From: Propionibacteriales bacterium
Lineage (GTDB): Bacteria; Actinomycetota; Actinomycetes; Propionibacteriales; Nocardioidaceae
DNA length: 64,000 nucleotides
Reading direction: 5' to 3'
Assembly (NCBI GenBank): GCA_026392455.1
Contig: JAPLCB010000004.1
Coordinates: 62,001-126,000 of the forward strand
The notes beneath the pieces are model-generated. The model was not told the DNA's origin. It saw nothing but the letters and a program-made list of their open reading frames with translations, and searched no databases. The position numbers and the translations under genes are program-made. This document shows, piece by piece, positions 1-64,000 of the stretch (position 1 is the stretch's first letter; the number at the start of each line of letters is the position of its first letter).

Positions 1-735
1 ATGGTCAAGAACATCACCGACCACAACCTGTCCGTCGTGGCGCTGCAGGAAGCGACCGCCGCGACCGCGAGCTCGCTGGAGTCCAAGCTGGCCTCGAAGT
101 GGAAGGTCGCGACCCCGCAGCCGGACGCCGCCCAGCAGATCCTCTACGACGGTTCGGTGTTCCGGGCCGTCGCCAACGGGGTCTTCGACGTTCCGAACCC
201 CCGGGTGCCCTCGCGCCCCCTGGCCACACCCTGGGTGGTGCTCCGGCTCCTGGCCCCGTCGAGCCAGCAGAGCCAGGACGTCTTCGTCACCTCCATCCAC
301 TTCTCCGAGAACACCGCCAAGACGCAGATGGAGAAGAAGCACGACGTCAACGTGTCCGCCCTGGCTGCGCTGCGGGCGATCGAGGCCGCCAACACCGGCG
401 ACCTGCCGGTGATCGCGGCGGGGGACTACCGCTACCTCCGGGAGCCGTTCATCGACCGTGCCGGCTACGTGGAGGGTCCGCCCACCTTCGTCCGCAACGG
501 TTTCTTCGACGCCATGGCCGCGGTCCGCAAGGTGAACTTCAACTACACCACCGTCAACGGCCACAAGAACCAGCTGCCGATCCTCTCCGGGGTGGCCAGC
601 CGTTCGGACTACATCATGCTCAAGGGTTTCGAGGGCAGTCGTGCCTACGTGAACGTCGCGAACTGGAAGTACAACGGTGCCTTCGTCAGCGACCACAACC
701 TGGTCTACGCCGACGTCACGATCCCGTACCGGTAG
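1..735 (+). CDS. Endonuclease/exonuclease/phosphatase-family protein, 5' end cut off by the window
   Basis: The 244 visible residues look like the C-terminal part of an EEP-fold (DNase I-like) hydrolase. VVALQE near residue 12 matches the metal-binding Glu strand, GDYR near residue 141 sits where the family usually has GDFN, and SDHNLV near the C-terminus matches the catalytic Asp-His strand. The first visible Met falls inside the fold just before the Glu strand, so the true start is almost certainly upstream of the window. Such proteins in actinobacteria are often secreted nucleases or phosphatases, but nothing visible identifies the substrate. GDYR instead of GDFN may lower activity. A strong hairpin follows the stop codon. 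Confidence 0.7.
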   Translation: MVKNITDHNLSVVALQEATAATASSLESKLASKWKVATPQPDAAQQILYDGSVFRAVANGVFDVPNPRVPSRPLATPWVVLRLLAPSSQQSQDVFVTSIHFSENTAKTQMEKKHDVNVSALAALRAIEAANTGDLPVIAAGDYRYLREPFIDRAGYVEGPPTFVRNGFFDAMAAVRKVNFNYTTVNGHKNQLPILSGVASRSDYIMLKGFEGSRAYVNVANWKYNGAFVSDHNLVYADVTIPYR

Positions 736-742
736 CACGACG

Positions 743-774
743 AAGCCCTCGACAACCGGAGTTGTCGAGGGCTT
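743..774 (+). terminator. Terminator hairpin after the EEP gene
   Basis: A perfect 14-bp stem (743-756 with 761-774, arms AAGCCCTCGACAAC / GTTGTCGAGGGCTT) with a 4-nt loop starts 8 nt after the stop codon of the first gene. The T run after it is poor, as is common in high-GC actinobacteria. It lies between the + strand gene and the 3' end of the - strand tRNA-Lys, so it could serve both. Confidence 0.8.
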
Positions 775-786
775 GCGTGTGCTGTC

Positions 787-862
<76 letters not shown>

Positions 863-930
863 CTGAAGCGGTGCAAACATTAGCAGCGCTGCGAGCGGAT
901 CTGAAATCGGGGGTCGTGCTCGCCCGGTGG

Positions 931-2511
931 CTAGCGGGAAGCCAGCACGGCGTGCGCGGCGTTGTGCCCGCCGAGCCCGCTGACGCCGCCGCCACGACGA
1001 GCGCCGGAGCCGCACAGCAGCACCGAACCGAGCTCGGTCGCGACGCCCCACTGCTGGGCCGGCGTCACCAGGGCCTCCCGGTTGGACGCCCAGGGCCAGG
1101 CGAGGTCACCGTGGAAGATGTGACCCCCGGGCATCGCCAGATCAGCCTCGATGTCCTGGGGGAACTTCGCCTCGACGCAGAGCTCGCCGTCGGGTCCGGT
1201 CAGCACGCAGGACAGCAGCGGCTCCATCAGGTGGGCGTCGATCGCCGCGATCGCCCGGCGCACGGCTTCGAGCCGGCGGGCCTCGGTATCGATCTCGAAG
1301 AGGGCTGCCGGTTGGTGCAGACCGAAGTAGGTCAGCGTGTGGGCGCCGTAGGAGGCGAGCTCGCCCAGGATCGACGGATCGGTCAGCGAGTGGCAGTAGA
1401 GCTCGCCGGGTGGTGTCGTCGGGACCTGGCCGTGGGCTGCCTGCCGGTACGCCGCGGACAGTGCGTCGTACTCCTCGGCGACGTGGAAGGTGCCGGCGAA
1501 CGCGGTGTGCGGGTCGACCCCTGTCTTGAGCCGGGGGAGCCGGGAGAGCAGGAAGTTGATCTTCAGCTGGGAGCCGGCCGGTTTGGTGGTCGGCTCCGCC
1601 TCCCCGCCGAGCAGGATCTGGAGCACCCAGGGCGCCACGTTCGCGAGCACGGTCCCCGCGGCGACGGTGTGCTCGCGCTCGCCGTCGTGCCAGGTGACCT
1701 CGGCGCCTGCGGCCGGTCCCGGATCGGTCCGGATCGCGCTGACCCCGGCGCCGGTACGGATTTCTGCCCCCGCCGCGACCGCTGCCCGGGCCAGGGCGTC
1801 GGTGACGGCTCCCATGCCGCGGACCGGCACCTTCCACTCGCCGGTCCCGTTGCCGATCAGGTGGTAGAGGAAGCACCGGTTCTGCACCAGCGACGGACCG
1901 TGGAGATCCGCGAACGTGCCGATCAGGCCGTCGGTGGCCACGACCCCGCGGACCAGGTCGTCGTGGAACCGCTGCTCGATCAGCTCACCCAGCGGGCGCT
2001 CGACCAGGGCGGTCCAGAGGGCCGGCTCGATGCCGGCGGCCATCTCCCGGGCCGTCAGCAGCGGACTGGTCAGCGTCGGCGCCACCCGGGCAGCGACGTC
2101 GGCCATCTCGGCGTAGAAGCCCTGCCAGGCCTGGTACTCCGTGTCACCGCCGGTCAGCGCCCGGAAGGACTCCTGGGTCGTTCTGCCCTCGTCGTGCTCG
2201 ACCAGCAGGCCGAGGTGCCGCCCGTCGCGGATCGTGGGGGAGTACGACGCGACCGACCGGGAGCGCAGCTCGACGTCGAGCTGCAGGTCGGTCGCGATCG
2301 ACTGCGGCAGCAGCGAGACGAGGTAGGAGTACCGGGACAGCCGGGCGCCGGTGCCGGGGAACGCCTCGGCGCTGACCGCGGCGCCGCCGACGTGCCCGAG
2401 ACGTTCGAGCACCAGGACCGAGAGTCCGCTGCGGGCCAGGTACGCCGCTGCGGTGAGTCCGTTGTGCCCGCCACCCACGACGACGACGTCGTAGCTCCCC
2501 CGTTCGCTCAT
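931..2511 (-). CDS. FAD-dependent phytoene-desaturase-like oxidoreductase (PYROXD2 type)
   Basis: A 526-aa flavoprotein. An N-terminal Rossmann motif VVGGGHNGLTAA (residues about 9-20) is followed by a glutamate-ended beta strand (VLERLGHVGGAA) typical of the amine-oxidase / phytoene-desaturase superfamily. The C-terminal segment GSGARRGGGVSGLGGHNAA is the second FAD-binding stretch characteristic of PYROXD2-like proteins. Length fits the family (about 500-530 aa). The start at 2511 places the Rossmann motif near the N-terminus, and longer in-frame extensions upstream have no homology-like features. The gene stands alone with no carotenoid genes nearby, so a pigment role is not supported. The substrate is unknown. 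Confidence 0.8.
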   Translation of the reverse strand: MSERGSYDVVVVGGGHNGLTAAAYLARSGLSVLVLERLGHVGGAAVSAEAFPGTGARLSRYSYLVSLLPQSIATDLQLDVELRSRSVASYSPTIRDGRHLGLLVEHDEGRTTQESFRALTGGDTEYQAWQGFYAEMADVAARVAPTLTSPLLTAREMAAGIEPALWTALVERPLGELIEQRFHDDLVRGVVATDGLIGTFADLHGPSLVQNRCFLYHLIGNGTGEWKVPVRGMGAVTDALARAAVAAGAEIRTGAGVSAIRTDPGPAAGAEVTWHDGEREHTVAAGTVLANVAPWVLQILLGGEAEPTTKPAGSQLKINFLLSRLPRLKTGVDPHTAFAGTFHVAEEYDALSAAYRQAAHGQVPTTPPGELYCHSLTDPSILGELASYGAHTLTYFGLHQPAALFEIDTEARRLEAVRRAIAAIDAHLMEPLLSCVLTGPDGELCVEAKFPQDIEADLAMPGGHIFHGDLAWPWASNREALVTPAQQWGVATELGSVLLCGSGARRGGGVSGLGGHNAAHAVLASR

Positions 2512-2598
2512 GGGAAGAACCGTAGTGCAGAGGACGATTCGGACGTGTCGGGCGCCACTAGGACATAACGCAATGCGGGGGTGCCTCGTTGACCGTGC

Positions 2599-2976
2599 AT
2601 GAACGCACTGATCAGCAGGCTCCAGGCGCCCCGGACCATCCGGTCCCACGTGGCACGCCTCCTGGTCGTGCGGACGGTCGGTTCGGTCGTCCTGGTGGCG
2701 ACCGCGCTGTTCGGGCAGTCCCTGGCGATGCAGCCGTCCGGTGCTGATCTCGAGGCTGGGCCGGTGCCTGCAACGGTCCGGCCGGTCCTCGACCGGGTCG
2801 CGTACCCCGACTGCGTCCGGCCGCAGGACTGGCCGGCGAACACCTGGGGCGCCTCGGTGATCGCCTACAGTGCGACCGACGGCCGCACCCGCCAGGTCTC
2901 GTTCGACCGGGCCTGGGAGGTCACCCACAACGACACCGAGGCCGACGACGTCACGGTTCTGGGTATCTGCCGCTGA
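2599..2976 (+). CDS. Hypothetical single-pass membrane or secreted protein
   Basis: A 125-aa protein that I cannot assign to a family. It has a basic N-terminus, one hydrophobic stretch at about residues 22-42 (LLVVRTVGSVVLVATALFGQ) and a polar C-terminal domain with two cysteines (YPDC and the penultimate GICR) that could form a disulfide outside the membrane. It is divergent from the FAD oxidoreductase and 52 bp upstream of the pirin gene. It is credible as a real gene because of codon bias and signal-like organisation, but no function can be inferred. Confidence 0.55.
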   Translation: MNALISRLQAPRTIRSHVARLLVVRTVGSVVLVATALFGQSLAMQPSGADLEAGPVPATVRPVLDRVAYPDCVRPQDWPANTWGASVIAYSATDGRTRQVSFDRAWEVTHNDTEADDVTVLGICR

Positions 2977-2992
2977 CGGGCGAAACTGCCTC

Positions 2993-3021
2993 TTGAGTTT
3001 AGTTGAAGTTTGAACTACTCT
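2993..3021 (+). promoter_or_regulatory. Promoter of the pirin gene, leaderless type
   Basis: TTGAGT (2993-2998) and TACTCT (3016-3021) are separated by 17 bp. The -10 box ends 7 nt before the ATG at 3029, so transcription should start at or next to the start codon. No Shine-Dalgarno sequence is present. A MarR-type palindrome occupies the spacer. Confidence 0.6.
3000..3017. promoter_or_regulatory. MarR-type operator at the pirin promoter
   Basis: TAGTTGAAGTTTGAACTA is an imperfect inverted repeat (TAGTTnAAnnTTnAACTA) lying between the -35 and -10 boxes. It closely matches the two palindromes in the marR-yceI intergenic region at 46193-46248, so the same MarR protein (45631-46119) is the likely ligand. 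Occupancy here would block RNA polymerase. Confidence 0.6.
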
Positions 3022-3028
3022 TCGTGAC

Positions 3029-4009
3029 ATGCCAGCCATCACCGTTGACGACCTGACCGTCCTGCACCGACTGCCCGTCCCCGGGCTGGGTGACACGGTC
3101 CGCCCGGTCAAGCAGATCATCGACGCACCGTCGGGCTACGAGGGCGAGGGCTTCCCGGTCCGACGGGCCTTCGCCGGGGTCGACCTGCGCGACCTCGACC
3201 CCTTCATCCACATGGACCAGATGGGCGAGGTCGAGTACGCACCCGGCGAGCCCAAGGGGACGCCGTGGCACCCGCACCGCGGGTTCGAGACGGTCACCTA
3301 CATCATCGACGGGGTCTTCGACCACCACGACAGCCACGGCGGCGGCGGCACCATCACCGACGGCGACACCCAGTGGATGACCGCCGGCTCGGGCCTGCTG
3401 CACATCGAGGCGCCGCCCGAGTGGCTGGTCGCCAAGGGCGGGCTGTTCCACGGGATCCAGCTCTGGGTGAACCTGCCCAAGGCGGCGAAGTGGAACGCAC
3501 CGGCCTACCAGGACATCCGGTCGGGCCAGGTAGGTCTGGCCACGTCGGCCGATGCCGGCGCGCTGGTCCGGGTGATCGCCGGCGAGGTCGGCGAGACCCG
3601 TGGCCCCGGGTCGACCTTCTCGCCGATGACGATGGTGCACGCGACGGTCGCCGCAGGTGCCCAGCTGGAGCTGCCGTGGAACCCGGCGTACAACGCCCTG
3701 GTCTACGTCCTGTCGGGGAACGGCACCGTCGGGCTCGACAAGGTGCCGTTGCGGACGGGCAACCTCGCCGTTCTCGGTGCCGGCGACTTCGTCACGGTCC
3801 AGGGGGCCACCGTCCAGGACAGCCGGACCCCGGACTTCGACGTGATCGTCCTGGGCGGGCAGCCGATCCGGGAGCCGATCGCGATGGCGGGTCCGTTCGT
3901 GATGAACACCCGCGCGGAGGTGATGGAAGCGTTCGAGGACTTCCAGAAGGGCCGCCTGGGCACGATCCCCAGCGTGCACGGCGCCCCGACGGAGCTGCGC
4001 GAAAGCTGA
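3029..4009 (+). CDS. Pirin-family bicupin protein
   Basis: A 326-aa protein of the pirin family, a two-cupin-domain iron protein group including quercetin 2,3-dioxygenases. The N-terminal cupin carries the conserved metal site: HPHRGFET (about residues 75-82) provides two histidines, and LLHIEAP (about 129-135) supplies the third His and the Glu. The C-terminal pirin domain contains GPFVMNT near residue 290. Length is typical. The start is supported by a -10 box 7 nt upstream. Pirins respond to oxidative or electrophile stress in several bacteria; here a MarR operator in the promoter suggests induction by small aromatic or oxidant signals. The substrate is unknown. Confidence 0.9.
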   Translation: MPAITVDDLTVLHRLPVPGLGDTVRPVKQIIDAPSGYEGEGFPVRRAFAGVDLRDLDPFIHMDQMGEVEYAPGEPKGTPWHPHRGFETVTYIIDGVFDHHDSHGGGGTITDGDTQWMTAGSGLLHIEAPPEWLVAKGGLFHGIQLWVNLPKAAKWNAPAYQDIRSGQVGLATSADAGALVRVIAGEVGETRGPGSTFSPMTMVHATVAAGAQLELPWNPAYNALVYVLSGNGTVGLDKVPLRTGNLAVLGAGDFVTVQGATVQDSRTPDFDVIVLGGQPIREPIAMAGPFVMNTRAEVMEAFEDFQKGRLGTIPSVHGAPTELRES

Positions 4010-4033
4010 TCCGCCCGCAGATATAGATTCGGT

Positions 4034-4039
4034 TACGCT
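4034..4039 (+). promoter_or_regulatory. -10 box of the TetR gene, leaderless
   Basis: TACGCT lies 6 nt before the ATG at 4046, the spacing seen at other leaderless genes in this window. No clear -35 box or Shine-Dalgarno sequence is visible. Confidence 0.45.
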
Positions 4040-4045
4040 CTGGTC

Positions 4046-4606
4046 ATGGTGCGGCTCGTGGTCACGCGTGCGGACTACTTCGAGGCTGCGACGAAGATCC
4101 TGGCAACCGAAGGCGCCGGTGGGCTCAAGATCGTTGCCCTGTGCGCGTCGATCAAGGTCACCAGCGGCTCGTTCTACGGGTACTTCGGCAGCTTCGACGG
4201 GTTCGTCGCCGAGTTCCTCGCGTGGTGGGAGGAAGCCCAGACCCTCCGCCTGGTCGAGCTGTCGAACGCTCCCGACGACCCGGTCGAACGGATCAGGACG
4301 ATGAAGACGCTGGCCGGGTCCTTGCCGCACGAGGCCGAGGCCGCCATCCGCTCCTGGGCGCACACTCATCCGATCGTCGCGGTCGCGCAGAAGCGGGTCG
4401 ACCAGCGACGGCTGGAGGCCCTGACCGACATCGTCCGACCGGTGGTCGCGGACGCGGCCGAGGCCAGCCGGCTGGGCCTGATGGGCATCACCCTGCTGAT
4501 CGGGCTCCAGCAGTGGCGGACGCCGGTGACGCAGAAGGACTTCGACATGCTCTTCGACGAGTACGAGGAGATCATCCTGGTCCGGTACCCGGTCACCAGG
4601 ACCTGA
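4046..4606 (+). CDS. TetR/AcrR-family transcriptional regulator
   Basis: A 186-aa protein with an N-terminal TetR helix-turn-helix: residues 7-48 include AATKILATEGAGGLKI, then the recognition region SIKVTSGSFYGYFGSFDGFV, which matches the TetR pattern T-x-G-x-x-Y-x-Y-F. The remaining helical part is the ligand and dimer domain. It lies 36 bp after pirin in the same direction but has its own -10 box. Target genes and ligand cannot be read from the sequence. Confidence 0.85.
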   Translation: MVRLVVTRADYFEAATKILATEGAGGLKIVALCASIKVTSGSFYGYFGSFDGFVAEFLAWWEEAQTLRLVELSNAPDDPVERIRTMKTLAGSLPHEAEAAIRSWAHTHPIVAVAQKRVDQRRLEALTDIVRPVVADAAEASRLGLMGITLLIGLQQWRTPVTQKDFDMLFDEYEEIILVRYPVTRT

Positions 4607-4741
4607 ACGGATCGAGCGGTTCTCACCGCTACCAGCAGATGCCTCGGCGCCGGCCTGGGTGACACCTGGCCCACGGATGGCCCATGGATGGGGGACCTAG
4701 GGCTCTGGTGCGCCAACCTTGGGTCCGTTGTGCTGGGGATC

Positions 4742-5362
4742 ATGAAGTACCGACCGCTGTGGCTGACGTGCGCCGCCCTCGTGACCGTTGCCGCAACGCT
4801 CGGCGGCTGCGGTTCGTCGGGTACGCCGATGATGGGGCAGCGCGGTGGGCAGACGCCTTCAGCGAGGTCGGGCTTCCCCGCGGGCATGATGCATTCGTTC
4901 GGCTCCGGCTATCACGCTCGCGGCCTCGTCTGTGCGGCGCCGTCCTTGCCCGGTCGTCTTGTCACCGTGGTCGTCGGGGACATGGGGATGACCAGCGTGG
5001 TCGGCGGCACTGCGCAGCCGGGCGGGCACATGATGCTGCGGGCGCTCCCCGCAAGCGTTCCGTCGGGCCAGATCGGCTTCGTGGTGGACAACATGGGCTG
5101 GCGTACCCACGAGCTGGTCGTCCTTCCGCTCGCTGCCGGACACCAGGCCGGTGAGCGTGTCCCCGGCCCCGATGGACGGATCGACGAGGCAGGCAGCCTG
5201 GGTGAGGCGTCTGCGTCCTGCGCCTCTGGGGCTGGGGAGGGGATCTCGTCGGGCAGCGTCGGCTGGGTCGTCTTGAGACTTCCTGCGGGGCGCTACGAGC
5301 TCGTCTGCAACCTTCCCCACCACTACGCCAGCGGGATGTACCAAGCGTTTGACGTCGCGTAG
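4742..5362 (+). CDS. Lipoprotein with a cupredoxin (blue copper) domain
   Basis: A 206-aa protein beginning with a lipoprotein signal peptide ending in LGGC (lipobox, Cys about residue 22). The mature part is plastocyanin-like: a His in GWRTHELVVLP, then CNLPHHYASGM near the C-terminus supplies Cys, His and Met in the order and spacing of a type 1 copper site. The ATG at 4742 was chosen because it puts a charged MKYR ahead of the hydrophobic core; an upstream in-frame start would spoil the signal peptide. It probably works as an outer-face electron carrier or copper-binding protein. It stands alone between TetR and slipin, so the partner is not shown. Confidence 0.8.
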   Translation: MKYRPLWLTCAALVTVAATLGGCGSSGTPMMGQRGGQTPSARSGFPAGMMHSFGSGYHARGLVCAAPSLPGRLVTVVVGDMGMTSVVGGTAQPGGHMMLRALPASVPSGQIGFVVDNMGWRTHELVVLPLAAGHQAGERVPGPDGRIDEAGSLGEASASCASGAGEGISSGSVGWVVLRLPAGRYELVCNLPHHYASGMYQAFDVA

Positions 5363-5628
5363 CGCGGCGTCCGCGAGAGCGGGCCGTTGAACGGAGGCTG
5401 GTGAGCGCGGTGCGCCGGCTCACGGGTGCGCCGGCGCCTGCGACACACAGCAAAGTGCTCAGCCGTCACCGAGGACGACCGCGTGGCCGTCATCGCGCGG
5501 GAGAGTCCGAGCGTTACTGGGGAGCGCGGTCCTCCATGTGCCCGTCTGCGCCATCTCGGCGGACTCGCTCTCGCGGTCAGGCTTCAAGTTGGCGGTCCCA
5601 ACATCCAGCACGCCCCCGCGGGACGGAC
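5363..5628. other. Intergenic region with no identified feature
   Basis: This 266-bp GC-rich stretch lies between the convergent lipoprotein and slipin genes. Short reading frames here have no start signals or recognisable content. I see only small GC-rich inverted repeats near 5400-5440 that could act as a terminator. Confidence 0.4.
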
Positions 5629-6477
5629 TCATGGCACCGTCTCGACGAGTTCCGGCTGATGATTCGTGGATCGCGGCGCCGGGACCGTGGGCGAGACCCC
5701 GGTTGCTGCAGAGCCTTCACGTTCGATGAAGGCGGTGAGCTCGGCAATGGTGGTCATGATCGGCGAGGGGAAGACGACGGTGGTGTTCTTGTCGACGCCG
5801 ATCTCCACCAGGCTCTGCAGGTTCCTCAGCTGGAGCGCGAGTGGGTGGGCCATCATCGTGTCGGATGCCTCTCCCAGCGCCGCTGCTGCGAGGGACTCGC
5901 CCTCGGCGTTGATGATCTTGGCGCGCTTCTCCCGCTCGGCCTCGGCCTGCCGGGCCATCGCCCGCTTCATGGTGTCGGGGAGCTGGATGTCCTTGAGCTC
6001 GACCAGGGTGACCTCGACTCCCCAGTCGACGGTGGTGACGTCGAGGATCTCCCGGATGTCGAGGTTGATCCGGTCGGTCTCCGAGAGCGTCTCGTCCAGG
6101 GTGTGCTGTCCGACGACCTTCCGCAGGGTGGTCTGGGCGATCTGGTCGATCGCCGCCCGGACGTTCTCGACGGCGACGACCGACTTGACCGTGTCCACGA
6201 CCCGGAAGTAGGCGACGGCCGAGACGTCGACGCTGACGTTGTCGCGGGTGATGATGCCTTGGGACTGGATCGGCATGGTCACGATTCGCCGGGAGATCCG
6301 GTGCATCACGTCGACGACGGGGATGATCAGTCTCAGTCCGGGTTGCCGGGGTGCCAGCACCCGCCCGAAGCGCAGGACGACGCCTTCCTCGTACTGCTTG
6401 ACGATGCGGACTGCCAGCACGAGCGCGAGCACGACCAGCACCAGCACGATGGTCACGGTTGTGGTCCAGGCGTTCAT
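5629..6477 (-). CDS. Slipin / stomatin-like SPFH (band 7) protein
   Basis: A 282-aa SPFH protein. One N-terminal membrane helix (about residues 5-25) is followed by the band 7 core: [38 protein letters not shown] and the segment [17 protein letters not shown] that marks slipins. A charged helical region ([19 protein letters not shown]) gives the oligomerising coiled coil. Slipins scaffold membrane microdomains; a partner NfeD protease regulator is not encoded next to it. The start at 6477 was preferred to an in-frame ATG at 6540 because it puts the helix directly at the N-terminus. The upstream region holds a long inverted repeat shared with the DUF1876 gene. Confidence 0.9.
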
Positions 6478-6821
6478 GATGGTCCTGTCTGCGGGGTGTG
6501 TGCGTGAGCGAGACGACGGGAGCCCGTCGCCGTGGTACACGGCTCGGAGTTTTGGCGGGTCGTCACCGTGCTTGCGCCTGGTGGGCTCCGCCGTTTGCCA
6601 ACTGGACTTCCCGTCGTCTCGCTGTCAGTTGACCGCGTCCTGCCTGTTGGTCCCAGGGCCGAAGGTCACCGCGGCGAACGACATCTGACCCGACGTGCGC
6701 GGAACGTCCGGGATCCGCCTTGGCAGGAATCGGGCCCGTCGACCAGCGGTGCTGCGGTTGGTGGGGGGAGTGCGACGAGCCCGCTGTCGGCAGCCCCGCT
6801 GCGATCGTGACGGGGAGATTC
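6478..6821. other. Slipin upstream region, no gene
   Basis: I see no supported gene here. It holds a perfect 14-bp inverted repeat (6508-6521 / 6609-6622) and a block (about 6602-6640) resembling one upstream of the DUF1876 gene. The rest is the downstream region of the 115-aa gene. Confidence 0.5.
6508..6622 (-). repeat. Long-range inverted repeat in the slipin leader
   Basis: GCGAGACGACGGGA at 6508-6521 and its exact reverse complement at 6609-6622 flank 87 bp, starting 31 bp upstream of the slipin ATG. A diverged pair of the same arms lies upstream of the DUF1876 gene (about 8405-8424 and 8503-8535). The arms could be paired operators or a long 5'-leader hairpin. Confidence 0.6.
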
Positions 6822-7169
6822 CTAGTCGGGGCGCTGGCGGCTCGTGCGAAGTTGTTCCAGGTATTCGTCGACCCGCCGCTGGTTCCAGGCGAGTCGTGCC
6901 GAGGCCTGGTTCGGTGCCGCGGTCGCGCGGGTTATCTCTTGCTTCTCGACGTCTGCCTTGCCGTCCGGTCGGCTGTAGGTCCACTCGATGACGACCCGGT
7001 CGTCGGGGCGAACGGTCAGGAGGGAGGCGGCTGTGTTGATCACCTGCTGGCGCAGCTCGGCCAGAGAGTCGGCGGAGGCAACCTCCCCGCCGTTGTCCAG
7101 GTGTGCGCACCAGTGGTCACCTTGGGCGATCGTGACCTTGAAAGTCTTGGCGTCATCGCTGTTGTTCAT
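6822..7169 (-). CDS. Hypothetical 115-aa protein
   Basis: A small soluble protein that I do not recognise. It starts with a beta-rich part (TFKVTIAQGDHWCAHL), a helix (SLAELRQQVINTAASLL), another strand (DRVVIEWTYSR) and a charged C-terminal helix (ARLAWNQRRVDEYLEQLRTS). It has no membrane segment. A strong Shine-Dalgarno sequence (AGGAGG, complement near 7174-7180) lies correctly spaced before the ATG at 7169, which supports a real gene. The neighbours are slipin, a GyrI-like protein and DUF1876, all on the same strand but separated by gaps, so they are probably separate transcription units. Confidence 0.6.
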   Translation of the reverse strand: MNNSDDAKTFKVTIAQGDHWCAHLDNGGEVASADSLAELRQQVINTAASLLTVRPDDRVVIEWTYSRPDGKADVEKQEITRATAAPNQASARLAWNQRRVDEYLEQLRTSRQRPD

Positions 7170-7466
7170 GCGGCCCTCCTCACCCCCAACTTTCGTCGGA
7201 TCGAGGGCGCTGGTGCAGAGGCGACAGGTCCTGGATCTCGTGACGGGTGGCGAGGCCCGGTCGGAGCGGGATTACTCGCCCTACCCATCTGGGTGGGTAG
7301 CGAGTGCGGTCGAAGGCGCCCGGTGACCTCGTCGGTGCGGCGGGAGTGGCTCATCCTCGCAGTCCACCAGCAGATCTCCAGGTACATCAGCGGCACACGT
7401 CACCGCGGCGCAGGGCGTCCCGCAGGGCCAGCTGTGCGCTCAGTCGGTGCGATGGCGATGTTCGGC

Positions 7467-7940
7467 TCAGCTCACGGCCGCCGTGATGGGCCAGTAGATC
7501 TCGGTACGGGTCTGCTCGGCCGGTGTCTCGGGTGCGCTCCAGTACTCCTCCCACATGGGTCCGTGCGAGTCCACGGACCTTCCGCGCGCACGCGCCCCTG
7601 CCAGGAGATCCTGGTACGCAGCAGGCAGATCGCCGTACGGCCCTACGTGGGTGGTGTGAGCGGCCTCGGTGGACCCGATCGCCATGATCTCCACTCCCGG
7701 GACGTCGGCACCTGGTGGCACCGGGAACCCGGCTGAGACGTCGAACCCTTGAGCTGTCATCTCGTACGACGCGAGCGGTGGCCCGCTCGGACTGACGCCA
7801 GCGGTGGTCAGCTCGGTCATGACCTCGGCCAGCGCGATGCCCACCTGGTTCCCGATCGAGCCGATGTCCTCGGCGGAGATACGAAAGCGGCGAACCGCCG
7901 TGGTCAAGCCAGGCACATTCACGATGTCGACGTCGTGCAT
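7467..7940 (-). CDS. GyrI-like small-molecule-binding domain protein
   Basis: A 157-aa stand-alone GyrI-like / AraC effector-binding (SOUL-like) domain. The opening DVDIVNVPGLTTAVRRFRIS matches the first strand pair. The middle has MTAQGFDVSAGFPV (phased like the family's D-x-x-x-G-x-P-V segment), and the end HVGPYGDLPAAYQDLLAGARARG matches the typical HxGPYxxLxxAYxxLxxW stretch. Such proteins bind hydrophobic ligands, and some hydrolyse toxic small molecules. I chose the ATG at 7940, preceded by AGGAAG; a start upstream at 7967 is possible. Confidence 0.75.
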   Translation of the reverse strand: MHDVDIVNVPGLTTAVRRFRISAEDIGSIGNQVGIALAEVMTELTTAGVSPSGPPLASYEMTAQGFDVSAGFPVPPGADVPGVEIMAIGSTEAAHTTHVGPYGDLPAAYQDLLAGARARGRSVDSHGPMWEEYWSAPETPAEQTRTEIYWPITAAVS

Positions 7941-8018
7941 CTTCCTCACCCCTTGGTCTCGACCCAAGTCCAGCCCGAGCTGGGTGCGTGCCGGTAGGGG
8001 ACGAAGTCCTTGGCCGGC

Positions 8019-8038
8019 GTCCGGAAGTCACTTCGGAC
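8019..8038. repeat. Near-perfect palindrome between the DUF1876 and GyrI-like genes
   Basis: The arms GTCCGGAAGT and ACTTCGGAC pair except for one extra G. It lies 33 bp after the DUF1876 stop and about 80 bp before the GyrI-like start on the minus strand. It may be a weak terminator or an operator. Confidence 0.35.
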
Positions 8039-8070
8039 GAGCGCCGAAGGTGTGCGGCTTCCTGCCGGAA

Positions 8071-8337
8071 CTACAGAGCGATGTGGTTGGCCCGACCCGA
8101 GTTCAGCTCCACGTCGGTCAGCGTGGCTTCGAGAAGGTCGTGAGCCAAGCCGTTGAGGGCGCGGCAGACGGCCAACTCGTCGCCGATCTCCGGGACGTTC
8201 CGGTCGGCGGGGTTGAGGCGCGCCAAGCCGGTGTGCCTGAGCTCGGTGCCAGCGGCGGAGGTGAGAACGGCGTCCGCCTTCGTGTGAGTGTCGTCTTCGT
8301 AGACGAAGATCTGCATCTGCCATGTCTTGGCTTGCAT
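8071..8337 (-). CDS. DUF1876 family protein (Rv1738-like)
   Basis: An 88-aa protein matching DUF1876: an N-terminal KTWQMQIFVYEDDTHTKADAVL strand pair, then LARLNPADRNVPEIGDELAVCRALNGLAHDLLEA, with the family's conserved DxxVPEIGDELAxxRAL segment. Mycobacterial Rv1738 is a hypoxia-induced member whose fold resembles ribosome hibernation factors (family knowledge). The ATG at 8337 was chosen because longer versions add a low-complexity N-terminus with no family match. It is probably expressed under stress or in non-growing cells. No convincing DosR box was found nearby. Confidence 0.8.
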   Translation of the reverse strand: MQAKTWQMQIFVYEDDTHTKADAVLTSAAGTELRHTGLARLNPADRNVPEIGDELAVCRALNGLAHDLLEATLTDVELNSGRANHIAL

Positions 8338-8700
8338 GGTGGGCTCCCGCCTGGTTTCTGAACGTCTCGTGATGTCGCGCGTGGTTCGGTAGGGCGAGCA
8401 CGCAGCAAGACGACGGGAGTCCAAGCCGTGGTCGCGGCCCTGGCTTCTGGTGGGGACCGTGCGTGCTGGACGCTGGACCTTTCCCTCTGCCGTGTGGACT
8501 TCCGTCGCCTCATGACCAGTTGACCTCGGTCCAGGTCGCTGGTGCAGAGGCGTAAGGCACTTGTCAGAGCGCAAAGGTCCCACCACGCCTGCCCGCCCGA
8601 TCAAGGCCAGGCCAGGGCCGGATGGCCCTTGGCTGAGGTGCACCTGACGCGGAACGGTGGGGTGGTGATCCGAAACAGGAAGGTCCGTCCCGAGACCTTG

Positions 8701-8772
8701 ATGTGCGGGAGCTGCCGCTTCTGCGGCCGGGAGATTGCCTTCGATCCAACCCGCGGGTGGGTAGGGACCTTC
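8701..8772 (+). pseudogene. Possible remnant of a small zinc-ribbon protein
   Basis: The frame starting at ATG 8701 begins MCGSCRFCGREIAFDPTRGW, which resembles small actinobacterial zinc-ribbon proteins (CRxCGxxIxFDxxRGW). The expected second cysteine pair is not in frame, and the frame runs through a terminator hairpin into the tRNA-His gene. It is therefore either decayed or chance. Confidence 0.2.
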
Positions 8773-8881
8773 CCCGCCGGAGGAGGAGAGGATCCCTCGT
8801 CAGCGCAGCGCTGGTTCGCAAGCTGCCCCAGGTTGCCCACCCAGGTGGGTCGATCTGGGGAGCAACGACGGGGAAGAATCA

Positions 8882-8913
8882 AGCCCCTGACCTGTTCTCC
8901 CAGGTCAGGGGCT
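8882..8913 (-). terminator. Terminator after tRNA-His
   Basis: A perfect 12-bp stem (8882-8893 with 8902-8913, AGCCCCTGACCT / AGGTCAGGGGCT) and an 8-nt loop begin 12 nt downstream of the tRNA-His 3' end on the minus strand. Confidence 0.75.
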
Positions 8914-8924
8914 CGATCACTCGG

Positions 8925-8998
8925 GGTGAGTAACGGGACTTGAACCCGCGACATCCGCCACCACAAGGCGGCGCTCTACCAGCTGAGCTATACCCACC
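8925..8998 (-). tRNA. tRNA-His (anticodon GTG)
   Basis: Minus-strand cloverleaf with acceptor GTGGGTA / TACTCAC, the extra G at position -1 (8998) and discriminator C typical of tRNA-His. The anticodon stem CCGCC / GGCGG holds loop TTGTGGT, anticodon GTG. CCA is not encoded. Confidence 0.95.
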
Positions 8999-9084
8999 AT
9001 CGCTCCCGCCGAAGCGCGAGCAGGCAGAAGTGTACCGAAGGTTTGCGGCAGGTTCGAACCGGGCCGGTCCCTCAGCTCATGTGG

Positions 9085-9708
9085 TCAGCCCTGATCCTGC
9101 ACGGCTCCGGTCAGCGCACCCTGGTGGGCGGTGGCGATCCGCTTGGCTGCCTCGGAGTCCGGGCCGGGCCCGGGTACGAAGACAGCCTCCCGGTAGTACC
9201 GCAGCTCCTCGATGCTCTCCTGGATGTCGGCCAGTGCTCGGTGGCCGCCCGACTTCGCCGGCGAGTTGAAGTACGCCTTCGGGAACCAGCGCCGGGAGAG
9301 CTCCTTGATCGAGGAGACGTCCACGATCCGGTAGTGCAGGAAAGCCTCCAGCTCGGGCATGTCGCGCGCCAGGAAGGCCCGGTCGGTCGCCACGGTGTTG
9401 CCGGCCAGCGGGGGCCTGCTGCCGTTCGGGCAGTGCTCCTTGATGTAGGCGAGCACCCGGGCCTGGGCGTCCTGCATGGTCGTGCCCGCGTTCAGCTCCT
9501 CGAGCAGCCCGGACTTGACGTGCATCTCGTGCACGAACGGGATCATCTGGTCCAGCGCTTCCTGGGGTGGCTTGATGATCACGTCGATGCCGTCGCCCAG
9601 GACGTTCAGGTCGAAATCGGTCACCAGGGCCGCCACCTCGATCAGCGCATCCGCGCCGAGGTCGAGCCCGGTCATTTCACAGTCGATCCACACGAGTCGG
9701 TCGTTCAC
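9085..9708 (-). CDS. orn: Oligoribonuclease
   Basis: A 207-aa DEDDh 3'-5' exoribonuclease that degrades 2-5 nt RNA to mononucleotides and clears pGpG from c-di-GMP turnover. Exo motif I is IDCEMTGLD (residues 8-16), exo II lies around [18 protein letters not shown] (about 103-120), and [14 protein letters not shown] carries the catalytic His and the exo III Asp. Length and sequence are textbook. The start codon is GTG (9706-9708), and TAGGCT stands 7 nt before it on the minus strand, suggesting leaderless expression. Confidence 0.97.
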
Positions 9709-9715
9709 CTACCGG

Positions 9716-9721
9716 AGCCTA
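9716..9721 (-). promoter_or_regulatory. -10 box of orn (TAGGCT), leaderless
   Basis: TAGGCT on the minus strand ends 7 nt before the GTG start of orn. The same hexamer with similar spacing occurs before the adenosine-deaminase-like, prsW and ettA genes. Confidence 0.5.
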
Positions 9722-9759
9722 CTCAGGTTCGTCTTAGGACACCCGCCTACATTGGCCGG

Positions 9760-10245
9760 GTGCTGCCCTGGACCGCCGTGCTCGCCCGCCTGATCGTCGG
9801 TGGTGTCTGGGTGTACGCCGGCGCGCTGAAGGTCGGTGACCCGGAGTCCAGCGTGGCCGCGGTACGGGCCTACCAGCTCCTGCCGACGGGGCTGGCCGAC
9901 ACCGTGGGCCGGGTGCTGCCGATGCTCGAGCTCGTCATCGGGGTCTGCCTGGTGCTGGGTCTGCTCACCCGCGTCCTCGGTGGTGTCTCCGCGGTCCTGC
10001 AGATCGCCTTCATCATCGGGATCGCCTCGGTCTGGGCCCGCGGGATCGAGATCAACTGCGGCTGCTTCGGGGACGGCGGTCCGAACCCGGACGCGTCCTC
10101 GCAGTACCCCTGGGAGATCGCCCGCGACCTCGGCCTGCTGGCGCTGTCGGTGTTCCTCGTCGTCCGTCCCTCGTCGCCGTACTCGGTCGACAGGGTGTTG
10201 TTCCCCGATCTTCCGGAGGTCCGTGATGTCCCAGCAGAACCGTGA
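9760..10245 (+). CDS. MauE/DoxX-type membrane redox protein
   Basis: A 161-aa, four-helix membrane protein of the MauE / DoxX superfamily. Helix 1 LARLIVGGVWVYAGALKVGDP matches the family opening. INCGCFGDGG, between helices 3 and 4, holds the CxC motif thought to handle disulfides. The chosen start is the GTG at 9760, as no closer ATG precedes helix 1. It overlaps the following DsbA-like gene by 20 bp, so the pair is translationally coupled. Function by context: membrane partner supplying or removing electrons for the thioredoxin-fold protein outside the membrane. Confidence 0.8.
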   Translation: MLPWTAVLARLIVGGVWVYAGALKVGDPESSVAAVRAYQLLPTGLADTVGRVLPMLELVIGVCLVLGLLTRVLGGVSAVLQIAFIIGIASVWARGIEINCGCFGDGGPNPDASSQYPWEIARDLGLLALSVFLVVRPSSPYSVDRVLFPDLPEVRDVPAEP

Positions 10246-10969
10246 GTCCCACCGCACCGAGAAGGCGGCGGCGGTCCAGGCCGCTGCGGCCCGCAAGCAG
10301 CGCAACGGCCGGATCGCCCTCGTGGTCGGGGTCCTGGTGGTCCTGGGAGCCGTGGTCGCGGCCGGGACCTGGGCGGGCTCGGGGAAGTCGAAGGTCGATC
10401 CCGGGGACTACTCGGGGATCGCCACGGCCGTCACCGCCAGCTCGCTCAAGCTCGGGCCCGCCGACGCACCCGTGAAGGTCGTCATCTACGAGGACTTCCT
10501 GTGCCCGTACTGCCGCCAGCTGGAGGCGTCGACCAGGGACTTCCTCCGGGAGAACGCTGCCAAGGGGAAGGTCGAGGTCGAGTACCGGCCGGTGAACATC
10601 CTGACCTCCTCGACCTACTCTGCCCGGGCGATGAACACCTGGGCCGCGGTGCTGGCACACGCCGCCCCGACGGCTGCCCTGAAGCTGCACGACCTGTTGT
10701 TCGAGAACCAGCCGTACGAGCAGAACGCGGACGAGACCACCGATGCGGACATCCTCGCGCTGGTCGAGAAGGCGGGCGGCGACAACGCCGAGGTCCTCGC
10801 GGCAGCGAAGACCCAGGACGCGGCCTTCTTCACCGCCTCGGCGTGGGCTGCGTCGTCGATCGGGCTGACCGGCACTCCGACGGTCGTCCTGGACGGGCAG
10901 AAGCTGGACGGGCTCAGCGTCGAGCAGATCATCAGTGCGATCGAGAAGAAGGTCGCTGCCGGATCGTAG
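10226..10969 (+). CDS. Membrane-anchored DsbA-like thioredoxin-fold protein
   Basis: A 247-aa protein with a basic N-terminus, a single membrane helix (about residues 29-49) and an extracytoplasmic thioredoxin fold of the DsbA type. The active site is EDFLCPYCRQLE, a CPYC motif near residue 94, and the cis-Pro loop is GLTGTPTVVLDG. It probably oxidises or reduces cysteines of exported proteins together with the MauE-like protein overlapping it upstream. The start ATG at 10226 places the helix in the usual position for actinobacterial members. Confidence 0.9.
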   Translation: MSQQNRESHRTEKAAAVQAAAARKQRNGRIALVVGVLVVLGAVVAAGTWAGSGKSKVDPGDYSGIATAVTASSLKLGPADAPVKVVIYEDFLCPYCRQLEASTRDFLRENAAKGKVEVEYRPVNILTSSTYSARAMNTWAAVLAHAAPTAALKLHDLLFENQPYEQNADETTDADILALVEKAGGDNAEVLAAAKTQDAAFFTASAWAASSIGLTGTPTVVLDGQKLDGLSVEQIISAIEKKVAAGS

Positions 10970-10972
10970 GCT
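10967..10972 (+). promoter_or_regulatory. -10 box of the adenosine-deaminase-like gene
   Basis: TAGGCT, whose first three bases are the stop codon of the preceding DsbA-like gene, ends 6 nt before the ATG at 10979. This suggests a leaderless transcript independent of the upstream pair. Confidence 0.45.
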
Positions 10973-10978
10973 GGGGCC

Positions 10979-12010
10979 ATGACTGAGCCCGACCGCCCGT
11001 ACGACGACTTCATCGCGGGGCTGCCCAAGGCCGAGCTGCACGTCCACCACGTCGGTTCGGCGTCCCCACGGATCGTCGCCGGGCTCGCCGAGCAGTACCC
11101 CGGCGTGGTCCCGAGCGACCCTGACGCACTGGCTGACTACTTCGCGTTCCGGGACTTCGGCCACTTCATCGAGGTCTACCTCGCGGTCGTCGACCTGATC
11201 CGGACCCCCGAGGACATCCGGATGCTGACCTACGAGGTCGCCCGGGAGATGGCGCACGGACAGTCGCTGCGGTACGCCGAGCTCACCTGCACGCCGTACA
11301 CGTCGGTGATCCGCGGGATCCCGATCGAGGCCTACAGCGAAGCCATCGAGGACGCCCGGGTTGCTGCCGAGCGTGACTTCGGCCTGCGCCTGCAGTGGAT
11401 CTACGACATCCCCGGCGAGAGCGGTATCCCGGCCGCCGATGCGACGCTGGAGTACGCCCTCAAGCACCCGACGGACGGCCTGGTCGGCTTCGGCCTGGGC
11501 GGTCCCGAGGTCGGCGTGCCCCGGCCGCAGTTCCGCCGGCACTTTGACGCAGCCCGGGCTGCCGGCCTGCGCAGCGTCCCGCACGCGGGCGAGACCACCG
11601 GGCCGCAGACGATCTGGGATGCGATCCAGGTCCTGGGGGCCGAGCGGATCGGGCACGGCACGTCGGCGGCCCAGGACCCTGAGCTGCTCGCGCACCTCGC
11701 CGAGGCCGGGATCCCGCTCGAGGTCTGCCCGTCCTCGAACGTCGCGACCCGTGCGGTCGAGCGGATCGAGGAGCACCCGATCACGGTCTTCCGCGACGCC
11801 GGCGTCACGGTCACCGTGAACAGTGACGATCCGCCGATGTTCTCCACGACGCTCAACGCCGAGTACGCGATCGCTGCTGACCTCCTGGGTCTGGACGAAG
11901 CCGGGATCGCTGACCTGGCGAAGATGGCCGCCCGCAGCGCGTTCACCGACGACGCGTTCCGCGACGCGCTCTGCGCCGAGATCGACGCCTACGTCCTGAC
12001 GGGACGTTAA
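10979..12010 (+). CDS. Adenosine deaminase family protein
   Basis: A 343-aa metal-dependent deaminase. All zinc and catalytic positions are visible: LPKAELHVHHVGS (HxH, residues 17-19), a third metal His with the catalytic Glu in VPHAGE (about 200), IGHGTSA (about 224) and NSDDPPMFSTTL (about 280). Length matches the family. The first loop HVHHVGSAS differs from the canonical HLDGA of true adenosine deaminase, so the substrate may be a related 6-aminopurine nucleoside (some actinobacterial relatives act on aminodeoxyfutalosine). It appears to be a single-gene unit, closed by a terminator. Confidence 0.85.
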   Translation: MTEPDRPYDDFIAGLPKAELHVHHVGSASPRIVAGLAEQYPGVVPSDPDALADYFAFRDFGHFIEVYLAVVDLIRTPEDIRMLTYEVAREMAHGQSLRYAELTCTPYTSVIRGIPIEAYSEAIEDARVAAERDFGLRLQWIYDIPGESGIPAADATLEYALKHPTDGLVGFGLGGPEVGVPRPQFRRHFDAARAAGLRSVPHAGETTGPQTIWDAIQVLGAERIGHGTSAAQDPELLAHLAEAGIPLEVCPSSNVATRAVERIEEHPITVFRDAGVTVTVNSDDPPMFSTTLNAEYAIAADLLGLDEAGIADLAKMAARSAFTDDAFRDALCAEIDAYVLTGR

Positions 12011-12011
12011 A

Positions 12012-12040
12012 GGGCCAGCGGTCTCATACTCCGCTGGCCC
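12012..12040 (+). terminator. Terminator of the deaminase gene
   Basis: A perfect 10-bp stem GGGCCAGCGG / CCGCTGGCCC with a 9-nt loop begins right after the TAA stop codon. Confidence 0.85.
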
Positions 12041-12108
12041 ACCACCTGTCTACGGGACAACGGTGCCCGGGACGGTTGCGACACGCTGCCCGCAGCGCGA
12101 AATCAGGT

Positions 12109-12149
12109 GAAGCCCGCCCCGGCGCGTGCGGTACGACGAGGCGGGCTTC
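12109..12149 (-). terminator. Terminator of the histidine kinase gene
   Basis: GAAGCCCGCC (12109-12118) and GGCGGGCTTC (12140-12149) form a 10-bp stem with a 21-nt loop. It lies about 80 bp downstream of the minus-strand histidine kinase stop codon. Confidence 0.6.
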
Positions 12150-12227
12150 GTCGGGCCCTGAGGACGTGGCCCGGTTCTGGGAGACCCAGTACTACCCGGT
12201 CGTGCCGTCGCTCAAACGCCGGTCGAC

Positions 12228-13409
12228 TCAGGCAACGAGGACGGCGTCGTGGCAGTGGCGGAGCGATTCCTGCTCCTCGGAGACCTGGTACCCGCAGTAC
12301 AACGGGAAGTCGACGGTCGCGCGGAGCCTGTTCCAGCAGTTCTCGAGCTGCAGGGACAGGTCCCCGGACCCGGCTCGCCAGTAGACGTCGACGATCTCCC
12401 CGAAGACGCGGAACGTCCGCCAGCGGGAGTCGATGGTGCGGATGGTGGTCCCGATGATCGCCTCGAAGCGGTCGGGGGAGACCCGGCCGTCGAGGACGAT
12501 CGCCTTGCTCACCTCGTCTGCATCCAGCTCCAGGTACTGACCGATCGTGCGAGCGGCGTCGAGGTCGAAGCCACGGGCGGCCAGGCACGTGGCGACCAGG
12601 GCTCGGTGGCTCTCGGTCATGGCGATCGCTACGCCTTCGCCGTTGGCGAGACCCGTTGCGACGTAGTCGGTGACGGCGTCCGCGAGAGTCTGGTCCTCGA
12701 CCCAGAACGACACGGAGTGCCCCGCCAGGGCCGCGTCCTTGCGGGTGCGCCCGGACGGGTGCGGCACTGCCGGGAGAGTGACGGTGAAGGTGGTGCCGGC
12801 CGTGTTGTCGTAGGCGATGCTTCCGCCCATCGCCGCGCACAGCCGGTGGACGATCGCGAGTCCGAGTCCGCTGCCGCCGAGCTGCTGGGAAGCGCCGCCG
12901 CGCGAGTACGGGTCGAACAGGGAATCGACGAGCGCCTCGGGGACACCGGGCCCGTCGTCGGTCACCGCGACCCGCACCTCGTGGCCTTCGAGCCAGGCCC
13001 GAACGGCTACCTCGTGGCCACCGTGCCGAGCCGCGTTGCTGAGCAGGTTGTCGAGCACCTGGGTGATCCGGAGTGGGTCCCCGAGGACCAACGCGTCGGC
13101 CGCGAGCTCCACGTGGATCCGGTTTCCGAGCTGGTCCTGGTAGGCCGAGATCAGGTCGTCGCAGGTCTCGGTGAGGTCGACGCTCTGCAACCCGACGGTG
13201 AGGTCGCCGCGGTCCAGGGCATGCATCGTCGCAAGATCTTCCAGCAGTCGCACGAGCATGTCGCTGCGGCGGGTCAGCATCCCGGTGATGTCACTGAGCG
13301 CGGCGGTGGGCATCGATTCGTGGGTGAGGTGCAGGGTCTCTGCCGCCCCGCGGATCACGCACGCGGTGTTCCGCATGTCGTGGATGAGTTGCGCCTCGAA
13401 TTCTCGCAT
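12228..13409 (-). CDS. Histidine kinase with C-terminal MEDS sensory domain
   Basis: A 393-aa soluble protein. A dimerisation/phosphoacceptor-like helix pair starts with FEAQLIHDMRNTACVIRGAAETL (His at about residue 10), followed by a full HATPase domain: N box QVLDNLLSNAARHG (about 115-128), G1 TDDGPGVP (about 150), G2 GGSGLGLAIVHRL (about 176-188). The last 165 residues (HSVSFWVEDQTLADAVTDYVATGLANGE onward) match the MEDS domain, first named from DcmR, usually placed N-terminal to its effector. There is no membrane helix and no response regulator nearby, so it is an orphan cytoplasmic kinase. An AT-rich stretch around 13455-13490 is the likely promoter. Confidence 0.8.
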   Translation of the reverse strand: MREFEAQLIHDMRNTACVIRGAAETLHLTHESMPTAALSDITGMLTRRSDMLVRLLEDLATMHALDRGDLTVGLQSVDLTETCDDLISAYQDQLGNRIHVELAADALVLGDPLRITQVLDNLLSNAARHGGHEVAVRAWLEGHEVRVAVTDDGPGVPEALVDSLFDPYSRGGASQQLGGSGLGLAIVHRLCAAMGGSIAYDNTAGTTFTVTLPAVPHPSGRTRKDAALAGHSVSFWVEDQTLADAVTDYVATGLANGEGVAIAMTESHRALVATCLAARGFDLDAARTIGQYLELDADEVSKAIVLDGRVSPDRFEAIIGTTIRTIDSRWRTFRVFGEIVDVYWRAGSGDLSLQLENCWNRLRATVDFPLYCGYQVSEEQESLRHCHDAVLVA

Positions 13410-13640
13410 GCCAACCGGCTCCTCTCCTTCCCCACGATAGGCCGATCCAGGACCAATGCAATATTAAGGACGAAAAAGGTCATAACGTCTATACCACCTC
13501 GCAGCGGCCAGCGGTCCCCGGTGAGGGATTTCCCCGCGGTGCTGGCCGTGCGCTCTAGACCAGGATCGGGCCGGCAGGGCTGAGTGGGTCGGGTCTGGAT
13601 CTCCGGCTTCCAGCGCGGACAGATCGACCGAGGATCGGTG

Positions 13641-13695
13641 GGACATCTGCGCCCGCTCGACGCGCTGGAGTGAGACATCTGCGCCCGCTCGACGC
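13641..13695. repeat. Tandem pair of a dispersed 20-bp repeat
   Basis: GACATCTGCGCCCGCTCGAC occurs twice (13642-13661 and 13674-13693). Another copy with one change lies at 46889-46908, and a palindromic derivative forms the terminator at 46828-46873. All lie in intergenic DNA. Confidence 0.7.
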
Positions 13696-13698
13696 TGG

Positions 13699-13775
13699 TG
13701 GCGCCCCCGGCACGATTCGAACGTGCGACCTAGAGATTAGAAGGCTCTTGCTCTATCCAGCTGAGCTACGGGGGC
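13699..13775 (-). tRNA. tRNA-Arg (anticodon TCT)
   Basis: Minus-strand cloverleaf with acceptor GCCCCCG / CGGGGGC, discriminator G and encoded CCA (13699-13701). The anticodon loop is CTTCTAA, giving TCT. The last base pair of the anticodon stem (C31-T39) is mismatched, but D and T arms are normal. Confidence 0.9.
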
Positions 13776-13831
13776 CCGAGGTCGGCCGTGCCAGCCTCAG
13801 GCCAGGATTCTAGGGGCAACGCCGACGAGGT

Positions 13832-14707
13832 TCAGGAGAGCCGGTCGGCGTACGCGATCACCCGGTTGAACAGTGCGTCGGCCGCAGCAGCCGACGCGGC
13901 CCGGGTGACCGGCTCGGAGAGCTCGTCGACCAGCGGGCGCGCGGCGGCGACCCCGGCGTCGGCCGCCAGGGAGGCGGCCACGCGGGCGGCGTCGCGGACG
14001 ACGGCGGGGTCGACCGTCCAGACGGCCTCGAAGACCCGGTTCCGGTCGGGCACGTTGACCTGTCCGGGCAGTTCCCACGCCGTCAGGCAGGCGGCACTCG
14101 CGGGCGCGTCGCAGATGACGGCCCACTCCCGGCGCATCGGGGCGTCCTGGGGGAGCGAAGCCCGCACCAGTCCCGGCACTTCGACACGGCCCTCCGTGGC
14201 GGCGGCGTGGTCGTCGGCGAACACGATGGCCGTCCGTGCGACCCGGGCCAGCTCGGCCCAGCGGTGCGCCGACGGTTCGAAGAGGTCGCCGCGCTGGAAC
14301 GCGCCGAAGAGGATCGGGCGTTCCGCGGTGGCGCAGCACTCGTCCTCGATCGCCCAGGAGATCGCGATCAGGGTCGACTTTTTGAGGCGGTGCGTCGCCA
14401 GGTGCGGGTGGCGCCGGCGGAGCTCGGCGAAGATCGACGGTGTCGCGGGGGGTGCCGACTGGGTGGCTTCCTCGATCGCCACCTCGAGCCGGACGCCAGC
14501 ATCCTTGCGCCGGAGCACCAGCAGGACCTGGTCGACGTCCGCGTCGGTGTAGCGGCGGTGACCGCTGTCCAGGCGCTGCGGCACCGGGAAGCCGTGGCGG
14601 GTCTCCCAGGTCCTCAGCACCGCGGTGGTCAGGCCGGTGCGCTGGGAGAGGTCGCCGATCGTCAGGGATGCGGTCTGGGGTTGCGCATCCGCCGTCTTGT
14701 GGTCCAT
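13832..14707 (-). CDS. MerR-family regulator with DICT sensory domain
   Basis: A 291-aa regulator. Residues 15-85 form a MerR winged helix-turn-helix (LTIGDLSQRTGLTTAVLRTWETRHGFPVPQRLDSGHRRYTDADV). The C-terminal part is a DICT domain, a small-molecule or light-input module named from diguanylate cyclases and two-component systems: LKKSTLIAISWAIEDECC, then ILFGAFQRGDLFEPSAHRWAELARVARTAIVFADD. It diverges from the FHA/sigma-like/oxidoreductase operon, whose promoter region contains a TAAACG palindrome, and is likely its regulator and an autoregulator. MerR regulators with such sensors in actinobacteria often control light or oxidative-stress genes (inference here). Confidence 0.85.
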   Translation of the reverse strand: MDHKTADAQPQTASLTIGDLSQRTGLTTAVLRTWETRHGFPVPQRLDSGHRRYTDADVDQVLLVLRRKDAGVRLEVAIEEATQSAPPATPSIFAELRRRHPHLATHRLKKSTLIAISWAIEDECCATAERPILFGAFQRGDLFEPSAHRWAELARVARTAIVFADDHAAATEGRVEVPGLVRASLPQDAPMRREWAVICDAPASAACLTAWELPGQVNVPDRNRVFEAVWTVDPAVVRDAARVAASLAADAGVAAARPLVDELSEPVTRAASAAAADALFNRVIAYADRLS

Positions 14708-14723
14708 GCTTCGATCATAAAGT

Positions 14724-14738
14724 TAAACGGGTCGTTTA
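14724..14738. promoter_or_regulatory. Palindromic operator between MerR-DICT and its divergent operon
   Basis: TAAACGGGTCGTTTA is an inverted repeat (TAAACG-3-CGTTTA), and a further TTGTTTA lies at 14744-14750. It sits midway between the divergent start codons (14707 and 14765). It is a strong candidate binding site for the MerR-DICT protein. Confidence 0.6.
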
Positions 14739-14764
14739 GATAGTTGTTTAGGAAAGAGGTTTCG

Positions 14765-14977
14765 ATGTCCAGCACGAGCAAAGCCGAGGACGGCGCCGTC
14801 GACTGGTCGGACCTGGGCCGCGAGATGTGGTCCTTCCTGACCGGACGCCAGGCCGAGATCAACTACCGGTTCATCGACATGACCGTCGAGATCCCCCGCG
14901 ACACCGGGCCGGAAGCCCCGCGCGCGGTCTGGAAGGTCGACGGCACCTTGCAGGTCACCACTCGAGACAACGCGTGA
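14765..14977 (+). CDS. Hypothetical 70-aa protein, first gene of the FHA operon
   Basis: A small acidic protein with no recognised domain. Visible parts are DWSDLGREMWSFLTGRQAEINYRFIDMTVEIP, which resembles a helix followed by a strand, and a C-terminal strand WKVDGTLQVTT. There is no membrane segment. A Shine-Dalgarno-like AGAGG precedes the ATG at 14765; a start 21 nt upstream is possible but would separate it from that site. It is the first gene after the MerR-DICT intergenic region and 12 bp from the FHA gene, so it is part of the operon. Confidence 0.65.
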   Translation: MSSTSKAEDGAVDWSDLGREMWSFLTGRQAEINYRFIDMTVEIPRDTGPEAPRAVWKVDGTLQVTTRDNA

Positions 14978-14989
14978 GCAGGAGCGGCG

Positions 14990-15877
14990 ATGTTCACGGT
15001 CCAGATCAACGCTGACCTCCGGTTCAGCGTGGCGCTGCCCGACCAGCCCGAGCTCTCCGGCACCATCACCGGGTCCGGCGACCGGCTCGTGGTGCGGCTG
15101 AGCGACCCTGCCCGCTTCGCCGGCGGCCGGGACTCCGGTCAGGTCAAGAACGTCGCCGCGATGCTGGCCAGTCGAGGGCTGAAGGTGGTCGTGATGGCGG
15201 ACGACGACGTCCTGCTGGAGATCGGTGACACCCACGCCCCCTGGTGGCAGCGCGGCATCACCCGGTCCCGGCACCTGCGGATCGTCAGCCTGCGCGGGGC
15301 GATTACCGGTGCCAGCGGTCGGCTGCGGCGCTCCGACGCCGCGGTCATCCCCGGCCGCGAGCTGGTCCCGCCGCAGACCTTGTTCCCGATCGCGCCCACC
15401 TTCCGCCGGAACCTGCGACCGGTGACCACCACGCATGATTCCCGGCGAGGGGGGAACCCCCGTCTCGTGCTCCGTGCTACCAATCCAGGACTCCCCGAGG
15501 GCGGGGCCCTCGTCTACCCGCTGCGCTCGGACACCGTCACGATCGGCAGCGATGACGGGTGCGACATCAGGCTCGCCGGCCTGGACCCGGTGCACGCGGT
15601 CGTCGTCCACGACGAGCGCGACGAGTTCGTCCTGCACGACCGGTCCGGCGACGGGAGTACGACCGTGAACGGGGTCTCGGCCCAGGGTCGCGTGCTGCGC
15701 ACCGGAGCCCGCGTCAACGTCGGGCCCTGGACGCTGGCCTACCGGCGCGCCGAGTACGCCGACCACGGGCGCCCCTTCGGCGGACGGGTCGGTGGCGAGC
15801 TCGGTCGCCAGCGCAGCCAGCCGGATCCTCGGGGCGCCACCCCGACCACGCCCACCGACCCGGAGGTCACCCGATGA
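14990..15877 (+). CDS. FHA-domain protein
   Basis: A 295-aa protein. The C-terminal half holds a forkhead-associated (phosphothreonine-binding) domain: VTIGSDDGCDIRLAGLDPVHAVVVHDERDEFVLHDRSGDGSTTVNGVSAQ (about 184-233), where the usual GRS becomes GSD and the S-x-x-H becomes DPVHA, so binding residues are only partly conserved. The N-terminal 110 residues are beta-rich and unassigned. A good Shine-Dalgarno sequence (AGGAG) precedes the ATG. Its stop overlaps the ATG of the next gene (ATGA). It may link Ser/Thr kinase signalling to the operon's sigma-like protein. Confidence 0.75.
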   Translation: MFTVQINADLRFSVALPDQPELSGTITGSGDRLVVRLSDPARFAGGRDSGQVKNVAAMLASRGLKVVVMADDDVLLEIGDTHAPWWQRGITRSRHLRIVSLRGAITGASGRLRRSDAAVIPGRELVPPQTLFPIAPTFRRNLRPVTTTHDSRRGGNPRLVLRATNPGLPEGGALVYPLRSDTVTIGSDDGCDIRLAGLDPVHAVVVHDERDEFVLHDRSGDGSTTVNGVSAQGRVLRTGARVNVGPWTLAYRRAEYADHGRPFGGRVGGELGRQRSQPDPRGATPTTPTDPEVTR

Positions 15878-16149
15878 GCGCGGAGCTGCTGCAGCGGTCG
15901 GCTGCCGGCGACGTCGACGCCTTCATGAGCTTCTACGACCAGACCTGTGCGGTCGTCTTCGAATGGGCCCTGCGATCGCAACGGGACCGGGCGAGAGCCG
16001 AGGACCTGACCCGGGCGCTGTATGCCCGGGCCTGGGTCTCGGCGTCCGACCACGCATCGTCCGGGATCTCCCCGCTGGCCTGGCTGATCTCCATCGCGCC
16101 CCCGCGGAATCCCGTCGCCCCCGCGTTGAAGCTGGACCGTTGTGGTTAG
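15874..16149 (+). CDS. Truncated ECF-sigma-like protein (region 2 only)
   Basis: A 91-aa protein whose first 70 residues match sigma-70 region 2 of ECF factors: [29 protein letters not shown], then [17 protein letters not shown] and [10 protein letters not shown]. The usual region 3-4 linker and helix-turn-helix are missing: after SIA the sequence turns into [16 protein letters not shown] and stops, overlapping the next gene by 8 bp. A -35-binding sigma-4 domain is absent, so it is either a remnant or a protein binding RNA polymerase without promoter recognition. It overlaps the FHA gene by 4 bp, so it is still translationally coupled. Confidence 0.65.
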
Positions 16150-17413
16150 CCCGCCGGTCGTCGTCGTCGGTGCGGGCCTCGCGGGTCTGGCGTGCGCCGA
16201 ACGGCTGACCCGGGCCGGGCTGGAGGTGCTGGTGCTGGAGGCGTCGGACGGCGTTGGTGGCCGGGTTCGTACCGACCACGTCGACGGGTTCACCATCGAC
16301 CGCGGCTTCCAGGTGCTCAACACCGGCTACCCGGCGCTGCGGACCGTGGACACCGCGGCGCTCGACCTGCGGAGCCTGCCCCGCGGTGTCAGGGTCCGGC
16401 GACGCGGTGAGATCGAGGCCGTGCCGCACCCGCTGAGCTCGGTCGCGGCGCCCTGGCGCGCCCTGACCTCCGGCGTCGCCGACTGGCGCGGCAAGGCTGC
16501 GTTGGCCCGGTACGCCGCCGGGCTGGTGCTGTCGTCACCCCGGTCGATCCAGGCCCGTCCCGACGTCCCCGCCCACCAGGCCTGGGCCGAGCGGCTGCCG
16601 GAGGCGGTCCGTCGCGACGTCCTGGTGCCGTTCCTGTCCGGCGTGGTCCTGGAGTCCGAGATCACCACGTCCCGGGTCTTCACCGACCTGGTGATGCGTA
16701 CCTTCGCCACCGGCATCTCGGCCCTGCCGGCTGCGGGGATGCAGGCGCTGCCCGAGCTGATCGCGCGAAGTCTCCCGCGGGCCGCGCTGCGGCTGGAGAC
16801 CTCGGTGGTCGCGGTCCAGCGTGACCACGTGCAGCTCGCCGACGGTGCCACCGTCCCGGCCAGCTGCGTGGTGGTCGCCACCGATCCGTGGACCGCGCAC
16901 CTGCTGGTGCCGGAGATCGGCGCGCCGCCGCAGGCTCGCGGCGTCACCACCTACTACCACGCCGTCCCGGCGTGGTCAGACCTGAACGGAGCGCTCACCA
17001 TCGACGCAGACCAGTCCGGAGTCCTCAACTCGGTGGTGCTGACCGCCTCGGTACCCGAGTACAGCCGGGACGGCAGAGCCCTGATCGCCACCTCGGTCCT
17101 GCAGGCGGACGCCGCGGACGTCACCGCGGAACGGGCCCAGCAGATCGCGGTCGAGCTGCACCAGGCTCCTCGCGGGGACTGGGACCTGGTCGCAACGCGC
17201 AGCATCCCGCACGCACTGCCGGCGATGACCGCCCCGCACGACCTGCGCAAGCCTGCCTACGTCCCGACCCGCGGGGTGTGGGTGGCCGGCGACCACCGCG
17301 ACACCAGCTCCATCCAGGGCGCCCTGGTCTCCGGTCGGCGTGCTGCGCACGACGTGGCGCGGTCCGTCTCGCCGTCGGTCAGCGGCGCCGGCGCTGCGAC
17401 GGCCGGCTCGTGA
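16142..17413 (+). CDS. FAD-dependent amine-oxidase-like oxidoreductase
   Basis: A 423-aa flavoprotein. The N-terminus [40 protein letters not shown] is the classic FAD Rossmann plus GG-RxxT motif. The C-terminal [28 protein letters not shown] is the second FAD-binding segment of the protoporphyrinogen-oxidase / phytoene-desaturase / amine-oxidase group. The GTG start at 16142 overlaps the sigma-like gene and leaves the Rossmann motif at residue 5. Its stop overlaps the next gene's GTG. The substrate is unknown; related enzymes occur in light- and singlet-oxygen-response gene groups. Confidence 0.85.
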
Positions 17414-18309
17414 GCAGCGACGGGCCGGTCCTGGTCGCCGGGGGAACCGGCTTCGTCGGGCGACGGTTGGTCGACGCCCTGGTCGGCTCCGGCCGGAACG
17501 TCCGGGTGATGACCCGACGACCCGAGAAGCACCGCGGCCCCGGTACGCCGGTCCGCGGCGACGTCTTCGAACCGGACACGCTGGACGCCGCCCTGGAGGG
17601 CTGCGTGGCCGCGTACTACCTGGTGCACTCGCTGGATGCCCCGGACTTCGAGGAGCGTGACGCCCGGGCCGCACGGTCCTTCGGGCAGGCCGCGGCGAAA
17701 GCGGGCGTCGGCCAGATCATCTACCTCGGAGGACTCGGGGACGACAGCGACGACCTGTCGGCCCACCTGCGCAGCCGGCGCGAGGTCGAGTCCCTGCTCG
17801 GCACCGGGGGTGTCCCGGTCACGGTCCTGCGCGCCGGCATCGTCGTCGGCCACGGCGGGATCTCCTGGGAGATCACCCGCCAGCTCGTCGAGCACCTCCC
17901 GGCCATGGTCACCCCGCGCTGGGTCCGGACCCGGACCCAGCCGATCGCGGTCGCCGACGTGGTCCGCTACCTGACCGGGGTCCTGGACAACGAGGCGGCT
18001 GTCGGGGAGGTCTTCGACGTCGGGGGGCCGGAGGTGCTCCAGTACGCCGAGATGCTGCAGCGGGTCGCCGCGATCGAGAACCGCAGGCTGCCGATCTTCC
18101 CGGTCCCGCTGCTCACCCCGGGACTCTCCTCGCGCTGGCTCTCGTTCGTCACGGATGTCGACGTGCAGTCCGGTCGCAACCTGATCGACTCGATGAGCAA
18201 CGAGGTGATCGTCCAGGACACCCGGATCCGTGAGGTCGTCCCGTTCCAGACCATGGGCTACGACGACGCTGTCCGGGTGGCTCTGGAAGAACGCAAGGGG
18301 ACCCGATGA
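17410..18309 (+). CDS. NAD(P)H-binding atypical SDR (NmrA/YwnB-like)
   Basis: A 299-aa Rossmann protein. [22 protein letters not shown] (residues 7-28) is the TGxxGxxG dinucleotide motif of atypical short-chain dehydrogenases. [16 protein letters not shown] and [10 protein letters not shown] follow the pattern of the NAD(P)H-binding family rather than classical SDRs with a YxxxK pair. It starts with GTG overlapping the upstream stop codon (GTGA), and its stop overlaps the next gene's start, so the operon is tightly coupled. Its role is unknown; it could be a quinone or lipid reductase or a redox sensor. Confidence 0.8.
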
Positions 18310-19055
18310 GGAAGGTGCTGCGGGCACGGCTCGATCGCCTGATCCCGAAACCGCTGACCCACGTCGTCGCCGTCGAACGGCGCGAGACCGACGCCGAGCA
18401 GACCCGCCGCCGCCAGGTGGTGGCGGGTACGTCGATGGCCGGGGCCGCTCTGCTCGGAGCCTCGTTGTCGACCCGACCCGGATCGAAGCAGTTCTACCTC
18501 TCCACCGGGGCGGTCGCAGGTGTCTGGGCGGTCGGAGGCCTGCTGTCGGGCCGCCTGCACCTCGGCTGGATCGAGACCCGAGACTCGACCCTGCGGCGAC
18601 CGATCGTGACGCCCCTGGCCACCGGCGTGGCCGCCTTCGGCTGCTTCTACGGCATCGCCCTGGTCGCGCGCGAGATTCCGGTCCTGGACCGCGCCATCTC
18701 CCGGGTGCTGCTGTTCGCCGACGAGGGTGACGACCGCCTGGTGCTGCTGACCACCCTGGCCAACGGTTTCGGGGAAGAGGTGTTCTTCCGCGGTGCCCTG
18801 TACGCCGCGCTCGGCGACCGCAGCCCGGTGCTGGCGTCGACCGCGATCTACGCCGCAGCGACCACGACGACCCGTAACCCGGCGTTGGTGCTGGCGGCCG
18901 GGGTGATGGGCACCCTGTTCGGACTGCAGCGGCGCGCCTCGGGCGGCATCCAGGCCCCGACGATCACCCACCTGACCTGGTCGACGCTGATGCTGCGGTT
19001 CCTGCCGCCGCTCTTCCGCCGCCCGGGAGCGACCCGCCCCGAGGAGATCCACTGA
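18306..19055 (+). CDS. CPBP-family intramembrane metalloprotease
   Basis: A 249-aa membrane protein with about six hydrophobic segments. NGFGEEVFFRGALYAAL near residue 160 is CPBP motif 1 (EExxxR), and APTITHLTWSTLML near 220 holds the conserved catalytic His. CPBP (Abi) proteases include CAAX prenyl proteases and bacteriocin self-immunity proteins; here the operon context gives no prenylated or peptide substrate. ATGA overlaps link it to both neighbours. Confidence 0.85.
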   Translation: MRKVLRARLDRLIPKPLTHVVAVERRETDAEQTRRRQVVAGTSMAGAALLGASLSTRPGSKQFYLSTGAVAGVWAVGGLLSGRLHLGWIETRDSTLRRPIVTPLATGVAAFGCFYGIALVAREIPVLDRAISRVLLFADEGDDRLVLLTTLANGFGEEVFFRGALYAALGDRSPVLASTAIYAAATTTTRNPALVLAAGVMGTLFGLQRRASGGIQAPTITHLTWSTLMLRFLPPLFRRPGATRPEEIH

Positions 19056-20038
19056 TGCCCGACCACGGACTCGACCGGGTGCTGGACCGCGCCGTCGTTC
19101 CCGGCTACTCCGCGATCGGTTACCGGTTGCGGCGCCGCGGCTGGTCGTCCGACGACCCGGCCCCGGGCTCGTTGATCGGCAAGCGGGTGCTGGTCACCGG
19201 TGCCGGTGGCGGGCTGGGGGAGGCCGCGGCACTCGGCATGGCCCGCCTCGGTGCGACGGTGCACCTGCTGGTGCGGTCGGCCGAGCGCGCCGGACCGGCC
19301 GTCGAACGAATCCTGGCGGCGCTCGACGGCCACGACGGCGCCGGCGCGCTGGAGGTCGAGGAGTGCGACGTCTCCGACCCCGCTTCGGTGCACCGGTTCG
19401 CCGATGCCTTCGTGGCCCGGCTGGGCCGCTCCGGCGGTGCGCTGGACGTCCTGGTCCACAACGCCGGGGTGCTTCCCGCGACCCGGACCACGGCCGTCGA
19501 CGGACACGAGCTGACGGTGGCCACCCACGTCCTGGGGCCGGTGCTGATGACCGAGCTGCTGCTCCCGGTGCTCGAGAGGGCCGCCGGGGGCGCCCGGGTC
19601 GTGCTGGTCGCGTCCGGTGGGATGTACACCCAGGCCCTCCCGGTCGACGACCCGGACTTCGAGCAGGGTCGCTACCAGGGTGCGACGGCGTACGCCCGCT
19701 CCAAGCGGATGCAGGTCGAGCTCACCGGGGTCCTCAACGACCGCTGGGCCGGGCACGGGGTGGCGGTGCACGCGATGCACCCGGGGTGGGCGGACACACC
19801 GGGGGTGGCGAGCTCGCTGCCGCTGTTCCGGCTGGCGACCCGACCGGTGCTGCGGACCAGCGCCGAGGGCGCGGACACCATCGTCTGGCTGGCGGCCACC
19901 GAGCCGCCGCCGACCCCCGGCGGGTTCTGGCACGACCGGTCCGCGCGCCCGACCAGCTACCGGGGGGCGAACCGGCCGACCCCCGAGGAGGTCGGCCGGC
20001 TCTGGGACTGGGTCCGGCTCCAGACCGGGCTGGGCTGA
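19055..20038 (+). CDS. Short-chain dehydrogenase (DHRS12-like)
   Basis: A 327-aa SDR. An N-terminal extension of about 45 residues precedes the Rossmann motif VLVTGAGGGLGEAAAL; NAG is at LDVLVHNAGVLP (about 145), the catalytic Ser in VLVASGGMYT, and YxxxK in AYARSKRMQ (about 208-212). The C-terminal segment GFWHDRSARPTSY is typical of DHRS12-like proteins, which act on lipid-like substrates. It is the last gene of the MerR-DICT-controlled operon; its ATG overlaps the previous stop (TGATG). It is convergent with nrdB. Confidence 0.85.
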   Translation: MPDHGLDRVLDRAVVPGYSAIGYRLRRRGWSSDDPAPGSLIGKRVLVTGAGGGLGEAAALGMARLGATVHLLVRSAERAGPAVERILAALDGHDGAGALEVEECDVSDPASVHRFADAFVARLGRSGGALDVLVHNAGVLPATRTTAVDGHELTVATHVLGPVLMTELLLPVLERAAGGARVVLVASGGMYTQALPVDDPDFEQGRYQGATAYARSKRMQVELTGVLNDRWAGHGVAVHAMHPGWADTPGVASSLPLFRLATRPVLRTSAEGADTIVWLAATEPPPTPGGFWHDRSARPTSYRGANRPTPEEVGRLWDWVRLQTGLG

Positions 20039-20059
20039 CCCGATCCGGGTGGGTCGCCC

Positions 20060-21079
20060 CTAGAAGTCGTCGTCGAAGGCGACCGCGCCGGTGACCCCCA
20101 TCTGGTACGCCGAGACCTTGCGCTCGAAGAAGTTCGAGAGCTCCTGGACGTCCTGGAGCTCCATGAACGCGAGCGGGTTCGACGAGCCGTAGATCGGCGG
20201 CAGGTCGAGGCGCTCCATCCGGCGGTCGGCCACGAACTGCAGGTACTCCCGCATGTCGCCGATCGACAGGCCCGCTACTCCGTCCGCGAGCAGGTCCTCG
20301 GCGAACTGGACCTCCGCCTCGACCGCGTCGATCAGCATCTGCTTGATCTGCTCGGCGAGCTCGTCGTCGAACAGGTCGGGTTCCTCGGCCCGGACGGTGT
20401 CGACCACGTCGAACGCGAACGCCATGTGCATCGACTCGTCCCGGAAGACCCAGTTGGTGCCGGACGCCAGGCCGTTGAGCAGCCCGCGGGACCGGAGGAA
20501 GTAGACGTAGGCGAAGGCGCCGTAGAAGAACAGCCCCTCGATGCAGGCGGCGAAGCAGATCAGGTTCAGCAGGAATGCCCGCCGGTGCTCCTTGGTCTCC
20601 AGCGCCGGGAGCTCGAAGACCTCGTCGATCCACCGGAAGCAGAAGTCCGCCTTGTTCTTGATCGAGGGGATGTTGTCCACCGCGGCGAACGCCTCGTGTC
20701 GCTCGGCCTCGTCGGGCACGTACGTGTCCAGCAGGGTCAGGTAGAACTGCACGTGCACGGCCTCCTCGAAGAGCTGTCGGCTCAGGTAGAGCCGACCTTC
20801 GGGGGAGTTGATGTGCTGGTAGAGGTTGAGCACCAGGTTGTTCGCCACGATGGTGTCGCCCGTCGCGAAGAAGGCCACCAGGCGGGAGACCAGGTGTCGC
20901 TCGGCCTCGCTGAGCCGCTGGAGGTCCTTCAGGTCGTTGTGCAGGTCGACCTCCTCGACGGTCCAGCTGTTCTTGATGCCGTCGCGGTACCGCTCGTAGA
21001 ACTGGGGGTACCGCATCGGCCTCAGGGTCAGGTTCATTCCGGGGTCGAGCAGCATCGGGGTGTGGGTGGACGCGGTCAC
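20060..21079 (-). CDS. nrdB: Ribonucleoside-diphosphate reductase beta subunit (class I)
   Basis: A 339-aa radical-generating subunit. Iron ligands are visible as E in the DLQRLSEAERHL region, EEAVHVQFY (E and H), E in CFAACIEGLFFYGAF and FRDESMHMAF (E and H). The radical tyrosine is probably in the YLTLLDTYVP segment. The C-terminal FDDDF tail binds NrdA. The start is GTG (21077-21079), overlapping the nrdA stop in a GTGA, so both subunits are co-translated. With NrdA it converts NDPs to dNDPs aerobically and without B12. Confidence 0.95.
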   Translation of the reverse strand: MTASTHTPMLLDPGMNLTLRPMRYPQFYERYRDGIKNSWTVEEVDLHNDLKDLQRLSEAERHLVSRLVAFFATGDTIVANNLVLNLYQHINSPEGRLYLSRQLFEEAVHVQFYLTLLDTYVPDEAERHEAFAAVDNIPSIKNKADFCFRWIDEVFELPALETKEHRRAFLLNLICFAACIEGLFFYGAFAYVYFLRSRGLLNGLASGTNWVFRDESMHMAFAFDVVDTVRAEEPDLFDDELAEQIKQMLIDAVEAEVQFAEDLLADGVAGLSIGDMREYLQFVADRRMERLDLPPIYGSSNPLAFMELQDVQELSNFFERKVSAYQMGVTGAVAFDDDF

Positions 21080-23517
21080 TGGCAGGCCTCGCAGCTCTCG
21101 GGGTTCTCCAGGGAGCAGGCGATCGCCTCAGCGTCCTGGACAGGGTCGACGGACACAGGGACGGGGGACAGGGTGTTGCTGGTACTGGTGGACCCGCCGG
21201 ACGTCGTCGCCTGCTGGATCCGGGTCGCCGGACGGGAGCGCAGGTAGTACGTCGTCTTCAGGCCCGACTTCCAGGCGTGCGCGTACATCGAGGACAGCTT
21301 CCCGATCGTCGGGGACGCCATGAACAGGTTGAGGGACTGGCTCTGGTCGACGTACGCAGACCGGGCAGCCGCCATGTCGATCAGGGACCGCTGCGGCAGC
21401 TCCCAGGCCGTGCGGAACAGGTCTCGGACGTCGTCCGGCAGATCCACGAGCCCCTGGACCGACCCCTCGGCCTTCTTGATCGCCTCACGGACCTCTGCGG
21501 TCCACAGACCACGGGCCTTGAGCTCGCGGACCAGGGCCGTGTTGACCTGGAGGAACTCGCCCGACAGCGTCTCGCGCTTGAACAGGTTCGACACCTGCGG
21601 CTCGATGCACTCGTAGCAACCGGCGATCGAGGCGATCGTCGCGGTCGGTGCGATCGCGATCATCAACGAGTTCCGCAGGCCGGTCGCGGCGATCCTGGAC
21701 CGGACAGCGGCCCAGCGGTCGGTCTGGACGGGAACCGCGGCCTCCCAGAAGTCGGGCTGCAGCTTCCCGGCCGCAGCCCGGGTCTGGTCGAACGCGGGGT
21801 GAGCTCCGTGCCGCTCCGCCAGGTCGGCGGAGACCTCGAGAGCGGTCAGGTAGACCTCCTCGGAGATCCGGGTCGAGAGCTCGAGAGCCGCGGCCGAGTC
21901 GAACGGCAGCCGCAGTGCGAAGAACACGTCCTGCAGCCCCATCAGGCCGAGACCGATCGGTCGCCACCGCGGGTTGGAGGCGGCGGCCTGCTCGCTGGGG
22001 TAGTAGTTCACGTCGATCACCCGGTCGAGCAGCGGGACCGCGGTGCGGACGGTCGTGCGGAGCTTCTCCCAGTCCACCGCCGCGGCACCGTCGACGTCGG
22101 TCAGGTGCTGGCCGAGGTTGATCGAGCCGAGGTTGCACACAGCGGTCTCGGTGTCCGACGACACCTCGATGATCTCGGTGCAGAGGTTGGAGAGGTGCAC
22201 CACGGGCGCGCCGCGGCCCCCACCTCCGTTCGGCACGGTGTCACTGGTCTGGTTGCAGGTCCGGTTGGAGGCGTCCTTGAACGTCATCCAGCCGTTGCCG
22301 GTCTGGGCGAGCGTGCGCATCATCTTGCCGTAGAGGTCCCGTGCCTTGAGGGTGCGGACGACCTCGCCGTCGGCCTCGGCGCGACGATAGGCAGCGTCGA
22401 AGGCATCACCCCACAGGTCGACGAGCTCAGGAACCCGGTCCGGGTCGATCAGCGACCAGTCGCCGTCGGCCTCGACCCGACGCATGAACTCGTCCGGGAT
22501 CCAGTTGGCCAGGTTCAGGTTGTGCGTGCGCCGGGCGTCCTCGCCGGTGTTGTCGCGCAGCTCCAGGAACTCCTCGATGTCCGGGTGCCAGGGCTCCAGG
22601 TAGACGCATGCCGCCCCCTTGCGCCGGCCACCCTGGTTGACCGCAGCCACCGAGGCGTCCAACGTCCGCAGGAAGGGCACGATCCCGTTGGACGTCCCGT
22701 TGGTGCCGCGGATCAGGGCACCGCGGCCCCGGACGCGGGAGAAACCGATCCCGATCCCGCCCGCGAACTTCGAGAGCTTCGCGACCTGCTGGTAGCGCGA
22801 GTAGATCGAGTCCAGGTCGTCGCGCGGCGAGTCGACGAGGTAGCACGACGACATCTGGGTGTGGGTGGTGCCGGAGTTGAACAACGTCGGGCTGCTCGGC
22901 AGGTAAGCCAGGCTCGACATTAGCCGGTAGAACTCGATCGCCTCGGTGGGGGACTCGGCCAGTCCGCACGCCACCCGGAGCAGGAAGTACTGCGGCGTCT
23001 CGATCACGGTCCGCGCCGTGGGGTGCCGCAGCAGGTAGCGGTCGTAGACGGTACGCAGGCCGAAGTACTCGAAGCGCAGGTCGCCGGCCGCGTCGACGGC
23101 GAAGTCGAGCTTGCGAGCGTTGTCCTTGACGAACCGGGCGGTCTCGTCACCGATCAAGCCCTCGACGTGGCCCAGGCCGACCGACTGGCTGAACGACGCG
23201 ATGCCCTGGTTGCGGACCTCCTTGTCGATGTAGCCCGCCAGCAGCCGGCCGGCGAGGCGCGAGTACTGGGGCTCCTCGCTGATCATCTCGGCCGACGTCT
23301 GGATCGACAGCCGGTCGAGCTCGGCGGTGGTGGCGCCGTCGTACAGACCGCTGATGGTCTTGGTCGCGACCCGCATCGGGTCGACGTCGCCCAGGTCGGC
23401 AGTCACCCGCTCCACCGCCCGGACGATCTTGTTGACGTCGACGTCCTCGGAGTCGCCGTTCCGCTTGCGTACCTGCATGGTGCGCCGAAGCGCTACCGGT
23501 GAATCAATGACCGTCAT
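21076..23517 (-). CDS. nrdA: Ribonucleoside-diphosphate reductase alpha subunit (class I)
   Basis: An 813-aa catalytic subunit. The N-terminal ATP-cone (VRKRNGDSEDVDVNKIVRAVERV, about residues 16-100) gives allosteric activity control. The active site shows the first redox Cys in MSSCYLVDS, LCTEI with the catalytic Cys (about 435), and NLGSINL. The C-terminal tail SCEACQ holds the cysteine pair that shuttles electrons. GGAGAG lies before the ATG at 23517. Expression appears to be controlled by NrdR boxes and a cobalamin riboswitch in the leader, implying the cell also has a B12-dependent class II enzyme elsewhere, as in Streptomyces. Confidence 0.96.
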   Translation of the reverse strand: MTVIDSPVALRRTMQVRKRNGDSEDVDVNKIVRAVERVTADLGDVDPMRVATKTISGLYDGATTAELDRLSIQTSAEMISEEPQYSRLAGRLLAGYIDKEVRNQGIASFSQSVGLGHVEGLIGDETARFVKDNARKLDFAVDAAGDLRFEYFGLRTVYDRYLLRHPTARTVIETPQYFLLRVACGLAESPTEAIEFYRLMSSLAYLPSSPTLFNSGTTHTQMSSCYLVDSPRDDLDSIYSRYQQVAKLSKFAGGIGIGFSRVRGRGALIRGTNGTSNGIVPFLRTLDASVAAVNQGGRRKGAACVYLEPWHPDIEEFLELRDNTGEDARRTHNLNLANWIPDEFMRRVEADGDWSLIDPDRVPELVDLWGDAFDAAYRRAEADGEVVRTLKARDLYGKMMRTLAQTGNGWMTFKDASNRTCNQTSDTVPNGGGGRGAPVVHLSNLCTEIIEVSSDTETAVCNLGSINLGQHLTDVDGAAAVDWEKLRTTVRTAVPLLDRVIDVNYYPSEQAAASNPRWRPIGLGLMGLQDVFFALRLPFDSAAALELSTRISEEVYLTALEVSADLAERHGAHPAFDQTRAAAGKLQPDFWEAAVPVQTDRWAAVRSRIAATGLRNSLMIAIAPTATIASIAGCYECIEPQVSNLFKRETLSGEFLQVNTALVRELKARGLWTAEVREAIKKAEGSVQGLVDLPDDVRDLFRTAWELPQRSLIDMAAARSAYVDQSQSLNLFMASPTIGKLSSMYAHAWKSGLKTTYYLRSRPATRIQQATTSGGSTSTSNTLSPVPVSVDPVQDAEAIACSLENPESCEACQ

Positions 23518-23640
23518 GTCTCTCTCCTCGCGAGCCTGGTCCGGGACCGGTCCGGTGCTCGAGCGAGGGTGACGTCACGGATGCCTGCGGCTGCGAGCGG
23601 CAGGAGTCAGAGCCGTCAGCCGTCCCACGAGGCATCGGAC

Positions 23641-23663
23641 CACGGCACCCGACGGGTGCCGTG
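23641..23663 (-). terminator. Hairpin between riboswitch and nrdA
   Basis: A 10-bp stem (23641-23650 with 23654-23663) and a 3-nt loop directly follow the riboswitch on the minus strand, about 125 nt before the nrdA start. It may be the expression platform (attenuator). It lacks a T run. Confidence 0.55.
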
Positions 23664-23664
23664 C

Positions 23665-23861
23665 GCTGGCAGGTCTTCGGACTCGTGGGCGCGTCGTCGC
23701 TGCGTGTTCTGCTCGACCCCTACTGACCGTCGCTTCCCGGACCAGGTTCGGTCCAGTGCTTGGTGACGGCGTTCGTTCCCACTTACCGCTGCGGGGCAGT
23801 CCCGGATTCTCACCGGGTTCCCTCTTGCCTCGGGCCGCCTGGATTGAAGGCCCGAACCAGC
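23665..23861 (-). promoter_or_regulatory. Cobalamin (AdoCbl) riboswitch of nrdAB
   Basis: The minus strand shows the conserved core in order: GAGGGAACCCGGTGAGAATC, GGGACTGCCCCGCAGCGGTA (B12 box region), then GGAAGCGACGG and, at the 3' end, GAAGACCTGCCAGC, which pairs with GCTGG at the 5' end (23857-23861 with 23665-23669). When B12 is present it should lower nrdAB expression, leaving dNTP synthesis to a class II enzyme. Confidence 0.93.
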
Positions 23862-23869
23862 TACGAGAG

Positions 23870-23885
23870 ACACTGTATGTAGTGG
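23870..23885. promoter_or_regulatory. NrdR box, promoter-proximal
   Basis: ACACTGTATGTAGTGG matches the NrdR consensus acaCwATAtwTwGTgt at most positions. It starts 31 bp from the second box, three helical turns, the usual NrdR arrangement. It lies just upstream of the riboswitch. Confidence 0.7.
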
Positions 23886-23900
23886 TTGTCGAAAATTCTG

Positions 23901-23916
23901 GAACTAGATGTTGTGT
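23901..23916. promoter_or_regulatory. NrdR box, distal
   Basis: GAACTAGATGTTGTGT is the second near-consensus NrdR box, 31 bp (start to start) from the first. Together they point to repression of nrdAB by the ATP/dATP-sensing NrdR. Confidence 0.65.
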
Positions 23917-23928
23917 CGGCGTGTCGCG

Positions 23929-24933
23929 TCACGGAGAAGGGGACGCAAGGACCCGGTAGACCGTCCGGACGCCGACCGCGCGCCGGAGCTGCGTCATCAG
24001 CGAACCGAAGAACTGCTTGCGGTAGCTGTCGTCGCTGACCGCGTACACGGTGAAGTACAACCCGGAGAACGCGGCCAGGAAGGTCGACACCCGGGCGAGC
24101 TCGTGGGTGAAGAGCGGGACCGCGTCGACGAACGGGGAGGGGTCGTGGCCGACCCAGGCCCGGACCACGTCGTCGCGGATCGAGACCATGCCGAAGACCA
24201 CGAAGAAGAGGAACATCGCCAGGCTCAGCAGGAGCACCTGCAGGGCCTGGGAGACCAGCAGGACCAGCACCAGGTTGGCCTTGGCCAGACCGGTGACCTG
24301 GGCGCAGGCGACCAGGACGGCGTCATCGGTCTCGTCGGCGCAGCGAGCCGCCTCGTCCTCCAGGGGAGTCCCCGCGCAGGCCGCCTTGAGCCGCTCGCCG
24401 GTCATCTCGTCATCGACCTGGTCGAGCTCCTCGGGCAACCGCACCAGCAGGAACGCGACGGCGACCAGCGCGAAGAGCAGGACCGAGACCCACAGGACGC
24501 CGTCGTCGAGCGACGACGCCACCTGCCAGACCTCGGTGTTGATGAACAGGAACGTCACGAAGAGCAGGAGCAGCGGGAGCGCCCGGGTCACCAGCGGAAC
24601 CAGCAGCCCGAGGGAGGAGAGGGTCCGGCCGATCGTCCACCGGGCCACCGTCCCGGCGTGCAGGGCCCGGCTCGCGTAGACGGCCAGCGGGACGCCACTG
24701 CTCACCATCGCCGCCAGGATGCTGTTGCTCGGGTCCTCGGACCAGAACCAGACGGCCAGGAATGCCGCCGCGGCGAACACGACCGAGACCGCGGCCAGCG
24801 CCAGGAGGCGCGGGCGGGCCAGGCTGGTGCGGACCTCGCTGCGGACGTGGTCGACGAAGTAGGGGAGTCCGCGGGAGGCGAACCAGTCCTCGGCCGCCAG
24901 GCGGTGCTCGTCGTCGGATCGGGGCGTCGCCAT
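23929..24933 (-). CDS. Polytopic membrane protein of unknown function
   Basis: A 334-aa protein with about six hydrophobic segments (roughly residues 42-62, 72-88, 108-130, 143-163, 215-250, 285-305) and a short acidic loop with two cysteines (LKAACAGTPLEDEAARCADETDDA). The N-terminal 35 residues are soluble. I do not recognise the family. It ends just upstream of the nrd promoter and is divergent from the next SDR gene, so it is a single-gene unit without functional context. Confidence 0.6.
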   Translation of the reverse strand: MATPRSDDEHRLAAEDWFASRGLPYFVDHVRSEVRTSLARPRLLALAAVSVVFAAAAFLAVWFWSEDPSNSILAAMVSSGVPLAVYASRALHAGTVARWTIGRTLSSLGLLVPLVTRALPLLLLFVTFLFINTEVWQVASSLDDGVLWVSVLLFALVAVAFLLVRLPEELDQVDDEMTGERLKAACAGTPLEDEAARCADETDDAVLVACAQVTGLAKANLVLVLLVSQALQVLLLSLAMFLFFVVFGMVSIRDDVVRAWVGHDPSPFVDAVPLFTHELARVSTFLAAFSGLYFTVYAVSDDSYRKQFFGSLMTQLRRAVGVRTVYRVLASPSP

Positions 24934-25005
24934 GGGTCGCGAGTATGCCAGCCGGACTCGGGGGATCTCCTGACGCCGGTTTGGTCATGTGATCAGATTG
25001 GGTCC

Positions 25006-25743
25006 ATGACCGAACAGACGACCGCCCGACAGCACCGCTTTACCGATCGACGGGTCCTGGTGACCGGTGCCTCCGGCGGTGTCGGCCGGGCCCTGTGCGA
25101 CCTCTTCCGGGCCGAGGGCGCCCGGGTGGTCGGCGTCGACGTGGTCCCCGGTGACGGCATCGTCGAGGCGAACCTGGCCGACCCGGAGTCGATCACCGGC
25201 CTGGTCGCGCACACGCTGGCCGAGCTCGGCGGGCTCGACGTGCTGTGCAACGTCGCCGGGATCCAGGCCCACGCCCGGATCGAGAACCTCAGCGTCGAGC
25301 TGCTGCGCAAGCACCTCGACGTCAACGTGATGGGCCCGATCCTGCTGACCCAGGGCTTCGTGCCGGCGCTGGCCGAGTCGCAGGGGAACGTGGTCACCGT
25401 CGCCTCGATCTCGGCGATGATGGGCCAGCCCTACAACACCGCGTACTGCGCCAGCAAGGGCGGCGTGCTGCTCGCCATGCGGGCGCTGGCCATCGAGCTC
25501 GCGGACCGGATGATCCGGGTCAACTGCGTCTCGCCCGGCGGCATCGACACCCCGATGATCAACGACGCGGCGCACAGCCTGCCCGAGGACGCGAACTGGG
25601 ACCTCGTCGCGAAGAGCCAGAGCGTCATCCCCGGGTTCATGCCGCCGGCCGACATCGCCGAGGCGATCATGTTCCTGGCCTCCGACGCCGCGTCCTCGAT
25701 CACCGGGACGAACCTGAAGGTGGACCGCGGCGTCGTGTGGTGA
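25006..25743 (+). CDS. Classical short-chain dehydrogenase/reductase
   Basis: A 245-aa SDR of the FabG-like type: VLVTGASGGVGRALCDLF (TGxxxGxG, about residues 17-34), LCNVAGI (NAG-equivalent NVAG, about 82), catalytic Ser in VASISAMMG, and AYCASKGG (YxxxK, about 146-150). Near the C-terminus it has VNCVSPGGIDTPM. The substrate cannot be deduced. It is convergent with the glycosyltransferase at the end of the Nit1 cluster (4 bp gap) and not part of it. Confidence 0.9.
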   Translation: MTEQTTARQHRFTDRRVLVTGASGGVGRALCDLFRAEGARVVGVDVVPGDGIVEANLADPESITGLVAHTLAELGGLDVLCNVAGIQAHARIENLSVELLRKHLDVNVMGPILLTQGFVPALAESQGNVVTVASISAMMGQPYNTAYCASKGGVLLAMRALAIELADRMIRVNCVSPGGIDTPMINDAAHSLPEDANWDLVAKSQSVIPGFMPPADIAEAIMFLASDAASSITGTNLKVDRGVVW

Positions 25744-25747
25744 CCGC

Positions 25748-26836
25748 TCAGCCGGCCGCGAGGTGGGCGGCGTAGAACTGTTGGTGGGCAGCAGCGGCCG
25801 CGTCCCAGGTGTAGCCCGCGGCGAGCTCCTGGCCGAGTCCTGGGTGGATCGGGATCTCGAGCTGGTTGATGATCCCGGCCGCGATGGCGGTGGCGTTGGT
25901 CGCGTACACGACGGTGTCACCGAAGACCTCGCGCAGGACCGGGAGGTCCCTGGCCACCACCGGTACGCCGGCAGCCAGGGCCTCCATCGCCGCCAGGCCG
26001 AACCCCTCCTTGGTCGAGACGAAGCCGAGGGTCGCAGCCTCGGCGACCAGGCTCGGCAGCTCGGGGTCCGGGACCACCCCGATCACCTCGAGGTCGACCC
26101 GGAGCTCGGCTGCCCGGCGTTCGAAGGCCTGCCGGTAGTCGCGGTAGTCGAACAAGGTCTCGCCACCGGCGAAGACCAGACGGAGACCGGGCCGGTGCGC
26201 CTGGACCTTGCTCATCGCCTCGAGCAGGTCGATGCTTCCCTTGCGCGGCTCGATCCCGCCGAGGGCCAGGACGTAGGTGCCCAACCGGGAGCGCCAGTGC
26301 TCCCGACCACTGACGTCGTGCGACGCCGCGGCGAACCGAGCGGCGTCGACCCCGTTCGGGATCACGGTCGGGACGAGACCCCAGCCGTCACGAACCTCCT
26401 GGGCAACGGCGCCGGAGACACAGATCCGGGCCGTCGGTTCCACCACGGCCCGCTCGTGGCACGCCGCGAGCTGCGGGGTGGTGAAGGTGTCGAGGTGGTG
26501 GATCGTGCGGACGCAGGGGAACGCAGCGTTCGCACTGATGCAGTCCTGGGCGTGGACGACGTCGTACCCGTCCGGGGAGAAGGCCGACCGCAGGGTCTCG
26601 ATCGAGCGGACGATCCGCTGACCGACCTCTTCGTCGGGTCGGTCCCCGAACGGGACCGTGTGCACCTGGACCCGGGGGTCGACCGGGCGGAAGAACGCGG
26701 TGTCCCCGCCGCGGCTCAGGGTCCAGACGTGCACGTCCTCGCCGCGCGCTGCCAGCGCCTCGGCGAGGGCGAGGGTGTGCACCACGCCGCCGCGCGGCTT
26801 CGTCGAGTACGTCAGCAGGGCGATCCGCACGGTCAT
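25748..26836 (-). CDS. Nit1-cluster glycosyltransferase (MSMEG_0565 family)
   Basis: A 362-aa GT-B glycosyltransferase of the GT4 type: TYSTKPRGGVVHTLALAEAL (glycine-rich N-terminal loop, residues 8-27), HAQDCISANAA, VIPNGVD (about 167) and EGFGLAAMEALAAGVPVVA (E-x7-E nucleotide-sugar motif, about 285-303). The MSMEG_0565 family occurs with Nit1 nitrilase clusters. Its ATG overlaps the stop of the upstream nitrilase-like gene (ATGA), and it is the last gene of the nine-gene operon. It may glycosylate the product of the cluster, but the acceptor is not known. Confidence 0.85.
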   Translation of the reverse strand: MTVRIALLTYSTKPRGGVVHTLALAEALAARGEDVHVWTLSRGGDTAFFRPVDPRVQVHTVPFGDRPDEEVGQRIVRSIETLRSAFSPDGYDVVHAQDCISANAAFPCVRTIHHLDTFTTPQLAACHERAVVEPTARICVSGAVAQEVRDGWGLVPTVIPNGVDAARFAAASHDVSGREHWRSRLGTYVLALGGIEPRKGSIDLLEAMSKVQAHRPGLRLVFAGGETLFDYRDYRQAFERRAAELRVDLEVIGVVPDPELPSLVAEAATLGFVSTKEGFGLAAMEALAAGVPVVARDLPVLREVFGDTVVYATNATAIAAGIINQLEIPIHPGLGQELAAGYTWDAAAAAHQQFYAAHLAAG

Positions 26837-27687
26837 CCCACCCCGGTGGTCTCGCGGTAGGTCCCGGGCACCCGCTCGAGCAGGTGGCTCAGGGTCCGCC
26901 GGGACCGGGCGACCTCTGCGGCGATGTCGAAGTCGGCGACCGCCATCCCACCCTTCCCCTGGGTACGGGCCGCGACGTCCCCGCCCGGGCCGACGATCTT
27001 GGCCTGTCCCAGGAAACGGAGGCTGCCCATCGCGCCGGTCTGGTTCGAGGAGACCCAGATGATCTGGTTCTCGGCCGCCCGGGCCGAGTCGTAGATGTCG
27101 AACAGCCGCGACTGCCGGTCGGCCGACATCCGTTCGGCCCGGTTGGTCACGCTGGCCGGCCACGCCGACAGGCAGGCGACCAGTGCGGCACCGTCCAGGG
27201 CCAGCGACCGCGCGGCCTCGGGGAAGGTCTTGTCGTAGTCGATCAGCATCCCGATCCGCCCCAGCGGGGTCTCGAACGCGTCGAAGGAGCTGCCGGCACT
27301 GGTCGCCTCGCGCTCGCCCAGGGGTTGGTGGACCTTGCGGTGGCGCCCCAGGACGCCGTCGCCGTTCAGGCAGACAGCGGTGTTGTAGGTCAGCGCCTCG
27401 CCGTCGACGACGGCGACCTCGGTGTAGCCCAGGCAGATCACCATCTCGCCTGCCCAGCGGACCACCTTCACGAGCTCGGCGGAGCTCTCGTCCAGCGGCG
27501 GCGGCAGGGCCCGGGGGTCGGGGTGGGCGAGGTCGCCGAGGTAGCCGCCGAGGGCGGCGTGCGGCAGCACCAGCAGGCCGACCCCGGCGTCGCGGGCATC
27601 GGTGATGATCCTGGTCACCTTGTTGACGCACCGGTCCAGGTCACGGCCGAAGTTGGCCGCCACCGCCGCGATCCGGGTCGTCGTCAC
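26833..27687 (-). CDS. Nitrilase-like paralogue lacking two catalytic residues
   Basis: A 284-aa carbon-nitrogen hydrolase fold clearly related to the active-looking nitrilase in the same operon (shared RKVHQPLGE, ACxSAWPAS, SSNQTG/AANQTG, GSLRF motifs). The catalytic triad Glu-Lys-Cys has become His43 (VLPHAALGG), Lys118 and Asp150 (LIDYDKTFPE). The DNA codons at 27559-27561 and 27238-27240 confirm His and Asp. A nucleophilic cysteine is absent, so normal nitrilase chemistry is not expected. The frame is intact and similarly biased, so it is probably a pseudoenzyme or has a new role, such as a partner in the spiral oligomers that nitrilases form. GTG start, 2 bp from the flavoprotein stop. 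Confidence 0.85.
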   Translation of the reverse strand: MTTTRIAAVAANFGRDLDRCVNKVTRIITDARDAGVGLLVLPHAALGGYLGDLAHPDPRALPPPLDESSAELVKVVRWAGEMVICLGYTEVAVVDGEALTYNTAVCLNGDGVLGRHRKVHQPLGEREATSAGSSFDAFETPLGRIGMLIDYDKTFPEAARSLALDGAALVACLSAWPASVTNRAERMSADRQSRLFDIYDSARAAENQIIWVSSNQTGAMGSLRFLGQAKIVGPGGDVAARTQGKGGMAVADFDIAAEVARSRRTLSHLLERVPGTYRETTGVG

Positions 27688-27689
27688 GC

Positions 27690-28982
27690 TCAGCTCGCTT
27701 CGAGGGCCGGCGCCAGGAGGGGACGTCGGTTCCGCAGGACCGCGTGCGCGACGTGCTCGGCGTCCCGGGCGATCCCGAGGAAGCGTCCGGACCCCCAGGT
27801 GTGCAGCCAGGGGAGGCCCAGGAAGTAGAGCCCGGGCGCGCCGGTGACGCCGCGCTCGTGGGTGGGCCGACCGGTCCCGTCGAAGACGCCCACCCGCACC
27901 CAGCGGTAGTCCGGCCGGTAGCCGATCGCCCAGATGATGCTGGTGATCCCGGCTGCTGCCAGGTCGAGCCGGGTCGGGTCCTGCTCGGGGACCCACACCG
28001 GCTCGTACGGCGTCCCCGGTGGTGCGTCGATGCCCTCCCGCTCAATGTGCCGGTCGATGTCGCGGCAGATCGAGTTGTAGGTCGCGTCGGCGGAGTCCAG
28101 TGCCGAGGTCAGGGTCGGGGAGAAGGCGAGCTCGGTGCCGCGGCCGTCGGTGAGCATCCCGTAGAGCTGCATTCCCTCGACGGCGAACGCCCTCAGATCG
28201 ATGTCCCGTCCGCCGTCGCGCCCGGTGACGTAGTGGTTGGTCTTCTCCCGGGCTGCCAGGCCGCCGGGGTAGCTGGCCACCGGGGTTTCGTACAGGCCCA
28301 TGTCGGCCAGCCAGGTCATGCAGTCGCGGCCTCGGTAGAACCGGGCCACCCGGGGCGCGTCGCCCAGGGCGAGGTGGACCTGGCGCCCCTCCAGGTGCAG
28401 GTCCTCGGCGATCTGGGTGCCGGACTGCCCGGAGCCGACGACCAGCACCGCACCGTCGGGCAGCTGTTCGTGGTTGCGGTAGTCGCCGGCCTGCAGCTGC
28501 GCGACGTCCTGGTCCAGGGCATGCGCCCAGGGCGGCAGGATCGGGACGTGGTAGCCGCCGGTCGCGACCACCACCTGGGCCGCCAGCCAGGTCTCGGTGC
28601 CGTGCGGCGTCCGTACCGTGAGGACGTAGCCGCCGTCGGCGGCGGGCACCATCTCGGTGACCGCGTGCTGCTCGCGGACCGGGGGCCCGAACGTCGCCGG
28701 GTAGCCGCCGAGCCAGGCCACCACCTCGTCGCGGGTCATGAACCCGTCGGGGTCCGGGCCGTCGTACGGGTAGCCCGGCAGCGAGCAGTGCCAGTTCGGG
28801 GTCACCAGGGTGAAGTTGTCCCAGCGGCTACCGGCCCACTCGCCGGTCGTGGTGGCAGCCTCCAGGACGACGTGGTCGACGCCGTCCCGGGTCAGGAACC
28901 AGCTGGTCGACAGACCGGCCTGGCCGCCGCCGACGACGGCGACCTCGACGACGTGGTGACGAGCGTGCTCGGGACTGGTCAT
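27690..28982 (-). CDS. Nit1-cluster flavin-dependent oxidoreductase (MSMEG_0569 family)
   Basis: A 430-aa flavin monooxygenase-like protein: VAVVGGGQAGLSTSWFL (FAD site, residues 14-30), VLVVGSGQSGTQIAEDL (NAD(P)H site, about 182-198), and the SIIWAIGYRPDY segment near 360. It matches the MSMEG_0569 family restricted to Nit1 clusters. In cyanotrophic bacteria the corresponding flavoprotein is encoded with the nitrilase needed for cyanide assimilation (established knowledge of the cluster). Start overlap ATGA with the upstream small gene. Confidence 0.88.
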   Translation of the reverse strand: MTSPEHARHHVVEVAVVGGGQAGLSTSWFLTRDGVDHVVLEAATTTGEWAGSRWDNFTLVTPNWHCSLPGYPYDGPDPDGFMTRDEVVAWLGGYPATFGPPVREQHAVTEMVPAADGGYVLTVRTPHGTETWLAAQVVVATGGYHVPILPPWAHALDQDVAQLQAGDYRNHEQLPDGAVLVVGSGQSGTQIAEDLHLEGRQVHLALGDAPRVARFYRGRDCMTWLADMGLYETPVASYPGGLAAREKTNHYVTGRDGGRDIDLRAFAVEGMQLYGMLTDGRGTELAFSPTLTSALDSADATYNSICRDIDRHIEREGIDAPPGTPYEPVWVPEQDPTRLDLAAAGITSIIWAIGYRPDYRWVRVGVFDGTGRPTHERGVTGAPGLYFLGLPWLHTWGSGRFLGIARDAEHVAHAVLRNRRPLLAPALEAS

Positions 28983-29272
28983 GAGGACTCCTCGGGCAGG
29001 GGTGGTTGCATCCGCAGCACCTGGACGGTTTCGGTGGGCTCGAACAGGGCGCCGGTCAGGCGGACCCGCTCGCTGCTGGCGGCCGACGCGCTGCAGGCGA
29101 ACCCGAAACGGGCCCGGACCCGTTCGCTCGCCTGGTCGAGAGCGATCGCCGCGCGGTTGACGAAGTCCTCCACGGTGTAGGTCGCCCCGACGTCGAGGTG
29201 GTCGTGCATCACCAGGCTCGGTGAGTAGCAGTCGTCGACCCGTCCGTCGGGCCAGCGCACGGTGAAGGTCAT
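28979..29272 (-). CDS. MSMEG_0570-family nitrogen-starvation protein
   Basis: A 97-aa protein of the MSMEG_0570 family, found only beside Nit1-type nitrilases. It opens MTFTVRWPDGRVDDCYSPS and has LDVGATYTVEDFVNRAAIALDQASERVRARFGFACS in the middle. No enzymatic motif is visible. The start ATG at 29272 lies 1 bp after the nitrilase stop codon; a GTG 9 nt upstream would overlap it. It overlaps the flavoprotein gene by 4 bp. Confidence 0.85.
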   Translation of the reverse strand: MTFTVRWPDGRVDDCYSPSLVMHDHLDVGATYTVEDFVNRAAIALDQASERVRARFGFACSASAASSERVRLTGALFEPTETVQVLRMQPPLPEESS

Positions 29273-29273
29273 C

Positions 29274-30146
29274 TCAGGCACGGAGCACCGCCTGCCGGTC
29301 GTAGACCTCGGGACGGCGGTCGCCGAGGTGGAACATCGCCCGCCGCGCCGTCTCCAGGGCCTCGGCGACGTCGACGTGCGCGACCGCGAGCCCGGGCTCG
29401 GTCCCCGTGCTCGCGAGGACCTCGCCGCCCGGCCCGACGACCTTGGCGTTGCCGACGAACCGCAGCGACCCGAAGGTGCCGGTCTGGTTGGCTGCCAGCC
29501 AGACGATCTGGTTCTCCAGGGCCCGGGCCCGGTCGAAGAGGTTGAACCGGTGCGTCCAACGGTCGTCGGCCAGGCTGGCGGCGCTGGCGGTCCGCGACGC
29601 CGGCCATGCCGAGACGCAGGCGACCACGTCGGCGCCGTCCAGGGCCAGTGCCCGGGCTGCCTCGGGGAAGGCCTTGTCGTAGCAGATCAGCAGGCCCATC
29701 CGGCCGATCGGCGAGTCGAAGGCGGCGAGCTCCTCGCCAGCCGCGTAGTAGAGGTTCTCGCCCAGCGGCTGGTGCACCTTGCGGTACGACGCAACCAGGC
29801 CGGAGCCGGTGATCGCGGCCGCGGTGTTGAACCGCTCGGTGCCGTCGGACTCGCAGAAGCCGACCACCACGGTCATGTCCTGCGCCATCGCCGCGATCGC
29901 GCGGAGCTCGGGCCCGTCGAGGTCCAACAACGGGGGGAGCGACTCCGGGGCTTCGGTGTGGGTGCCGTCCCGGCCGCTGCCGAGGACCGACAGGTAGCCG
30001 CCCAGACAGGCCTCCGGCAGCGCGAGCAGGTCGGTGCCGGCGGCGCGGGCTTCGGCGATCAGGGCCTTGGCCTGGGCGAGGTTCTCGGCGAGGTCGCGGC
30101 CGAAGTTGCCGGCGACAGCGGCCAGGCCGGTGGTCGGGGCGCTCAT
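29274..30146 (-). CDS. Nit1-type nitrilase, catalytic triad intact
   Basis: A 290-aa carbon-nitrogen hydrolase of the Nit6803 / Nit1 group, converting nitriles to acids and ammonia (in cyanotrophs, linked to cyanide use). Triad: Glu45 in LALPEACLGGYL, Lys in YRKVHQPLGE, Cys155 in LLICYDKAFPEAARAL. VACVSAWPAS and NQTGTFGSLRFVGNAKVVGPGGEV complete the family signature. It sits between the GNAT-AIRS gene (ATGA overlap) and the MSMEG_0570 gene (1 bp gap). A degenerate paralogue is three genes downstream. Confidence 0.93.
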   Translation of the reverse strand: MSAPTTGLAAVAGNFGRDLAENLAQAKALIAEARAAGTDLLALPEACLGGYLSVLGSGRDGTHTEAPESLPPLLDLDGPELRAIAAMAQDMTVVVGFCESDGTERFNTAAAITGSGLVASYRKVHQPLGENLYYAAGEELAAFDSPIGRMGLLICYDKAFPEAARALALDGADVVACVSAWPASRTASAASLADDRWTHRFNLFDRARALENQIVWLAANQTGTFGSLRFVGNAKVVGPGGEVLASTGTEPGLAVAHVDVAEALETARRAMFHLGDRRPEVYDRQAVLRA

Positions 30147-31552
30147 GCCGGTCCCATGCCGGTGACTGCGGCCGACACGGCCTCGGTCACGACGCCGTCG
30201 GGCCAGCGGAGGCCGACTCCAGCCCCGTGCACGAGCTCGCCGCACAGGTTCGTGGTCAGGAAGCCCTCGGGGACGTAGCCCGACGGCGACTCCTCGGCCG
30301 TGATCACCGCGAACCCGGGGAAGCAGGTCAGCCAGTCCCCGGTGGTGGCGACCCCAGGAGCGGGGATGCTCGCGACGTCCAGGATCGCTCCGCAGCCGCT
30401 GGCCTCCGCGAGCATGCCCGTGGTGCCGACCAACCCGCTCATGCTGACGTCCTTGGCGGCGGTCGGCGCCAGACCCGGGACGACGGCGGCCAAGGACCGG
30501 AGCTGCTCGGACGTCCGGGTGCTCGACGAGTCCCACTGGGCGCCGCCGTAGCCAGGGCGCCACCCACCGCCGAGGTCGGCGGTGACCCGGAGCCGGTGTC
30601 CGGGCGACCCGCCGCCGCCGGGAACCGGGCGCTCGCTCCGCCCCAGAGCGGTCACGCTCAGCGAGCCCGGGACGCCGAGCTGGGTGTGCCCACCGAGGAC
30701 CGGCACCCCCCAGGCGTTCGCGGCGTCGGTCAGGCCCCGCAGGATCCGGCGGGCGAACGCAGCGTCACGGGCGCCGACCGCGTCGAGGAGACCGACCGGG
30801 GTCGCGCCCATCGCGAACAGGTCGTTGACGTTCACCAGCACCGCGCACCAGCCGGCCCACTCGGGGTCGCGCTCGACCATCGACGGGAGGATGGCGTCGC
30901 AGGCGGCCAGCAGAGCGCTTCCGGGGACCGGAGCGGCGTCGTCACCGACGAAGCCCTGCCCACCGCCGCCGAACGGCCCCTGGGTCAGCTCGGCGAGCAG
31001 GTTGCCGAGGGGCGCCTTGGTGGCCTGCGCGAGCCGTTGGACCCGGGCGATCGGCCAGTCCATCACCACGTGCGGGCGGCCCTGGACCGTGGTGTTTCCG
31101 CGGCGCTGCCAGCCGAGGCGGGTGAAGAGGACCTCGTTCTGCTCCTGGACCGTGGCGTCGAAGCGCAGGGCGCCCAGGGTCTCGGCGAGGGCGCAGGCCG
31201 CGCGCACCAGGGCCGACCCGGTGCCGCGGGCGGCGCCGGGCGAGACCACCAGCCGGCTGCCCCGCCACCAGCCGATGTCGCGGCCGCGTGTGGCCGGGTG
31301 GATCCGGACCCCGCCGAGCACCGCGCCGTGGGGGTCCCGGACCACCAGGACCCGGGTCCTGGGGTCGGCGTCGACGTCGTCGAGGTCGCAGCGGTCGAAG
31401 AGGCCCTGGTCGTGGACGAAGACCTGCTCGCGCAGTCCTCGGTACGCCGTCACCTCGCCGACGTCGTCGGTCTCCACGATCACCGGCGCCGGGCGGTGAC
31501 CCAGCAGGACGACCTCGTCGACGTCGCTGGTCCACGGGCGGGTCACGGTCAT
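30143..31552 (-). CDS. GNAT acyltransferase fused to AIR-synthase-like domain (MSMEG_0567 / sll0787)
   Basis: A 469-aa two-domain protein. Residues 1-165 form a GNAT acyltransferase (VLGGVRIHPAT, then RGSRLVVSPGAARGTGSALVRAACALAETLGA, the acetyl-CoA loop). Residues about 175-469 form a PurM / AIR-synthase-like ATP-binding domain (GFVGDDAAPVP, NVNDLFAMGATPVGLLDAVGA, VPVLGGHTQLG, TAAKDVSMSGLVGT). Both parts are fixed members of Nit1 clusters. Together they suggest ATP-dependent activation and acylation of a small amine or nitrile product, though the reaction is not established. The upstream radical SAM stop is 1 bp away. Confidence 0.88.
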   Translation of the reverse strand: MTVTRPWTSDVDEVVLLGHRPAPVIVETDDVGEVTAYRGLREQVFVHDQGLFDRCDLDDVDADPRTRVLVVRDPHGAVLGGVRIHPATRGRDIGWWRGSRLVVSPGAARGTGSALVRAACALAETLGALRFDATVQEQNEVLFTRLGWQRRGNTTVQGRPHVVMDWPIARVQRLAQATKAPLGNLLAELTQGPFGGGGQGFVGDDAAPVPGSALLAACDAILPSMVERDPEWAGWCAVLVNVNDLFAMGATPVGLLDAVGARDAAFARRILRGLTDAANAWGVPVLGGHTQLGVPGSLSVTALGRSERPVPGGGGSPGHRLRVTADLGGGWRPGYGGAQWDSSSTRTSEQLRSLAAVVPGLAPTAAKDVSMSGLVGTTGMLAEASGCGAILDVASIPAPGVATTGDWLTCFPGFAVITAEESPSGYVPEGFLTTNLCGELVHGAGVGLRWPDGVVTEAVSAAVTGMGPA

Positions 31553-31553
31553 C

Positions 31554-32639
31554 TCAGGCGCCTTCGCAGGAGAGGCCGGAGCAGGCGCCGCACGCAGCGC
31601 AGCCGGCCTTCTGGTCGGTTCCGTGCATCCCGGCGGCACGCAGCCGCTGGGCTACCCGGAAGGTGATGTCGCTGACCACCGCTGGGTCGGGCGCCGACGC
31701 CCCGTCGACGTCGGTGGCGAGTGTCCCGGCCAACGGCCGGAACGGGACCACGAAGGGGTAGACCCCCATCGCGATCAGCTCCTCGACCCCGGCGACCAGC
31801 TCGTCGGGGTCCTCGCCGAGCCCGATCAGCAGGTAGGTCGAGACCTGGTTGTGCCCGAAGACCCGGACGGCTTCGCGCCACGCGGCCCGGTACTCGTCCA
31901 GCGGGACCGACCCCTTGCCGGGCATCCAGCGTCGCCGGGCGTCATCGTCCAGGGACTCCACGTGGATCCCGATCGACCGGGCGCCGGCGGCGTACAGGTC
32001 ACCGATCACGGAGAGGTCGCCCGGTGGCTCGCACTGCACCTGGATCGGCAGGTCGGGGAGGACCTCCCGGACCGCCCGGACGCACCGGGCCAGGTGCACC
32101 GCACCCCGGTCGCGGCCGTTCGACGTCCCGGTCGTCATCACCATCTGGGTGATGCCGTCCAGCTCGGCGGCGGCCTTGGCCACCTCCGCGATCTGGGCCG
32201 GCGACTTCACCGCGATCGTGGACCCGGCGTTCAGGGACTCCTCGATCGCGCAGAACCGGCAGCGCTCGGACTCGTCGTAGCGCACGCAGGTCTGCACGAC
32301 CGTGGTGGCCAGGACGTGGCTCGAGTGCAGTCGGGCGATCTGCTCGTAGGAGACTCCGTCGGCCGTGCTGAGGTCGTAGAACGCAGGCCGGGCGACCGCC
32401 TCGACGCCCATCCCGGTGTCGGCGCCGTCCAGCAGCAACCGCCCGCCCCGCACCGAGTAGGGGCTGCGCGGGTTCAACGGGATGGCGGCGCCGATCCCGT
32501 CGAGCAGGAGGTGGCCGTCGTCGCTCGGCCCCGCACCGGAGCGGCGCGAGACCGGAGCGTCGAGCAGCCGGATCCCCTGGATGGCAACGTCGACCCGGGT
32601 CGAGGTCCCGCTGTTCGCCGCAAGGGGCTGGGCAGTCAT
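31554..32639 (-). CDS. Nit1-cluster radical SAM enzyme (MSMEG_0568 family)
   Basis: A 361-aa radical SAM protein with an unusual cluster motif C-x8-C-x2-C (QTCVRYDESERCRFCAIEE, about residues 116-134), which resembles the biotin-synthase / lipoyl-synthase side of the family rather than the plain Cx3Cx2C. MVMTTGTSNGRDRG and IGIHVESLDD support the TIM-barrel core. The C-terminus AGCAACGACSGLSCEG carries four cysteines, suggesting an auxiliary Fe-S cluster. It is the third gene of the operon. The reaction is unknown. Confidence 0.9.
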   Translation of the reverse strand: MTAQPLAANSGTSTRVDVAIQGIRLLDAPVSRRSGAGPSDDGHLLLDGIGAAIPLNPRSPYSVRGGRLLLDGADTGMGVEAVARPAFYDLSTADGVSYEQIARLHSSHVLATTVVQTCVRYDESERCRFCAIEESLNAGSTIAVKSPAQIAEVAKAAAELDGITQMVMTTGTSNGRDRGAVHLARCVRAVREVLPDLPIQVQCEPPGDLSVIGDLYAAGARSIGIHVESLDDDARRRWMPGKGSVPLDEYRAAWREAVRVFGHNQVSTYLLIGLGEDPDELVAGVEELIAMGVYPFVVPFRPLAGTLATDVDGASAPDPAVVSDITFRVAQRLRAAGMHGTDQKAGCAACGACSGLSCEGA

Positions 32640-32649
32640 GGCGTCGACC

Positions 32650-33174
32650 TCAGAGGTTGTAGACGGAGTTGATGATGGCGCCCTTGTTGGCGAAGTGGAT
32701 GACCGCGTCCTGGACGTCCAGGGGGTGCGACGGGATCACCCCGGCAATCAGGTCTTCCTCGCGCAGGCCGTGCAGCGCCATCCCGAACCGGCAGCAGAAG
32801 ACGGTGCCGCCCTCGCTGATGAACGTCTTGATCGAGTCGTTCAGGTTCTGGTTGCCGGGGAAGGCGACGTCGCCGGTGGTCGGGAACCCACGGGTGTCCA
32901 TGCAGGCCAGCGCTCCGGGGCCGTAGAAGTAGACCGCCGACTCGAAGCCCTTGCGCAGGGCGCGGGTCGCCTGCAGCACGGCGACGAAGGTCACCGAGCT
33001 CTCGTGCGGGATGCCGTGGATCAGGGTCAGGTAGGACTGGCCCTCGCTGGCCTGGTAGTCCGGGAAGATCTTGGTCGAGCCGTAGAGGTTGCTGCCCTTC
33101 TCCAGGCTCGGGTGCGGGACCTCGCCCACGGACTTCGCGATGTTGGCCAGGATTTCGTCGTCGAACATGGGCAT
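32650..33174 (-). CDS. MSMEG_0572 / Sll0783-family nitrogen-starvation protein
   Basis: A 174-aa protein of the MSMEG_0572/Sll0783 family, whose cyanobacterial member is induced on nitrogen starvation. Distinct segments are KGSNLYGSTKIFPDYQASEGQSYLT, ATRALRKGFESAVYFYGPGALACMD and GTVFCCRFGMALHGLREEDLI. It resembles DsrE-like sulfur-carrier folds. I chose the ATG at 33174 because AAGGAG lies 6 nt before it; the ATG at 33189 would put that Shine-Dalgarno inside the coding region. It is the second gene of the operon. Confidence 0.88.
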   Translation of the reverse strand: MPMFDDEILANIAKSVGEVPHPSLEKGSNLYGSTKIFPDYQASEGQSYLTLIHGIPHESSVTFVAVLQATRALRKGFESAVYFYGPGALACMDTRGFPTTGDVAFPGNQNLNDSIKTFISEGGTVFCCRFGMALHGLREEDLIAGVIPSHPLDVQDAVIHFANKGAIINSVYNL

Positions 33175-33228
33175 GGGGTGCTCCTTCATCGGGGGTTGCG
33201 GGGTGGGGTGGTGCTGGAAAAGCAGGGG

Positions 33229-34047
33229 TCAGTCGTAGAGGGCTTCGAAGTTCTGGTGGAAGAAGGCGTCGGCCAGGGCGCCGTCGCCGGCCGCTGCTCG
33301 CAGCCGGGCGTACTCGCCCTCGAAGTCGCCCCACGGTGCGTCGGTCGCGAACAGGATCCGGTCGTGCCCGGTTCCGCGGCGCTCGATCTCGGCGACCAGC
33401 CAGACCGGCGCGAAGCCGATCGTCCAGCTGGTGTCGGTGTAGACCTGCTTGCCGGCCTCGATCCAGTCGAAGAAGCGGCCGCCGATCAGCTTCATGTGGC
33501 CGCTCATCCCGCCGCCGAGGTGGACCAGGTGGATCTTGGTGGCGTCGCCGTACTTCTCGACCAGGGTGCCGACCTGGTCGATGTCGGAGGCTGCGCCGGG
33601 GGAGGTGTGCACGTGCACGACCAGGTCGAGAGCGGCCGCAGTGGTGAAGATCCGGTCGATCTGCTCAGCACAGTCCGGGTCGGTGGGGTGGCCGCCGAGC
33701 AGGAAGCTGGTCTTCAGCGCGGCGACGCCGTTCTCGGTGGCGAGCTTCAGCGCCTCGGTGTTGCGTTCGGCATCGCTGGCCTTGGGGGAGACCCAGAGAC
33801 CGCACCGGAGCCGGTCGTCGCTCTGGGCCGCCTCCAGGGCCAGCTGGTTGAACTCGTAGGCGACGTCGGGGACCGGCACCCCGTAGTTGGGCAGGACCAG
33901 GGCCCGCTCGATCCCGTCGCGGTCCAGGTCGGCGACCAGCTCGGCGACCGTGGCCCGTGCCGTCAGGTCGGCGCGCAGCGGGGGCCCGCCGTAGAAGGGG
34001 TACTCGGGGAGGACCCCGATGTGCCGGTGACTATCCAGGACTGCCAT
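33229..34047 (-). CDS. Amidohydrolase-family enzyme heading the Nit1 operon
   Basis: A 272-aa TIM-barrel hydrolase of the amidohydrolase_2 type: VLDSHRHIG (HxH, residues 4-9), [10 protein letters not shown] (strand 4), [12 protein letters not shown] (about 143), HLVHLGGG (about 174) and FATDAPWGD (metal Asp, about 243). It is separated by only 54 bp from the MSMEG_0572 gene in the same direction and is the first gene, so it is likely transcribed with the cluster, though it is not one of the standard Nit1 genes. It may hydrolyse the amide or formyl product of the nitrile pathway (inference). Confidence 0.85.
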
Positions 34048-34070
34048 GGCCTCTACTCAAGGCTGCGGTC

Positions 34071-34086
34071 GTTTCGGATTGGTTTC
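34071..34086 (-). promoter_or_regulatory. Possible GlnR half-box upstream of the Nit1 operon
   Basis: On the minus strand, GAAAC-6 nt-GAAAC lies 24 bp before the amidohydrolase ATG. The actinobacterial nitrogen regulator GlnR binds gTnAC-n6-GaAAC repeats, so the b-type half is matched twice in the correct spacing, but the a-type half is imperfect. Confidence 0.4.
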
Positions 34087-34262
34087 GGTGGGAACAAGCA
34101 TCGGCAACATCCGGCGAGAATCGATGTCCGGCCGGTAACGGCGGAAGATTCTGGGGCCGGGACGCGCACGGGGTGGACGGTTCGCCCCCGCGCCCCGGAT
34201 TCCCCCTACAGTGTGCGTCGATGCGGTCACGGTCCGGCCGCGCAGTCAGAAGGAGCAACCCC

Positions 34263-35798
34263 GTGCGAATCGGAATTCCCCGTGAGTCGAAGGCGGGCGA
34301 GACGCTCGTCGCCGCGACGAGCGCCACGGCCACCCAGCTGCAGAAGCTGGGGTACGACGTCGTCGTGCAGACCGGTGCCGGCGTGTCCGCGAGCCAGCCC
34401 GACACGGCGTTCACCGACGCCGGCATCACCGTCGGCAGCGCCGAGGACGTCTGGAACAGCGAGATCGTCGTCAAGGTGAACGCTCCGACGTCCGAGGAGA
34501 TCGCACGCCTGCGCCCGGGAGCGGTGATCATTTCGCTGATGGCCCCGGGCCGCAGCCCCGAGCTGGTCGAGCAGCTGGTCTCGGCGAACGTGATCGCCCT
34601 CGCGATGGACGCGGTGCCGCGGATCTCCCGGGCGCAGTCGATGGACGTGCTGTCCTCGATGGCCAACGTCGCCGGCTACCGCGCCGTGGTGGAGAGCGCG
34701 CACGCGTTCGGCCGCCAGTTCACCGGACAGGTGACCGCCGCGGGCAAGGTCCCGCCGGCCAAGGTCTTCGTGGTCGGGGCCGGAGTCGCCGGTCTGGCCG
34801 CGCTGGGTGCCGCGGGCAGCATGGGCGCGATCGTCCGTTCCTTCGACGTGCGGCCCGAGGTGGCCGAGCAGGTCGAGTCGATGGGCGCCACGTTCGTCAC
34901 GGTTGATATGGAATCCGAGGTGTCCTCCGACGGCTACGCGAAGGAGATGACCGAGGCCCAGGTCGCCGCGACCGCCGTGATGTACGACGCCGAGGCCCGG
35001 GAGGCCGACATCGTCATCACCACGGCGCTGATCCCGGGACGCCCCGCCCCGAAGCTGATCACCGCCGAGACCATCGCCGCGATGAAGACCGGCTCGGTGA
35101 TCGTCGACATGGCGGCCGCGAACGGCGGCAACACCGAGCTCACCGTGACCGACGAGGTCGTCGTGACCGAGAACGGCGTCACGATCATCGGCTACACCGA
35201 CCTGGCCGGCCGACTGGCGGCGCAGACCTCGCAGCTGTACGGCACCAACATCGTCAACCTGCTCAAGCTGATGACCCCGGAGAAGGACGGCGAGCTCTTC
35301 CTCGACCTCGACGACGTCATCGTCCGGGGCATCACCGTGGCTCGTGGTGGTGAGTCGATGTGGCCGCCACCGCCGGTGCACGTGTCGGCCGCGCCGAAGG
35401 TCGAGGCCGCGGCCCCGGCCCCGGCCAAGGAGGCGAAGCCGCCGTTGACCGCGGCCGCCAAGTCCGGTCTGGTGCTCGCCGCGATCGCGGCCTTCGGCCT
35501 GGTGAACGCGCTGGCCCCCACCGACGAGCTCCGGCGCCACTTCACGGTGCTGATGCTCTCGATCGTGATCGGCTACTACGTCATCGGCAAGGTGGCGCAC
35601 GCGCTGCACACGCCGCTGATGTCGGTCACCAACGCCATCTCCGGTGTGGTCGTGGTCGGTGCCCTGCTGCAGATCAACACCGAGGACACCACGATCCTGG
35701 TGCTCTCCACGGTCGCGATCCTGCTCGCATCCATCAACATCTTCGGTGGCTTCGCCGTCACCCGCCGCATGCTCAGCATGTTCAGCAAGGGGGCCTGA
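34263..35798 (+). CDS. pntA: NAD(P) transhydrogenase alpha subunit
   Basis: A 511-aa single-chain alpha subunit combining the NAD(H)-binding dI domain (residues 1-380: [47 protein letters not shown]) and the membrane part of dII (four helices in residues 410-505, ending [15 protein letters not shown]). It drives NADP reduction by NADH using the proton gradient. GTG start with AGAAGGAG 7 nt upstream. The pntB gene follows after 2 bp. Mycobacteria usually split this subunit into two genes; here it is one. Confidence 0.95.
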
Positions 35799-35800
35799 CC

Positions 35801-37219
35801 ATGGACATCTACTCCGTCTCCAACGCGGCGTACATCGTTGCCGCGCTGCTCTTCATCCTGTCGTTGGCGGGGCTCTCGAGGCACGAGTCCGCCAAGAGCG
35901 GCCTGACCTACGGCATCGTCGGCATGGCGGTCGCCCTGGTCGCGACCGTGCTGCTGGTGATCGACCAGAACAGTGACTACGGCAGCGGAGCCACCATTCC
36001 GCTGATGCTGATCGCCGTCGTGGTCGGCGCCGGGATCGGCCTGTGGCGCGCCAAGATCGTCGAGATGACCGGCATGCCCGAGCTCATCGCCGCCCTGCAC
36101 TCGTTCGTCGGTCTGGCCGCCGTGCTGATCGGCGTCAACGGCCACCTCGAGGGCTCCCACGAACCGCTGGCCAGCCTGATCAACATCCACGAGGCCGAGG
36201 TCTCGATCGGCATCTTCATCGGCGCGGTCACTTTCACCGGCTCGATCGTCGCCAACCTCAAGCTGTCGGGGAAGATGAAGTCCGACCCGCTGATGCTGCC
36301 GGGGAAGAACGTCATCAACGTCGGCTCGCTGGCCGTCTTCGCGATTCTCACCGTCGTCTACGTCAGCGGCCACGAGGGCGACACCCTCCAGGACGTCGTC
36401 CTGGTCGCGCTGACGGTGCTGGCGCTCGCGCTGGGCTGGCACCTGGTCGCGTCGATCGGCGGCGGCGACATGCCGGTCGTCGTCTCGATGCTGAACTCGT
36501 ACTCCGGCTGGGCCGCTGCGGCGTCCGGCTTCCTGCTCGGCAATGACCTGCTGATCGTGACCGGCGCCCTGGTCGGGTCCTCGGGTGCGTACCTGTCCTA
36601 CATCATGTGCAAGGCGATGAACCGCTCGTTCATCTCGGTGATCGCCGGCGGCTTCGGGATCGCGCCTCCGTCCGGTGACGCCGTCGACTACGGCGAGCAC
36701 CGCGAGATCCAGGCCGAGGCCGCCGCCGACCTGCTCGCCAGTGCCTCGAGCGTGGTGATCACCCCGGGGTACGGCATGGCCGTTGCGCAGGCCCAGTACC
36801 CGGTCGCCGAGCTGACCGCGAAGCTGCGGGCCAAGGGCGTCGAGGTTCGCTTCGGCATCCACCCGGTCGCCGGTCGCCTCCCCGGTCACATGAACGTCCT
36901 GCTCGCCGAGGCGAAGGTGCCGTACGACATCGTGCTCGAGATGGACGAGATCAACGACGACTTCCCGAGCACCGACGTCGTCCTGGTCATCGGCGCCAAC
37001 GACACCGTGAACCCGGCTGCCCTCGACGAGCCGAACAGCCCGATCGCCGGGATGCCCGTGCTCGAGGTCTGGAACGCTCGCGACGTGATCGTCTTCAAGC
37101 GGTCGATGGCGCCCGGGTACGCCGGCGTGCAGAACCCGCTGTTCTTCAAGGAGAACTCGCAGATGCTGTTCGGTGACGCCAAGGACAAGGTCGAGGAGAT
37201 CGTCCGAAACCTGAGCTGA
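35801..37219 (+). CDS. pntB: NAD(P) transhydrogenase beta subunit
   Basis: A 472-aa beta subunit. Eight or nine helices (residues 5-260) make up the rest of dII with [29 protein letters not shown]. The C-terminal dIII NADP(H)-binding domain has [42 protein letters not shown] and [18 protein letters not shown] at 35801, 2 bp after pntA. Together they set the NADPH/NADH ratio. The start position avoids a long spurious in-frame extension. Confidence 0.96.
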
Positions 37220-37230
37220 CGACGGGGACC

Positions 37231-38613
37231 TCAGCTCCGCAGCGCGTCCATCCATGCCTCGATGGCGTCGGGTTCGGTCGGGAGCGCTGCGGAGAGGTTC
37301 CTCGACCCGTCCGCCGTGACCACCAGGTCGTCCTCGATCCGGATGCCGATGCCGCGCAGCTCCTCGGGCACCAGCAGGTCGTCCTCCTGGAAGTACAGAC
37401 CGGGTTCGACGGTCAGCACCATCCCTTCGGCCAGCGGTCCCTCGGGGTAGACCTCGGGGGCCGCCCGGCCGCAGTCGTGGACGTCCATGCCGAGCATGTG
37501 GCTGGTGCCGTGCAGGGTCCAGCGGGCGTAGACCTTGCTGTCGGGTGCGAGTGCCTCGGCCACCGAGCAGGGCAGCAGCCCGAGGTCGCCCAGCGCGTTC
37601 GCGATCACCTCCATCGCGGCGTGGTGCGGGTCCCGGAAGCCGGCACCCGGACGGACCGCCGCGATCCCGGCCGTCTGCGCCTCCAGCACGACCGCGTACA
37701 GCTCACGCTGGAGCGGGGTGAACCGACCGTCGACCGGGATCGTCCGGGTGACGTCGGCGGTGTAGAGCGAAGCGGCCTCGGCCCCCATGTCGAGCAGCAG
37801 CAGCGTGCCCGGCTCGACCGGCCCGGAGTTCTCGGTCCAGTGCAGGGTCGTCGCGTGCCGGCCGCCGCCCACGATCGAGTCGTAGCCGAGGTCGTTGCCC
37901 ATCGCTCGGGCCCGACGGAAGAAGGTGCCCTCGATCCAGCGTTCGCCGAGCTCCAGGACCCGGTCCCACTCGCGGATGCTGTCCTCGAAGCCCAGCGTGG
38001 TGATGTCGCAGGCGTGCTGCAGCTCGGCCAGCTCGCCGTCGTCCTTGACCAGGCGGAGCTCGGAGAGGGCCTGGGCGAACTCACGGTCGCGGCCGAGGTC
38101 GTCACTGACCTGCTTGTCGAGGCCGGGGTCCACGTCGTGCAGGACCCGGGTCTTCGCGCTGGTGGCGATCACCGCGGCCAGGTCGTCGAGGTGGCGCACC
38201 GGCAGGCCGAGCGAGTCCGAGAGCTCGCCGAGCGACGGCCGCCGCCCGACCCAGAGCTCGCCGTACTGCCGGTCGCGGAAGAACTCATCGGTCTCGCGCG
38301 AGCTCCGCGGGCGCGCGAAGAGGGTCGCGTCGCCGTCCTCGATGACCAGCACCGCGTCGCTCGTCTGGTTGCCGGTCAGGTGGGTGTGGGCGGTCTCCGG
38401 GCGGAACCGGTAGTCGGTGTCGTTGGCGCGAACCTTGAACCCTCCGGCCGGAACCACCAGGCGCTCACCGGGGAACTGCTCGGCGATCCGGGTACGACGT
38501 TCAGCGGCCCGGTCGGCCACCGGGTGCCGGGGCAGATCGAGCTCGCGCTCGCCCCAGCCCGTTCGCATGAAGGCGGCGTACTTCTCCGGCACAGCGGGGT
38601 CGTGGCTCTCCAT
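37231..38613 (-). CDS. pepP: Xaa-Pro aminopeptidase (aminopeptidase P)
   Basis: A 460-aa M24B metallopeptidase that removes an N-terminal residue preceding proline. The N-terminal domain (1-180) has DTDYRFRPETAHTHLTG typical of AMP_N. The catalytic pita-bread domain shows the five dinuclear-metal ligands: LLLDMGAEAASLYTADVTRTIP (two Asp), HGTSHMLGMDVHD (His), VLTVEPGLYFQ (Glu) and IRIEDDLVV (Glu). It is convergent with pntB and divergent from prsW; a single-gene unit. Confidence 0.93.
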   Translation of the reverse strand: MESHDPAVPEKYAAFMRTGWGERELDLPRHPVADRAAERRTRIAEQFPGERLVVPAGGFKVRANDTDYRFRPETAHTHLTGNQTSDAVLVIEDGDATLFARPRSSRETDEFFRDRQYGELWVGRRPSLGELSDSLGLPVRHLDDLAAVIATSAKTRVLHDVDPGLDKQVSDDLGRDREFAQALSELRLVKDDGELAELQHACDITTLGFEDSIREWDRVLELGERWIEGTFFRRARAMGNDLGYDSIVGGGRHATTLHWTENSGPVEPGTLLLLDMGAEAASLYTADVTRTIPVDGRFTPLQRELYAVVLEAQTAGIAAVRPGAGFRDPHHAAMEVIANALGDLGLLPCSVAEALAPDSKVYARWTLHGTSHMLGMDVHDCGRAAPEVYPEGPLAEGMVLTVEPGLYFQEDDLLVPEELRGIGIRIEDDLVVTADGSRNLSAALPTEPDAIEAWMDALRS

Positions 38614-38695
38614 CCGTCCAGCCTACGACGTGACGGTGCCGACAAATCGGGATACACCGCACGGGCGGGATCACGATCTTCGGTGCCGTGCCCAC

Positions 38696-38701
38696 TAGGC
38701 T
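38696..38701 (+). promoter_or_regulatory. -10 box of prsW (TAGGCT), leaderless
   Basis: TAGGCT ends 7 nt before the ATG at 38709, which supports that start over an in-frame GTG at 38688 lying upstream of the box. Confidence 0.5.
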
Positions 38702-38708
38702 TCGCCCC

Positions 38709-39833
38709 ATGCTGACCAGCAGGCCCCAGAGCAGCATCGCTTTCACCGTGTCCATCGGTGCAGCGATGCTGGTGGGTGCCGTGGTGATGGCGCTGGTGCT
38801 CTTCGCGTCCGGTGCGCCCGAGGCGGTCGCGATCGGAGTGGTGCTCTCCAGCATTCCGTTCGGTCCGGTTCTCGGCTGCTACCTCTGGCTGGACCGCTAC
38901 GAGCCCGAGCCCCGGTCCTTGCTGCTGCTCGGCCTCGGGTGGGGCGCCTTCGTGGCCACCAGCGCCGCGATCTTCCTGCAGGCCTTCGACGCCTTCGCCT
39001 TCGGGCCGTCCGAGGCCGTGGAGTCCGTGCTGGTGGCTCCCGTCACCGAGGAGGCTGCCAAGGGCCTGTTCATCCTGCTGCTGCTGCTCTACCGGCGCTC
39101 GGAGTTCGACGGGATCCTCGACGGGATCGTCTATGCCGGGATGGTCGGTGTCGGGTTCGCCTTCGTCGAGGACATCCTCTACCTGAGCCAGGCCTACATC
39201 GGCGACGACGTTCGTACCGGTGGGATCGAGGAGGCGGTGGCGCTGTTCATCGTCCGCGGGATCGCCAGCCCGTTCGCGCACCCGTTCTTCACCGCCTTCA
39301 TCGGGATCGGGATCGGCATCGCCGTCTCCAGCCGTCGCCGGTCGGTCCAGGTGCTGGCACCGACCCTGGGGTACCTCGCCGCGGTCGGAACGCACGCGGC
39401 CTGGAACGGTTCGTTGCTCCTGGACGGCGGCAGCGGGGCACTGGTCGCCTACGTCGCGGTGATGGTGCCGGCCTTCCTGATCATGGTCGCGTTCGCGGTC
39501 TGGTCACGTCATCGCGAAGGGGTCCTGCTCGCAGCCGCGCTGACCGACTGCGCTGCTCGCGGTTTCCTCGACGCTGCCGAGGTGCCCTGGTTGAGCCGGA
39601 TCCCGGCGCGCAAGGCCTGTCGCACGTTCGCCGAACGGTCCGGTGGCCGTCCGGCCCTGGACGCGATGAAGGACTACCAGTCCGCGGCGATCGAGCTCGG
39701 GTTCCTGCATCATCGGTACCTGCGCGGAACCGCACCGGCCCGCTACGAAGAACTAGGACAAGCGCATGTCGCCACGATGTACGCCCTGCGACCGCTGCTG
39801 CGGTGGCCCGTGATGGCGGGAGCGCTGCGATGA
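38709..39833 (+). CDS. PrsW-family intramembrane metalloprotease
   Basis: A 374-aa protein with about eight helices in the first 260 residues and a soluble C-terminus. PVTEEAAKGLFILLLLL (EExxK motif, about 115-120), GFAFVEDILYLSQ (E-N/D motif), and FAHPFFTAFIG plus THAAWNGSLL supply the histidines, all typical of PrsW glutamic/metallo-proteases such as the one that cleaves RsiW. The substrate is unknown. The stop overlaps the next gene's ATG (ATGA), so this is the head of a unit with the dynamin-like GTPase. Confidence 0.88.
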   Translation: MLTSRPQSSIAFTVSIGAAMLVGAVVMALVLFASGAPEAVAIGVVLSSIPFGPVLGCYLWLDRYEPEPRSLLLLGLGWGAFVATSAAIFLQAFDAFAFGPSEAVESVLVAPVTEEAAKGLFILLLLLYRRSEFDGILDGIVYAGMVGVGFAFVEDILYLSQAYIGDDVRTGGIEEAVALFIVRGIASPFAHPFFTAFIGIGIGIAVSSRRRSVQVLAPTLGYLAAVGTHAAWNGSLLLDGGSGALVAYVAVMVPAFLIMVAFAVWSRHREGVLLAAALTDCAARGFLDAAEVPWLSRIPARKACRTFAERSGGRPALDAMKDYQSAAIELGFLHHRYLRGTAPARYEELGQAHVATMYALRPLLRWPVMAGALR

Positions 39834-41560
39834 CGGAGACCGAGCTGAGCACCCAGGCCACGGCCCGGATGGTGACCACCCTGATCCGGCTGCGCGAGGC
39901 ACTGGAGACCGCCCAGCTGCCGTTGCTGATCCCGGACGTCGAGTCCGCGCGCCGGGCCCGCTCGGAGATGCTCGACCAGCTGGAGGACTACGTCCTGCCG
40001 CGGCTGATCCAGATCGACGCCCCGCTGCTGACCGTGGTCGGTGGTTCCACCGGCGCGGGGAAGTCGACCCTGGTCAACTCGCTGATCGGCCAGCGCGTCA
40101 CCGAGCCCGGGGTGCTGCGCCCGACCACCCGGTCGCCGGTGCTGGTCTACAACCCGGCCGACGCCGACTGGTTCAGCAACCCCCGGATCCTTCCCGACCT
40201 GCGCCGCACCGACGACGCCTCCGTCGACCCGGGCGCGCTGCAGCTGGTCGGTTCGACGGCGATCCCGCCCGGTCTGGCCGTGCTCGACGCCCCGGACATC
40301 GACTCGGTGGAGGAGCAGAACCGGACCCTGGCGGCCCAGCTGCTGGGCGCGGCCGACCTGTGGCTGTTCGTCACTTCGGCAGCCCGGTACGCCGATCAGA
40401 TCCCGTGGGAGTACCTGCGCCAGGCGGCCGATCGCAGTGCCGCGGTGGCCATCGTCCTGGACCGGACCGCACCCGAGGCGATCGAGGAGGTCAGCACCCA
40501 CCTCGCGCGGATGCTGAGCGCTCGCGGCCTGCGGGACTCGCCCTTGTTCATCGTCCCGGAAGGGAACGTCGACGAGGCCGGACTGCTCCCGTCGAGCACG
40601 GTGCGCGAGATCCGTGCCTGGCTGAGCTCGCTGGCCGTGGACTCCAACGCGCGCCAGGGCGTCGTACGCCAGACCCTGGAAGGGGCGATCCGGACGCTGC
40701 CGACCCGGTGCTTCGCGGTGGCTGACGCCTGCCACGACCAGCTCGGGATCCAGGCCCGGTTGCGTCGCGATGCCGAGACGGCCTACGAGGGCGCCCTCAA
40801 CGAGATCGACCATGCCTCGGCCGACGGCTCGCTGCTGCGTGGGGAGGTGCTCGAGCGCTGGCAGGAGTTCGTCGGGTCCGGTGAGTTCATGGCAGGACTG
40901 GAGTCCAAGGTCAGTCGGATCAGGGACCGGGTCAGCAACGCGGTCAAGGGTCAGCCCCAGCAGGCCAGCCTGCTGAGCGCTGCGGTGGAGTCCGGACTGC
41001 AGAGCCTGATCGTCGAGCACGTCGAGGCCGCCGCGGAGCGGACCGACGCCGCCTGGCGCTCGATCGGGGCTGGACGGGCTCTGCTCGAGTCGACCCCCGA
41101 GGACCTCGCCCGGGCGTCGCGGAGCTTCCGTTTCGAGGCCGGCCAATCAGTCCGTGAGTGGCAGGCGGCCGTCCTGGACCTGGTCCGCGACGAGGGCGGC
41201 GACAAGCGCACCAGCGCGAAGTTCCTTGCCTACGGCGTCAACGGTCTCGCGGTGACCCTGGAGGTGGTCGTCCTCGCCTCCACCGGCCAGATCACCGGCA
41301 ATGCGGGGGGTCTGTCCACCGGTACTGCTGTCCTGGGACAGAAGATCCTCGAGGCGGTCTTCGGCGTGAACGCTGCTCGACGGCTCTCCATCAGGGCCCG
41401 GGCCGACCTCAACCACCGGTTGTTGCTGCTGCTGGAGGGGGAGCAACGACGCTACCGAGACCTGCTGGACAGCCTCGGGCTGGCAGCGCACGTCGAGGAG
41501 GAGCTGCGCGCCGCGGCCCGTCAGATCGACGACATCAGGTTCGCCGGGCACGGCTCCTGA
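39830..41560 (+). CDS. Dynamin-like GTPase, first of a pair
   Basis: A 576-aa large GTPase. The P-loop is GGSTGAGKSTLVNSLIG (about residues 67-83), switch I Thr lies in RPTTRSPVLVYNP, DAPDID (about 148) replaces the usual DxPG, and the nucleotide-specificity motif is VLDRTAP (NKxD-like, degenerate). Long helical arms follow, with a hydrophobic segment (about 465-500) that may insert into the membrane. It resembles bacterial dynamin-like proteins working in pairs, such as Streptomyces DynA/DynB. It overlaps prsW and is followed by a second GTPase after 51 bp. Confidence 0.82.
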   Translation: MTETELSTQATARMVTTLIRLREALETAQLPLLIPDVESARRARSEMLDQLEDYVLPRLIQIDAPLLTVVGGSTGAGKSTLVNSLIGQRVTEPGVLRPTTRSPVLVYNPADADWFSNPRILPDLRRTDDASVDPGALQLVGSTAIPPGLAVLDAPDIDSVEEQNRTLAAQLLGAADLWLFVTSAARYADQIPWEYLRQAADRSAAVAIVLDRTAPEAIEEVSTHLARMLSARGLRDSPLFIVPEGNVDEAGLLPSSTVREIRAWLSSLAVDSNARQGVVRQTLEGAIRTLPTRCFAVADACHDQLGIQARLRRDAETAYEGALNEIDHASADGSLLRGEVLERWQEFVGSGEFMAGLESKVSRIRDRVSNAVKGQPQQASLLSAAVESGLQSLIVEHVEAAAERTDAAWRSIGAGRALLESTPEDLARASRSFRFEAGQSVREWQAAVLDLVRDEGGDKRTSAKFLAYGVNGLAVTLEVVVLASTGQITGNAGGLSTGTAVLGQKILEAVFGVNAARRLSIRARADLNHRLLLLLEGEQRRYRDLLDSLGLAAHVEEELRAAARQIDDIRFAGHGS

Positions 41561-41611
41561 CCAGGCGAGTCGGTAGGCTTGTCCCAAGTAAGATCAGCCG
41601 TGAGGGAGCGC

Positions 41612-43252
41612 ATGACGTCCGTGATCGAGGGTGCCGACAAGTTGGTGATCCGGGGCACCGAGATCGGCAACCGGGTCAAGGGTCTGGAACTCGCCGTCGC
41701 TGCTGCCCGCGGCCGGCTGGACGATGCCGTCCTGGTCCCGGCCACCGAGGTCGTCTCCAAGGCCGCCGAACGCCTCCGGCTCTCCGCTGACCACACCGTC
41801 GTCGCGCTCGGCGGCGCGACCGGCTCGGGCAAGTCCTCGACGTTCAACGCCCTCGTCGGCCTCGACCTGGCCTCGGTCGGCGTACGGCGCCCGACGACGT
41901 CGTGGGCCACGGCGTGCACCTGGGGGACCCAAGGCGCTGGCGAGCTGCTCGAGTGGCTGGGCATCCCGCCTCGCCACCAGATCCTCCGGGACTCGATGCT
42001 CGACACCCGACGCGAGGCCGAGGACCCCACCGAGCTGGGTGGTCTGGTACTCCTGGACCTTCCCGACCACGACTCGACCGAGGTCACGCACCACCTCGAG
42101 GTGGAGCGCCTGGTTCGGCTCGCTGACCTGCTGATCTGGGTGCTCGACCCCCAGAAGTACGCCGATGCCGCGATCCACGATCGGTTCCTCCGGCCGCTGG
42201 CCGCGCACCAGGGCGTGATGATGGTCGTCCTCAACCACATCGACGAGGTTGCCGAGGAGCGTCGGGCCGGGATGATCGCGGACCTACGACGGCTGCTCGA
42301 CGCCGACGGTCTCGAAGGCATCACACTGATCGCGACGTCAGCCCGTGAAGGCATCGGCATCGACGAGCTGCGGCAGGCGATCGTCGACCGGGTCGCCGAC
42401 AAGGCAGCGACGCGGGCCCGGATCGCCACCAACGTGGCCGAGGTCGCCCGTGCGATCCAGCAGGTCAGCGGCGATGCGCCGCCACCGACGCTGACGGACG
42501 CCGACCAGGCCGGTCTGCGGGCGGCGCTCGCGGAGGCTGCCGGCGTCCCGGTGATCGTCGACGCGGTCGAGAAGGCCAGTCTGCAGCGCGCGCGGCGGGC
42601 TACCGGATGGCCGTTGACGTCGTGGTTGTCGCGCTTCTCCCGCGATCGGTTCAAGGACCTGGACCTGGACGGCTCCGGTCGTGAGTTCGTGGCTGCTGCG
42701 AAGGCGACCCTGCCGGACACCAACCAGGTCCAGACTGCTCGGATCGACAGCGCGGTTCGTGACCTGACCGACCGTCTGACCGGTGGTCTGAACCGACCGT
42801 GGGGTGCCGCTGCCCGCGGAGCCGTGCTGGCCGGGCTCCCCGAGGTCGGCCAGCGGCTCGACCGCGCGGTCGCGGCGACCGACCTCGGTGTCGGCAAGCC
42901 GCCGTTGTGGACCCAGGCCGTGCGGCTGACCCAGTGGCTCCTCCTGCTGGCAGCGGTGGCCGGTGGTCTGTGGGCGGTCGCCGGGGTAGCGGCCGGCCTG
43001 GATCAGACCAAGGTCGGGCAGGTCCCGGTCCCGGTCCTCCTGCTGGTGGGCGGGCTTGCTCTCGGTGCCCTGCTCGCGGTGGTCTGCCGAACGCTCGTCG
43101 AGCGTGCGGCGAGGGCACGTGCAGCGAGTGCCGAGACCCGGCTTCGTGCCGCCGTCGACCAGGTGGCGGACGACCTGGTGGTGGGGCCGCTGGTCGCTGA
43201 GCTCGACGCCTACCGGGTCACCACCGAAGGTGTGCGAGCCGCGCTCGCCTGA
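41612..43252 (+). CDS. Dynamin-like / YfjP-family GTPase, second of the pair
   Basis: A 546-aa GTPase with P-loop GGATGSGKSSTFNALVG (about residues 69-85), G2 RRPTTSWATAC, G3 LLDLPDHDST (about 142) and G4 VLNHIDEV (NxxD, about 208), all better conserved than in the preceding paralogue. Two C-terminal membrane helices lie around 440-495 (LLLLAAVAGGLWAVAGVAAG and PVPVLLLVGGLALGALLAVV). The ATG at 41612 was chosen, preceded by GGGAG; upstream TTG/GTG starts are possible. It is probably a heterodimer partner of the first GTPase, remodelling membrane. Confidence 0.82.
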   Translation: MTSVIEGADKLVIRGTEIGNRVKGLELAVAAARGRLDDAVLVPATEVVSKAAERLRLSADHTVVALGGATGSGKSSTFNALVGLDLASVGVRRPTTSWATACTWGTQGAGELLEWLGIPPRHQILRDSMLDTRREAEDPTELGGLVLLDLPDHDSTEVTHHLEVERLVRLADLLIWVLDPQKYADAAIHDRFLRPLAAHQGVMMVVLNHIDEVAEERRAGMIADLRRLLDADGLEGITLIATSAREGIGIDELRQAIVDRVADKAATRARIATNVAEVARAIQQVSGDAPPPTLTDADQAGLRAALAEAAGVPVIVDAVEKASLQRARRATGWPLTSWLSRFSRDRFKDLDLDGSGREFVAAAKATLPDTNQVQTARIDSAVRDLTDRLTGGLNRPWGAAARGAVLAGLPEVGQRLDRAVAATDLGVGKPPLWTQAVRLTQWLLLLAAVAGGLWAVAGVAAGLDQTKVGQVPVPVLLLVGGLALGALLAVVCRTLVERAARARAASAETRLRAAVDQVADDLVVGPLVAELDAYRVTTEGVRAALA

Positions 43253-43365
43253 GCCTCCACAGCTCGCCTGCACGGTTGGTTCTGCACAGCCACGTGGTCA
43301 CTGGTGGCTGGAGTGTTCCGTCGACTCCCAGAGTGTCGTCCCAACGACGAGCTCCTGGAGGAGAC

Positions 43366-43854
43366 ATGAACGAGACGACAGTGACCCTGCAGGGCTGGGT
43401 CGGCAGTGACGTGGACGTGCGCGACGTGGGGGACACCCAGTGCGCAACGTTCCGGGTGGGGTCGACCCCGCGGTTCCTGCGGGGCGGGGCCTGGGTGGAC
43501 GGTGAGACCTCGTGGTTCACGGTGAACTGCTGGCGGGGGCTGGGACGCAACGTGGCCGAGTCGGTCCACAAGGGCGATGCCGTGGTCGTGCACGGCCGGG
43601 TGAAGGTTGACGTCTGGGAGCGCGCGGACCAGCCGCCGTCGGTCTCCTGGATCGTCGAGGCGACCTTCGTCGGTCACGACCTCAACCGCGGCACCACCTA
43701 CTTCGCGAAGTCGACTCGGCCCGTGGTGGCCGAGACGGTCCAGGACGAAGGCCTGCGTGAGCAGCTGCACGCCTACGACGCGACCGGTCCCCGCCTGAAC
43801 AGCGCGGGGGAGGAGGTCGCCCCCGCCTCGGCCGGAGCGGGCATCAGCCCGTAG
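43366..43854 (+). CDS. ssb: Single-stranded DNA-binding protein
   Basis: A 162-aa OB-fold SSB: ETTVTLQGWVGSDVDVRDV at the start, ATFRVGSTPRF, then WFTVNCWRGLGRNVAESVHKGDAVVVHGRVKVDVWE (about 46-83), the conserved strand pair of bacterial SSB. It lacks the acidic DDDIPF-type tail used for partner binding (it ends AGAGISP), so it is likely a secondary SSB paralogue rather than the replicative one. A strong GGAGGAG Shine-Dalgarno precedes the ATG. It lies between the dynamin pair and ettA. Confidence 0.9.
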   Translation: MNETTVTLQGWVGSDVDVRDVGDTQCATFRVGSTPRFLRGGAWVDGETSWFTVNCWRGLGRNVAESVHKGDAVVVHGRVKVDVWERADQPPSVSWIVEATFVGHDLNRGTTYFAKSTRPVVAETVQDEGLREQLHAYDATGPRLNSAGEEVAPASAGAGISP

Positions 43855-43857
43855 GCT
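43852..43857 (+). promoter_or_regulatory. -10 box of ettA (TAGGCT), leaderless
   Basis: TAGGCT overlaps the ssb stop codon (TAG) and ends 8 nt before the ettA ATG. No Shine-Dalgarno sequence lies between. Confidence 0.45.
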
Positions 43858-43865
43858 CTGCGGCT

Positions 43866-45548
<1,683 letters not shown>

Positions 45549-45630
45549 GGCGAGAGCCGGCGAGCTTGCTCGTACGGCCGAGCCGATCGAGTGTGTTGAG
45601 CGCGAAGCGCGATCACCCGCGATTGAGGCG

Positions 45631-46119
45631 TTAGCGGATGTCCTCGAAGCAGGGGTTCGCCGCGAGCAGCTGATCGGAGACGGCGTTCATCACGCGCCCC
45701 ATCGCGTCGAAGTCAGCGCGGGGGGCGACGTCGACGAAGTGTTCGCGTACCCCGGTCACGTGGGTGTGCGCGGCGGCTTCCAGCAGGGCCCATCCCTCGG
45801 GGGTCATCACGGCGTCGACCCCGCGCTTGTCGCCGCTGGCCGCCTCGCGCCGGATCAGGCCGGCTTTCTCCATGCGGCTGACCGTGTGGGTGACCCGGCT
45901 GCGGGAGTGCTGCATCGAGTCGGCGATCTCGGCCATCCGCAGGGTTCGGTCGGGGGACTCCGAGAGCCGGACCAAGATCTCGTACTCGGCCATCGACACT
46001 CCGTGGGCCTGACGCAGCTCGCGGTCCAGGGTGTCCATCAGCAAGGTGCTGCCCACGATGAAGGCGCGCCAGTTCTGCTGCTGGTCGGCGTCCAGCCAGC
46101 GCGTTTCCGATCCGGTCAT
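45631..46119 (-). CDS. MarR-family transcriptional regulator
   Basis: A 162-aa MarR protein: the winged helix-turn-helix is SMAEYEILVRLSESPDRTLRMAEIADSMQHSRSRVTHTVSRMEKAGLIRREAASGDKRGVDAVMTPEGW (about residues 42-110), flanked by dimerisation helices. It is divergent from yceI, and the shared 155-bp intergenic region carries two palindromes of the TTGAAnnTTCAA type; a third is at the pirin promoter. It is likely an autorepressor and repressor of yceI and pirin. No regulatory cysteine of OhrR type is obvious at the N-terminus. Confidence 0.9.
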   Translation of the reverse strand: MTGSETRWLDADQQQNWRAFIVGSTLLMDTLDRELRQAHGVSMAEYEILVRLSESPDRTLRMAEIADSMQHSRSRVTHTVSRMEKAGLIRREAASGDKRGVDAVMTPEGWALLEAAAHTHVTGVREHFVDVAPRADFDAMGRVMNAVSDQLLAANPCFEDIR

Positions 46120-46192
46120 GGGCGGGAGTCTAGGCCCCAGAGCGGGTGCCGGCGGTGCTCGACGAGGGCGGGGGAATATCTGTCGCCCAAGA

Positions 46193-46210
46193 TAGTTGAA
46201 CATTCTACGA
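46193..46210. promoter_or_regulatory. MarR operator 1 in the marR-yceI region
   Basis: TAGTTGAACATTCTACGA is a good left half-site and a weaker right half of the TAGTTGAAnnTTCAACTA palindrome. It overlaps TTGAAC (46196-46201), a likely -35 box with TAAGGT (46218-46223) 16 bp downstream as -10 for yceI. Confidence 0.55.
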
Positions 46211-46230
46211 CCTGTGGTAAGGTCGTCTCA

Positions 46231-46248
46231 GAGTTGAAAGTTCAACTA
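46231..46248. promoter_or_regulatory. MarR operator 2 in the marR-yceI region
   Basis: GAGTTGAAAGTTCAACTA contains a perfect AGTTGAA-2-TTCAACT inverted repeat, 8 bp after the presumed -10 box of yceI, the position expected for a repressor site. Confidence 0.7.
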
Positions 46249-46274
46249 ATCAGATTTCAGGAAGAGGCACAGTC

Positions 46275-46817
46275 ATGACCAGCACCATCTCCCCCAACGA
46301 AGTGATCTCCGGCACCTGGTCGATCGACCCGAGCCACTCCGAGGTCGGCTTCACGGTCCGTCACCTGATGAGCAAGGTCCGCGGTCAGTTCGAGAAGTTC
46401 GAGGGCAAGATCACCACCGGCGAGTCGCTCTCCGCGACCCGGGCCGAGGCGACCATCGACCTGAACTCGGTGAACACCCGCGACGAGCAGCGCGACGGCC
46501 ACCTGCGTTCGGCCGACTTCTTCGACACCGAGAAAAGTGGCCCGATGACCTTCAGCTCGCTGTCCTTCGACGGCGGTACCGCCAAGGGCAACCTGACGAT
46601 CAAGGGCGTGACCAACGAGGTCGAGCTCGACGTCGAGTTCCTGGGCATCGAGAACGACCCGTGGGGCAACCAGCGGATCGGTTTCGAGGCGACCACCGAG
46701 ATCAACCGGAAGGACTTCGGCGTCGACTTCAACATCCCGCTCGACGGCGGCAAGCTCCTCGTCGGCGACAGGGTCTCGATCACCCTGAGCATCCAGGCTG
46801 TGCTCGACCAGGCCTGA
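46275..46817 (+). CDS. YceI-family lipocalin-like protein
   Basis: A 180-aa cytoplasmic YceI-domain protein: GTWSIDPSHSEVGFTVRHLMSKVRGQFEKFEG (residues 11-42), then DLNSVNTRDEQRDGHLRSADFFD and GNLTIKGVTNEVELDVEFLG. The family forms a lipocalin-like barrel that binds isoprenoid chains such as polyprenols or quinones. There is no signal peptide, as is usual for actinobacterial members. It is divergently controlled with marR and shares a MarR operator type with pirin, suggesting an oxidant or aromatic compound response. Confidence 0.9.
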   Translation: MTSTISPNEVISGTWSIDPSHSEVGFTVRHLMSKVRGQFEKFEGKITTGESLSATRAEATIDLNSVNTRDEQRDGHLRSADFFDTEKSGPMTFSSLSFDGGTAKGNLTIKGVTNEVELDVEFLGIENDPWGNQRIGFEATTEINRKDFGVDFNIPLDGGKLLVGDRVSITLSIQAVLDQA

Positions 46818-46827
46818 CCACGACGCC

Positions 46828-46873
46828 GAGAGGGCGCAGATGTCCCGGAATTCCGGAACATCTGCGCCCTCTC
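46828..46873 (+). terminator. Terminator of yceI built from the dispersed repeat
   Basis: A 16-bp perfect stem (46828-46843 with 46858-46873) capped by a self-complementary centre lies 10 bp after the yceI stop codon. The stem contains GCGCAGATGT, the reverse complement of the core of the dispersed repeat at 13642 and 46889. Confidence 0.85.
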
Positions 46874-46888
46874 AGTGCTTTTCAGCGG

Positions 46889-46908
46889 GACATCTGCGCC
46901 CGCTCGGC
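46889..46908. repeat. Dispersed 20-bp repeat, third copy
   Basis: GACATCTGCGCCCGCTCGGC differs by one base from the two copies at 13642 and 13674. It lies between the yceI terminator and the end of the convergent thiolase gene. Confidence 0.7.
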
Positions 46909-46912
46909 TGGT

Positions 46913-48124
46913 TCAGACGCGCTCGAGGATCATCGCCATCCCCTGGCCGCCACCCACGCACATGGTGATCAGACCGGTGGACTTGTCGTGCCAGTTCAGC
47001 GAGTTGATCATCGTGTTCTGCAGGCGCGCGCCGGTCATCCCGAACGGGTGACCCACGGCGATCGCGCCGCCGTTGACGTTCAGCCGGTCGATGTCGATGC
47101 CCAGGTCCTGGTACGACGGGACGACCTGCGCGGCGAACGCCTCGTTGATCTCGACCAGGTCGATGTCACCGATGGTCATGCCGGCGTGCTTGAGCGCCTG
47201 CTTGCTGGCTTCGACCGGACCCAGGCCCATGATCTCCGGCGACAGGCCGGTCACGCCGGTGGAGACGATCCGCGCCAGCGGGGTCAGGCCGAGCTCGGCC
47301 GCCCTGGTGTCGGACATGACGATCACCGCGGCAGCACCGTCGTTCAGCGGGCAGCAGTTGCCCGCGGTGACGACACCGTCGGGGCGGAAGACCGGCTTGA
47401 GCTGGGAGATGGCCTCGTAGGTGACTCCGGCACGGGGGCCCTCGTCGGCGGTGACCATCTGGCCGTCGGCGCCCATCACCGGGGTGATCTCGCGGGCCCA
47501 GAAACCGTCGTTGACGGCCTTCTCGGCGAGGTTCTGGCTGCGGACGCCGAACTCGTCGAGCTCCTCACGCGAGATGCCCCGCATTCGGGCGACGTTCTCG
47601 GCGGTCTGACCCATCGCGATGTAGATGTCGGGCAGGAGGCCGTCCTCGGTCGGGTCGTGCCAGTCCTTGCCGCCCTGGGCGTACTCCTCGGTGCGCTTCT
47701 GGGCATCGGCGAAGAGCGGGTTCTTGGTGTTCGGGATGTGGTCCGACGTACCGAACTGGTAGCGGGAGACGGTCTCGACGCCGGCCGAGATGAACACGTC
47801 ACCCTCGCCGGCCTTGATCGCGTGCAGCGCCATCCGCGACGTCTGCACCGAGGAGGAGCAGTACCGGGTGATGGTGGTGCCGGGGATGTCGTAGCCGATC
47901 AGCGACGAGACGATCCGGCCCATGTTGTTGCCGGCCTCGCCACCGGGCAGACCGCACCCGAGCATCAGGTCGTTGACCGTGCTCGGGTCGAGCTCGGGGA
48001 TCTTGTCCAGGGCAGCCTTGATGATGAGGGCGCTGAGGTCGTCCGGACGGTAGTCGCGGAGCTGGCCCTTGTTCGCGCGGCCGATGGGGGTCCTGGCTGC
48101 GGAAACGATCACTGCCTCGGGCAT
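46913..48124 (-). CDS. Acetyl-CoA C-acyltransferase (thiolase, FadA-type)
   Basis: A 403-aa thiolase. The nucleophilic Cys is in TRYCSSSVQT (about residue 91), the His in VNGGAIAVGHPFGMTGAR (about 350) and the second Cys in CVGGGQGMAM (about 390). NEAFAAQV is also present. It cleaves 3-ketoacyl-CoA or condenses acetyl-CoA. The sequence type and a KstR-like operator upstream fit a beta-oxidation or steroid side-chain thiolase (FadA5/FadA6-like), though no other steroid genes are seen in the window. It is divergent from a thioesterase. Confidence 0.93.
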   Translation of the reverse strand: MPEAVIVSAARTPIGRANKGQLRDYRPDDLSALIIKAALDKIPELDPSTVNDLMLGCGLPGGEAGNNMGRIVSSLIGYDIPGTTITRYCSSSVQTSRMALHAIKAGEGDVFISAGVETVSRYQFGTSDHIPNTKNPLFADAQKRTEEYAQGGKDWHDPTEDGLLPDIYIAMGQTAENVARMRGISREELDEFGVRSQNLAEKAVNDGFWAREITPVMGADGQMVTADEGPRAGVTYEAISQLKPVFRPDGVVTAGNCCPLNDGAAAVIVMSDTRAAELGLTPLARIVSTGVTGLSPEIMGLGPVEASKQALKHAGMTIGDIDLVEINEAFAAQVVPSYQDLGIDIDRLNVNGGAIAVGHPFGMTGARLQNTMINSLNWHDKSTGLITMCVGGGQGMAMILERV

Positions 48125-48197
48125 GGGTGGTTCTCCGATCATTGGGTGAAGGTGGAGCAACGCAGATCACACTCTTCCGCGCAGCCATCAATCATCC

Positions 48198-48211
48198 TAG
48201 AACGTGTTCTG
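48198..48211. promoter_or_regulatory. KstR-like palindrome between thiolase and thioesterase
   Basis: TAGAACGTGTTCTG matches 13 of 14 positions of the TetR-type KstR operator pattern TnnAACnnGTTnnA. The central AGAACGTGTTCT is palindromic. It lies in the 104-bp divergent promoter region. Confidence 0.6.
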
Positions 48212-48228
48212 GTGATTGGATCTACGGT

Positions 48229-49095
48229 GTGCGTCACACCTACGAATGCGCTCTGCGCTGGGCCGACATGGACCTGCTCGGGCACATCAACAACGTCGCC
48301 TACCTGGACTACCTCCAGGAGGCCCGGATCGCGCTGATGGCGGCGCACGCCGAGCTCAGCAAGCAGGGGAGTGGCGAGGGTCTGGTCGTGGTCCGCCACG
48401 AGCTCGACTTCCTGGTCCCGCTGAAGTTCCGCAAGCGACCGGTGCTGATCGACTCCTGGGTCACCGAGATCAAGTCCGGCTCGTTCGTCGCGTCGTACGA
48501 GATCTACGACGAAGGACCCGAGGGGCGACCAGAGGACCGGACCGTCTACCTGCGAGCGTCCAGCCGCCTGGCAGCGATGGTGCTCGAGACCGGTTCGCCG
48601 CGGCGGATCAGCCCGACCGAGCGTTCCGTCCTGGAGGGTTACCTCACCGAGTGCGCGCCGCGCCCGGCGATCACGTCGGCGGGGGAGTCCCAGCACGTCT
48701 ACCCGGTGCAGGTGCGCTGGTCGGACCTCGACCCGTACCAGCACGTCAACAACGTCAAGTACATCGAGTACTTCCAGGAAGCCCGGATCCAGTACTCGAT
48801 GAAGATGCACCAGCCCGGTGACGTCTTCGGCGAGTTCGTCGTGGCCCGGATCGACGTCGACTACAAGCGGCCGATCTTCTTCCGCGACGAGCCGTACCAG
48901 GTGCACAGCTGGATCAGCCGGGTCGGCACCACGTCCGCGGTGTTCGCCAGCGAGATCCGTGACGGGGACGCCGTGCTCGCAACGACCCAGGTGGTCACGG
49001 TCGGTTTCGACACCGCGACGCAGAAGGCAGCCCCGCTCCCGGAGGGACACCGGGCCCGTCTGCTGGAGGAGCTCGCCGCGAGCGGGCTGGCCTAG
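48229..49095 (+). CDS. Double-hotdog acyl-CoA thioesterase
   Basis: A 288-aa protein with two 4HBT hotdog domains. Each repeats the catalytic pattern: LRWADMDLLGHINNVAYLDYLQEARI (about 8-33) and VRWSDLDPYQHVNNVKYIEYFQEARI (about 163-188), with the active-site Asp in the R-W-x-D-x-D segment. It hydrolyses acyl-CoA. The GTG at 48229 was chosen because it lies just before the first hotdog strand; longer in-frame extensions have no support. It is divergent from the thiolase and probably co-regulated with it. Confidence 0.88.
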   Translation: MRHTYECALRWADMDLLGHINNVAYLDYLQEARIALMAAHAELSKQGSGEGLVVVRHELDFLVPLKFRKRPVLIDSWVTEIKSGSFVASYEIYDEGPEGRPEDRTVYLRASSRLAAMVLETGSPRRISPTERSVLEGYLTECAPRPAITSAGESQHVYPVQVRWSDLDPYQHVNNVKYIEYFQEARIQYSMKMHQPGDVFGEFVVARIDVDYKRPIFFRDEPYQVHSWISRVGTTSAVFASEIRDGDAVLATTQVVTVGFDTATQKAAPLPEGHRARLLEELAASGLA

Positions 49096-49466
49096 CCCTC
49101 CGGGGTGTTCACCATGAACTGGGCCGCGTGCGTGACGTAGTCCCAGAACTGGTCCTTCTGCGCCTCGGTCAGGTCGACGCTCTCCAGCCCGTCCTTGAAG
49201 TGCTTGAGCCAGTGCGCGGCTGCGTCCGGGGTCACCGCGAACGGAGCGTGCCGCATCCGCAGCCGTGGGTGACCCCGCTCGTCGGAGTACGTGGTCGGGC
49301 CGCCCCAGTACTGGGCCAGGAAGAGCGTGAACCGTTCGGCGGCGGGACCGAGGTCCTGCTCGGGGTACATCGGCCGGAGCACCACGTCGTCAGCCACGCC
49401 GGCGTAGAAGCGGTCGACGATCGCGGCGATGGTGTCCATCCCGCCGATCTCGTCGTAGAAGGTCAC
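49092..49466 (-). CDS. Group II truncated hemoglobin (trHbO / GlbO-like)
   Basis: A 124-aa 2-on-2 globin: TFYDEIGGMDTIAAIVDRFYAGVADD (A/B helices), LRPMYPEQDLGPAAERFTLFLAQYWGGP (E/F region; the distal Tyr is in PMYP) and RGHPRLRMRHAPFAVTPDAAAHWLKHF, where the His of RMRHAPF is the heme-binding proximal histidine and the downstream Trp is the group II marker. A GTG start is used. It may handle O2, NO or peroxide. It ends convergent with the thioesterase (stop codons overlap by 4 bp). Confidence 0.9.
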   Translation of the reverse strand: MTFYDEIGGMDTIAAIVDRFYAGVADDVVLRPMYPEQDLGPAAERFTLFLAQYWGGPTTYSDERGHPRLRMRHAPFAVTPDAAAHWLKHFKDGLESVDLTEAQKDQFWDYVTHAAQFMVNTPEG

Positions 49467-49570
49467 CCTCGGCCTCGCTTCGCTCCGACGCAGGCGATCT
49501 TCGCAAGACTGTTCCGGATCGCTCGCTCGCTCCGTTCGCTCGTCATGGGCCCATTGTTGCCGAGCCCTGC

Positions 49571-52078
49571 TCAGCGCAGTGCGGCGAGGTAGCGCTCGGC
49601 CTTCGCGGCGTCCCGTCGCCGGGCCTCCCAGGTGATCCCGACCAGCAGCAGCAGGACTCCGACCGAGCCGAGCGAGATCCACCGGGGGAGGGCGGCGGCG
49701 ACCGGACCCAGGTGGCGCAGGGCGATCAGGGCGACGACCGCGGCCCCGGCCGCGAACGGGGCCGCCCAGCGCCGGTTCACCCCCGCGGAGAGGAACCCGA
49801 GACCCGCGACGGCGACCAGGGCGCCCCGCACCGAGACCGGGTCGTCCAGTGCGCCGAGCAGGCTGGGGACCAGGCCGAGGCTGAGACCGCTGCCCAGCAT
49901 CCGCCAGCTGCTCGCTGCCGGGTCGTGGGACAGCCGCCGGACGCCGGCCGCGACGAGCAGGGCCGCGGCCGGCAGGGCGACCAGCTCGGGTGCTGCGGCG
50001 CCGTCGTCGAGACGGGTCGCAACGGCGAGAGCCAGCACCCCGGACGCCAACCAGGAGACCAGGTCGCGGTCGGTGTGCAGGATGGAGACCACGGCGATCG
50101 CGGTGCCGATGATCGTGAGGACCGCTGCGTCCGCCGTGCTGCTGGTCGTGACCGCGGTGCCGGCCAGACCGGTGAGCAGCGCCAGGACCTCCAGCACGAC
50201 CCGCGCTGCCGGGGTCCTTCCGAGCCTGGATGCAGCCACTCCGACCATCGCCGCGGCAACGGCCACGGTGAGTCCGGAAGCATCCCCGCCACCGCCGAGG
50301 AGGTAGGGCCACTGGGTCGCAGCCACGAGCGCGAGTCCGGCAGCGGCGCCGGTCAGGAGCGGAACCAGGGCGTTGCCGAGACGTTCGACTCCCGACCTCA
50401 GCGCACCCACGGCGAGTGCGCAGGCAGCGAGGGTCGCGACCAGGGCGACCAGCAGGTGCGAGGGAGCAGCGAGCCGGAGCCCGACGCAGACCAGGAGCAG
50501 GTCCAGCGCCAGGCAGACGACCAGCGAGCTGTCGGTGGCGTGCCGGGAGCCGGTGAGGACCGCGGCGAGCGCCAGCAGCAGCGTCCAGGCAGCAACACCG
50601 AGTACCAGGCGTGGTTCGGATTCCAGGAACCAGGTGGCCAGCCCCACTCCGACCAGGATCGGAGCGATGGCGAGCCAGGTGCTGCGTGCCCGGTCCCGGG
50701 CCGTCTCGGGCAGGTGCCGGACCAGCGCTGCGAGGCAGAGCACCGCGGCGGCGGCCACGACCGGCGCTGTCCAGGAGGCCAGGTCCCAGGTGGTTGCCGG
50801 AAGGATCAGGTCCCGACCTGCCCCGGTCGCCGGGGCGCTGGTCGGGAGGTTCTCGGTGACTCCGAACGGGCGGACCAGCGTGGCTGCCCCCCCAACCAGG
50901 GCGGCCACGGCGGACAGCAGCGCGGCCGGCCTGCTCCAGACGGACGGAGCCGAAGCGGAAACGCCGGCGAGGGCCACGGCCACGGCGCAGAACGCCAGGA
51001 TCTTGCCGTCGACCTCGGCGGTGCCACCGCCGGCGAGCAGGGCCAGGCAGACCAGCGATGCCCCGGCGGCCAGTGACCGGACGGTGGCGGAGGCCGACCG
51101 CGGGACCGGGGCCACCGGGGCCACGGTGGCGAGGGCGGCGAACGCGGCCGCGACCAGGAGCGGCCAACCGGCGAGGTCCTGCCACCAGTCCGCCACCGGC
51201 GTACTGCCCGATCGGGCCAGGCCGTGGCCCACCAGCACCAGCCAGGAGAGGGCGCCGACCCCGGCGACGGCCCCCGCGTGCGGCTTGAGGCTTCCACCCG
51301 CGAGGCGGCCGGTCACGAGCACCGCAGCAGCGAGCAGCGGGAGTGACACCGCGGTGGCAGCAGCCGACGAGTCCGCGGCCCAGGCTTCGGCAGCGGTGAG
51401 CACCAGGGTGCTCACCGCGGTCACGCCCACGAGTCCGGTCAGCCGCGGCACGGTGGTGCGTGCGGCCCAGGCGGCGACGCCGAGGGACGAGACCAGCAGA
51501 AGGGCGCCGAGGCCCCCGAGGAGGTGCTGCGGTGCAGCGTCGCCCAGGCCGGCGAGGTCGGCGCCAGCCGCAGCCACCACGTCGATCGCGACCAGGACGT
51601 GGGTGACCAGCCACAGCGTCTCGGCCCCGCCGCGAAGCCCCCGTCGGGTGACCATCGCGGCGGCGGCGAACGTGATCGCGGTGACCCCGATCATGACGGC
51701 CGTTCTCCCTGCCAGTCCGAGCGAGCTCCACGTGACCGCGACGAAGACGATCGCTGCCACGAGCACGCAGATCCCGCCGAGGCCGAGCAGGACCACCGGT
51801 ACCGACAGCCGCCACGGCTGGCGCCGAGCGACCGGCGCCGCGACCGGCGCCGCGACCGGGACCGGCGGTGCTGCCGGGAGCCCGGCGGTCCGGCTGGGAA
51901 CCGGCCCTCCCTGCGGGATGCGCAGGGAGGTGATCAGGGCATCGGCCTGCTGGAGGTGCTCCCACAGGTCGGCGGCCGCCTGGCCCTGCAGTGCCAACCC
52001 GCAGCCGGTGCAGACCAGGGTCGGGTCGAGCCGTGCGCGGCAGTCCGGGCAGATCGTGGGGTCAGCGAGCTTGCTCAT
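49571..52078 (-). CDS. Large polytopic membrane protein, SCO7613 C-terminal-domain type
   Basis: An 835-aa protein. The N-terminus carries a zinc ribbon (CPDCRARLDPTLVCTGCG, Cys pairs at about 10/13 and 23/26), followed by a proline/alanine linker and about 20 or more closely spaced membrane helices from residue 93 to the end. The layout matches actinobacterial SCO7613-type membrane proteins of unknown function. It is rich in Ala, Val and Leu, with few conserved polar residues. It lies between a truncated globin and MscS, probably as a single-gene unit. Confidence 0.75.
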   Translation of the reverse strand: MSKLADPTICPDCRARLDPTLVCTGCGLALQGQAAADLWEHLQQADALITSLRIPQGGPVPSRTAGLPAAPPVPVAAPVAAPVARRQPWRLSVPVVLLGLGGICVLVAAIVFVAVTWSSLGLAGRTAVMIGVTAITFAAAAMVTRRGLRGGAETLWLVTHVLVAIDVVAAAGADLAGLGDAAPQHLLGGLGALLLVSSLGVAAWAARTTVPRLTGLVGVTAVSTLVLTAAEAWAADSSAAATAVSLPLLAAAVLVTGRLAGGSLKPHAGAVAGVGALSWLVLVGHGLARSGSTPVADWWQDLAGWPLLVAAAFAALATVAPVAPVPRSASATVRSLAAGASLVCLALLAGGGTAEVDGKILAFCAVAVALAGVSASAPSVWSRPAALLSAVAALVGGAATLVRPFGVTENLPTSAPATGAGRDLILPATTWDLASWTAPVVAAAAVLCLAALVRHLPETARDRARSTWLAIAPILVGVGLATWFLESEPRLVLGVAAWTLLLALAAVLTGSRHATDSSLVVCLALDLLLVCVGLRLAAPSHLLVALVATLAACALAVGALRSGVERLGNALVPLLTGAAAGLALVAATQWPYLLGGGGDASGLTVAVAAAMVGVAASRLGRTPAARVVLEVLALLTGLAGTAVTTSSTADAAVLTIIGTAIAVVSILHTDRDLVSWLASGVLALAVATRLDDGAAAPELVALPAAALLVAAGVRRLSHDPAASSWRMLGSGLSLGLVPSLLGALDDPVSVRGALVAVAGLGFLSAGVNRRWAAPFAAGAAVVALIALRHLGPVAAALPRWISLGSVGVLLLLVGITWEARRRDAAKAERYLAALR

Positions 52079-52136
52079 GCCTCCATGGTTGCCGAACCCG
52101 GGCCCGGGAGCATCGGTACGGGTACTCAGATCGTGG

Positions 52137-53129
52137 TCAGGTGGTTGGTGGCTTCGGGTCCTGCCAGACCATGCGCGGTGTGGGCATCACGATGCCTTCG
52201 GCGTCGAACCGCGCCTTGATCCGCTGGCGCATCTCGCGGCCCACCACCCACTGCTGCTGGGGCATCGTCTTCAGGACGACCCGGACGACGACCGAGTCCG
52301 GTCCGAGGGACTGCACCCCCCAGACCTCCGGTTCCTCGATCACCCGGTCCCGGTACGCCTCGTCCTCCCAGAGGTCGTGGGCGACCTCCTTGAGGATCCG
52401 GCTCACCCGGGAGATGTCCTCGGTGTAGCCGACCGCGATGTCCAGGACCGACCGCGACCAGTTCTGGCTCTGGTTCCCGACCCGGATGATCTCGCCGTTG
52501 CGGACGTACCAGACGGTGCCGTCGACGTCCCGCAGCCGGGTCACCCGCAGGCTGACCGCCTCCACGGTGCCACTGGCCTCACCGAGGTTCACGGTGTCGC
52601 CGACGCCGACCTGGTCCTCGAAGATCATGAAGATGCCGGACAGGAAGTCCTTGACCAGGCTCTGGGCGCCGAAGCCGAGCGCGACCCCGACGATCCCGGC
52701 GCTGGCGATCAGCGGGGCGATGTCGTACCCGAGCTCGGAGATCGACATCATCACCACGACGACGAAGATCAGTCCGGTGACGATGCTCTTGAGCAGGCTT
52801 CCCATGGTCTGGGCGCGTTGGACCCGCCGGTGGGCGCCGTTCTCGACGGTCTGGTCGAAGAACGGCCCCTTCGCGAGCCGCGACGGGACCATGCCGGTGG
52901 CGGCCCGTGCCACCAGGCGTTCGATCACCTTGACGAGCACCCAGCGCGCGAACAGCCCCAGGACCACCAACCAGGCGATGGCCAGCGGCTTGCCGATGAT
53001 CCAGGCGGCCGCGTGCGCCAGGGCCTCGTTGTCGGTCCACTGGTACACCACCGCACAGGTCCAGCTGTCGGTGTCGCGGCAGGTGTCGGGCATGGAGAGC
53101 AGCGCGGTCGGGACGGTTGGAACAGACAT
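52137..53129 (-). CDS. MscS-family mechanosensitive channel
   Basis: A 330-aa small-conductance channel. An N-terminal extracytoplasmic part has two cysteines (PDTCRDTDSWTC), followed by three membrane segments (about 44-68, 115-135, 140-170). The pore helix is IASAGIVGVALGFGAQSLVKDFLSGIFMIFEDQ with the classic GFGAQ-x-x-V-x-D motif. The beta domain VGDTVNLGEASGTVEAVSLRVTRLRD follows. It opens under hypo-osmotic shock. It is divergent from the gene at 53237. Confidence 0.92.
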   Translation of the reverse strand: MSVPTVPTALLSMPDTCRDTDSWTCAVVYQWTDNEALAHAAAWIIGKPLAIAWLVVLGLFARWVLVKVIERLVARAATGMVPSRLAKGPFFDQTVENGAHRRVQRAQTMGSLLKSIVTGLIFVVVVMMSISELGYDIAPLIASAGIVGVALGFGAQSLVKDFLSGIFMIFEDQVGVGDTVNLGEASGTVEAVSLRVTRLRDVDGTVWYVRNGEIIRVGNQSQNWSRSVLDIAVGYTEDISRVSRILKEVAHDLWEDEAYRDRVIEEPEVWGVQSLGPDSVVVRVVLKTMPQQQWVVGREMRQRIKARFDAEGIVMPTPRMVWQDPKPPTT

Positions 53130-53236
53130 GCCGCCGAGGCTAACGGAACCGGCGGAGCCGAACCGAGCCGCGGTGTGAGGCGAGGATTACAGGTGCTGAG
53201 GTGCTCGACCCCGGCCGCACTGGCTATCCTTCTCCC

Positions 53237-53617
53237 GTGAGCAAGTACCCGCAGACCCGTACCATCGTCCGCCGCGCCGTGACGGCACTCTCGACCGCGG
53301 CCGCTGGCTTGGTGCTGCTCCCCGCAGCGGCCCTCGCGGACACGCCGTCATCGGCTCCGGACGCGCCGCACGTGTCGGGGCTGGAGTACATCATCGTGCT
53401 CGTCCTGATCCCCGCTGGTCTGTTCGCCGTGGTCGCCCTGTTCGCCGCGCTGCCCTCGATGATCCGGGACAAGGGCTACGAGCCCGGCCAGTCCTGGCGC
53501 TCGGAACCGGAGTGGTTCGGTGGCCCGCGCAAGGGTGTCGAGGCGGCCGACGACGTGCCGTCGAACGCGATCGAGGCTGCCGAGTCCGACCGAGGTGGCA
53601 CCAGTGGCACGTGGTGA
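53237..53617 (+). CDS. Hypothetical secreted/membrane protein paired with DUF5130 gene
   Basis: A 126-aa protein with a signal peptide (RRAVTALSTAAAGLVLLPAAALA, about residues 9-31), a short linker, then a membrane helix (GLEYIIVLVLIPAGLFAVVALFAALPS, about 45-71) and a cytoplasmic tail with SWRSEPEWFGGPRKG. No enzyme motif is visible. The GTG at 53237 has TATCCT ending 6 nt upstream, so it may be leaderless. It overlaps the following DUF5130 gene by 14 bp, indicating coupled function. Confidence 0.65.
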   Translation: MSKYPQTRTIVRRAVTALSTAAAGLVLLPAAALADTPSSAPDAPHVSGLEYIIVLVLIPAGLFAVVALFAALPSMIRDKGYEPGQSWRSEPEWFGGPRKGVEAADDVPSNAIEAAESDRGGTSGTW

Positions 53618-53990
53618 CGGGTTCTCGTCCGACCAGCGCTACGACATCGACCGGGCGATCCGCGCGGCCGAGACCACCTGCCGCTTCGAATTCTCGCTCT
53701 ACGTCGGGCCTGCCGACGGAGAGCCGGTCGCCTTCGCCGAGAAGCTGCACGCCTCGTTGATCGCCCCGGCGCGCAGCGTCCTGATCATGATCGACCCGGC
53801 CGCTCGCGTCCTCGAGATCGTCACCGGCTCCGTGGTCCGTCGGTTCCTCGCCGATGACGCGGTGCGCCTCGCCGCCGTCGCGATGGAGTCCGCGTTCGCC
53901 GCTGGCGACCTGGTCGGCGGCATCAAGCGCGGTGTGAACCAGCTGGCCGACTCCGCACGTCAGCCCGAGACCCTGCACGCCAGCAGCTGA
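53604..53990 (+). CDS. DUF5130 family (TPM-like) protein
   Basis: A 128-aa protein resembling the actinobacterial DUF5130 family, related to TPM domains: SSDQRYDIDRAIRAAETTCRFEFSLYVGPADGEP, then ARSVLIMIDPAARVLEIVTGSVVRRFLADDAVRLAAVAMESAFAAGDLVGGIKRGVNQLAD. It has no signal peptide. The GTG at 53604 was preferred because upstream codons overlap the preceding gene's coding end; another GTG is at 53595. Function unknown, probably with the membrane protein it overlaps. Confidence 0.65.
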   Translation: MARGDGFSSDQRYDIDRAIRAAETTCRFEFSLYVGPADGEPVAFAEKLHASLIAPARSVLIMIDPAARVLEIVTGSVVRRFLADDAVRLAAVAMESAFAAGDLVGGIKRGVNQLADSARQPETLHASS

Positions 53991-53994
53991 CCGG

Positions 53995-56538
53995 CTACTC
54001 GGCGTCCTTGGCCTGCGCGGCCAGAGCACGGGCCAGGTCCGCCTGGCCTTCGCGGACGTAGCGAACGGCGGCAGGATTCGCCTGGGTGGACTCCAACCAG
54101 GCGGTGACGGCGTCCAGGGTGGCCTGGGTCGGGATCGCACGCGGGAACGTCAGCTCCAGGTTGACCCGGGCGATCCAGACGCCCTTGGTCTCGATCACCG
54201 TCTCGGCGACCTCCAGGTACTTCGCGACGTACGGAGCAAGCAGCTCCTCCTGGCCGGCGACCTGGAAGCTGGCGCACACCTGGCGCATCGTCTCGTTCGG
54301 CAGGTCGTTGCCGAGGACGGCCGCCTCCCAGGCCCAGGCCTTGGCCTCGGCGGTGGGGCGGACGGTCCGGGCGCCGGCGGCCTTCTCCTGCCCGGAGATC
54401 GTGTTGTCGCGGGCTAGCTCGGCGTCGATGGCGGGCTCGTCGACCCGACCACCGGCAGCGAGCGCCTGCAGGAAGGACCAGCGCAGGTCCTGGTTGACCT
54501 CGAGCCCGTCCAGCGACGCGGTCCCGTCGTAGAGGCCCTGGACCAGGTCGAGGGCGGCCTCGGTGTGCGCGGCGGCCGCGAAGGACCGGGCGAACGCGAG
54601 CTGGTGGTCGCTTCCCGCCTCGGCCGCCTCGAGCAGTCCGCGGACACCGGCTTCCCAGGTGGCCCGCAGGGCGGCGCGCTTGGAAGGTGCCGAGTAGGAG
54701 TCCGCGCTGGAGCGTGCGTAGGTGAGCAGGGCTTGGACGGCCGTGATGTCGCTCTCGGAGCCGACACCGGCCAGCACCAGCTTCACGAAGTCGCCCGCGG
54801 CGAGCTCGGCGTCCCGGGTCATGTCCCAGGCCGCGCCCCAGCACAGAGCACGCGCGAGCGAGTCGTCCAGGGTGGCGATCGAGGAGACCAGGGTCGCCAG
54901 CGAGCGCTCGTCGAGCCGGATCTTCGCGTACGTCAGGTCACCGTCGTTGAGCAGCACCAGGTCGGGCTGCGCCTGACCGACGAGCTCGGAGATCTCGGTC
55001 GACTCGCCGGCGATGTCGGTCTCGACGAACGTCCGCCTCACCAGGCGGCCGTCGACGGAGTCGTAGAGGCCGACCCGGATCCGGTGGCGTCGGATCGTCG
55101 GGAACTCGGCAAGCGCGGTCTGCTGCACGGCGAAGCGGGTGAACGCTCCGTTCCCGTCGACGTCGAAGTCGGCCGAGAGGGTGTTCACGCCGGACGTGGT
55201 CAACCACTCGGTCGCCCAGCCGTCGAGCTCGCGGCCCGACGCCTCGGTCAGGGCCGCCAGCAGGTCGCCGAACTGGGCGTTGTCGAAGGCGTGCTGGTGG
55301 AAGTAGGCGGAGAGTCCCTGGAGGAACGGCTCCTCGCCGACCCAGGCGACGAGCTGCTTGAGCGACGAGGCGCCCTTGGCGTAGGTGATCCCGTCGAAGT
55401 TGCCCTCGACGGCCTCCAGGTCGTAGTTGTCGGCAGCGATCGGGTGCGTCGAGGGGAGCTGGTCGGCCCGGTAGGCCCAGTTCTTGCGGGCGTTGGTGAA
55501 CCCGGTCCAGGCCTCGGTGAAGCGGGTTGCCTTGACCGACGCGTGGTGCGCGGCCCACTCGGCGAAGGACTCGTTGAGCCAGAGGTCGTCCCACCAGCGC
55601 ATCGTGACCAGGTCGCCGAACCACATGTGCGCCATCTCGTGCAGGATCGTGTTGGCGCGCTGCTCGTAGAAGGCCTGGGTCTGCCGCGAGCGGGGCAGGT
55701 ACTCGTCGCGGAAGGTCACGCAGCCGGCGTTCTCCATCGCGCCCATGTTGTACTCCGGCACGAAGAGCTGGTCGTACTTGCCGAACGGGTAGGGGTAGCC
55801 GAAGGCGTCCTCGAAGAAGGCGAAGCCCTGCTTGGTGATCTCGGCCAGGTCGTCGGTGTCGAAGTCGGCGATCTTCGACTGCCGGGCGAAGAAGCCCAAC
55901 GGGATGGCGCCGTGCGCGCCCTCGTACACGTCGCGGACCTCGTGGTACTCCCCGGCGACCAGGGCGGTGAAGTACGTCGACATCCGCACCGTGGTCGGGA
56001 AGTGCCAGGTCGCCCGACCGCCGCCGAGGGCCTCGGGCTCGGGGGTGGCCGCGTTCGAGACGACCTTCCAGTGGTCGGGAGCCGTGACGTGGAAGGTGAA
56101 GACGCTCTTCAGGTCCGGCTGCTCGAAGGTCGGGTAGACGCGACGGGCGTCCGGGACCTCGAACTGGGTGTAGAGGTACACCCGGTCGTCTGCGGGGTCG
56201 ACGAACCGGTGCAGCCCCTCGCCGCTGCGGCTGTAGGTGCAGTCGGCGCGGACGACCAGCTCGTTCTCGACGTGCAGGCCGTCCAGCTGGATCCGGCTGT
56301 CGACGTACGCCACTGCCGGGTCGACGGTGATGCCGTTCAGGGTGATCTCGCCGATGGTGGCATCGACCAGGTCGACGAAGGTGCTGCTGCCGGGGACTGC
56401 GCAGGTGAACCGGATCGTGGTCGTCGAGGCGAACGTCTTCTCGCCCGTGGTGAGGTCGAGCGCGACGTCGTAGGAGTCGACCGTGAGGAGTTCGGCACGG
56501 GTGCGGGCTTCGGCGCGGGTCAGGTTGGTTCCAGGCAT
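53995..56538 (-). CDS. pepN: Aminopeptidase N (M1 family)
   Basis: An 847-aa zinc aminopeptidase. The N-terminal beta domain (1-210) is followed by the substrate motif GAMENAG (about 283-289) and the zinc site HEMAHMWFGDLVTMRWWDDLWLNESFAEW (HExxH-x18-E, about 319-342). A C-terminal ERAP1-like helical domain completes the family's usual length. The ATG at 56538 avoids a long unsupported extension. It removes N-terminal residues from peptides in the cytoplasm. Its end is convergent with the DUF5130 gene. Confidence 0.96.
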   Translation of the reverse strand: MPGTNLTRAEARTRAELLTVDSYDVALDLTTGEKTFASTTTIRFTCAVPGSSTFVDLVDATIGEITLNGITVDPAVAYVDSRIQLDGLHVENELVVRADCTYSRSGEGLHRFVDPADDRVYLYTQFEVPDARRVYPTFEQPDLKSVFTFHVTAPDHWKVVSNAATPEPEALGGGRATWHFPTTVRMSTYFTALVAGEYHEVRDVYEGAHGAIPLGFFARQSKIADFDTDDLAEITKQGFAFFEDAFGYPYPFGKYDQLFVPEYNMGAMENAGCVTFRDEYLPRSRQTQAFYEQRANTILHEMAHMWFGDLVTMRWWDDLWLNESFAEWAAHHASVKATRFTEAWTGFTNARKNWAYRADQLPSTHPIAADNYDLEAVEGNFDGITYAKGASSLKQLVAWVGEEPFLQGLSAYFHQHAFDNAQFGDLLAALTEASGRELDGWATEWLTTSGVNTLSADFDVDGNGAFTRFAVQQTALAEFPTIRRHRIRVGLYDSVDGRLVRRTFVETDIAGESTEISELVGQAQPDLVLLNDGDLTYAKIRLDERSLATLVSSIATLDDSLARALCWGAAWDMTRDAELAAGDFVKLVLAGVGSESDITAVQALLTYARSSADSYSAPSKRAALRATWEAGVRGLLEAAEAGSDHQLAFARSFAAAAHTEAALDLVQGLYDGTASLDGLEVNQDLRWSFLQALAAGGRVDEPAIDAELARDNTISGQEKAAGARTVRPTAEAKAWAWEAAVLGNDLPNETMRQVCASFQVAGQEELLAPYVAKYLEVAETVIETKGVWIARVNLELTFPRAIPTQATLDAVTAWLESTQANPAAVRYVREGQADLARALAAQAKDAE

Positions 56539-56681
56539 GCCGGAATCATGCCACCGCCCGGAAGCGGCCGATTTGCGGGGCGATAACAGCCATGAAACTA
56601 CATCGATGTAACGGCGTGTCGGCTTGACTAATGTGTGACAAGAGGTGGTCAGAGTGGCTGGTGTTGCTCTAACGTTCGGGT

Positions 56682-58259
56682 GTGCACCCACGTCGTCGGA
56701 CCCGTTACGGGCTGGTCATCGCCTTGCTCGGGCTGGTGGCAAGCCTGTTCGTGCGGCTTCCCGCGGCGGAGGCTTCCTCGACGATCCTGTGCAAGGGCTT
56801 CACCGCCTGCGCGAACGCCGGGTACTCGAGCTTCGGCTACGGTCCGACCAACTACAAGAAGATGTGGTGGCGGATGTACGCCGGCCACAACTGCACCAAC
56901 TACATGGCCTACCGGATGATCAAGGCCGGGCTGCCGGTCGAGCGCCCGTGGTCGGGGAGTGGTGACGCCCGGAACTGGGGCGTGGTCTTCAAGTCGAAGG
57001 TCAACCAGACACCGATGATCGGGTCGGTCGCGTGGTGGTCGAGCAACCACGTGGCCTACGTCCAGCGGATCATCGACGCGGACACCATCGTCATCTCCGA
57101 GGACCACTACGGCGGTGACTTCGACTGGCGGAAGATCACCCGCGCCGGCGGCGGCTGGCCGACCGGGTTCATCCACCTGGCCGACGAAGTCCTCACCGCG
57201 ACCAGTCCGCCCGAGGTCACCGGCACCCCGAAGGTCGACGAGCCGCTCGCCGTGAAGCCCGGATCGTGGAACCGCACCGGGACCACCTACACCTACCAGT
57301 GGCTCGCGGGTGGTGCCCCGATCGCTGGTGCGACCGGCACCAGCTACACGCCCACCGCCGACCAGGTAGGCGACACCTTCACCGTCAAGGTGACCGCGTC
57401 CAAGGCCGGGTTCAGGTCGGGTGCCGCGACCAGTCCGGCCACGCCGGCGACAGCCCCCGGCACGATGGTGCCGGCCGCGAGTCCCACGCTGTCCGGCGTC
57501 CCGAAGGTGGGCGCAGTTCTGGTCGCCGCGCTTCCGGCGATCGATCCTCAGCCCGGGACGATGAAGTACGGCTGGTTCGCCGACGGCAAGTACATCTCCG
57601 GCGTCACCGGGACCAGTCTGAGCCTGCAGCCGGCCCACCTGGGCAAGGTGATCCGGTTCGTCGTCCGTTCGTCCCGCGCTGGCTACGACGACCTGCTGAG
57701 CCGCTCGGCCCCGACGGCCGAGGTCGGTCCGGAGAAGCTCGCCGTCACCCGGGAGCCAGGCCTGGTCGGGAACCCGTACGTCGGGCGGCCCTACACGGTC
57801 CGCGCCGGCGAGGTCACCCCCGAGGCCGAGACGAGCTACCAGTGGCTGGCGAACGGGGTCGCGATCCCGGGTGCCACGGCAGCGACGTACACGCCGGGTC
57901 TCGGCGACCCCGGGGTACGGCTCAGCCTGCGGGTCGCCTACACCCGGGACGGGTACACCACGATCGAGCGCGTGCTGAGCGCGCCCCAACCGATCCGGTC
58001 CCTGGCCCGGGTCTACGTCCGGTCCACCGCCCGCAAGACGGTCACGGTGCACGTCCTCGGTGATGGTGTCCCGGTGGTGAAGGGTCAGGTGACGCTGATC
58101 GCGCGCAACGGCTCGCGCCGGACCCTGACCCTCCAGGACGGCACCGCGACCTTCGCGATGTCGTGGCTCTACACGGGCACCCGGACGTACACCGTCAGCT
58201 ACCTGGGGTCACCGAAGGTGGCCGCCCGGACGCGCGTGGTGACGATCGAGGTGAAGTAG
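56682..58259 (+). CDS. Secreted CHAP-domain cell-wall hydrolase with Ig-like repeats
   Basis: A 525-aa secreted protein. A signal peptide occupies residues 1-31 (ending AEASS). A CHAP amidase domain follows, with the catalytic Cys in GHNCTNYMAYRMI (about 71) and His in SSNHVAYVQ (about 124). Then come three bacterial Ig-like repeats starting around residues 179, 268 and 358 (GTPKVDEPL, GVPKVGAVL, GNPYVGRPY), each with a YxW[LF]A[DN]G core, and a final beta domain (about 440-525). It probably cuts peptidoglycan peptides. Convergent with the exporter gene, 11 bp apart. GTG start, TAACGT -10 box 6 nt upstream. Confidence 0.88.
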   Translation: MHPRRRTRYGLVIALLGLVASLFVRLPAAEASSTILCKGFTACANAGYSSFGYGPTNYKKMWWRMYAGHNCTNYMAYRMIKAGLPVERPWSGSGDARNWGVVFKSKVNQTPMIGSVAWWSSNHVAYVQRIIDADTIVISEDHYGGDFDWRKITRAGGGWPTGFIHLADEVLTATSPPEVTGTPKVDEPLAVKPGSWNRTGTTYTYQWLAGGAPIAGATGTSYTPTADQVGDTFTVKVTASKAGFRSGAATSPATPATAPGTMVPAASPTLSGVPKVGAVLVAALPAIDPQPGTMKYGWFADGKYISGVTGTSLSLQPAHLGKVIRFVVRSSRAGYDDLLSRSAPTAEVGPEKLAVTREPGLVGNPYVGRPYTVRAGEVTPEAETSYQWLANGVAIPGATAATYTPGLGDPGVRLSLRVAYTRDGYTTIERVLSAPQPIRSLARVYVRSTARKTVTVHVLGDGVPVVKGQVTLIARNGSRRTLTLQDGTATFAMSWLYTGTRTYTVSYLGSPKVAARTRVVTIEVK

Positions 58260-58270
58260 CCGGACCGGGG

Positions 58271-60973
58271 TCAGCCGACCTGGTTCGCCGCCAGCTCGAA
58301 GTACAGCCCGCGCCGCTCGAGCAGCTCGTCGTGGGTCCCCCGCTCGGCGATCCGGCCGTTGTCCAGGACCAGGATCTGGTCCGCGTCCCGCACCGTCGAC
58401 AACCGGTGTGCGACCACGAACACGGTGCGGCCTGCGAAAGCCGTCCGCAGGCTGGCCTGCAGCGCCAGCTCGGACTCGGAGTCCAGGGCGCTGGTGGCTT
58501 CGTCGAGCAGGATCACCGACGGGTCCCGGTAGAGGGCCCGGGCCACGCAGATCCGCTGGCGCTCGCCGCCCGACAGCCGGGTCCCGCGTTCGCCGACCCG
58601 GGTGCTGTAGCCGAGCGGCAGTCGGGAGACGAACGCGTCGGCGGTCGCGGTGGCAGCGGCGCGACGTACCTGGGCGAGGTCGATGTCGTCCTCGCCGAAG
58701 GCGATGTTCTCGGCGATCGTGCCGTCGAAGAGGTGGCTGTCCTGCAGGACGACCCCGAGCTGGCGTCGGTACGCGCGCAGGTCGACGGCGGACAGGTCGA
58801 CGCCGTCGCAGGTGATCGAGCCGGACTCCGGATGCAGCATCGCGGCGAGCATCAGCAGCAGCGTGCTCTTGCCGGCCCCGGACCGTCCCACGATCGCGAC
58901 CGTCTCGCCGGGGCTCGCCCGGACGGTGACGTCCTGGAGGATCCAGCGCCCGGCTTCGCCCGGGTGCCGGAAGCTGACCCGGTCCATCCGGATGTCGCCG
59001 TCGAGAGCGGTCGGAACGATCCCGGTCCCGGCGGCCTGCTCGGGGGAGTGGTCGACGAACTCGCCGAGCCGGTCGAGGAGGACGCGGCCCTGCTGGAAGA
59101 CGTCCCAGAGCGTCAGCAGCTGGGTCAGGGGGGCACTGGTGACCATCACGAGCGACAGGAACGGCACGAACTCGCTGATCGGGATGGTGCCGTCGACGAC
59201 CTGGTAGGACCCGTAGGTGATGGCCAGCGAGAGCGGCACCAGCGCGACGATCGAGAGCGCGCCCTCGTACAGCATGATCGTGAAGTCGGCGCTGAAGAGC
59301 CGCCCGGCGAGGTCGTCGAACTGGCCGGCGAGCCGGCGCTGGAGCTGCGGCTCGGCGCCCACGGACTTCACCGTGTCGATGCCTCGGATGGCGTCGATCT
59401 GCCGGGACTTGTAGCGGCCCCAGGACTCCTCGAGGCTCTGGAACGCCGGCCTGAGCTTGCGCCGGGAGACGTACATCAGCACCAGGTAGAACGGGATCAC
59501 GACCAGGTAGATCGCCGGCAGCCGGATGTCCCAGTGCGCCATGATCGCCCAGGCGCCGACGACCTGGAAGAGCGCGACGAACGCCCCCACGCCGCGGACC
59601 AGGAAGAAGCTGCGTACCTCGCGGAGCCCGTTGAGCCGGCGCTCGATGTCGCCGGTCCGTCTGTTCTGGAAGAAGGTCACGGGCAGGGCCAGCAGGGTCT
59701 CGGCCACGTGGTCGAGGCTGGCGCGGTCGATGCGCAGCGCGGCTCGGGTGATCACGTAGCGCTGGAACAGGGTCAGGGCGGCCGCGACCCCGAGTACGCC
59801 GAGAACGACCAGCATCACGCCCACCAGCGACCCGGTGTCCCGGGCCTGGATCACGTTCTCGATCACCCACTTGCTGGACAGCGGGACCGCAAGACTCGCG
59901 GCGGCGATGCCGATGCCGCAGAGGGTGGCGACCACGATCGCTGGCCACTCGGCCTTGACGAACGGGCGGAAGAACGCGCCGCCGGAGGCAGCGACGGGTG
60001 CTGAGAAGAGCTCCTGCGTCGGCGCCAGCAGCAGCGCGAAGCCGGTGAAGCGCTCCTCGAACTCGGTGCGGGTCATCCGGCCCGACGTGCCGACCGGGTT
60101 CATCACCCGGACGTCACGACGACGGACCTCGTCCAGGACCACCCAGTGGTTTCCGTCGACGTGGCAGAGAGCGGGAAGCGGAAGCTCGTCGAGCCGGGAC
60201 GTCGAGACCGCCGTCATGGCAGCTCTCAGCCCCAGAGCCTGGGCGCCCCGGTGCAGCCCCAGCAGGCTGGTGCCGTCCGACGCCGTCGACACGGCATCCC
60301 GTACGGCGACCATGCTGACCGGATGGCCGAACGACCGGCAGACCGCCGTCAGCGCGGCCGCGCCGCAATCCATCTCGTCGAGCCCGAAGACCTGAGGCAC
60401 CTTCGCGGGCCTGCCCGTCCGGAACCCGGACCAGTCGTCGCTCCCCGGGTCGACCGGGGCTGCCGGTGCGGTCGGGGTCGACCCGTCGGCTCCCGGGGGC
60501 TCCTCGGCGTCCGGGGTCCTGGTCGGGCGTCTGCGACGCGACGGCTCGGGCAGGGCCTGGATGGAGGCCGCCAGCAGGTCGGCGGTGGGCAGCCAGACCT
60601 CCGTCAGGGCGCGGGCAACCGAGCCGTGCAGGGTGAGGGTCTGGAGCGACCCGGCGGCGCGCACGCTGACGCGTGAGGGGTCGGTGCCGACGGCCTCGGC
60701 GGCGATCACCGCGCCCGGCCCCAGCACGCAGATCTGCTGCTCGGCGCCGTCGCGCCCTCGGGCCGTCACCCGCGCCCGGCCCCGGACGACGACGTGCACC
60801 GTCTCGGGGACCGCGCCTTCGGTGACCAGCTCGGCGCCGAGGTCGAAGGTGGCAGCGCCCAGCGACCGTTCGATCAGGCTGCGTACCTCGAAGGGCGCGT
60901 CGTCGAGAGCCAGCAGCCCTTCGGGCAGACGGGTGCCCGAGCGGTCGGGCGACGAGGCTGATCCGGAGTCCAT
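58271..60973 (-). CDS. C39-peptidase-containing ABC peptide exporter (PCAT) with N-terminal cNMP-like domain
   Basis: A 900-aa, four-part protein. Residues about 30-125 form a cyclic-nucleotide-binding-like domain (VTEGAVPETVHVVVRGRARVTARG). About 190-310 is a C39 peptidase: the Cys is in LDEMDCGAAALTAVCRSFG (about 203), the His in DGNHWVVLDEV (about 276), the Asp in MNPVG-type context. About 335-630 holds six ABC exporter helices. About 650-890 is the nucleotide-binding domain: GRSGAGKST, QDSHLFDGTIAENIAFG, LSGGERQRICVARAL, ILLDEATSALD. It should remove Gly-Gly leaders and export the peptide. Gene order with a parvulin-like protein and a 46-aa Gly-Gly peptide makes this the export unit of a peptide locus. 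Confidence 0.92.
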   Translation of the reverse strand: MDSGSASSPDRSGTRLPEGLLALDDAPFEVRSLIERSLGAATFDLGAELVTEGAVPETVHVVVRGRARVTARGRDGAEQQICVLGPGAVIAAEAVGTDPSRVSVRAAGSLQTLTLHGSVARALTEVWLPTADLLAASIQALPEPSRRRRPTRTPDAEEPPGADGSTPTAPAAPVDPGSDDWSGFRTGRPAKVPQVFGLDEMDCGAAALTAVCRSFGHPVSMVAVRDAVSTASDGTSLLGLHRGAQALGLRAAMTAVSTSRLDELPLPALCHVDGNHWVVLDEVRRRDVRVMNPVGTSGRMTRTEFEERFTGFALLLAPTQELFSAPVAASGGAFFRPFVKAEWPAIVVATLCGIGIAAASLAVPLSSKWVIENVIQARDTGSLVGVMLVVLGVLGVAAALTLFQRYVITRAALRIDRASLDHVAETLLALPVTFFQNRRTGDIERRLNGLREVRSFFLVRGVGAFVALFQVVGAWAIMAHWDIRLPAIYLVVIPFYLVLMYVSRRKLRPAFQSLEESWGRYKSRQIDAIRGIDTVKSVGAEPQLQRRLAGQFDDLAGRLFSADFTIMLYEGALSIVALVPLSLAITYGSYQVVDGTIPISEFVPFLSLVMVTSAPLTQLLTLWDVFQQGRVLLDRLGEFVDHSPEQAAGTGIVPTALDGDIRMDRVSFRHPGEAGRWILQDVTVRASPGETVAIVGRSGAGKSTLLLMLAAMLHPESGSITCDGVDLSAVDLRAYRRQLGVVLQDSHLFDGTIAENIAFGEDDIDLAQVRRAAATATADAFVSRLPLGYSTRVGERGTRLSGGERQRICVARALYRDPSVILLDEATSALDSESELALQASLRTAFAGRTVFVVAHRLSTVRDADQILVLDNGRIAERGTHDELLERRGLYFELAANQVG

Positions 60974-60980
60974 GGCGGGC

Positions 60981-61850
60981 TCAGGCTACGACGTGGCGAG
61001 CGACGGCGCGCACGATCACGTCGTTGCGCAGCACTGCTGCTGCCCGGGCCCGGGTAGCCGGGTCCTCCAGGGAGGGTTCGGTCCGGGACAGCACCTGGAT
61101 CACGGTCCAGCCCGGGGTGGTCGGCACCGGCCCGAGCAGCTCGCCGGGCCGGGCCCCCGCGAGCACGGCTCGCGCGGCGGGCTCGGCGACGGCAGACACG
61201 ACCGCGTCGACCCGCTCGGCCGGGGCCCCGGCGGTCCGGGTCGCCTGGTCGAGGGGGATCCGGTCGCTGATGACCTGGTGGCGCAGCTCCTCGGCCACGC
61301 CGCGGTCCGGGGTCTGCGCGACCAGGGCGTCCAAGCGGGTCCAGTCCAGGCGGTGGGCGTCGATGACCTTCTGCAGCACCGGGTCGGTGGCACGGGTGCT
61401 GACCAAGCGTTCGACCCATCCGGCAGGGTCGAAGTCGGCCGCGGCGGTCGGTGGAGCCTCCAGCTCGGCGGCCGCGGCGGTCGCCGCGACGAGCTCGTTG
61501 GTGATGGCGTCGAAGGCGCCGGAGCAGACCAGGGCGCACCACCCGGTGGCCTGGTGGGTGCTGTCGACGACGTCCTGGGTCCAGGCCACGAAGTCCTCGG
61601 GCTCGATCGCCCAGCGTTCGAGCCAGGCGACCAGGGCGTCGGCAGTGAGCAGACCCCGTGTCCGTCGGAAGGCTTCGGCGACCTGGGCCGACGAGCCGAG
61701 ACCCGGGAACCCCGGGAACCCCGGGAACCGAGCACGGTCGCCGACCTGCCCGTGACGGGCAAGGTCAGCGACCGTGAAATCAGTGCCGGAGCAGCGGAAG
61801 ACCCGCAGACCGGCCAGGGCGACGGGTGCAACCGGGAGGAGGTCGCTCAC
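60981..61850 (-). CDS. Parvulin-related putative peptide-maturation protein
   Basis: A 289-aa protein with a SurA/PpiC-like layout: a helical chaperone-like N-terminal part, then a C-terminal segment (ARPGELLGPVPTTPGWTVIQVLSRTEPSLEDPATRARA, about 230-268) that matches the end of PpiC-type prolyl isomerases and so-called peptide-maturation system proteins. The parvulin core itself is not clearly complete. It has no signal peptide. A triplet PGF-PGF-PGL near residue 45 is coded by a 9-bp tandem repeat. It is 7 bp upstream of the exporter and 34 bp downstream of the small peptide gene. Possibly holds or presents the precursor peptide. Confidence 0.65.
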   Translation of the reverse strand: MSDLLPVAPVALAGLRVFRCSGTDFTVADLARHGQVGDRARFPGFPGFPGLGSSAQVAEAFRRTRGLLTADALVAWLERWAIEPEDFVAWTQDVVDSTHQATGWCALVCSGAFDAITNELVAATAAAAELEAPPTAAADFDPAGWVERLVSTRATDPVLQKVIDAHRLDWTRLDALVAQTPDRGVAEELRHQVISDRIPLDQATRTAGAPAERVDAVVSAVAEPAARAVLAGARPGELLGPVPTTPGWTVIQVLSRTEPSLEDPATRARAAAVLRNDVIVRAVARHVVA

Positions 61851-61884
61851 CGTCGTCGTGGTGGTGCGTCGAGGAGGAACTGGA

Positions 61885-62025
61885 TCAGTCGATGTGCAGG
61901 AAGCCGCCGACGACGATGCCCAGGATGGACGTGACGCCCGGGCCGAGATCCAGGAAGGCTGCTCCGCCGACGACGCCGTGGGCGTCGGTCTCGGTCGGAG
62001 CGAGGTCGATGAAGGTGCTGTTCAT
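61885..62025 (-). CDS. Candidate Gly-Gly precursor peptide (46 aa)
   Basis: A 46-codon reading frame directly upstream of the parvulin-like and C39 exporter genes. The N-terminal 21 residues (MNSTFIDLAPTETDAHGVVG plus G) form a hydrophilic leader ending in Gly20-Gly21, the classic C39 cleavage site. The remaining 25 residues (AAFLDLGPGV, TSILGIVVGG, FLHID) are hydrophobic, with six glycines and no Cys or Lys. A good promoter (TTGAAA-17 bp-TACAAA) and a GGGG stretch lie upstream. It is likely the exported product of this locus: a leaderless-type or bacteriocin-like peptide. It matches no family I know. Confidence 0.7.
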   Translation of the reverse strand: MNSTFIDLAPTETDAHGVVGGAAFLDLGPGVTSILGIVVGGFLHID

Positions 62026-62081
62026 GGTGAAACCCCGATCGTTTAGCCCGGGGGGAAGCCCGGGACATGGATGCTTCTTCC

Positions 62082-62110
62082 TTTGTAGGCCGACCCCGCG
62101 CCGATTTCAA
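62082..62110 (-). promoter_or_regulatory. Promoter of the peptide-export operon
   Basis: On the minus strand, TTGAAA (complement of 62105-62110) and TACAAA (complement of 62082-62087) are separated by 17 bp, in a locally AT-richer stretch, about 57 bp before the peptide start codon. A GC-rich inverted repeat (CCCGGG ... CCCGGG, 62048-62064) lies in the leader. Confidence 0.55.
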
Positions 62111-62242
62111 ACCTGGCACGGATTGTTGGGGTTACGTTCTTGTTTCTGGAGGCGATCTGTGCCATAGCGTCCGATTTGTAGACCGTGACGTCCTCCACAC
62201 CGTCCGGGGAATAGCGGGGGGTCGAGACGCCGTTGGCCCGGT

Positions 62243-62851
62243 ATGACTGATTCCGGTACTGCTGATTTCTGGTTCGATCCGCTCTGCCCGTTCGCGTGGA
62301 TCACCTCGCGGTGGATCCTCGAGGTCGAGCAGGTTCGCGACATCGAGGTCAGGTGGCACGTGATGAGCCTGGCCTACCTGAACCAGGACCGGGACATCCC
62401 GGACTCGTACCGCGAGCTGCTGGCGCCGGCCTGGGGTCCCGTCCGGGTCCTGGTCGCTGCGGCCGCCAAGCACGGCGACGAGGTCCTCTTCCCGCTCTAC
62501 AACGCGTTCGGCACCCGCATCCACCACGCCAAGGAACCGATCACCCGGGCCATGGTCGAGGCCGTCCTTGCCGAGGTCGGGCTGGAGGCGGAGCTGGTCG
62601 AGGCGATGGACGACCCGACACTGGACTTCGCGGTGGCTGCCTCCCACCACGAGGGCATGGACCAGGTCGGCGACGACGTCGGAACCCCCACCATCGCCAT
62701 CAACGGCGTTGCGTTCTTCGGGCCGGTGCTCACCGCGATCCCGCGTGGCGAGGAAGCCGGCAGGCTCTGGGACGCTGCGGTCACGCTGGCGTCGTTCCCG
62801 AAATTCTTCGAGCTCAAGCGGAGCCGGACCGGAGAGCTCGACTTCAGCTGA
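62243..62851 (+). CDS. DsbA-fold mycothiol-dependent oxidoreductase (Rv2466c-like)
   Basis: A 202-aa cytoplasmic DsbA-fold protein: the active site [15 protein letters not shown] (CPFA-W motif, Cys about residue 13) matches the mycothiol-dependent nitroreductase Rv2466c group. [17 protein letters not shown] is the cis-Pro loop (about 148-164). Family knowledge: Rv2466c uses mycoredoxin-type electrons from mycothiol and activates nitro-drugs in mycobacteria. Presence fits a mycothiol-making actinobacterium. It is divergent from the peptide-export operon. Confidence 0.88.
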
Positions 62852-62897
62852 GCCGGCTGACGCAGGGCGCCGGGCGAACGGTCCCCGACCGCGTCAC

Positions 62898-62903
62898 TAG
62901 GAT
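62898..62903 (+). promoter_or_regulatory. -10 box of metG (TAGGAT), leaderless
   Basis: TAGGAT ends 6 nt before the metG ATG, with no Shine-Dalgarno sequence, the same arrangement as at orn and prsW. Confidence 0.45.
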
Positions 62904-62909
62904 TCCCCC

Positions 62910-64000
62910 ATGACCCGTGTACTTTCTGCCGTCGCTTGGCCGTACGCAAACGGCCCGCGCCACATCGGCCACGTCGCCGGTTTCGGTGTGCCCTCCGACG
63001 TCTTCAGCCGGTACATGCGGATGGCGGGCCACGACGTCCTGATGGTCTCCGGCACCGACGAGCACGGAACCCCGATCCTGATCGCGGCCGACGAAGCCGG
63101 GCTCACCCCGCAGCAGCTGGCCGATCAGAACCACCGGGTGATCGCCGAGGACCTCTGCAACCTGGGCATCTCCTACGACCTCTACACCCGGACCACGACG
63201 CGCAACCACACCGCCGTCGTCCAGGAGCTGTTCACCGGGGTCTTCGAGAACGGGTACTTCCTCGAGCAGACCACCAAGGGCGCCATCTCGCCGTCCACCG
63301 GCCGCACCCTTCCGGACCGCTACATCGAGGGCACCTGCCCGATCTGCGGCTACGACAGCGCCCGGGGCGACCAGTGCGACAACTGCGGCAACCAGCTCGA
63401 CCCGGCGGACCTGAAGAACCCGCGCTCGAAGATCAACGGCGAGACCCCGGAGTTCATCGAGACCCAGCACTTCTTCCTCGACCTGCCGGCTCTGGCCGAC
63501 GCGCTCAAGGTCTGGCTCGACGAGCGCGAGGACACCGGTCTGTGGCGCCCGAACGTGATCAAGTTCAGCCAGAACATCCTCGACGACATCCGTCCCCGGG
63601 CGATGACCCGGGACATCGACTGGGGGATCCCGATCCCGCTCGACGGCTGGCGGGAGAACCCGAGCAAGCGGCTCTACGTCTGGTTCGACGCCGTCATCGG
63701 GTACTTGTCAGCGAGCATCGAGTGGGCCCGTCGCACCGAGGATCCCGAGGCATGGCGGCAGTGGTGGAACCCTGCGCCGGACGGGGAGGGCGAGGCCCTG
63801 TCGTACTACTTCATGGGCAAGGACAACATCACCTTCCACAGCCAGATCTGGCCCGCCGAGCTGCTGGCGTACGCCGGCAAGGGCGAACGCGGCGGCAGCG
63901 TGCACGCGTACGGCGAGCTCAACCTGCCGACCGAGGTGGTCTCGAGCGAGTTCCTGACCATGGAGGGCAAGAAGTTCTCGTCGTCCCAGCGCGTGGTGAT
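62910..64000 (+). CDS. metG: Methionyl-tRNA synthetase, 3' end beyond the window
   Basis: The first 363 residues of a class I MetRS. HIGH motif: [13 protein letters not shown] (residues 12-24). Zinc knuckle [20 protein letters not shown] (four Cys). [12 protein letters not shown] is the methionine-binding region. KFSSS (EGKKFSSSQ, about residues 355-360) is the KMSKS equivalent, just before the window edge. The four-cysteine zinc insertion puts it in the E. coli-like MetG group. The gene is incomplete at its 3' end only because the window stops. Confidence 0.96.

Follow-up and report, generated by a model that had tools for sequence, protein, structure and literature searches.

Known C39 export systems and the three-gene cassette

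In cyanobacterial bacteriocin-type clusters, exporters of group I travel with SurA-type proteins, and extra modification genes are a feature of group II and not of group I, according to Wang et al. 2011 (PMC3140520). As described there, group I combines a Gly-Gly precursor, a 'long type' CAP_ED-C39-ABC exporter and a SurA-type rotamase protein. HetC of Nostoc is a cNMP-C39-ABC exporter; ppGpp binds to its cNMP domain in vitro, the domain is needed in vivo, the substrate of HetC is unknown, and neither a Gly-Gly peptide gene nor a membrane-fusion gene was found nearby (PMC10986499). In Synechococcus elongatus, the C39 exporter PteB exports the small Gly-Gly proteins EbfG1-4, which are needed for biofilm formation (PMC4997328). 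The rosaritide system, of graspetide group 21, has a TIGR04500-type partner, a C39 exporter and a precursor in which a cut site for such an exporter is predicted. The TIGR04500 family works with graspetide synthetases, and its rosaritide member, MirC, is needed for graspetide formation and was reported to be without similarity to the PPIase domain (PMC13097080). In the literature accessible to us, a role for the SurA-type companions of such exporters is not established.

We analysed a window of 64,000 nucleotides from a Propionibacteriales genome, the whole stretch being taken from contig JAPLCB010000004.1. Three minus-strand genes form a cassette: a precursor peptide gene (61885..62025), followed after 34 bp by a helper gene (60981..61850) and after a further 7 bp by an exporter gene (58271..60973). 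The preliminary description of this DNA had treated the peptide as one of an unrecognised type; the architecture of the system, as far as the published descriptions go, matches cyanobacterial group I and HetC-type systems and so is not unknown. The precursor, long-type exporter and SurA-type protein of group I all have counterparts here, and the pairing of a small Gly-Gly protein with a C39 exporter is also that of PteB and EbfG1-4. Unlike group I as described, the cassette is actinobacterial, has a different kind of leader, and has precursors that also occur as orphans. It also differs in that no HlyD was found beside it: the frames scanned around the cassette, of which 4/8 in one set had no Pfam match at all, contained no HlyD membrane-fusion gene. 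Unlike the reported situation of HetC, a candidate substrate gene adjoins the exporter. A DLAP leader motif is found in some precursors related to rosaritide, and the cassette leader likewise reads DL-x-P. In contrast to the published rosaritide system, the cassette has no synthetase, its partner is unmatched in the N-terminal region, and its exporter is of the long type.

A conserved precursor family and its distribution

The precursor gene (type A, ATG start) encodes 46 residues, with leader MNSTFIDLAPTETDAHGVVGG followed by core AAFLDLGPGVTSILGIVVGGFLHID. The frame had been proposed from the open reading frame list, with a leader ending in Gly20-Gly21 and a 25-residue core lacking Cys and Lys. 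Both the frame and this division were confirmed, and Arg is absent from the core too. Homologues adjoin the helper gene in five further genomes of the genus. A cultured relative, Nocardioides marmoriginsengisoli, has the cassette. Judged by this comparison, the 46-codon frame is a real, conserved gene, and its product very likely belongs to a new family of short, hydrophobic peptides.

Among 294 genomes of the family, the helper was found in six, all of one genus, and the peptide in the same six (E < 1e-21), side by side with it. Each search gave one extra weak match (6.8e-4 and 4.4e-4, respectively), judged by eye to be chance. If six positions were placed at random among the 24 genomes of the genus, they would coincide with P = 7e-6, relatedness being ignored. 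The search proposed in the preliminary description, for the peptide beside its exporter in relatives, was thus positive in 6/294 genomes, and the finding that relatives keeping the exporter also keep the small frame favours the original claim.

In three sister genomes the same neighbouring genes are present with no cassette between them, and these three loci gave no exporter match at 1e-3. A CHAP-Ig protein gene (56682-58259) was considered as a cassette member and rejected because, in G007, G011 and G018, it is next to the Rv2466c-like gene with no cassette present. Between metG and the Rv2466c-like gene of G011, at the site that holds the cassette in G006, there was also a weak helper match (5.6e-4). 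This match scored 31.2 bits against a best of 25.0 in 300 shuffles, but the opposite (plus) strand carries an open frame there, and only one of six helper queries found the match; we take it as the shadow of a plus-strand gene and not as a helper remnant. Trees of the flanking genes and of the cassette had support values of 38-83, except for one pair at 100, and favour neither gain nor loss of the cassette.

Outside the genus there were no relatives above noise. Across 394 genomes of the class, with at most six candidates per genome scored, the helper profile returned the genome of the window and two weak fragments only. The peptide profile (E <= 0.05) matched 27 of these genomes, close to the 20 expected by chance, with the window's own genome alone far above the rest. 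Of 128 stretches from genome contigs, four loci were confirmed, all among the six known. Viral contigs gave five pattern matches, none confirmed, and plasmids no helper match. The C39 matches inspected in plasmids (H1, H4, H8, H12 and H21, from 766 records) lie in other contexts, with no SurA-type neighbour annotated. There was no match in PHROGs, and PADLOC returned ABC ATPase matches only. A literature search, conducted largely outside subscription journals, returned no system of this make-up in Actinobacteria.

The precursors share the leader pattern F-x-DL-x-PT...A...(V/I)VGG and a C-terminal Asp. Gly-Gly is present in 9/9, preceded at position -4 by V or I, aliphatic as in double-glycine leaders. 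In all nine, position -7 is Ala and position -12 is Pro; the Leu-7/Leu-12 pair of LahT-type substrates, which a studied C39 domain binds, is absent, and this counts against the reading we prefer below. Substitutions are biased to synonymous sites, with whole-gene pN/pS below 1 in 8/8 pairs. Core-only values reach 0.92 and 0.88 in two pairs, a further observation on the unfavourable side. Every core (9/9) has a net charge of -1 or -2 and no Lys or Arg. Positions of Ser and Thr vary. The core ends AAFLD and HID are common to 6/7 and 7/7 cassette-linked cores, respectively, allowing I for L after D. G006 carries two precursors in tandem with different cores. Two orphan precursors, one in G020 and one on another contig of the window's own genome, lie far from the cassette and have the same leader with another core.

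That the peptide is the exporter's substrate had been proposed from gene order. This now appears very probable, because the peptide is conserved, is encoded next to both other genes in each of the six genomes, has a Gly-Gly leader and is not close to any recognised modification enzyme. Other substrates probably exist as well: orphans with the same leader suggest that one exporter serves several peptides.

Exporter, helper and the proposed export route

The exporter (900 aa) has a cNMP-binding-like domain (residues 43-117), a C39 peptidase domain (198-320), an ABC membrane domain (347-616) and an ABC ATPase domain (679-828). All four Pfam models (cNMP_binding, Peptidase_C39, ABC_membrane and ABC_tran) scored above their cut-offs, with 89.5 bits for PF03412 (cut-off 22) and further matches to PF00664 and PF00005. 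By its domains, it has the PCAT architecture, with C39 joined to the membrane and ATPase domains of an ABC transporter. The claim of a four-domain exporter with an intact peptidase stands for the domains, Cys203 and His276, but needs qualifying for the rest of the active site. Across the six exporters, Cys and His are kept in 6/6 and Asp in 5/6, the window having Asn292. The usual Gln six residues before Cys is replaced by Gly or Ala in 6/6, whereas it is kept in 8/8 exporters from graspetide-locus controls whose motif was read. These replacements, like Asn292, count against our preferred reading. This Gln is the suggested oxyanion residue; in LahT it lies 4.3 A from the oxygen, and its catalytic role is itself doubtful.

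The helper (289 aa, GTG start) has a SurA/PrsA-like layout, with a modelled parvulin fold at about residues 168-257; MirC, by its published account, differs in this respect. Active parvulins have catalytic histidines and a GGDLG-like loop. At the G-(Y/F)-H-I site of active parvulins, the six helpers read G, S or C, then W, then T, C, I or A. The preliminary description of a parvulin-related protein thus holds for the fold, but the protein is better described as SurA/PrsA-like and TIGR04500-related, and it probably lacks isomerase activity. It scored 27.4-44.4 bits against TIGR04500 in the six genomes (cut-off 180), in a local alignment that begins at template residue 83 and leaves the family's first 82 residues unmatched. 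TIGR04500 proteins from the 394-genome sample were not among the matches of the helper profile at E 0.001; the link to this family, which rests on these scores and this alignment, is therefore distant. Most of residues 1-111 gave no usable model (mean pLDDT 43.7 when modelled alone), which also counts against our preferred reading. An RRE-like domain at this N-terminus was considered and dropped because the models were too poor.

No recognised modification enzyme or synthetase was found in the frames near the cassette, in agreement with the preliminary description, and a graspetide synthetase adjoins 0/6 cassettes. By contrast, among 28 above-cut-off TIGR04500 proteins, of which 25 were in genomes searched for TIGR04187, a TIGR04187 match lay 32-185 bp away in 24/25. 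Control-locus precursors were listed for 17 of the 20 loci fetched, leaving out L069-L071 (from G533, G569 and G583), whose TIGR04500 matches were weak and which had no match to the window exporter. With no adjacent synthetase, a partner below the TIGR04500 cut-off and an unmatched N-terminal domain, the cassette appears by sequence to fall outside graspetide group 21. A graspetide or other modified peptide made by a synthetase encoded elsewhere in the genome would draw on the helper's kinship with the family of MirC, and on a 150-bit synthetase match in G005, some 383 kb from that genome's cassette. We nevertheless consider this very unlikely. The best TIGR04187 match in the window's own genome is 24.6 bits, compared with 165.8-259.2 bits beside true TIGR04500 genes (where the family cut-off of 350 is also unreached); two of the six genomes have no match and three only weak ones. 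The helper alignment does not reach the N-terminal region on which MirC depends, and the variable Ser and Thr positions in the cores also speak against modification.

Class II bacteriocins typically have Gly-Gly leaders and C39 exporters, and a hydrophobic core that inserts into competitors' membranes would fit the tandem G006 precursors with their different cores. Class II bacteriocin cores are basic, however, and the present ones are acidic throughout with shared ends. Within the cassette, the gaps of 7 and 34 bp are too short to hold an immunity gene, and no neighbour of at least 100 aa was found only together with it. A bacteriocin is therefore unlikely; of the earlier proposal of an unmodified bacteriocin or signal, the unmodified state fits the neighbourhood, bacteriocin activity is so far unsupported, and a signal or cell-surface or matrix component is the more likely role. 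The exporter's best NCBIfam match, to the HlyB-type model TIGR01846 (444.6 bits, cut-off 725.55; next is the NHLP exporter model, 429.7 bits, cut-off 853.3), together with Asn292 and the replacement of Gln, could instead mean that C39 no longer cuts and that the precursor is exported whole or only bound, its leader acting to dock it in the manner of HlyB-type systems. We regard this too as improbable, given the retained Cys and His, the Asp of five exporters, the invariant Gly-Gly and the doubtful role of Gln.

Our preferred reading, held with moderate confidence, is that a SurA/PrsA-like chaperone hands over a hydrophobic, acidic peptide of some 25 residues, without modification, to a leader-removing exporter. 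From the conservation and co-occurrence of the genes, their shared leader and domain make-up, we infer that the 46-aa precursor would be translated and left unmodified by any clustered enzyme. The helper, probably acting without isomerase activity, would keep the core soluble and unfolded until the exporter receives it. There, C39 would cut after Gly20-Gly21 and the ABC transporter would push the 25-residue core out of the cell, possibly gated by a nucleotide on the N-terminal cNMP-like domain. The leader shared with distant orphans may allow one exporter to handle several cores in trans.

More tentatively, the linked and unlinked precursors, with one leader and one 5' hairpin, may together make up a secreted-peptide regulon scattered over the genome of a monoderm. 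One HetC-type exporter under nucleotide gating would export all of them in unmodified form, aided by a cytoplasmic chaperone that is dedicated to them and shares ancestry with graspetide-synthetase partner proteins. If so, and within the scope of our search, no HetC-type exporter outside the cyanobacteria would previously have been paired with its substrate, and the cassette would show a TIGR04500 chaperone module operating naturally without any synthetase. The three cassette genes encode exporter, companion and candidate substrate but no recognised modification enzyme, and a second candidate substrate lies elsewhere in the genome, so leader-only recognition, chaperone need and nucleotide control could be tested in one small system. 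With the cassette, what TIGR04500-type proteins do as chaperones could also be studied apart from what they do in graspetide synthesis.

Sequences upstream of the precursor gene

All elements described here lie on the minus strand. A promoter-like TTGAAA-17-TACAAA pair (62082..62110) emerged from the comparison of six cassettes, in all of which TTGAAA or TTGTAA plus TACAAA or TAGAAA precedes the first precursor. The well-spaced promoter claimed earlier is supported by these near-identical pairs, but a generic sigma-70 scan did not report the pair at 62110-62082. Upstream of it, a AACGTAAC-like element (62131..62138), with CGTAA in 6/6, is a possible regulator site. Comparison and folding also revealed a 5' leader hairpin, CCCGGG...CCCGGG (62047..62064), which forms in 7/7 folded sequences (G013 and G006b left out); a hairpin is similarly placed upstream of the orphan precursors. 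Its z-scores (-1.78 to +1.02) are not significant and we thus do not claim it as an RNA element; Rfam gave no match at the gathering threshold. Closest to the gene, a GGGG Shine-Dalgarno-like run (62033..62036) lies 7 bases before the ATG.

Conservation of the precursor gene and its cassette

All three genes of the cassette lie on the minus strand. The precursor peptide (46 aa; 61885-62025) is followed by a helper (289 aa; 60981-61850) starting 34 bp past it and by an exporter (900 aa; 58271-60973). ORF reading bore out these frames as first described. No Pfam family matched the peptide in our scan. The helper was present in six of 24 genomes of the genus and, in all five besides the window's own, the peptide was encoded just upstream of it with 49-72% identity to that of the window. 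The conserved small frame sought in related genomes with the exporter was thus found in each of them. Across the family (294 genomes), the searches with the helper and with the peptide matched the same six, each with one further weak genome match taken for chance by eye. Over the whole precursor gene pN/pS was below 1 in 8/8 pairs (0.32-0.76), reaching 0.58 in the leader and 0.92 in the core, and F5, D7, L8, P10, T11, A15, V19, G20, G21, P29, G36 and the final D were invariant in nine precursors. The 46-aa peptide is a gene. One genome, G006, encodes two tandem precursors (L007:2357-2485 and 2546-2677, minus strand) with a common leader, one core having two Cys. A AACGTAAC-like element (62131-62138, minus strand), found upstream of all six cassette promoters, is a possible binding site of some regulator.

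Neighbour order was identical in all six genomes: pepN-like, CHAP-Ig protein, Rv2466c-like and metG-like (pepN and metG names assigned by eye). The cassette sits between the CHAP-Ig and Rv2466c-like genes in five, and in G006 beyond the Rv2466c-like gene, before metG. In three sister genomes (G011, G018 and G007) the CHAP-Ig and Rv2466c-like matches are ~50-95 bp apart with no gene between, and these fetched loci gave no exporter match at 1e-3. Since the empty sites lack every cassette gene, peptide, helper and exporter are present or absent as one unit; trees did not decide between loss and gain. The proposed pairing of this peptide with the exporter, as its substrate, has good support. A weak helper-like match in G011 (L166:7241-7435, minus strand) was rejected as an artefact antisense to an open frame. 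The CHAP-domain protein with Ig-like repeats (56682-58259, plus strand), whose length is 525 or 526 aa in each of the six genomes, also occurs without the cassette; its gene is convergent with that of the exporter in five of the six.

A helper near TIGR04500 without an adjacent synthetase

Pfam matches of the helper were weak and below cut-off (Rotamase_2, 0.0017; HAD, 0.0064). Its structure is modelled well only over residues ~141-280, where a parvulin fold is predicted. At the usual isomerase catalytic sites, judged from known motifs, the residues of all six helpers are unlike those of an active isomerase. Against TIGR04500 ('putative peptide maturation system protein') the six scored 27.4-44.4 bits, the cut-off being 180. 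Profile-profile comparison with eleven TIGR04500 proteins aligned helper residues 13-279 with template residues 83-325 at 98.2% probability, leaving template residues 1-82 unaligned. The helper profile reported no TIGR04500 proteins in a sample that contains them, so the kinship is distant. These comparisons place the helper near TIGR04500. In the available text of PMC13097080, the graspetide rosaritide cannot be made without the TIGR04500 protein MirC, in which residues 1-90 constitute a distinct domain weakly resembling an RRE; removal of either domain abolished modification.

As a control, 28 TIGR04500 rows over cut-off were considered, 25 of them in genomes tested for the graspetide synthetase family TIGR04187 (three G309 rows were left out). 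A TIGR04187 match lay 32-185 bp from the TIGR04500 gene in 24 of the 25, at 165.8-259.2 bits, all under the family cut-off of 350. The exception (G568 contig C46; L075:6852-7999, plus strand), where only a short preceding frame resembles a synthetase start by eye, may be another instance in which the partner protein lacks a full synthetase. No TIGR04187 synthetase stands next to the cassette in any of the six genomes: two had no match, three had weak ones (20.6-24.6 bits) and in G005 a match of 150 bits stood about 383 kb from the cassette. The cores show no conserved Ser/Thr positions, which speaks against graspetide rings. Consistent with the preliminary description, no recognised modification enzyme occurs among the Pfam-scanned neighbours (CHAP-Ig, Rv2466c-like, alpha/beta hydrolase, DNA glycosylase, SpoIIE-type phosphatase and mechanosensitive channel); another four frames matched no Pfam family.

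Exporter, leader recognition and product

The exporter carries cNMP_binding, Peptidase_C39, ABC_membrane and ABC_tran domains, making it a 'long' type with a cNMP-like domain, and was the only C39 match in its genome. In the six exporters the catalytic Cys and His are invariant and Asp is kept in five (Asn in the window), whereas the Gln at -6 is replaced by Gly or Ala in all. By contrast, Gln is kept in 8/8 exporters with a readable motif at TIGR04500 loci; exporters there are 31-34% identical to that of the cassette, and four (L059, L063, L073, L074) have a frame without room for a cNMP domain. The role of this Gln is doubtful in LahT, where 4.3 A separate it from the oxygen, and the LahT substrate has Leu at leader positions -7 and -12 (PMC6363468, available text). 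At these two positions the precursors here have Ala and Pro. These differences indicate that recognition departs from the textbook case; part of it might come from the helper. Of the proposed C39 cleavage, the Cys and His thus stand while the site proves non-canonical; the domain likely still cleaves the peptide.

With GRAVY values of 0.88-1.93, the nine cores (23-26 residues) are hydrophobic; they lack Lys and Arg and have a net charge of -1 or -2. A membrane-associated signal or surface peptide is the predicted product that fits best. Killing of competitors is possible but unsupported. The three-gene cassette has no room for an immunity gene. We consider our explanation of the cassette as a whole rather probable, slightly less favoured because control exporters keep the Gln. 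Systems of this kind are known from cyanobacteria, where, in the available text of the sources, long-type exporters accompany SurA-type proteins and Gly-Gly precursors in groups I, II and VI (PMC3140520), HetC has the same domains as the cassette exporter, binds ppGpp and has a substrate given as not known (PMC10986499), and the EbfG proteins exported by PteB serve in biofilm formation (PMC4997328). As far as searched, the precursor family is new, and so are its putative orphan substrates, the use of a TIGR04500-like helper without a synthetase and the occurrence of such a system in an actinobacterium.

Orphan precursors

A peptide profile built without it found a second precursor in the window's genome (E 5.1e-9; MTTFTDLAPTATDAAGIVGGAFLAITDPIVLPGGATIFPHVVID), on contig C4 between DUF429 and G6PD genes (L010:9702-9836, plus strand). 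It lies far from the sole C39 exporter found. With this orphan added, the profile found another of the same type in G020 (E 4.8e-10; MTNNFRDLQPTETDATGIVGGSFLGFGPTVVPLPGGASITLFGNVD; L077:8876-9016, minus strand), ~193 kb from the cassette of that genome. Both have the cassette leader and cores with PGGA, unlike the linked cores, and a hairpin and GGGG run precede them as they do linked precursors. Orphans occurred in only two of 294 genomes, both carrying the cassette. Their leader predicts that they would be second substrates in trans. Neighbours of the G020 orphan are a molybdopterin oxidoreductase gene and a circularly permuted ATP-grasp gene, the latter ~0.9 kb downstream in the same orientation; it may be a chance neighbour or a modifying enzyme.
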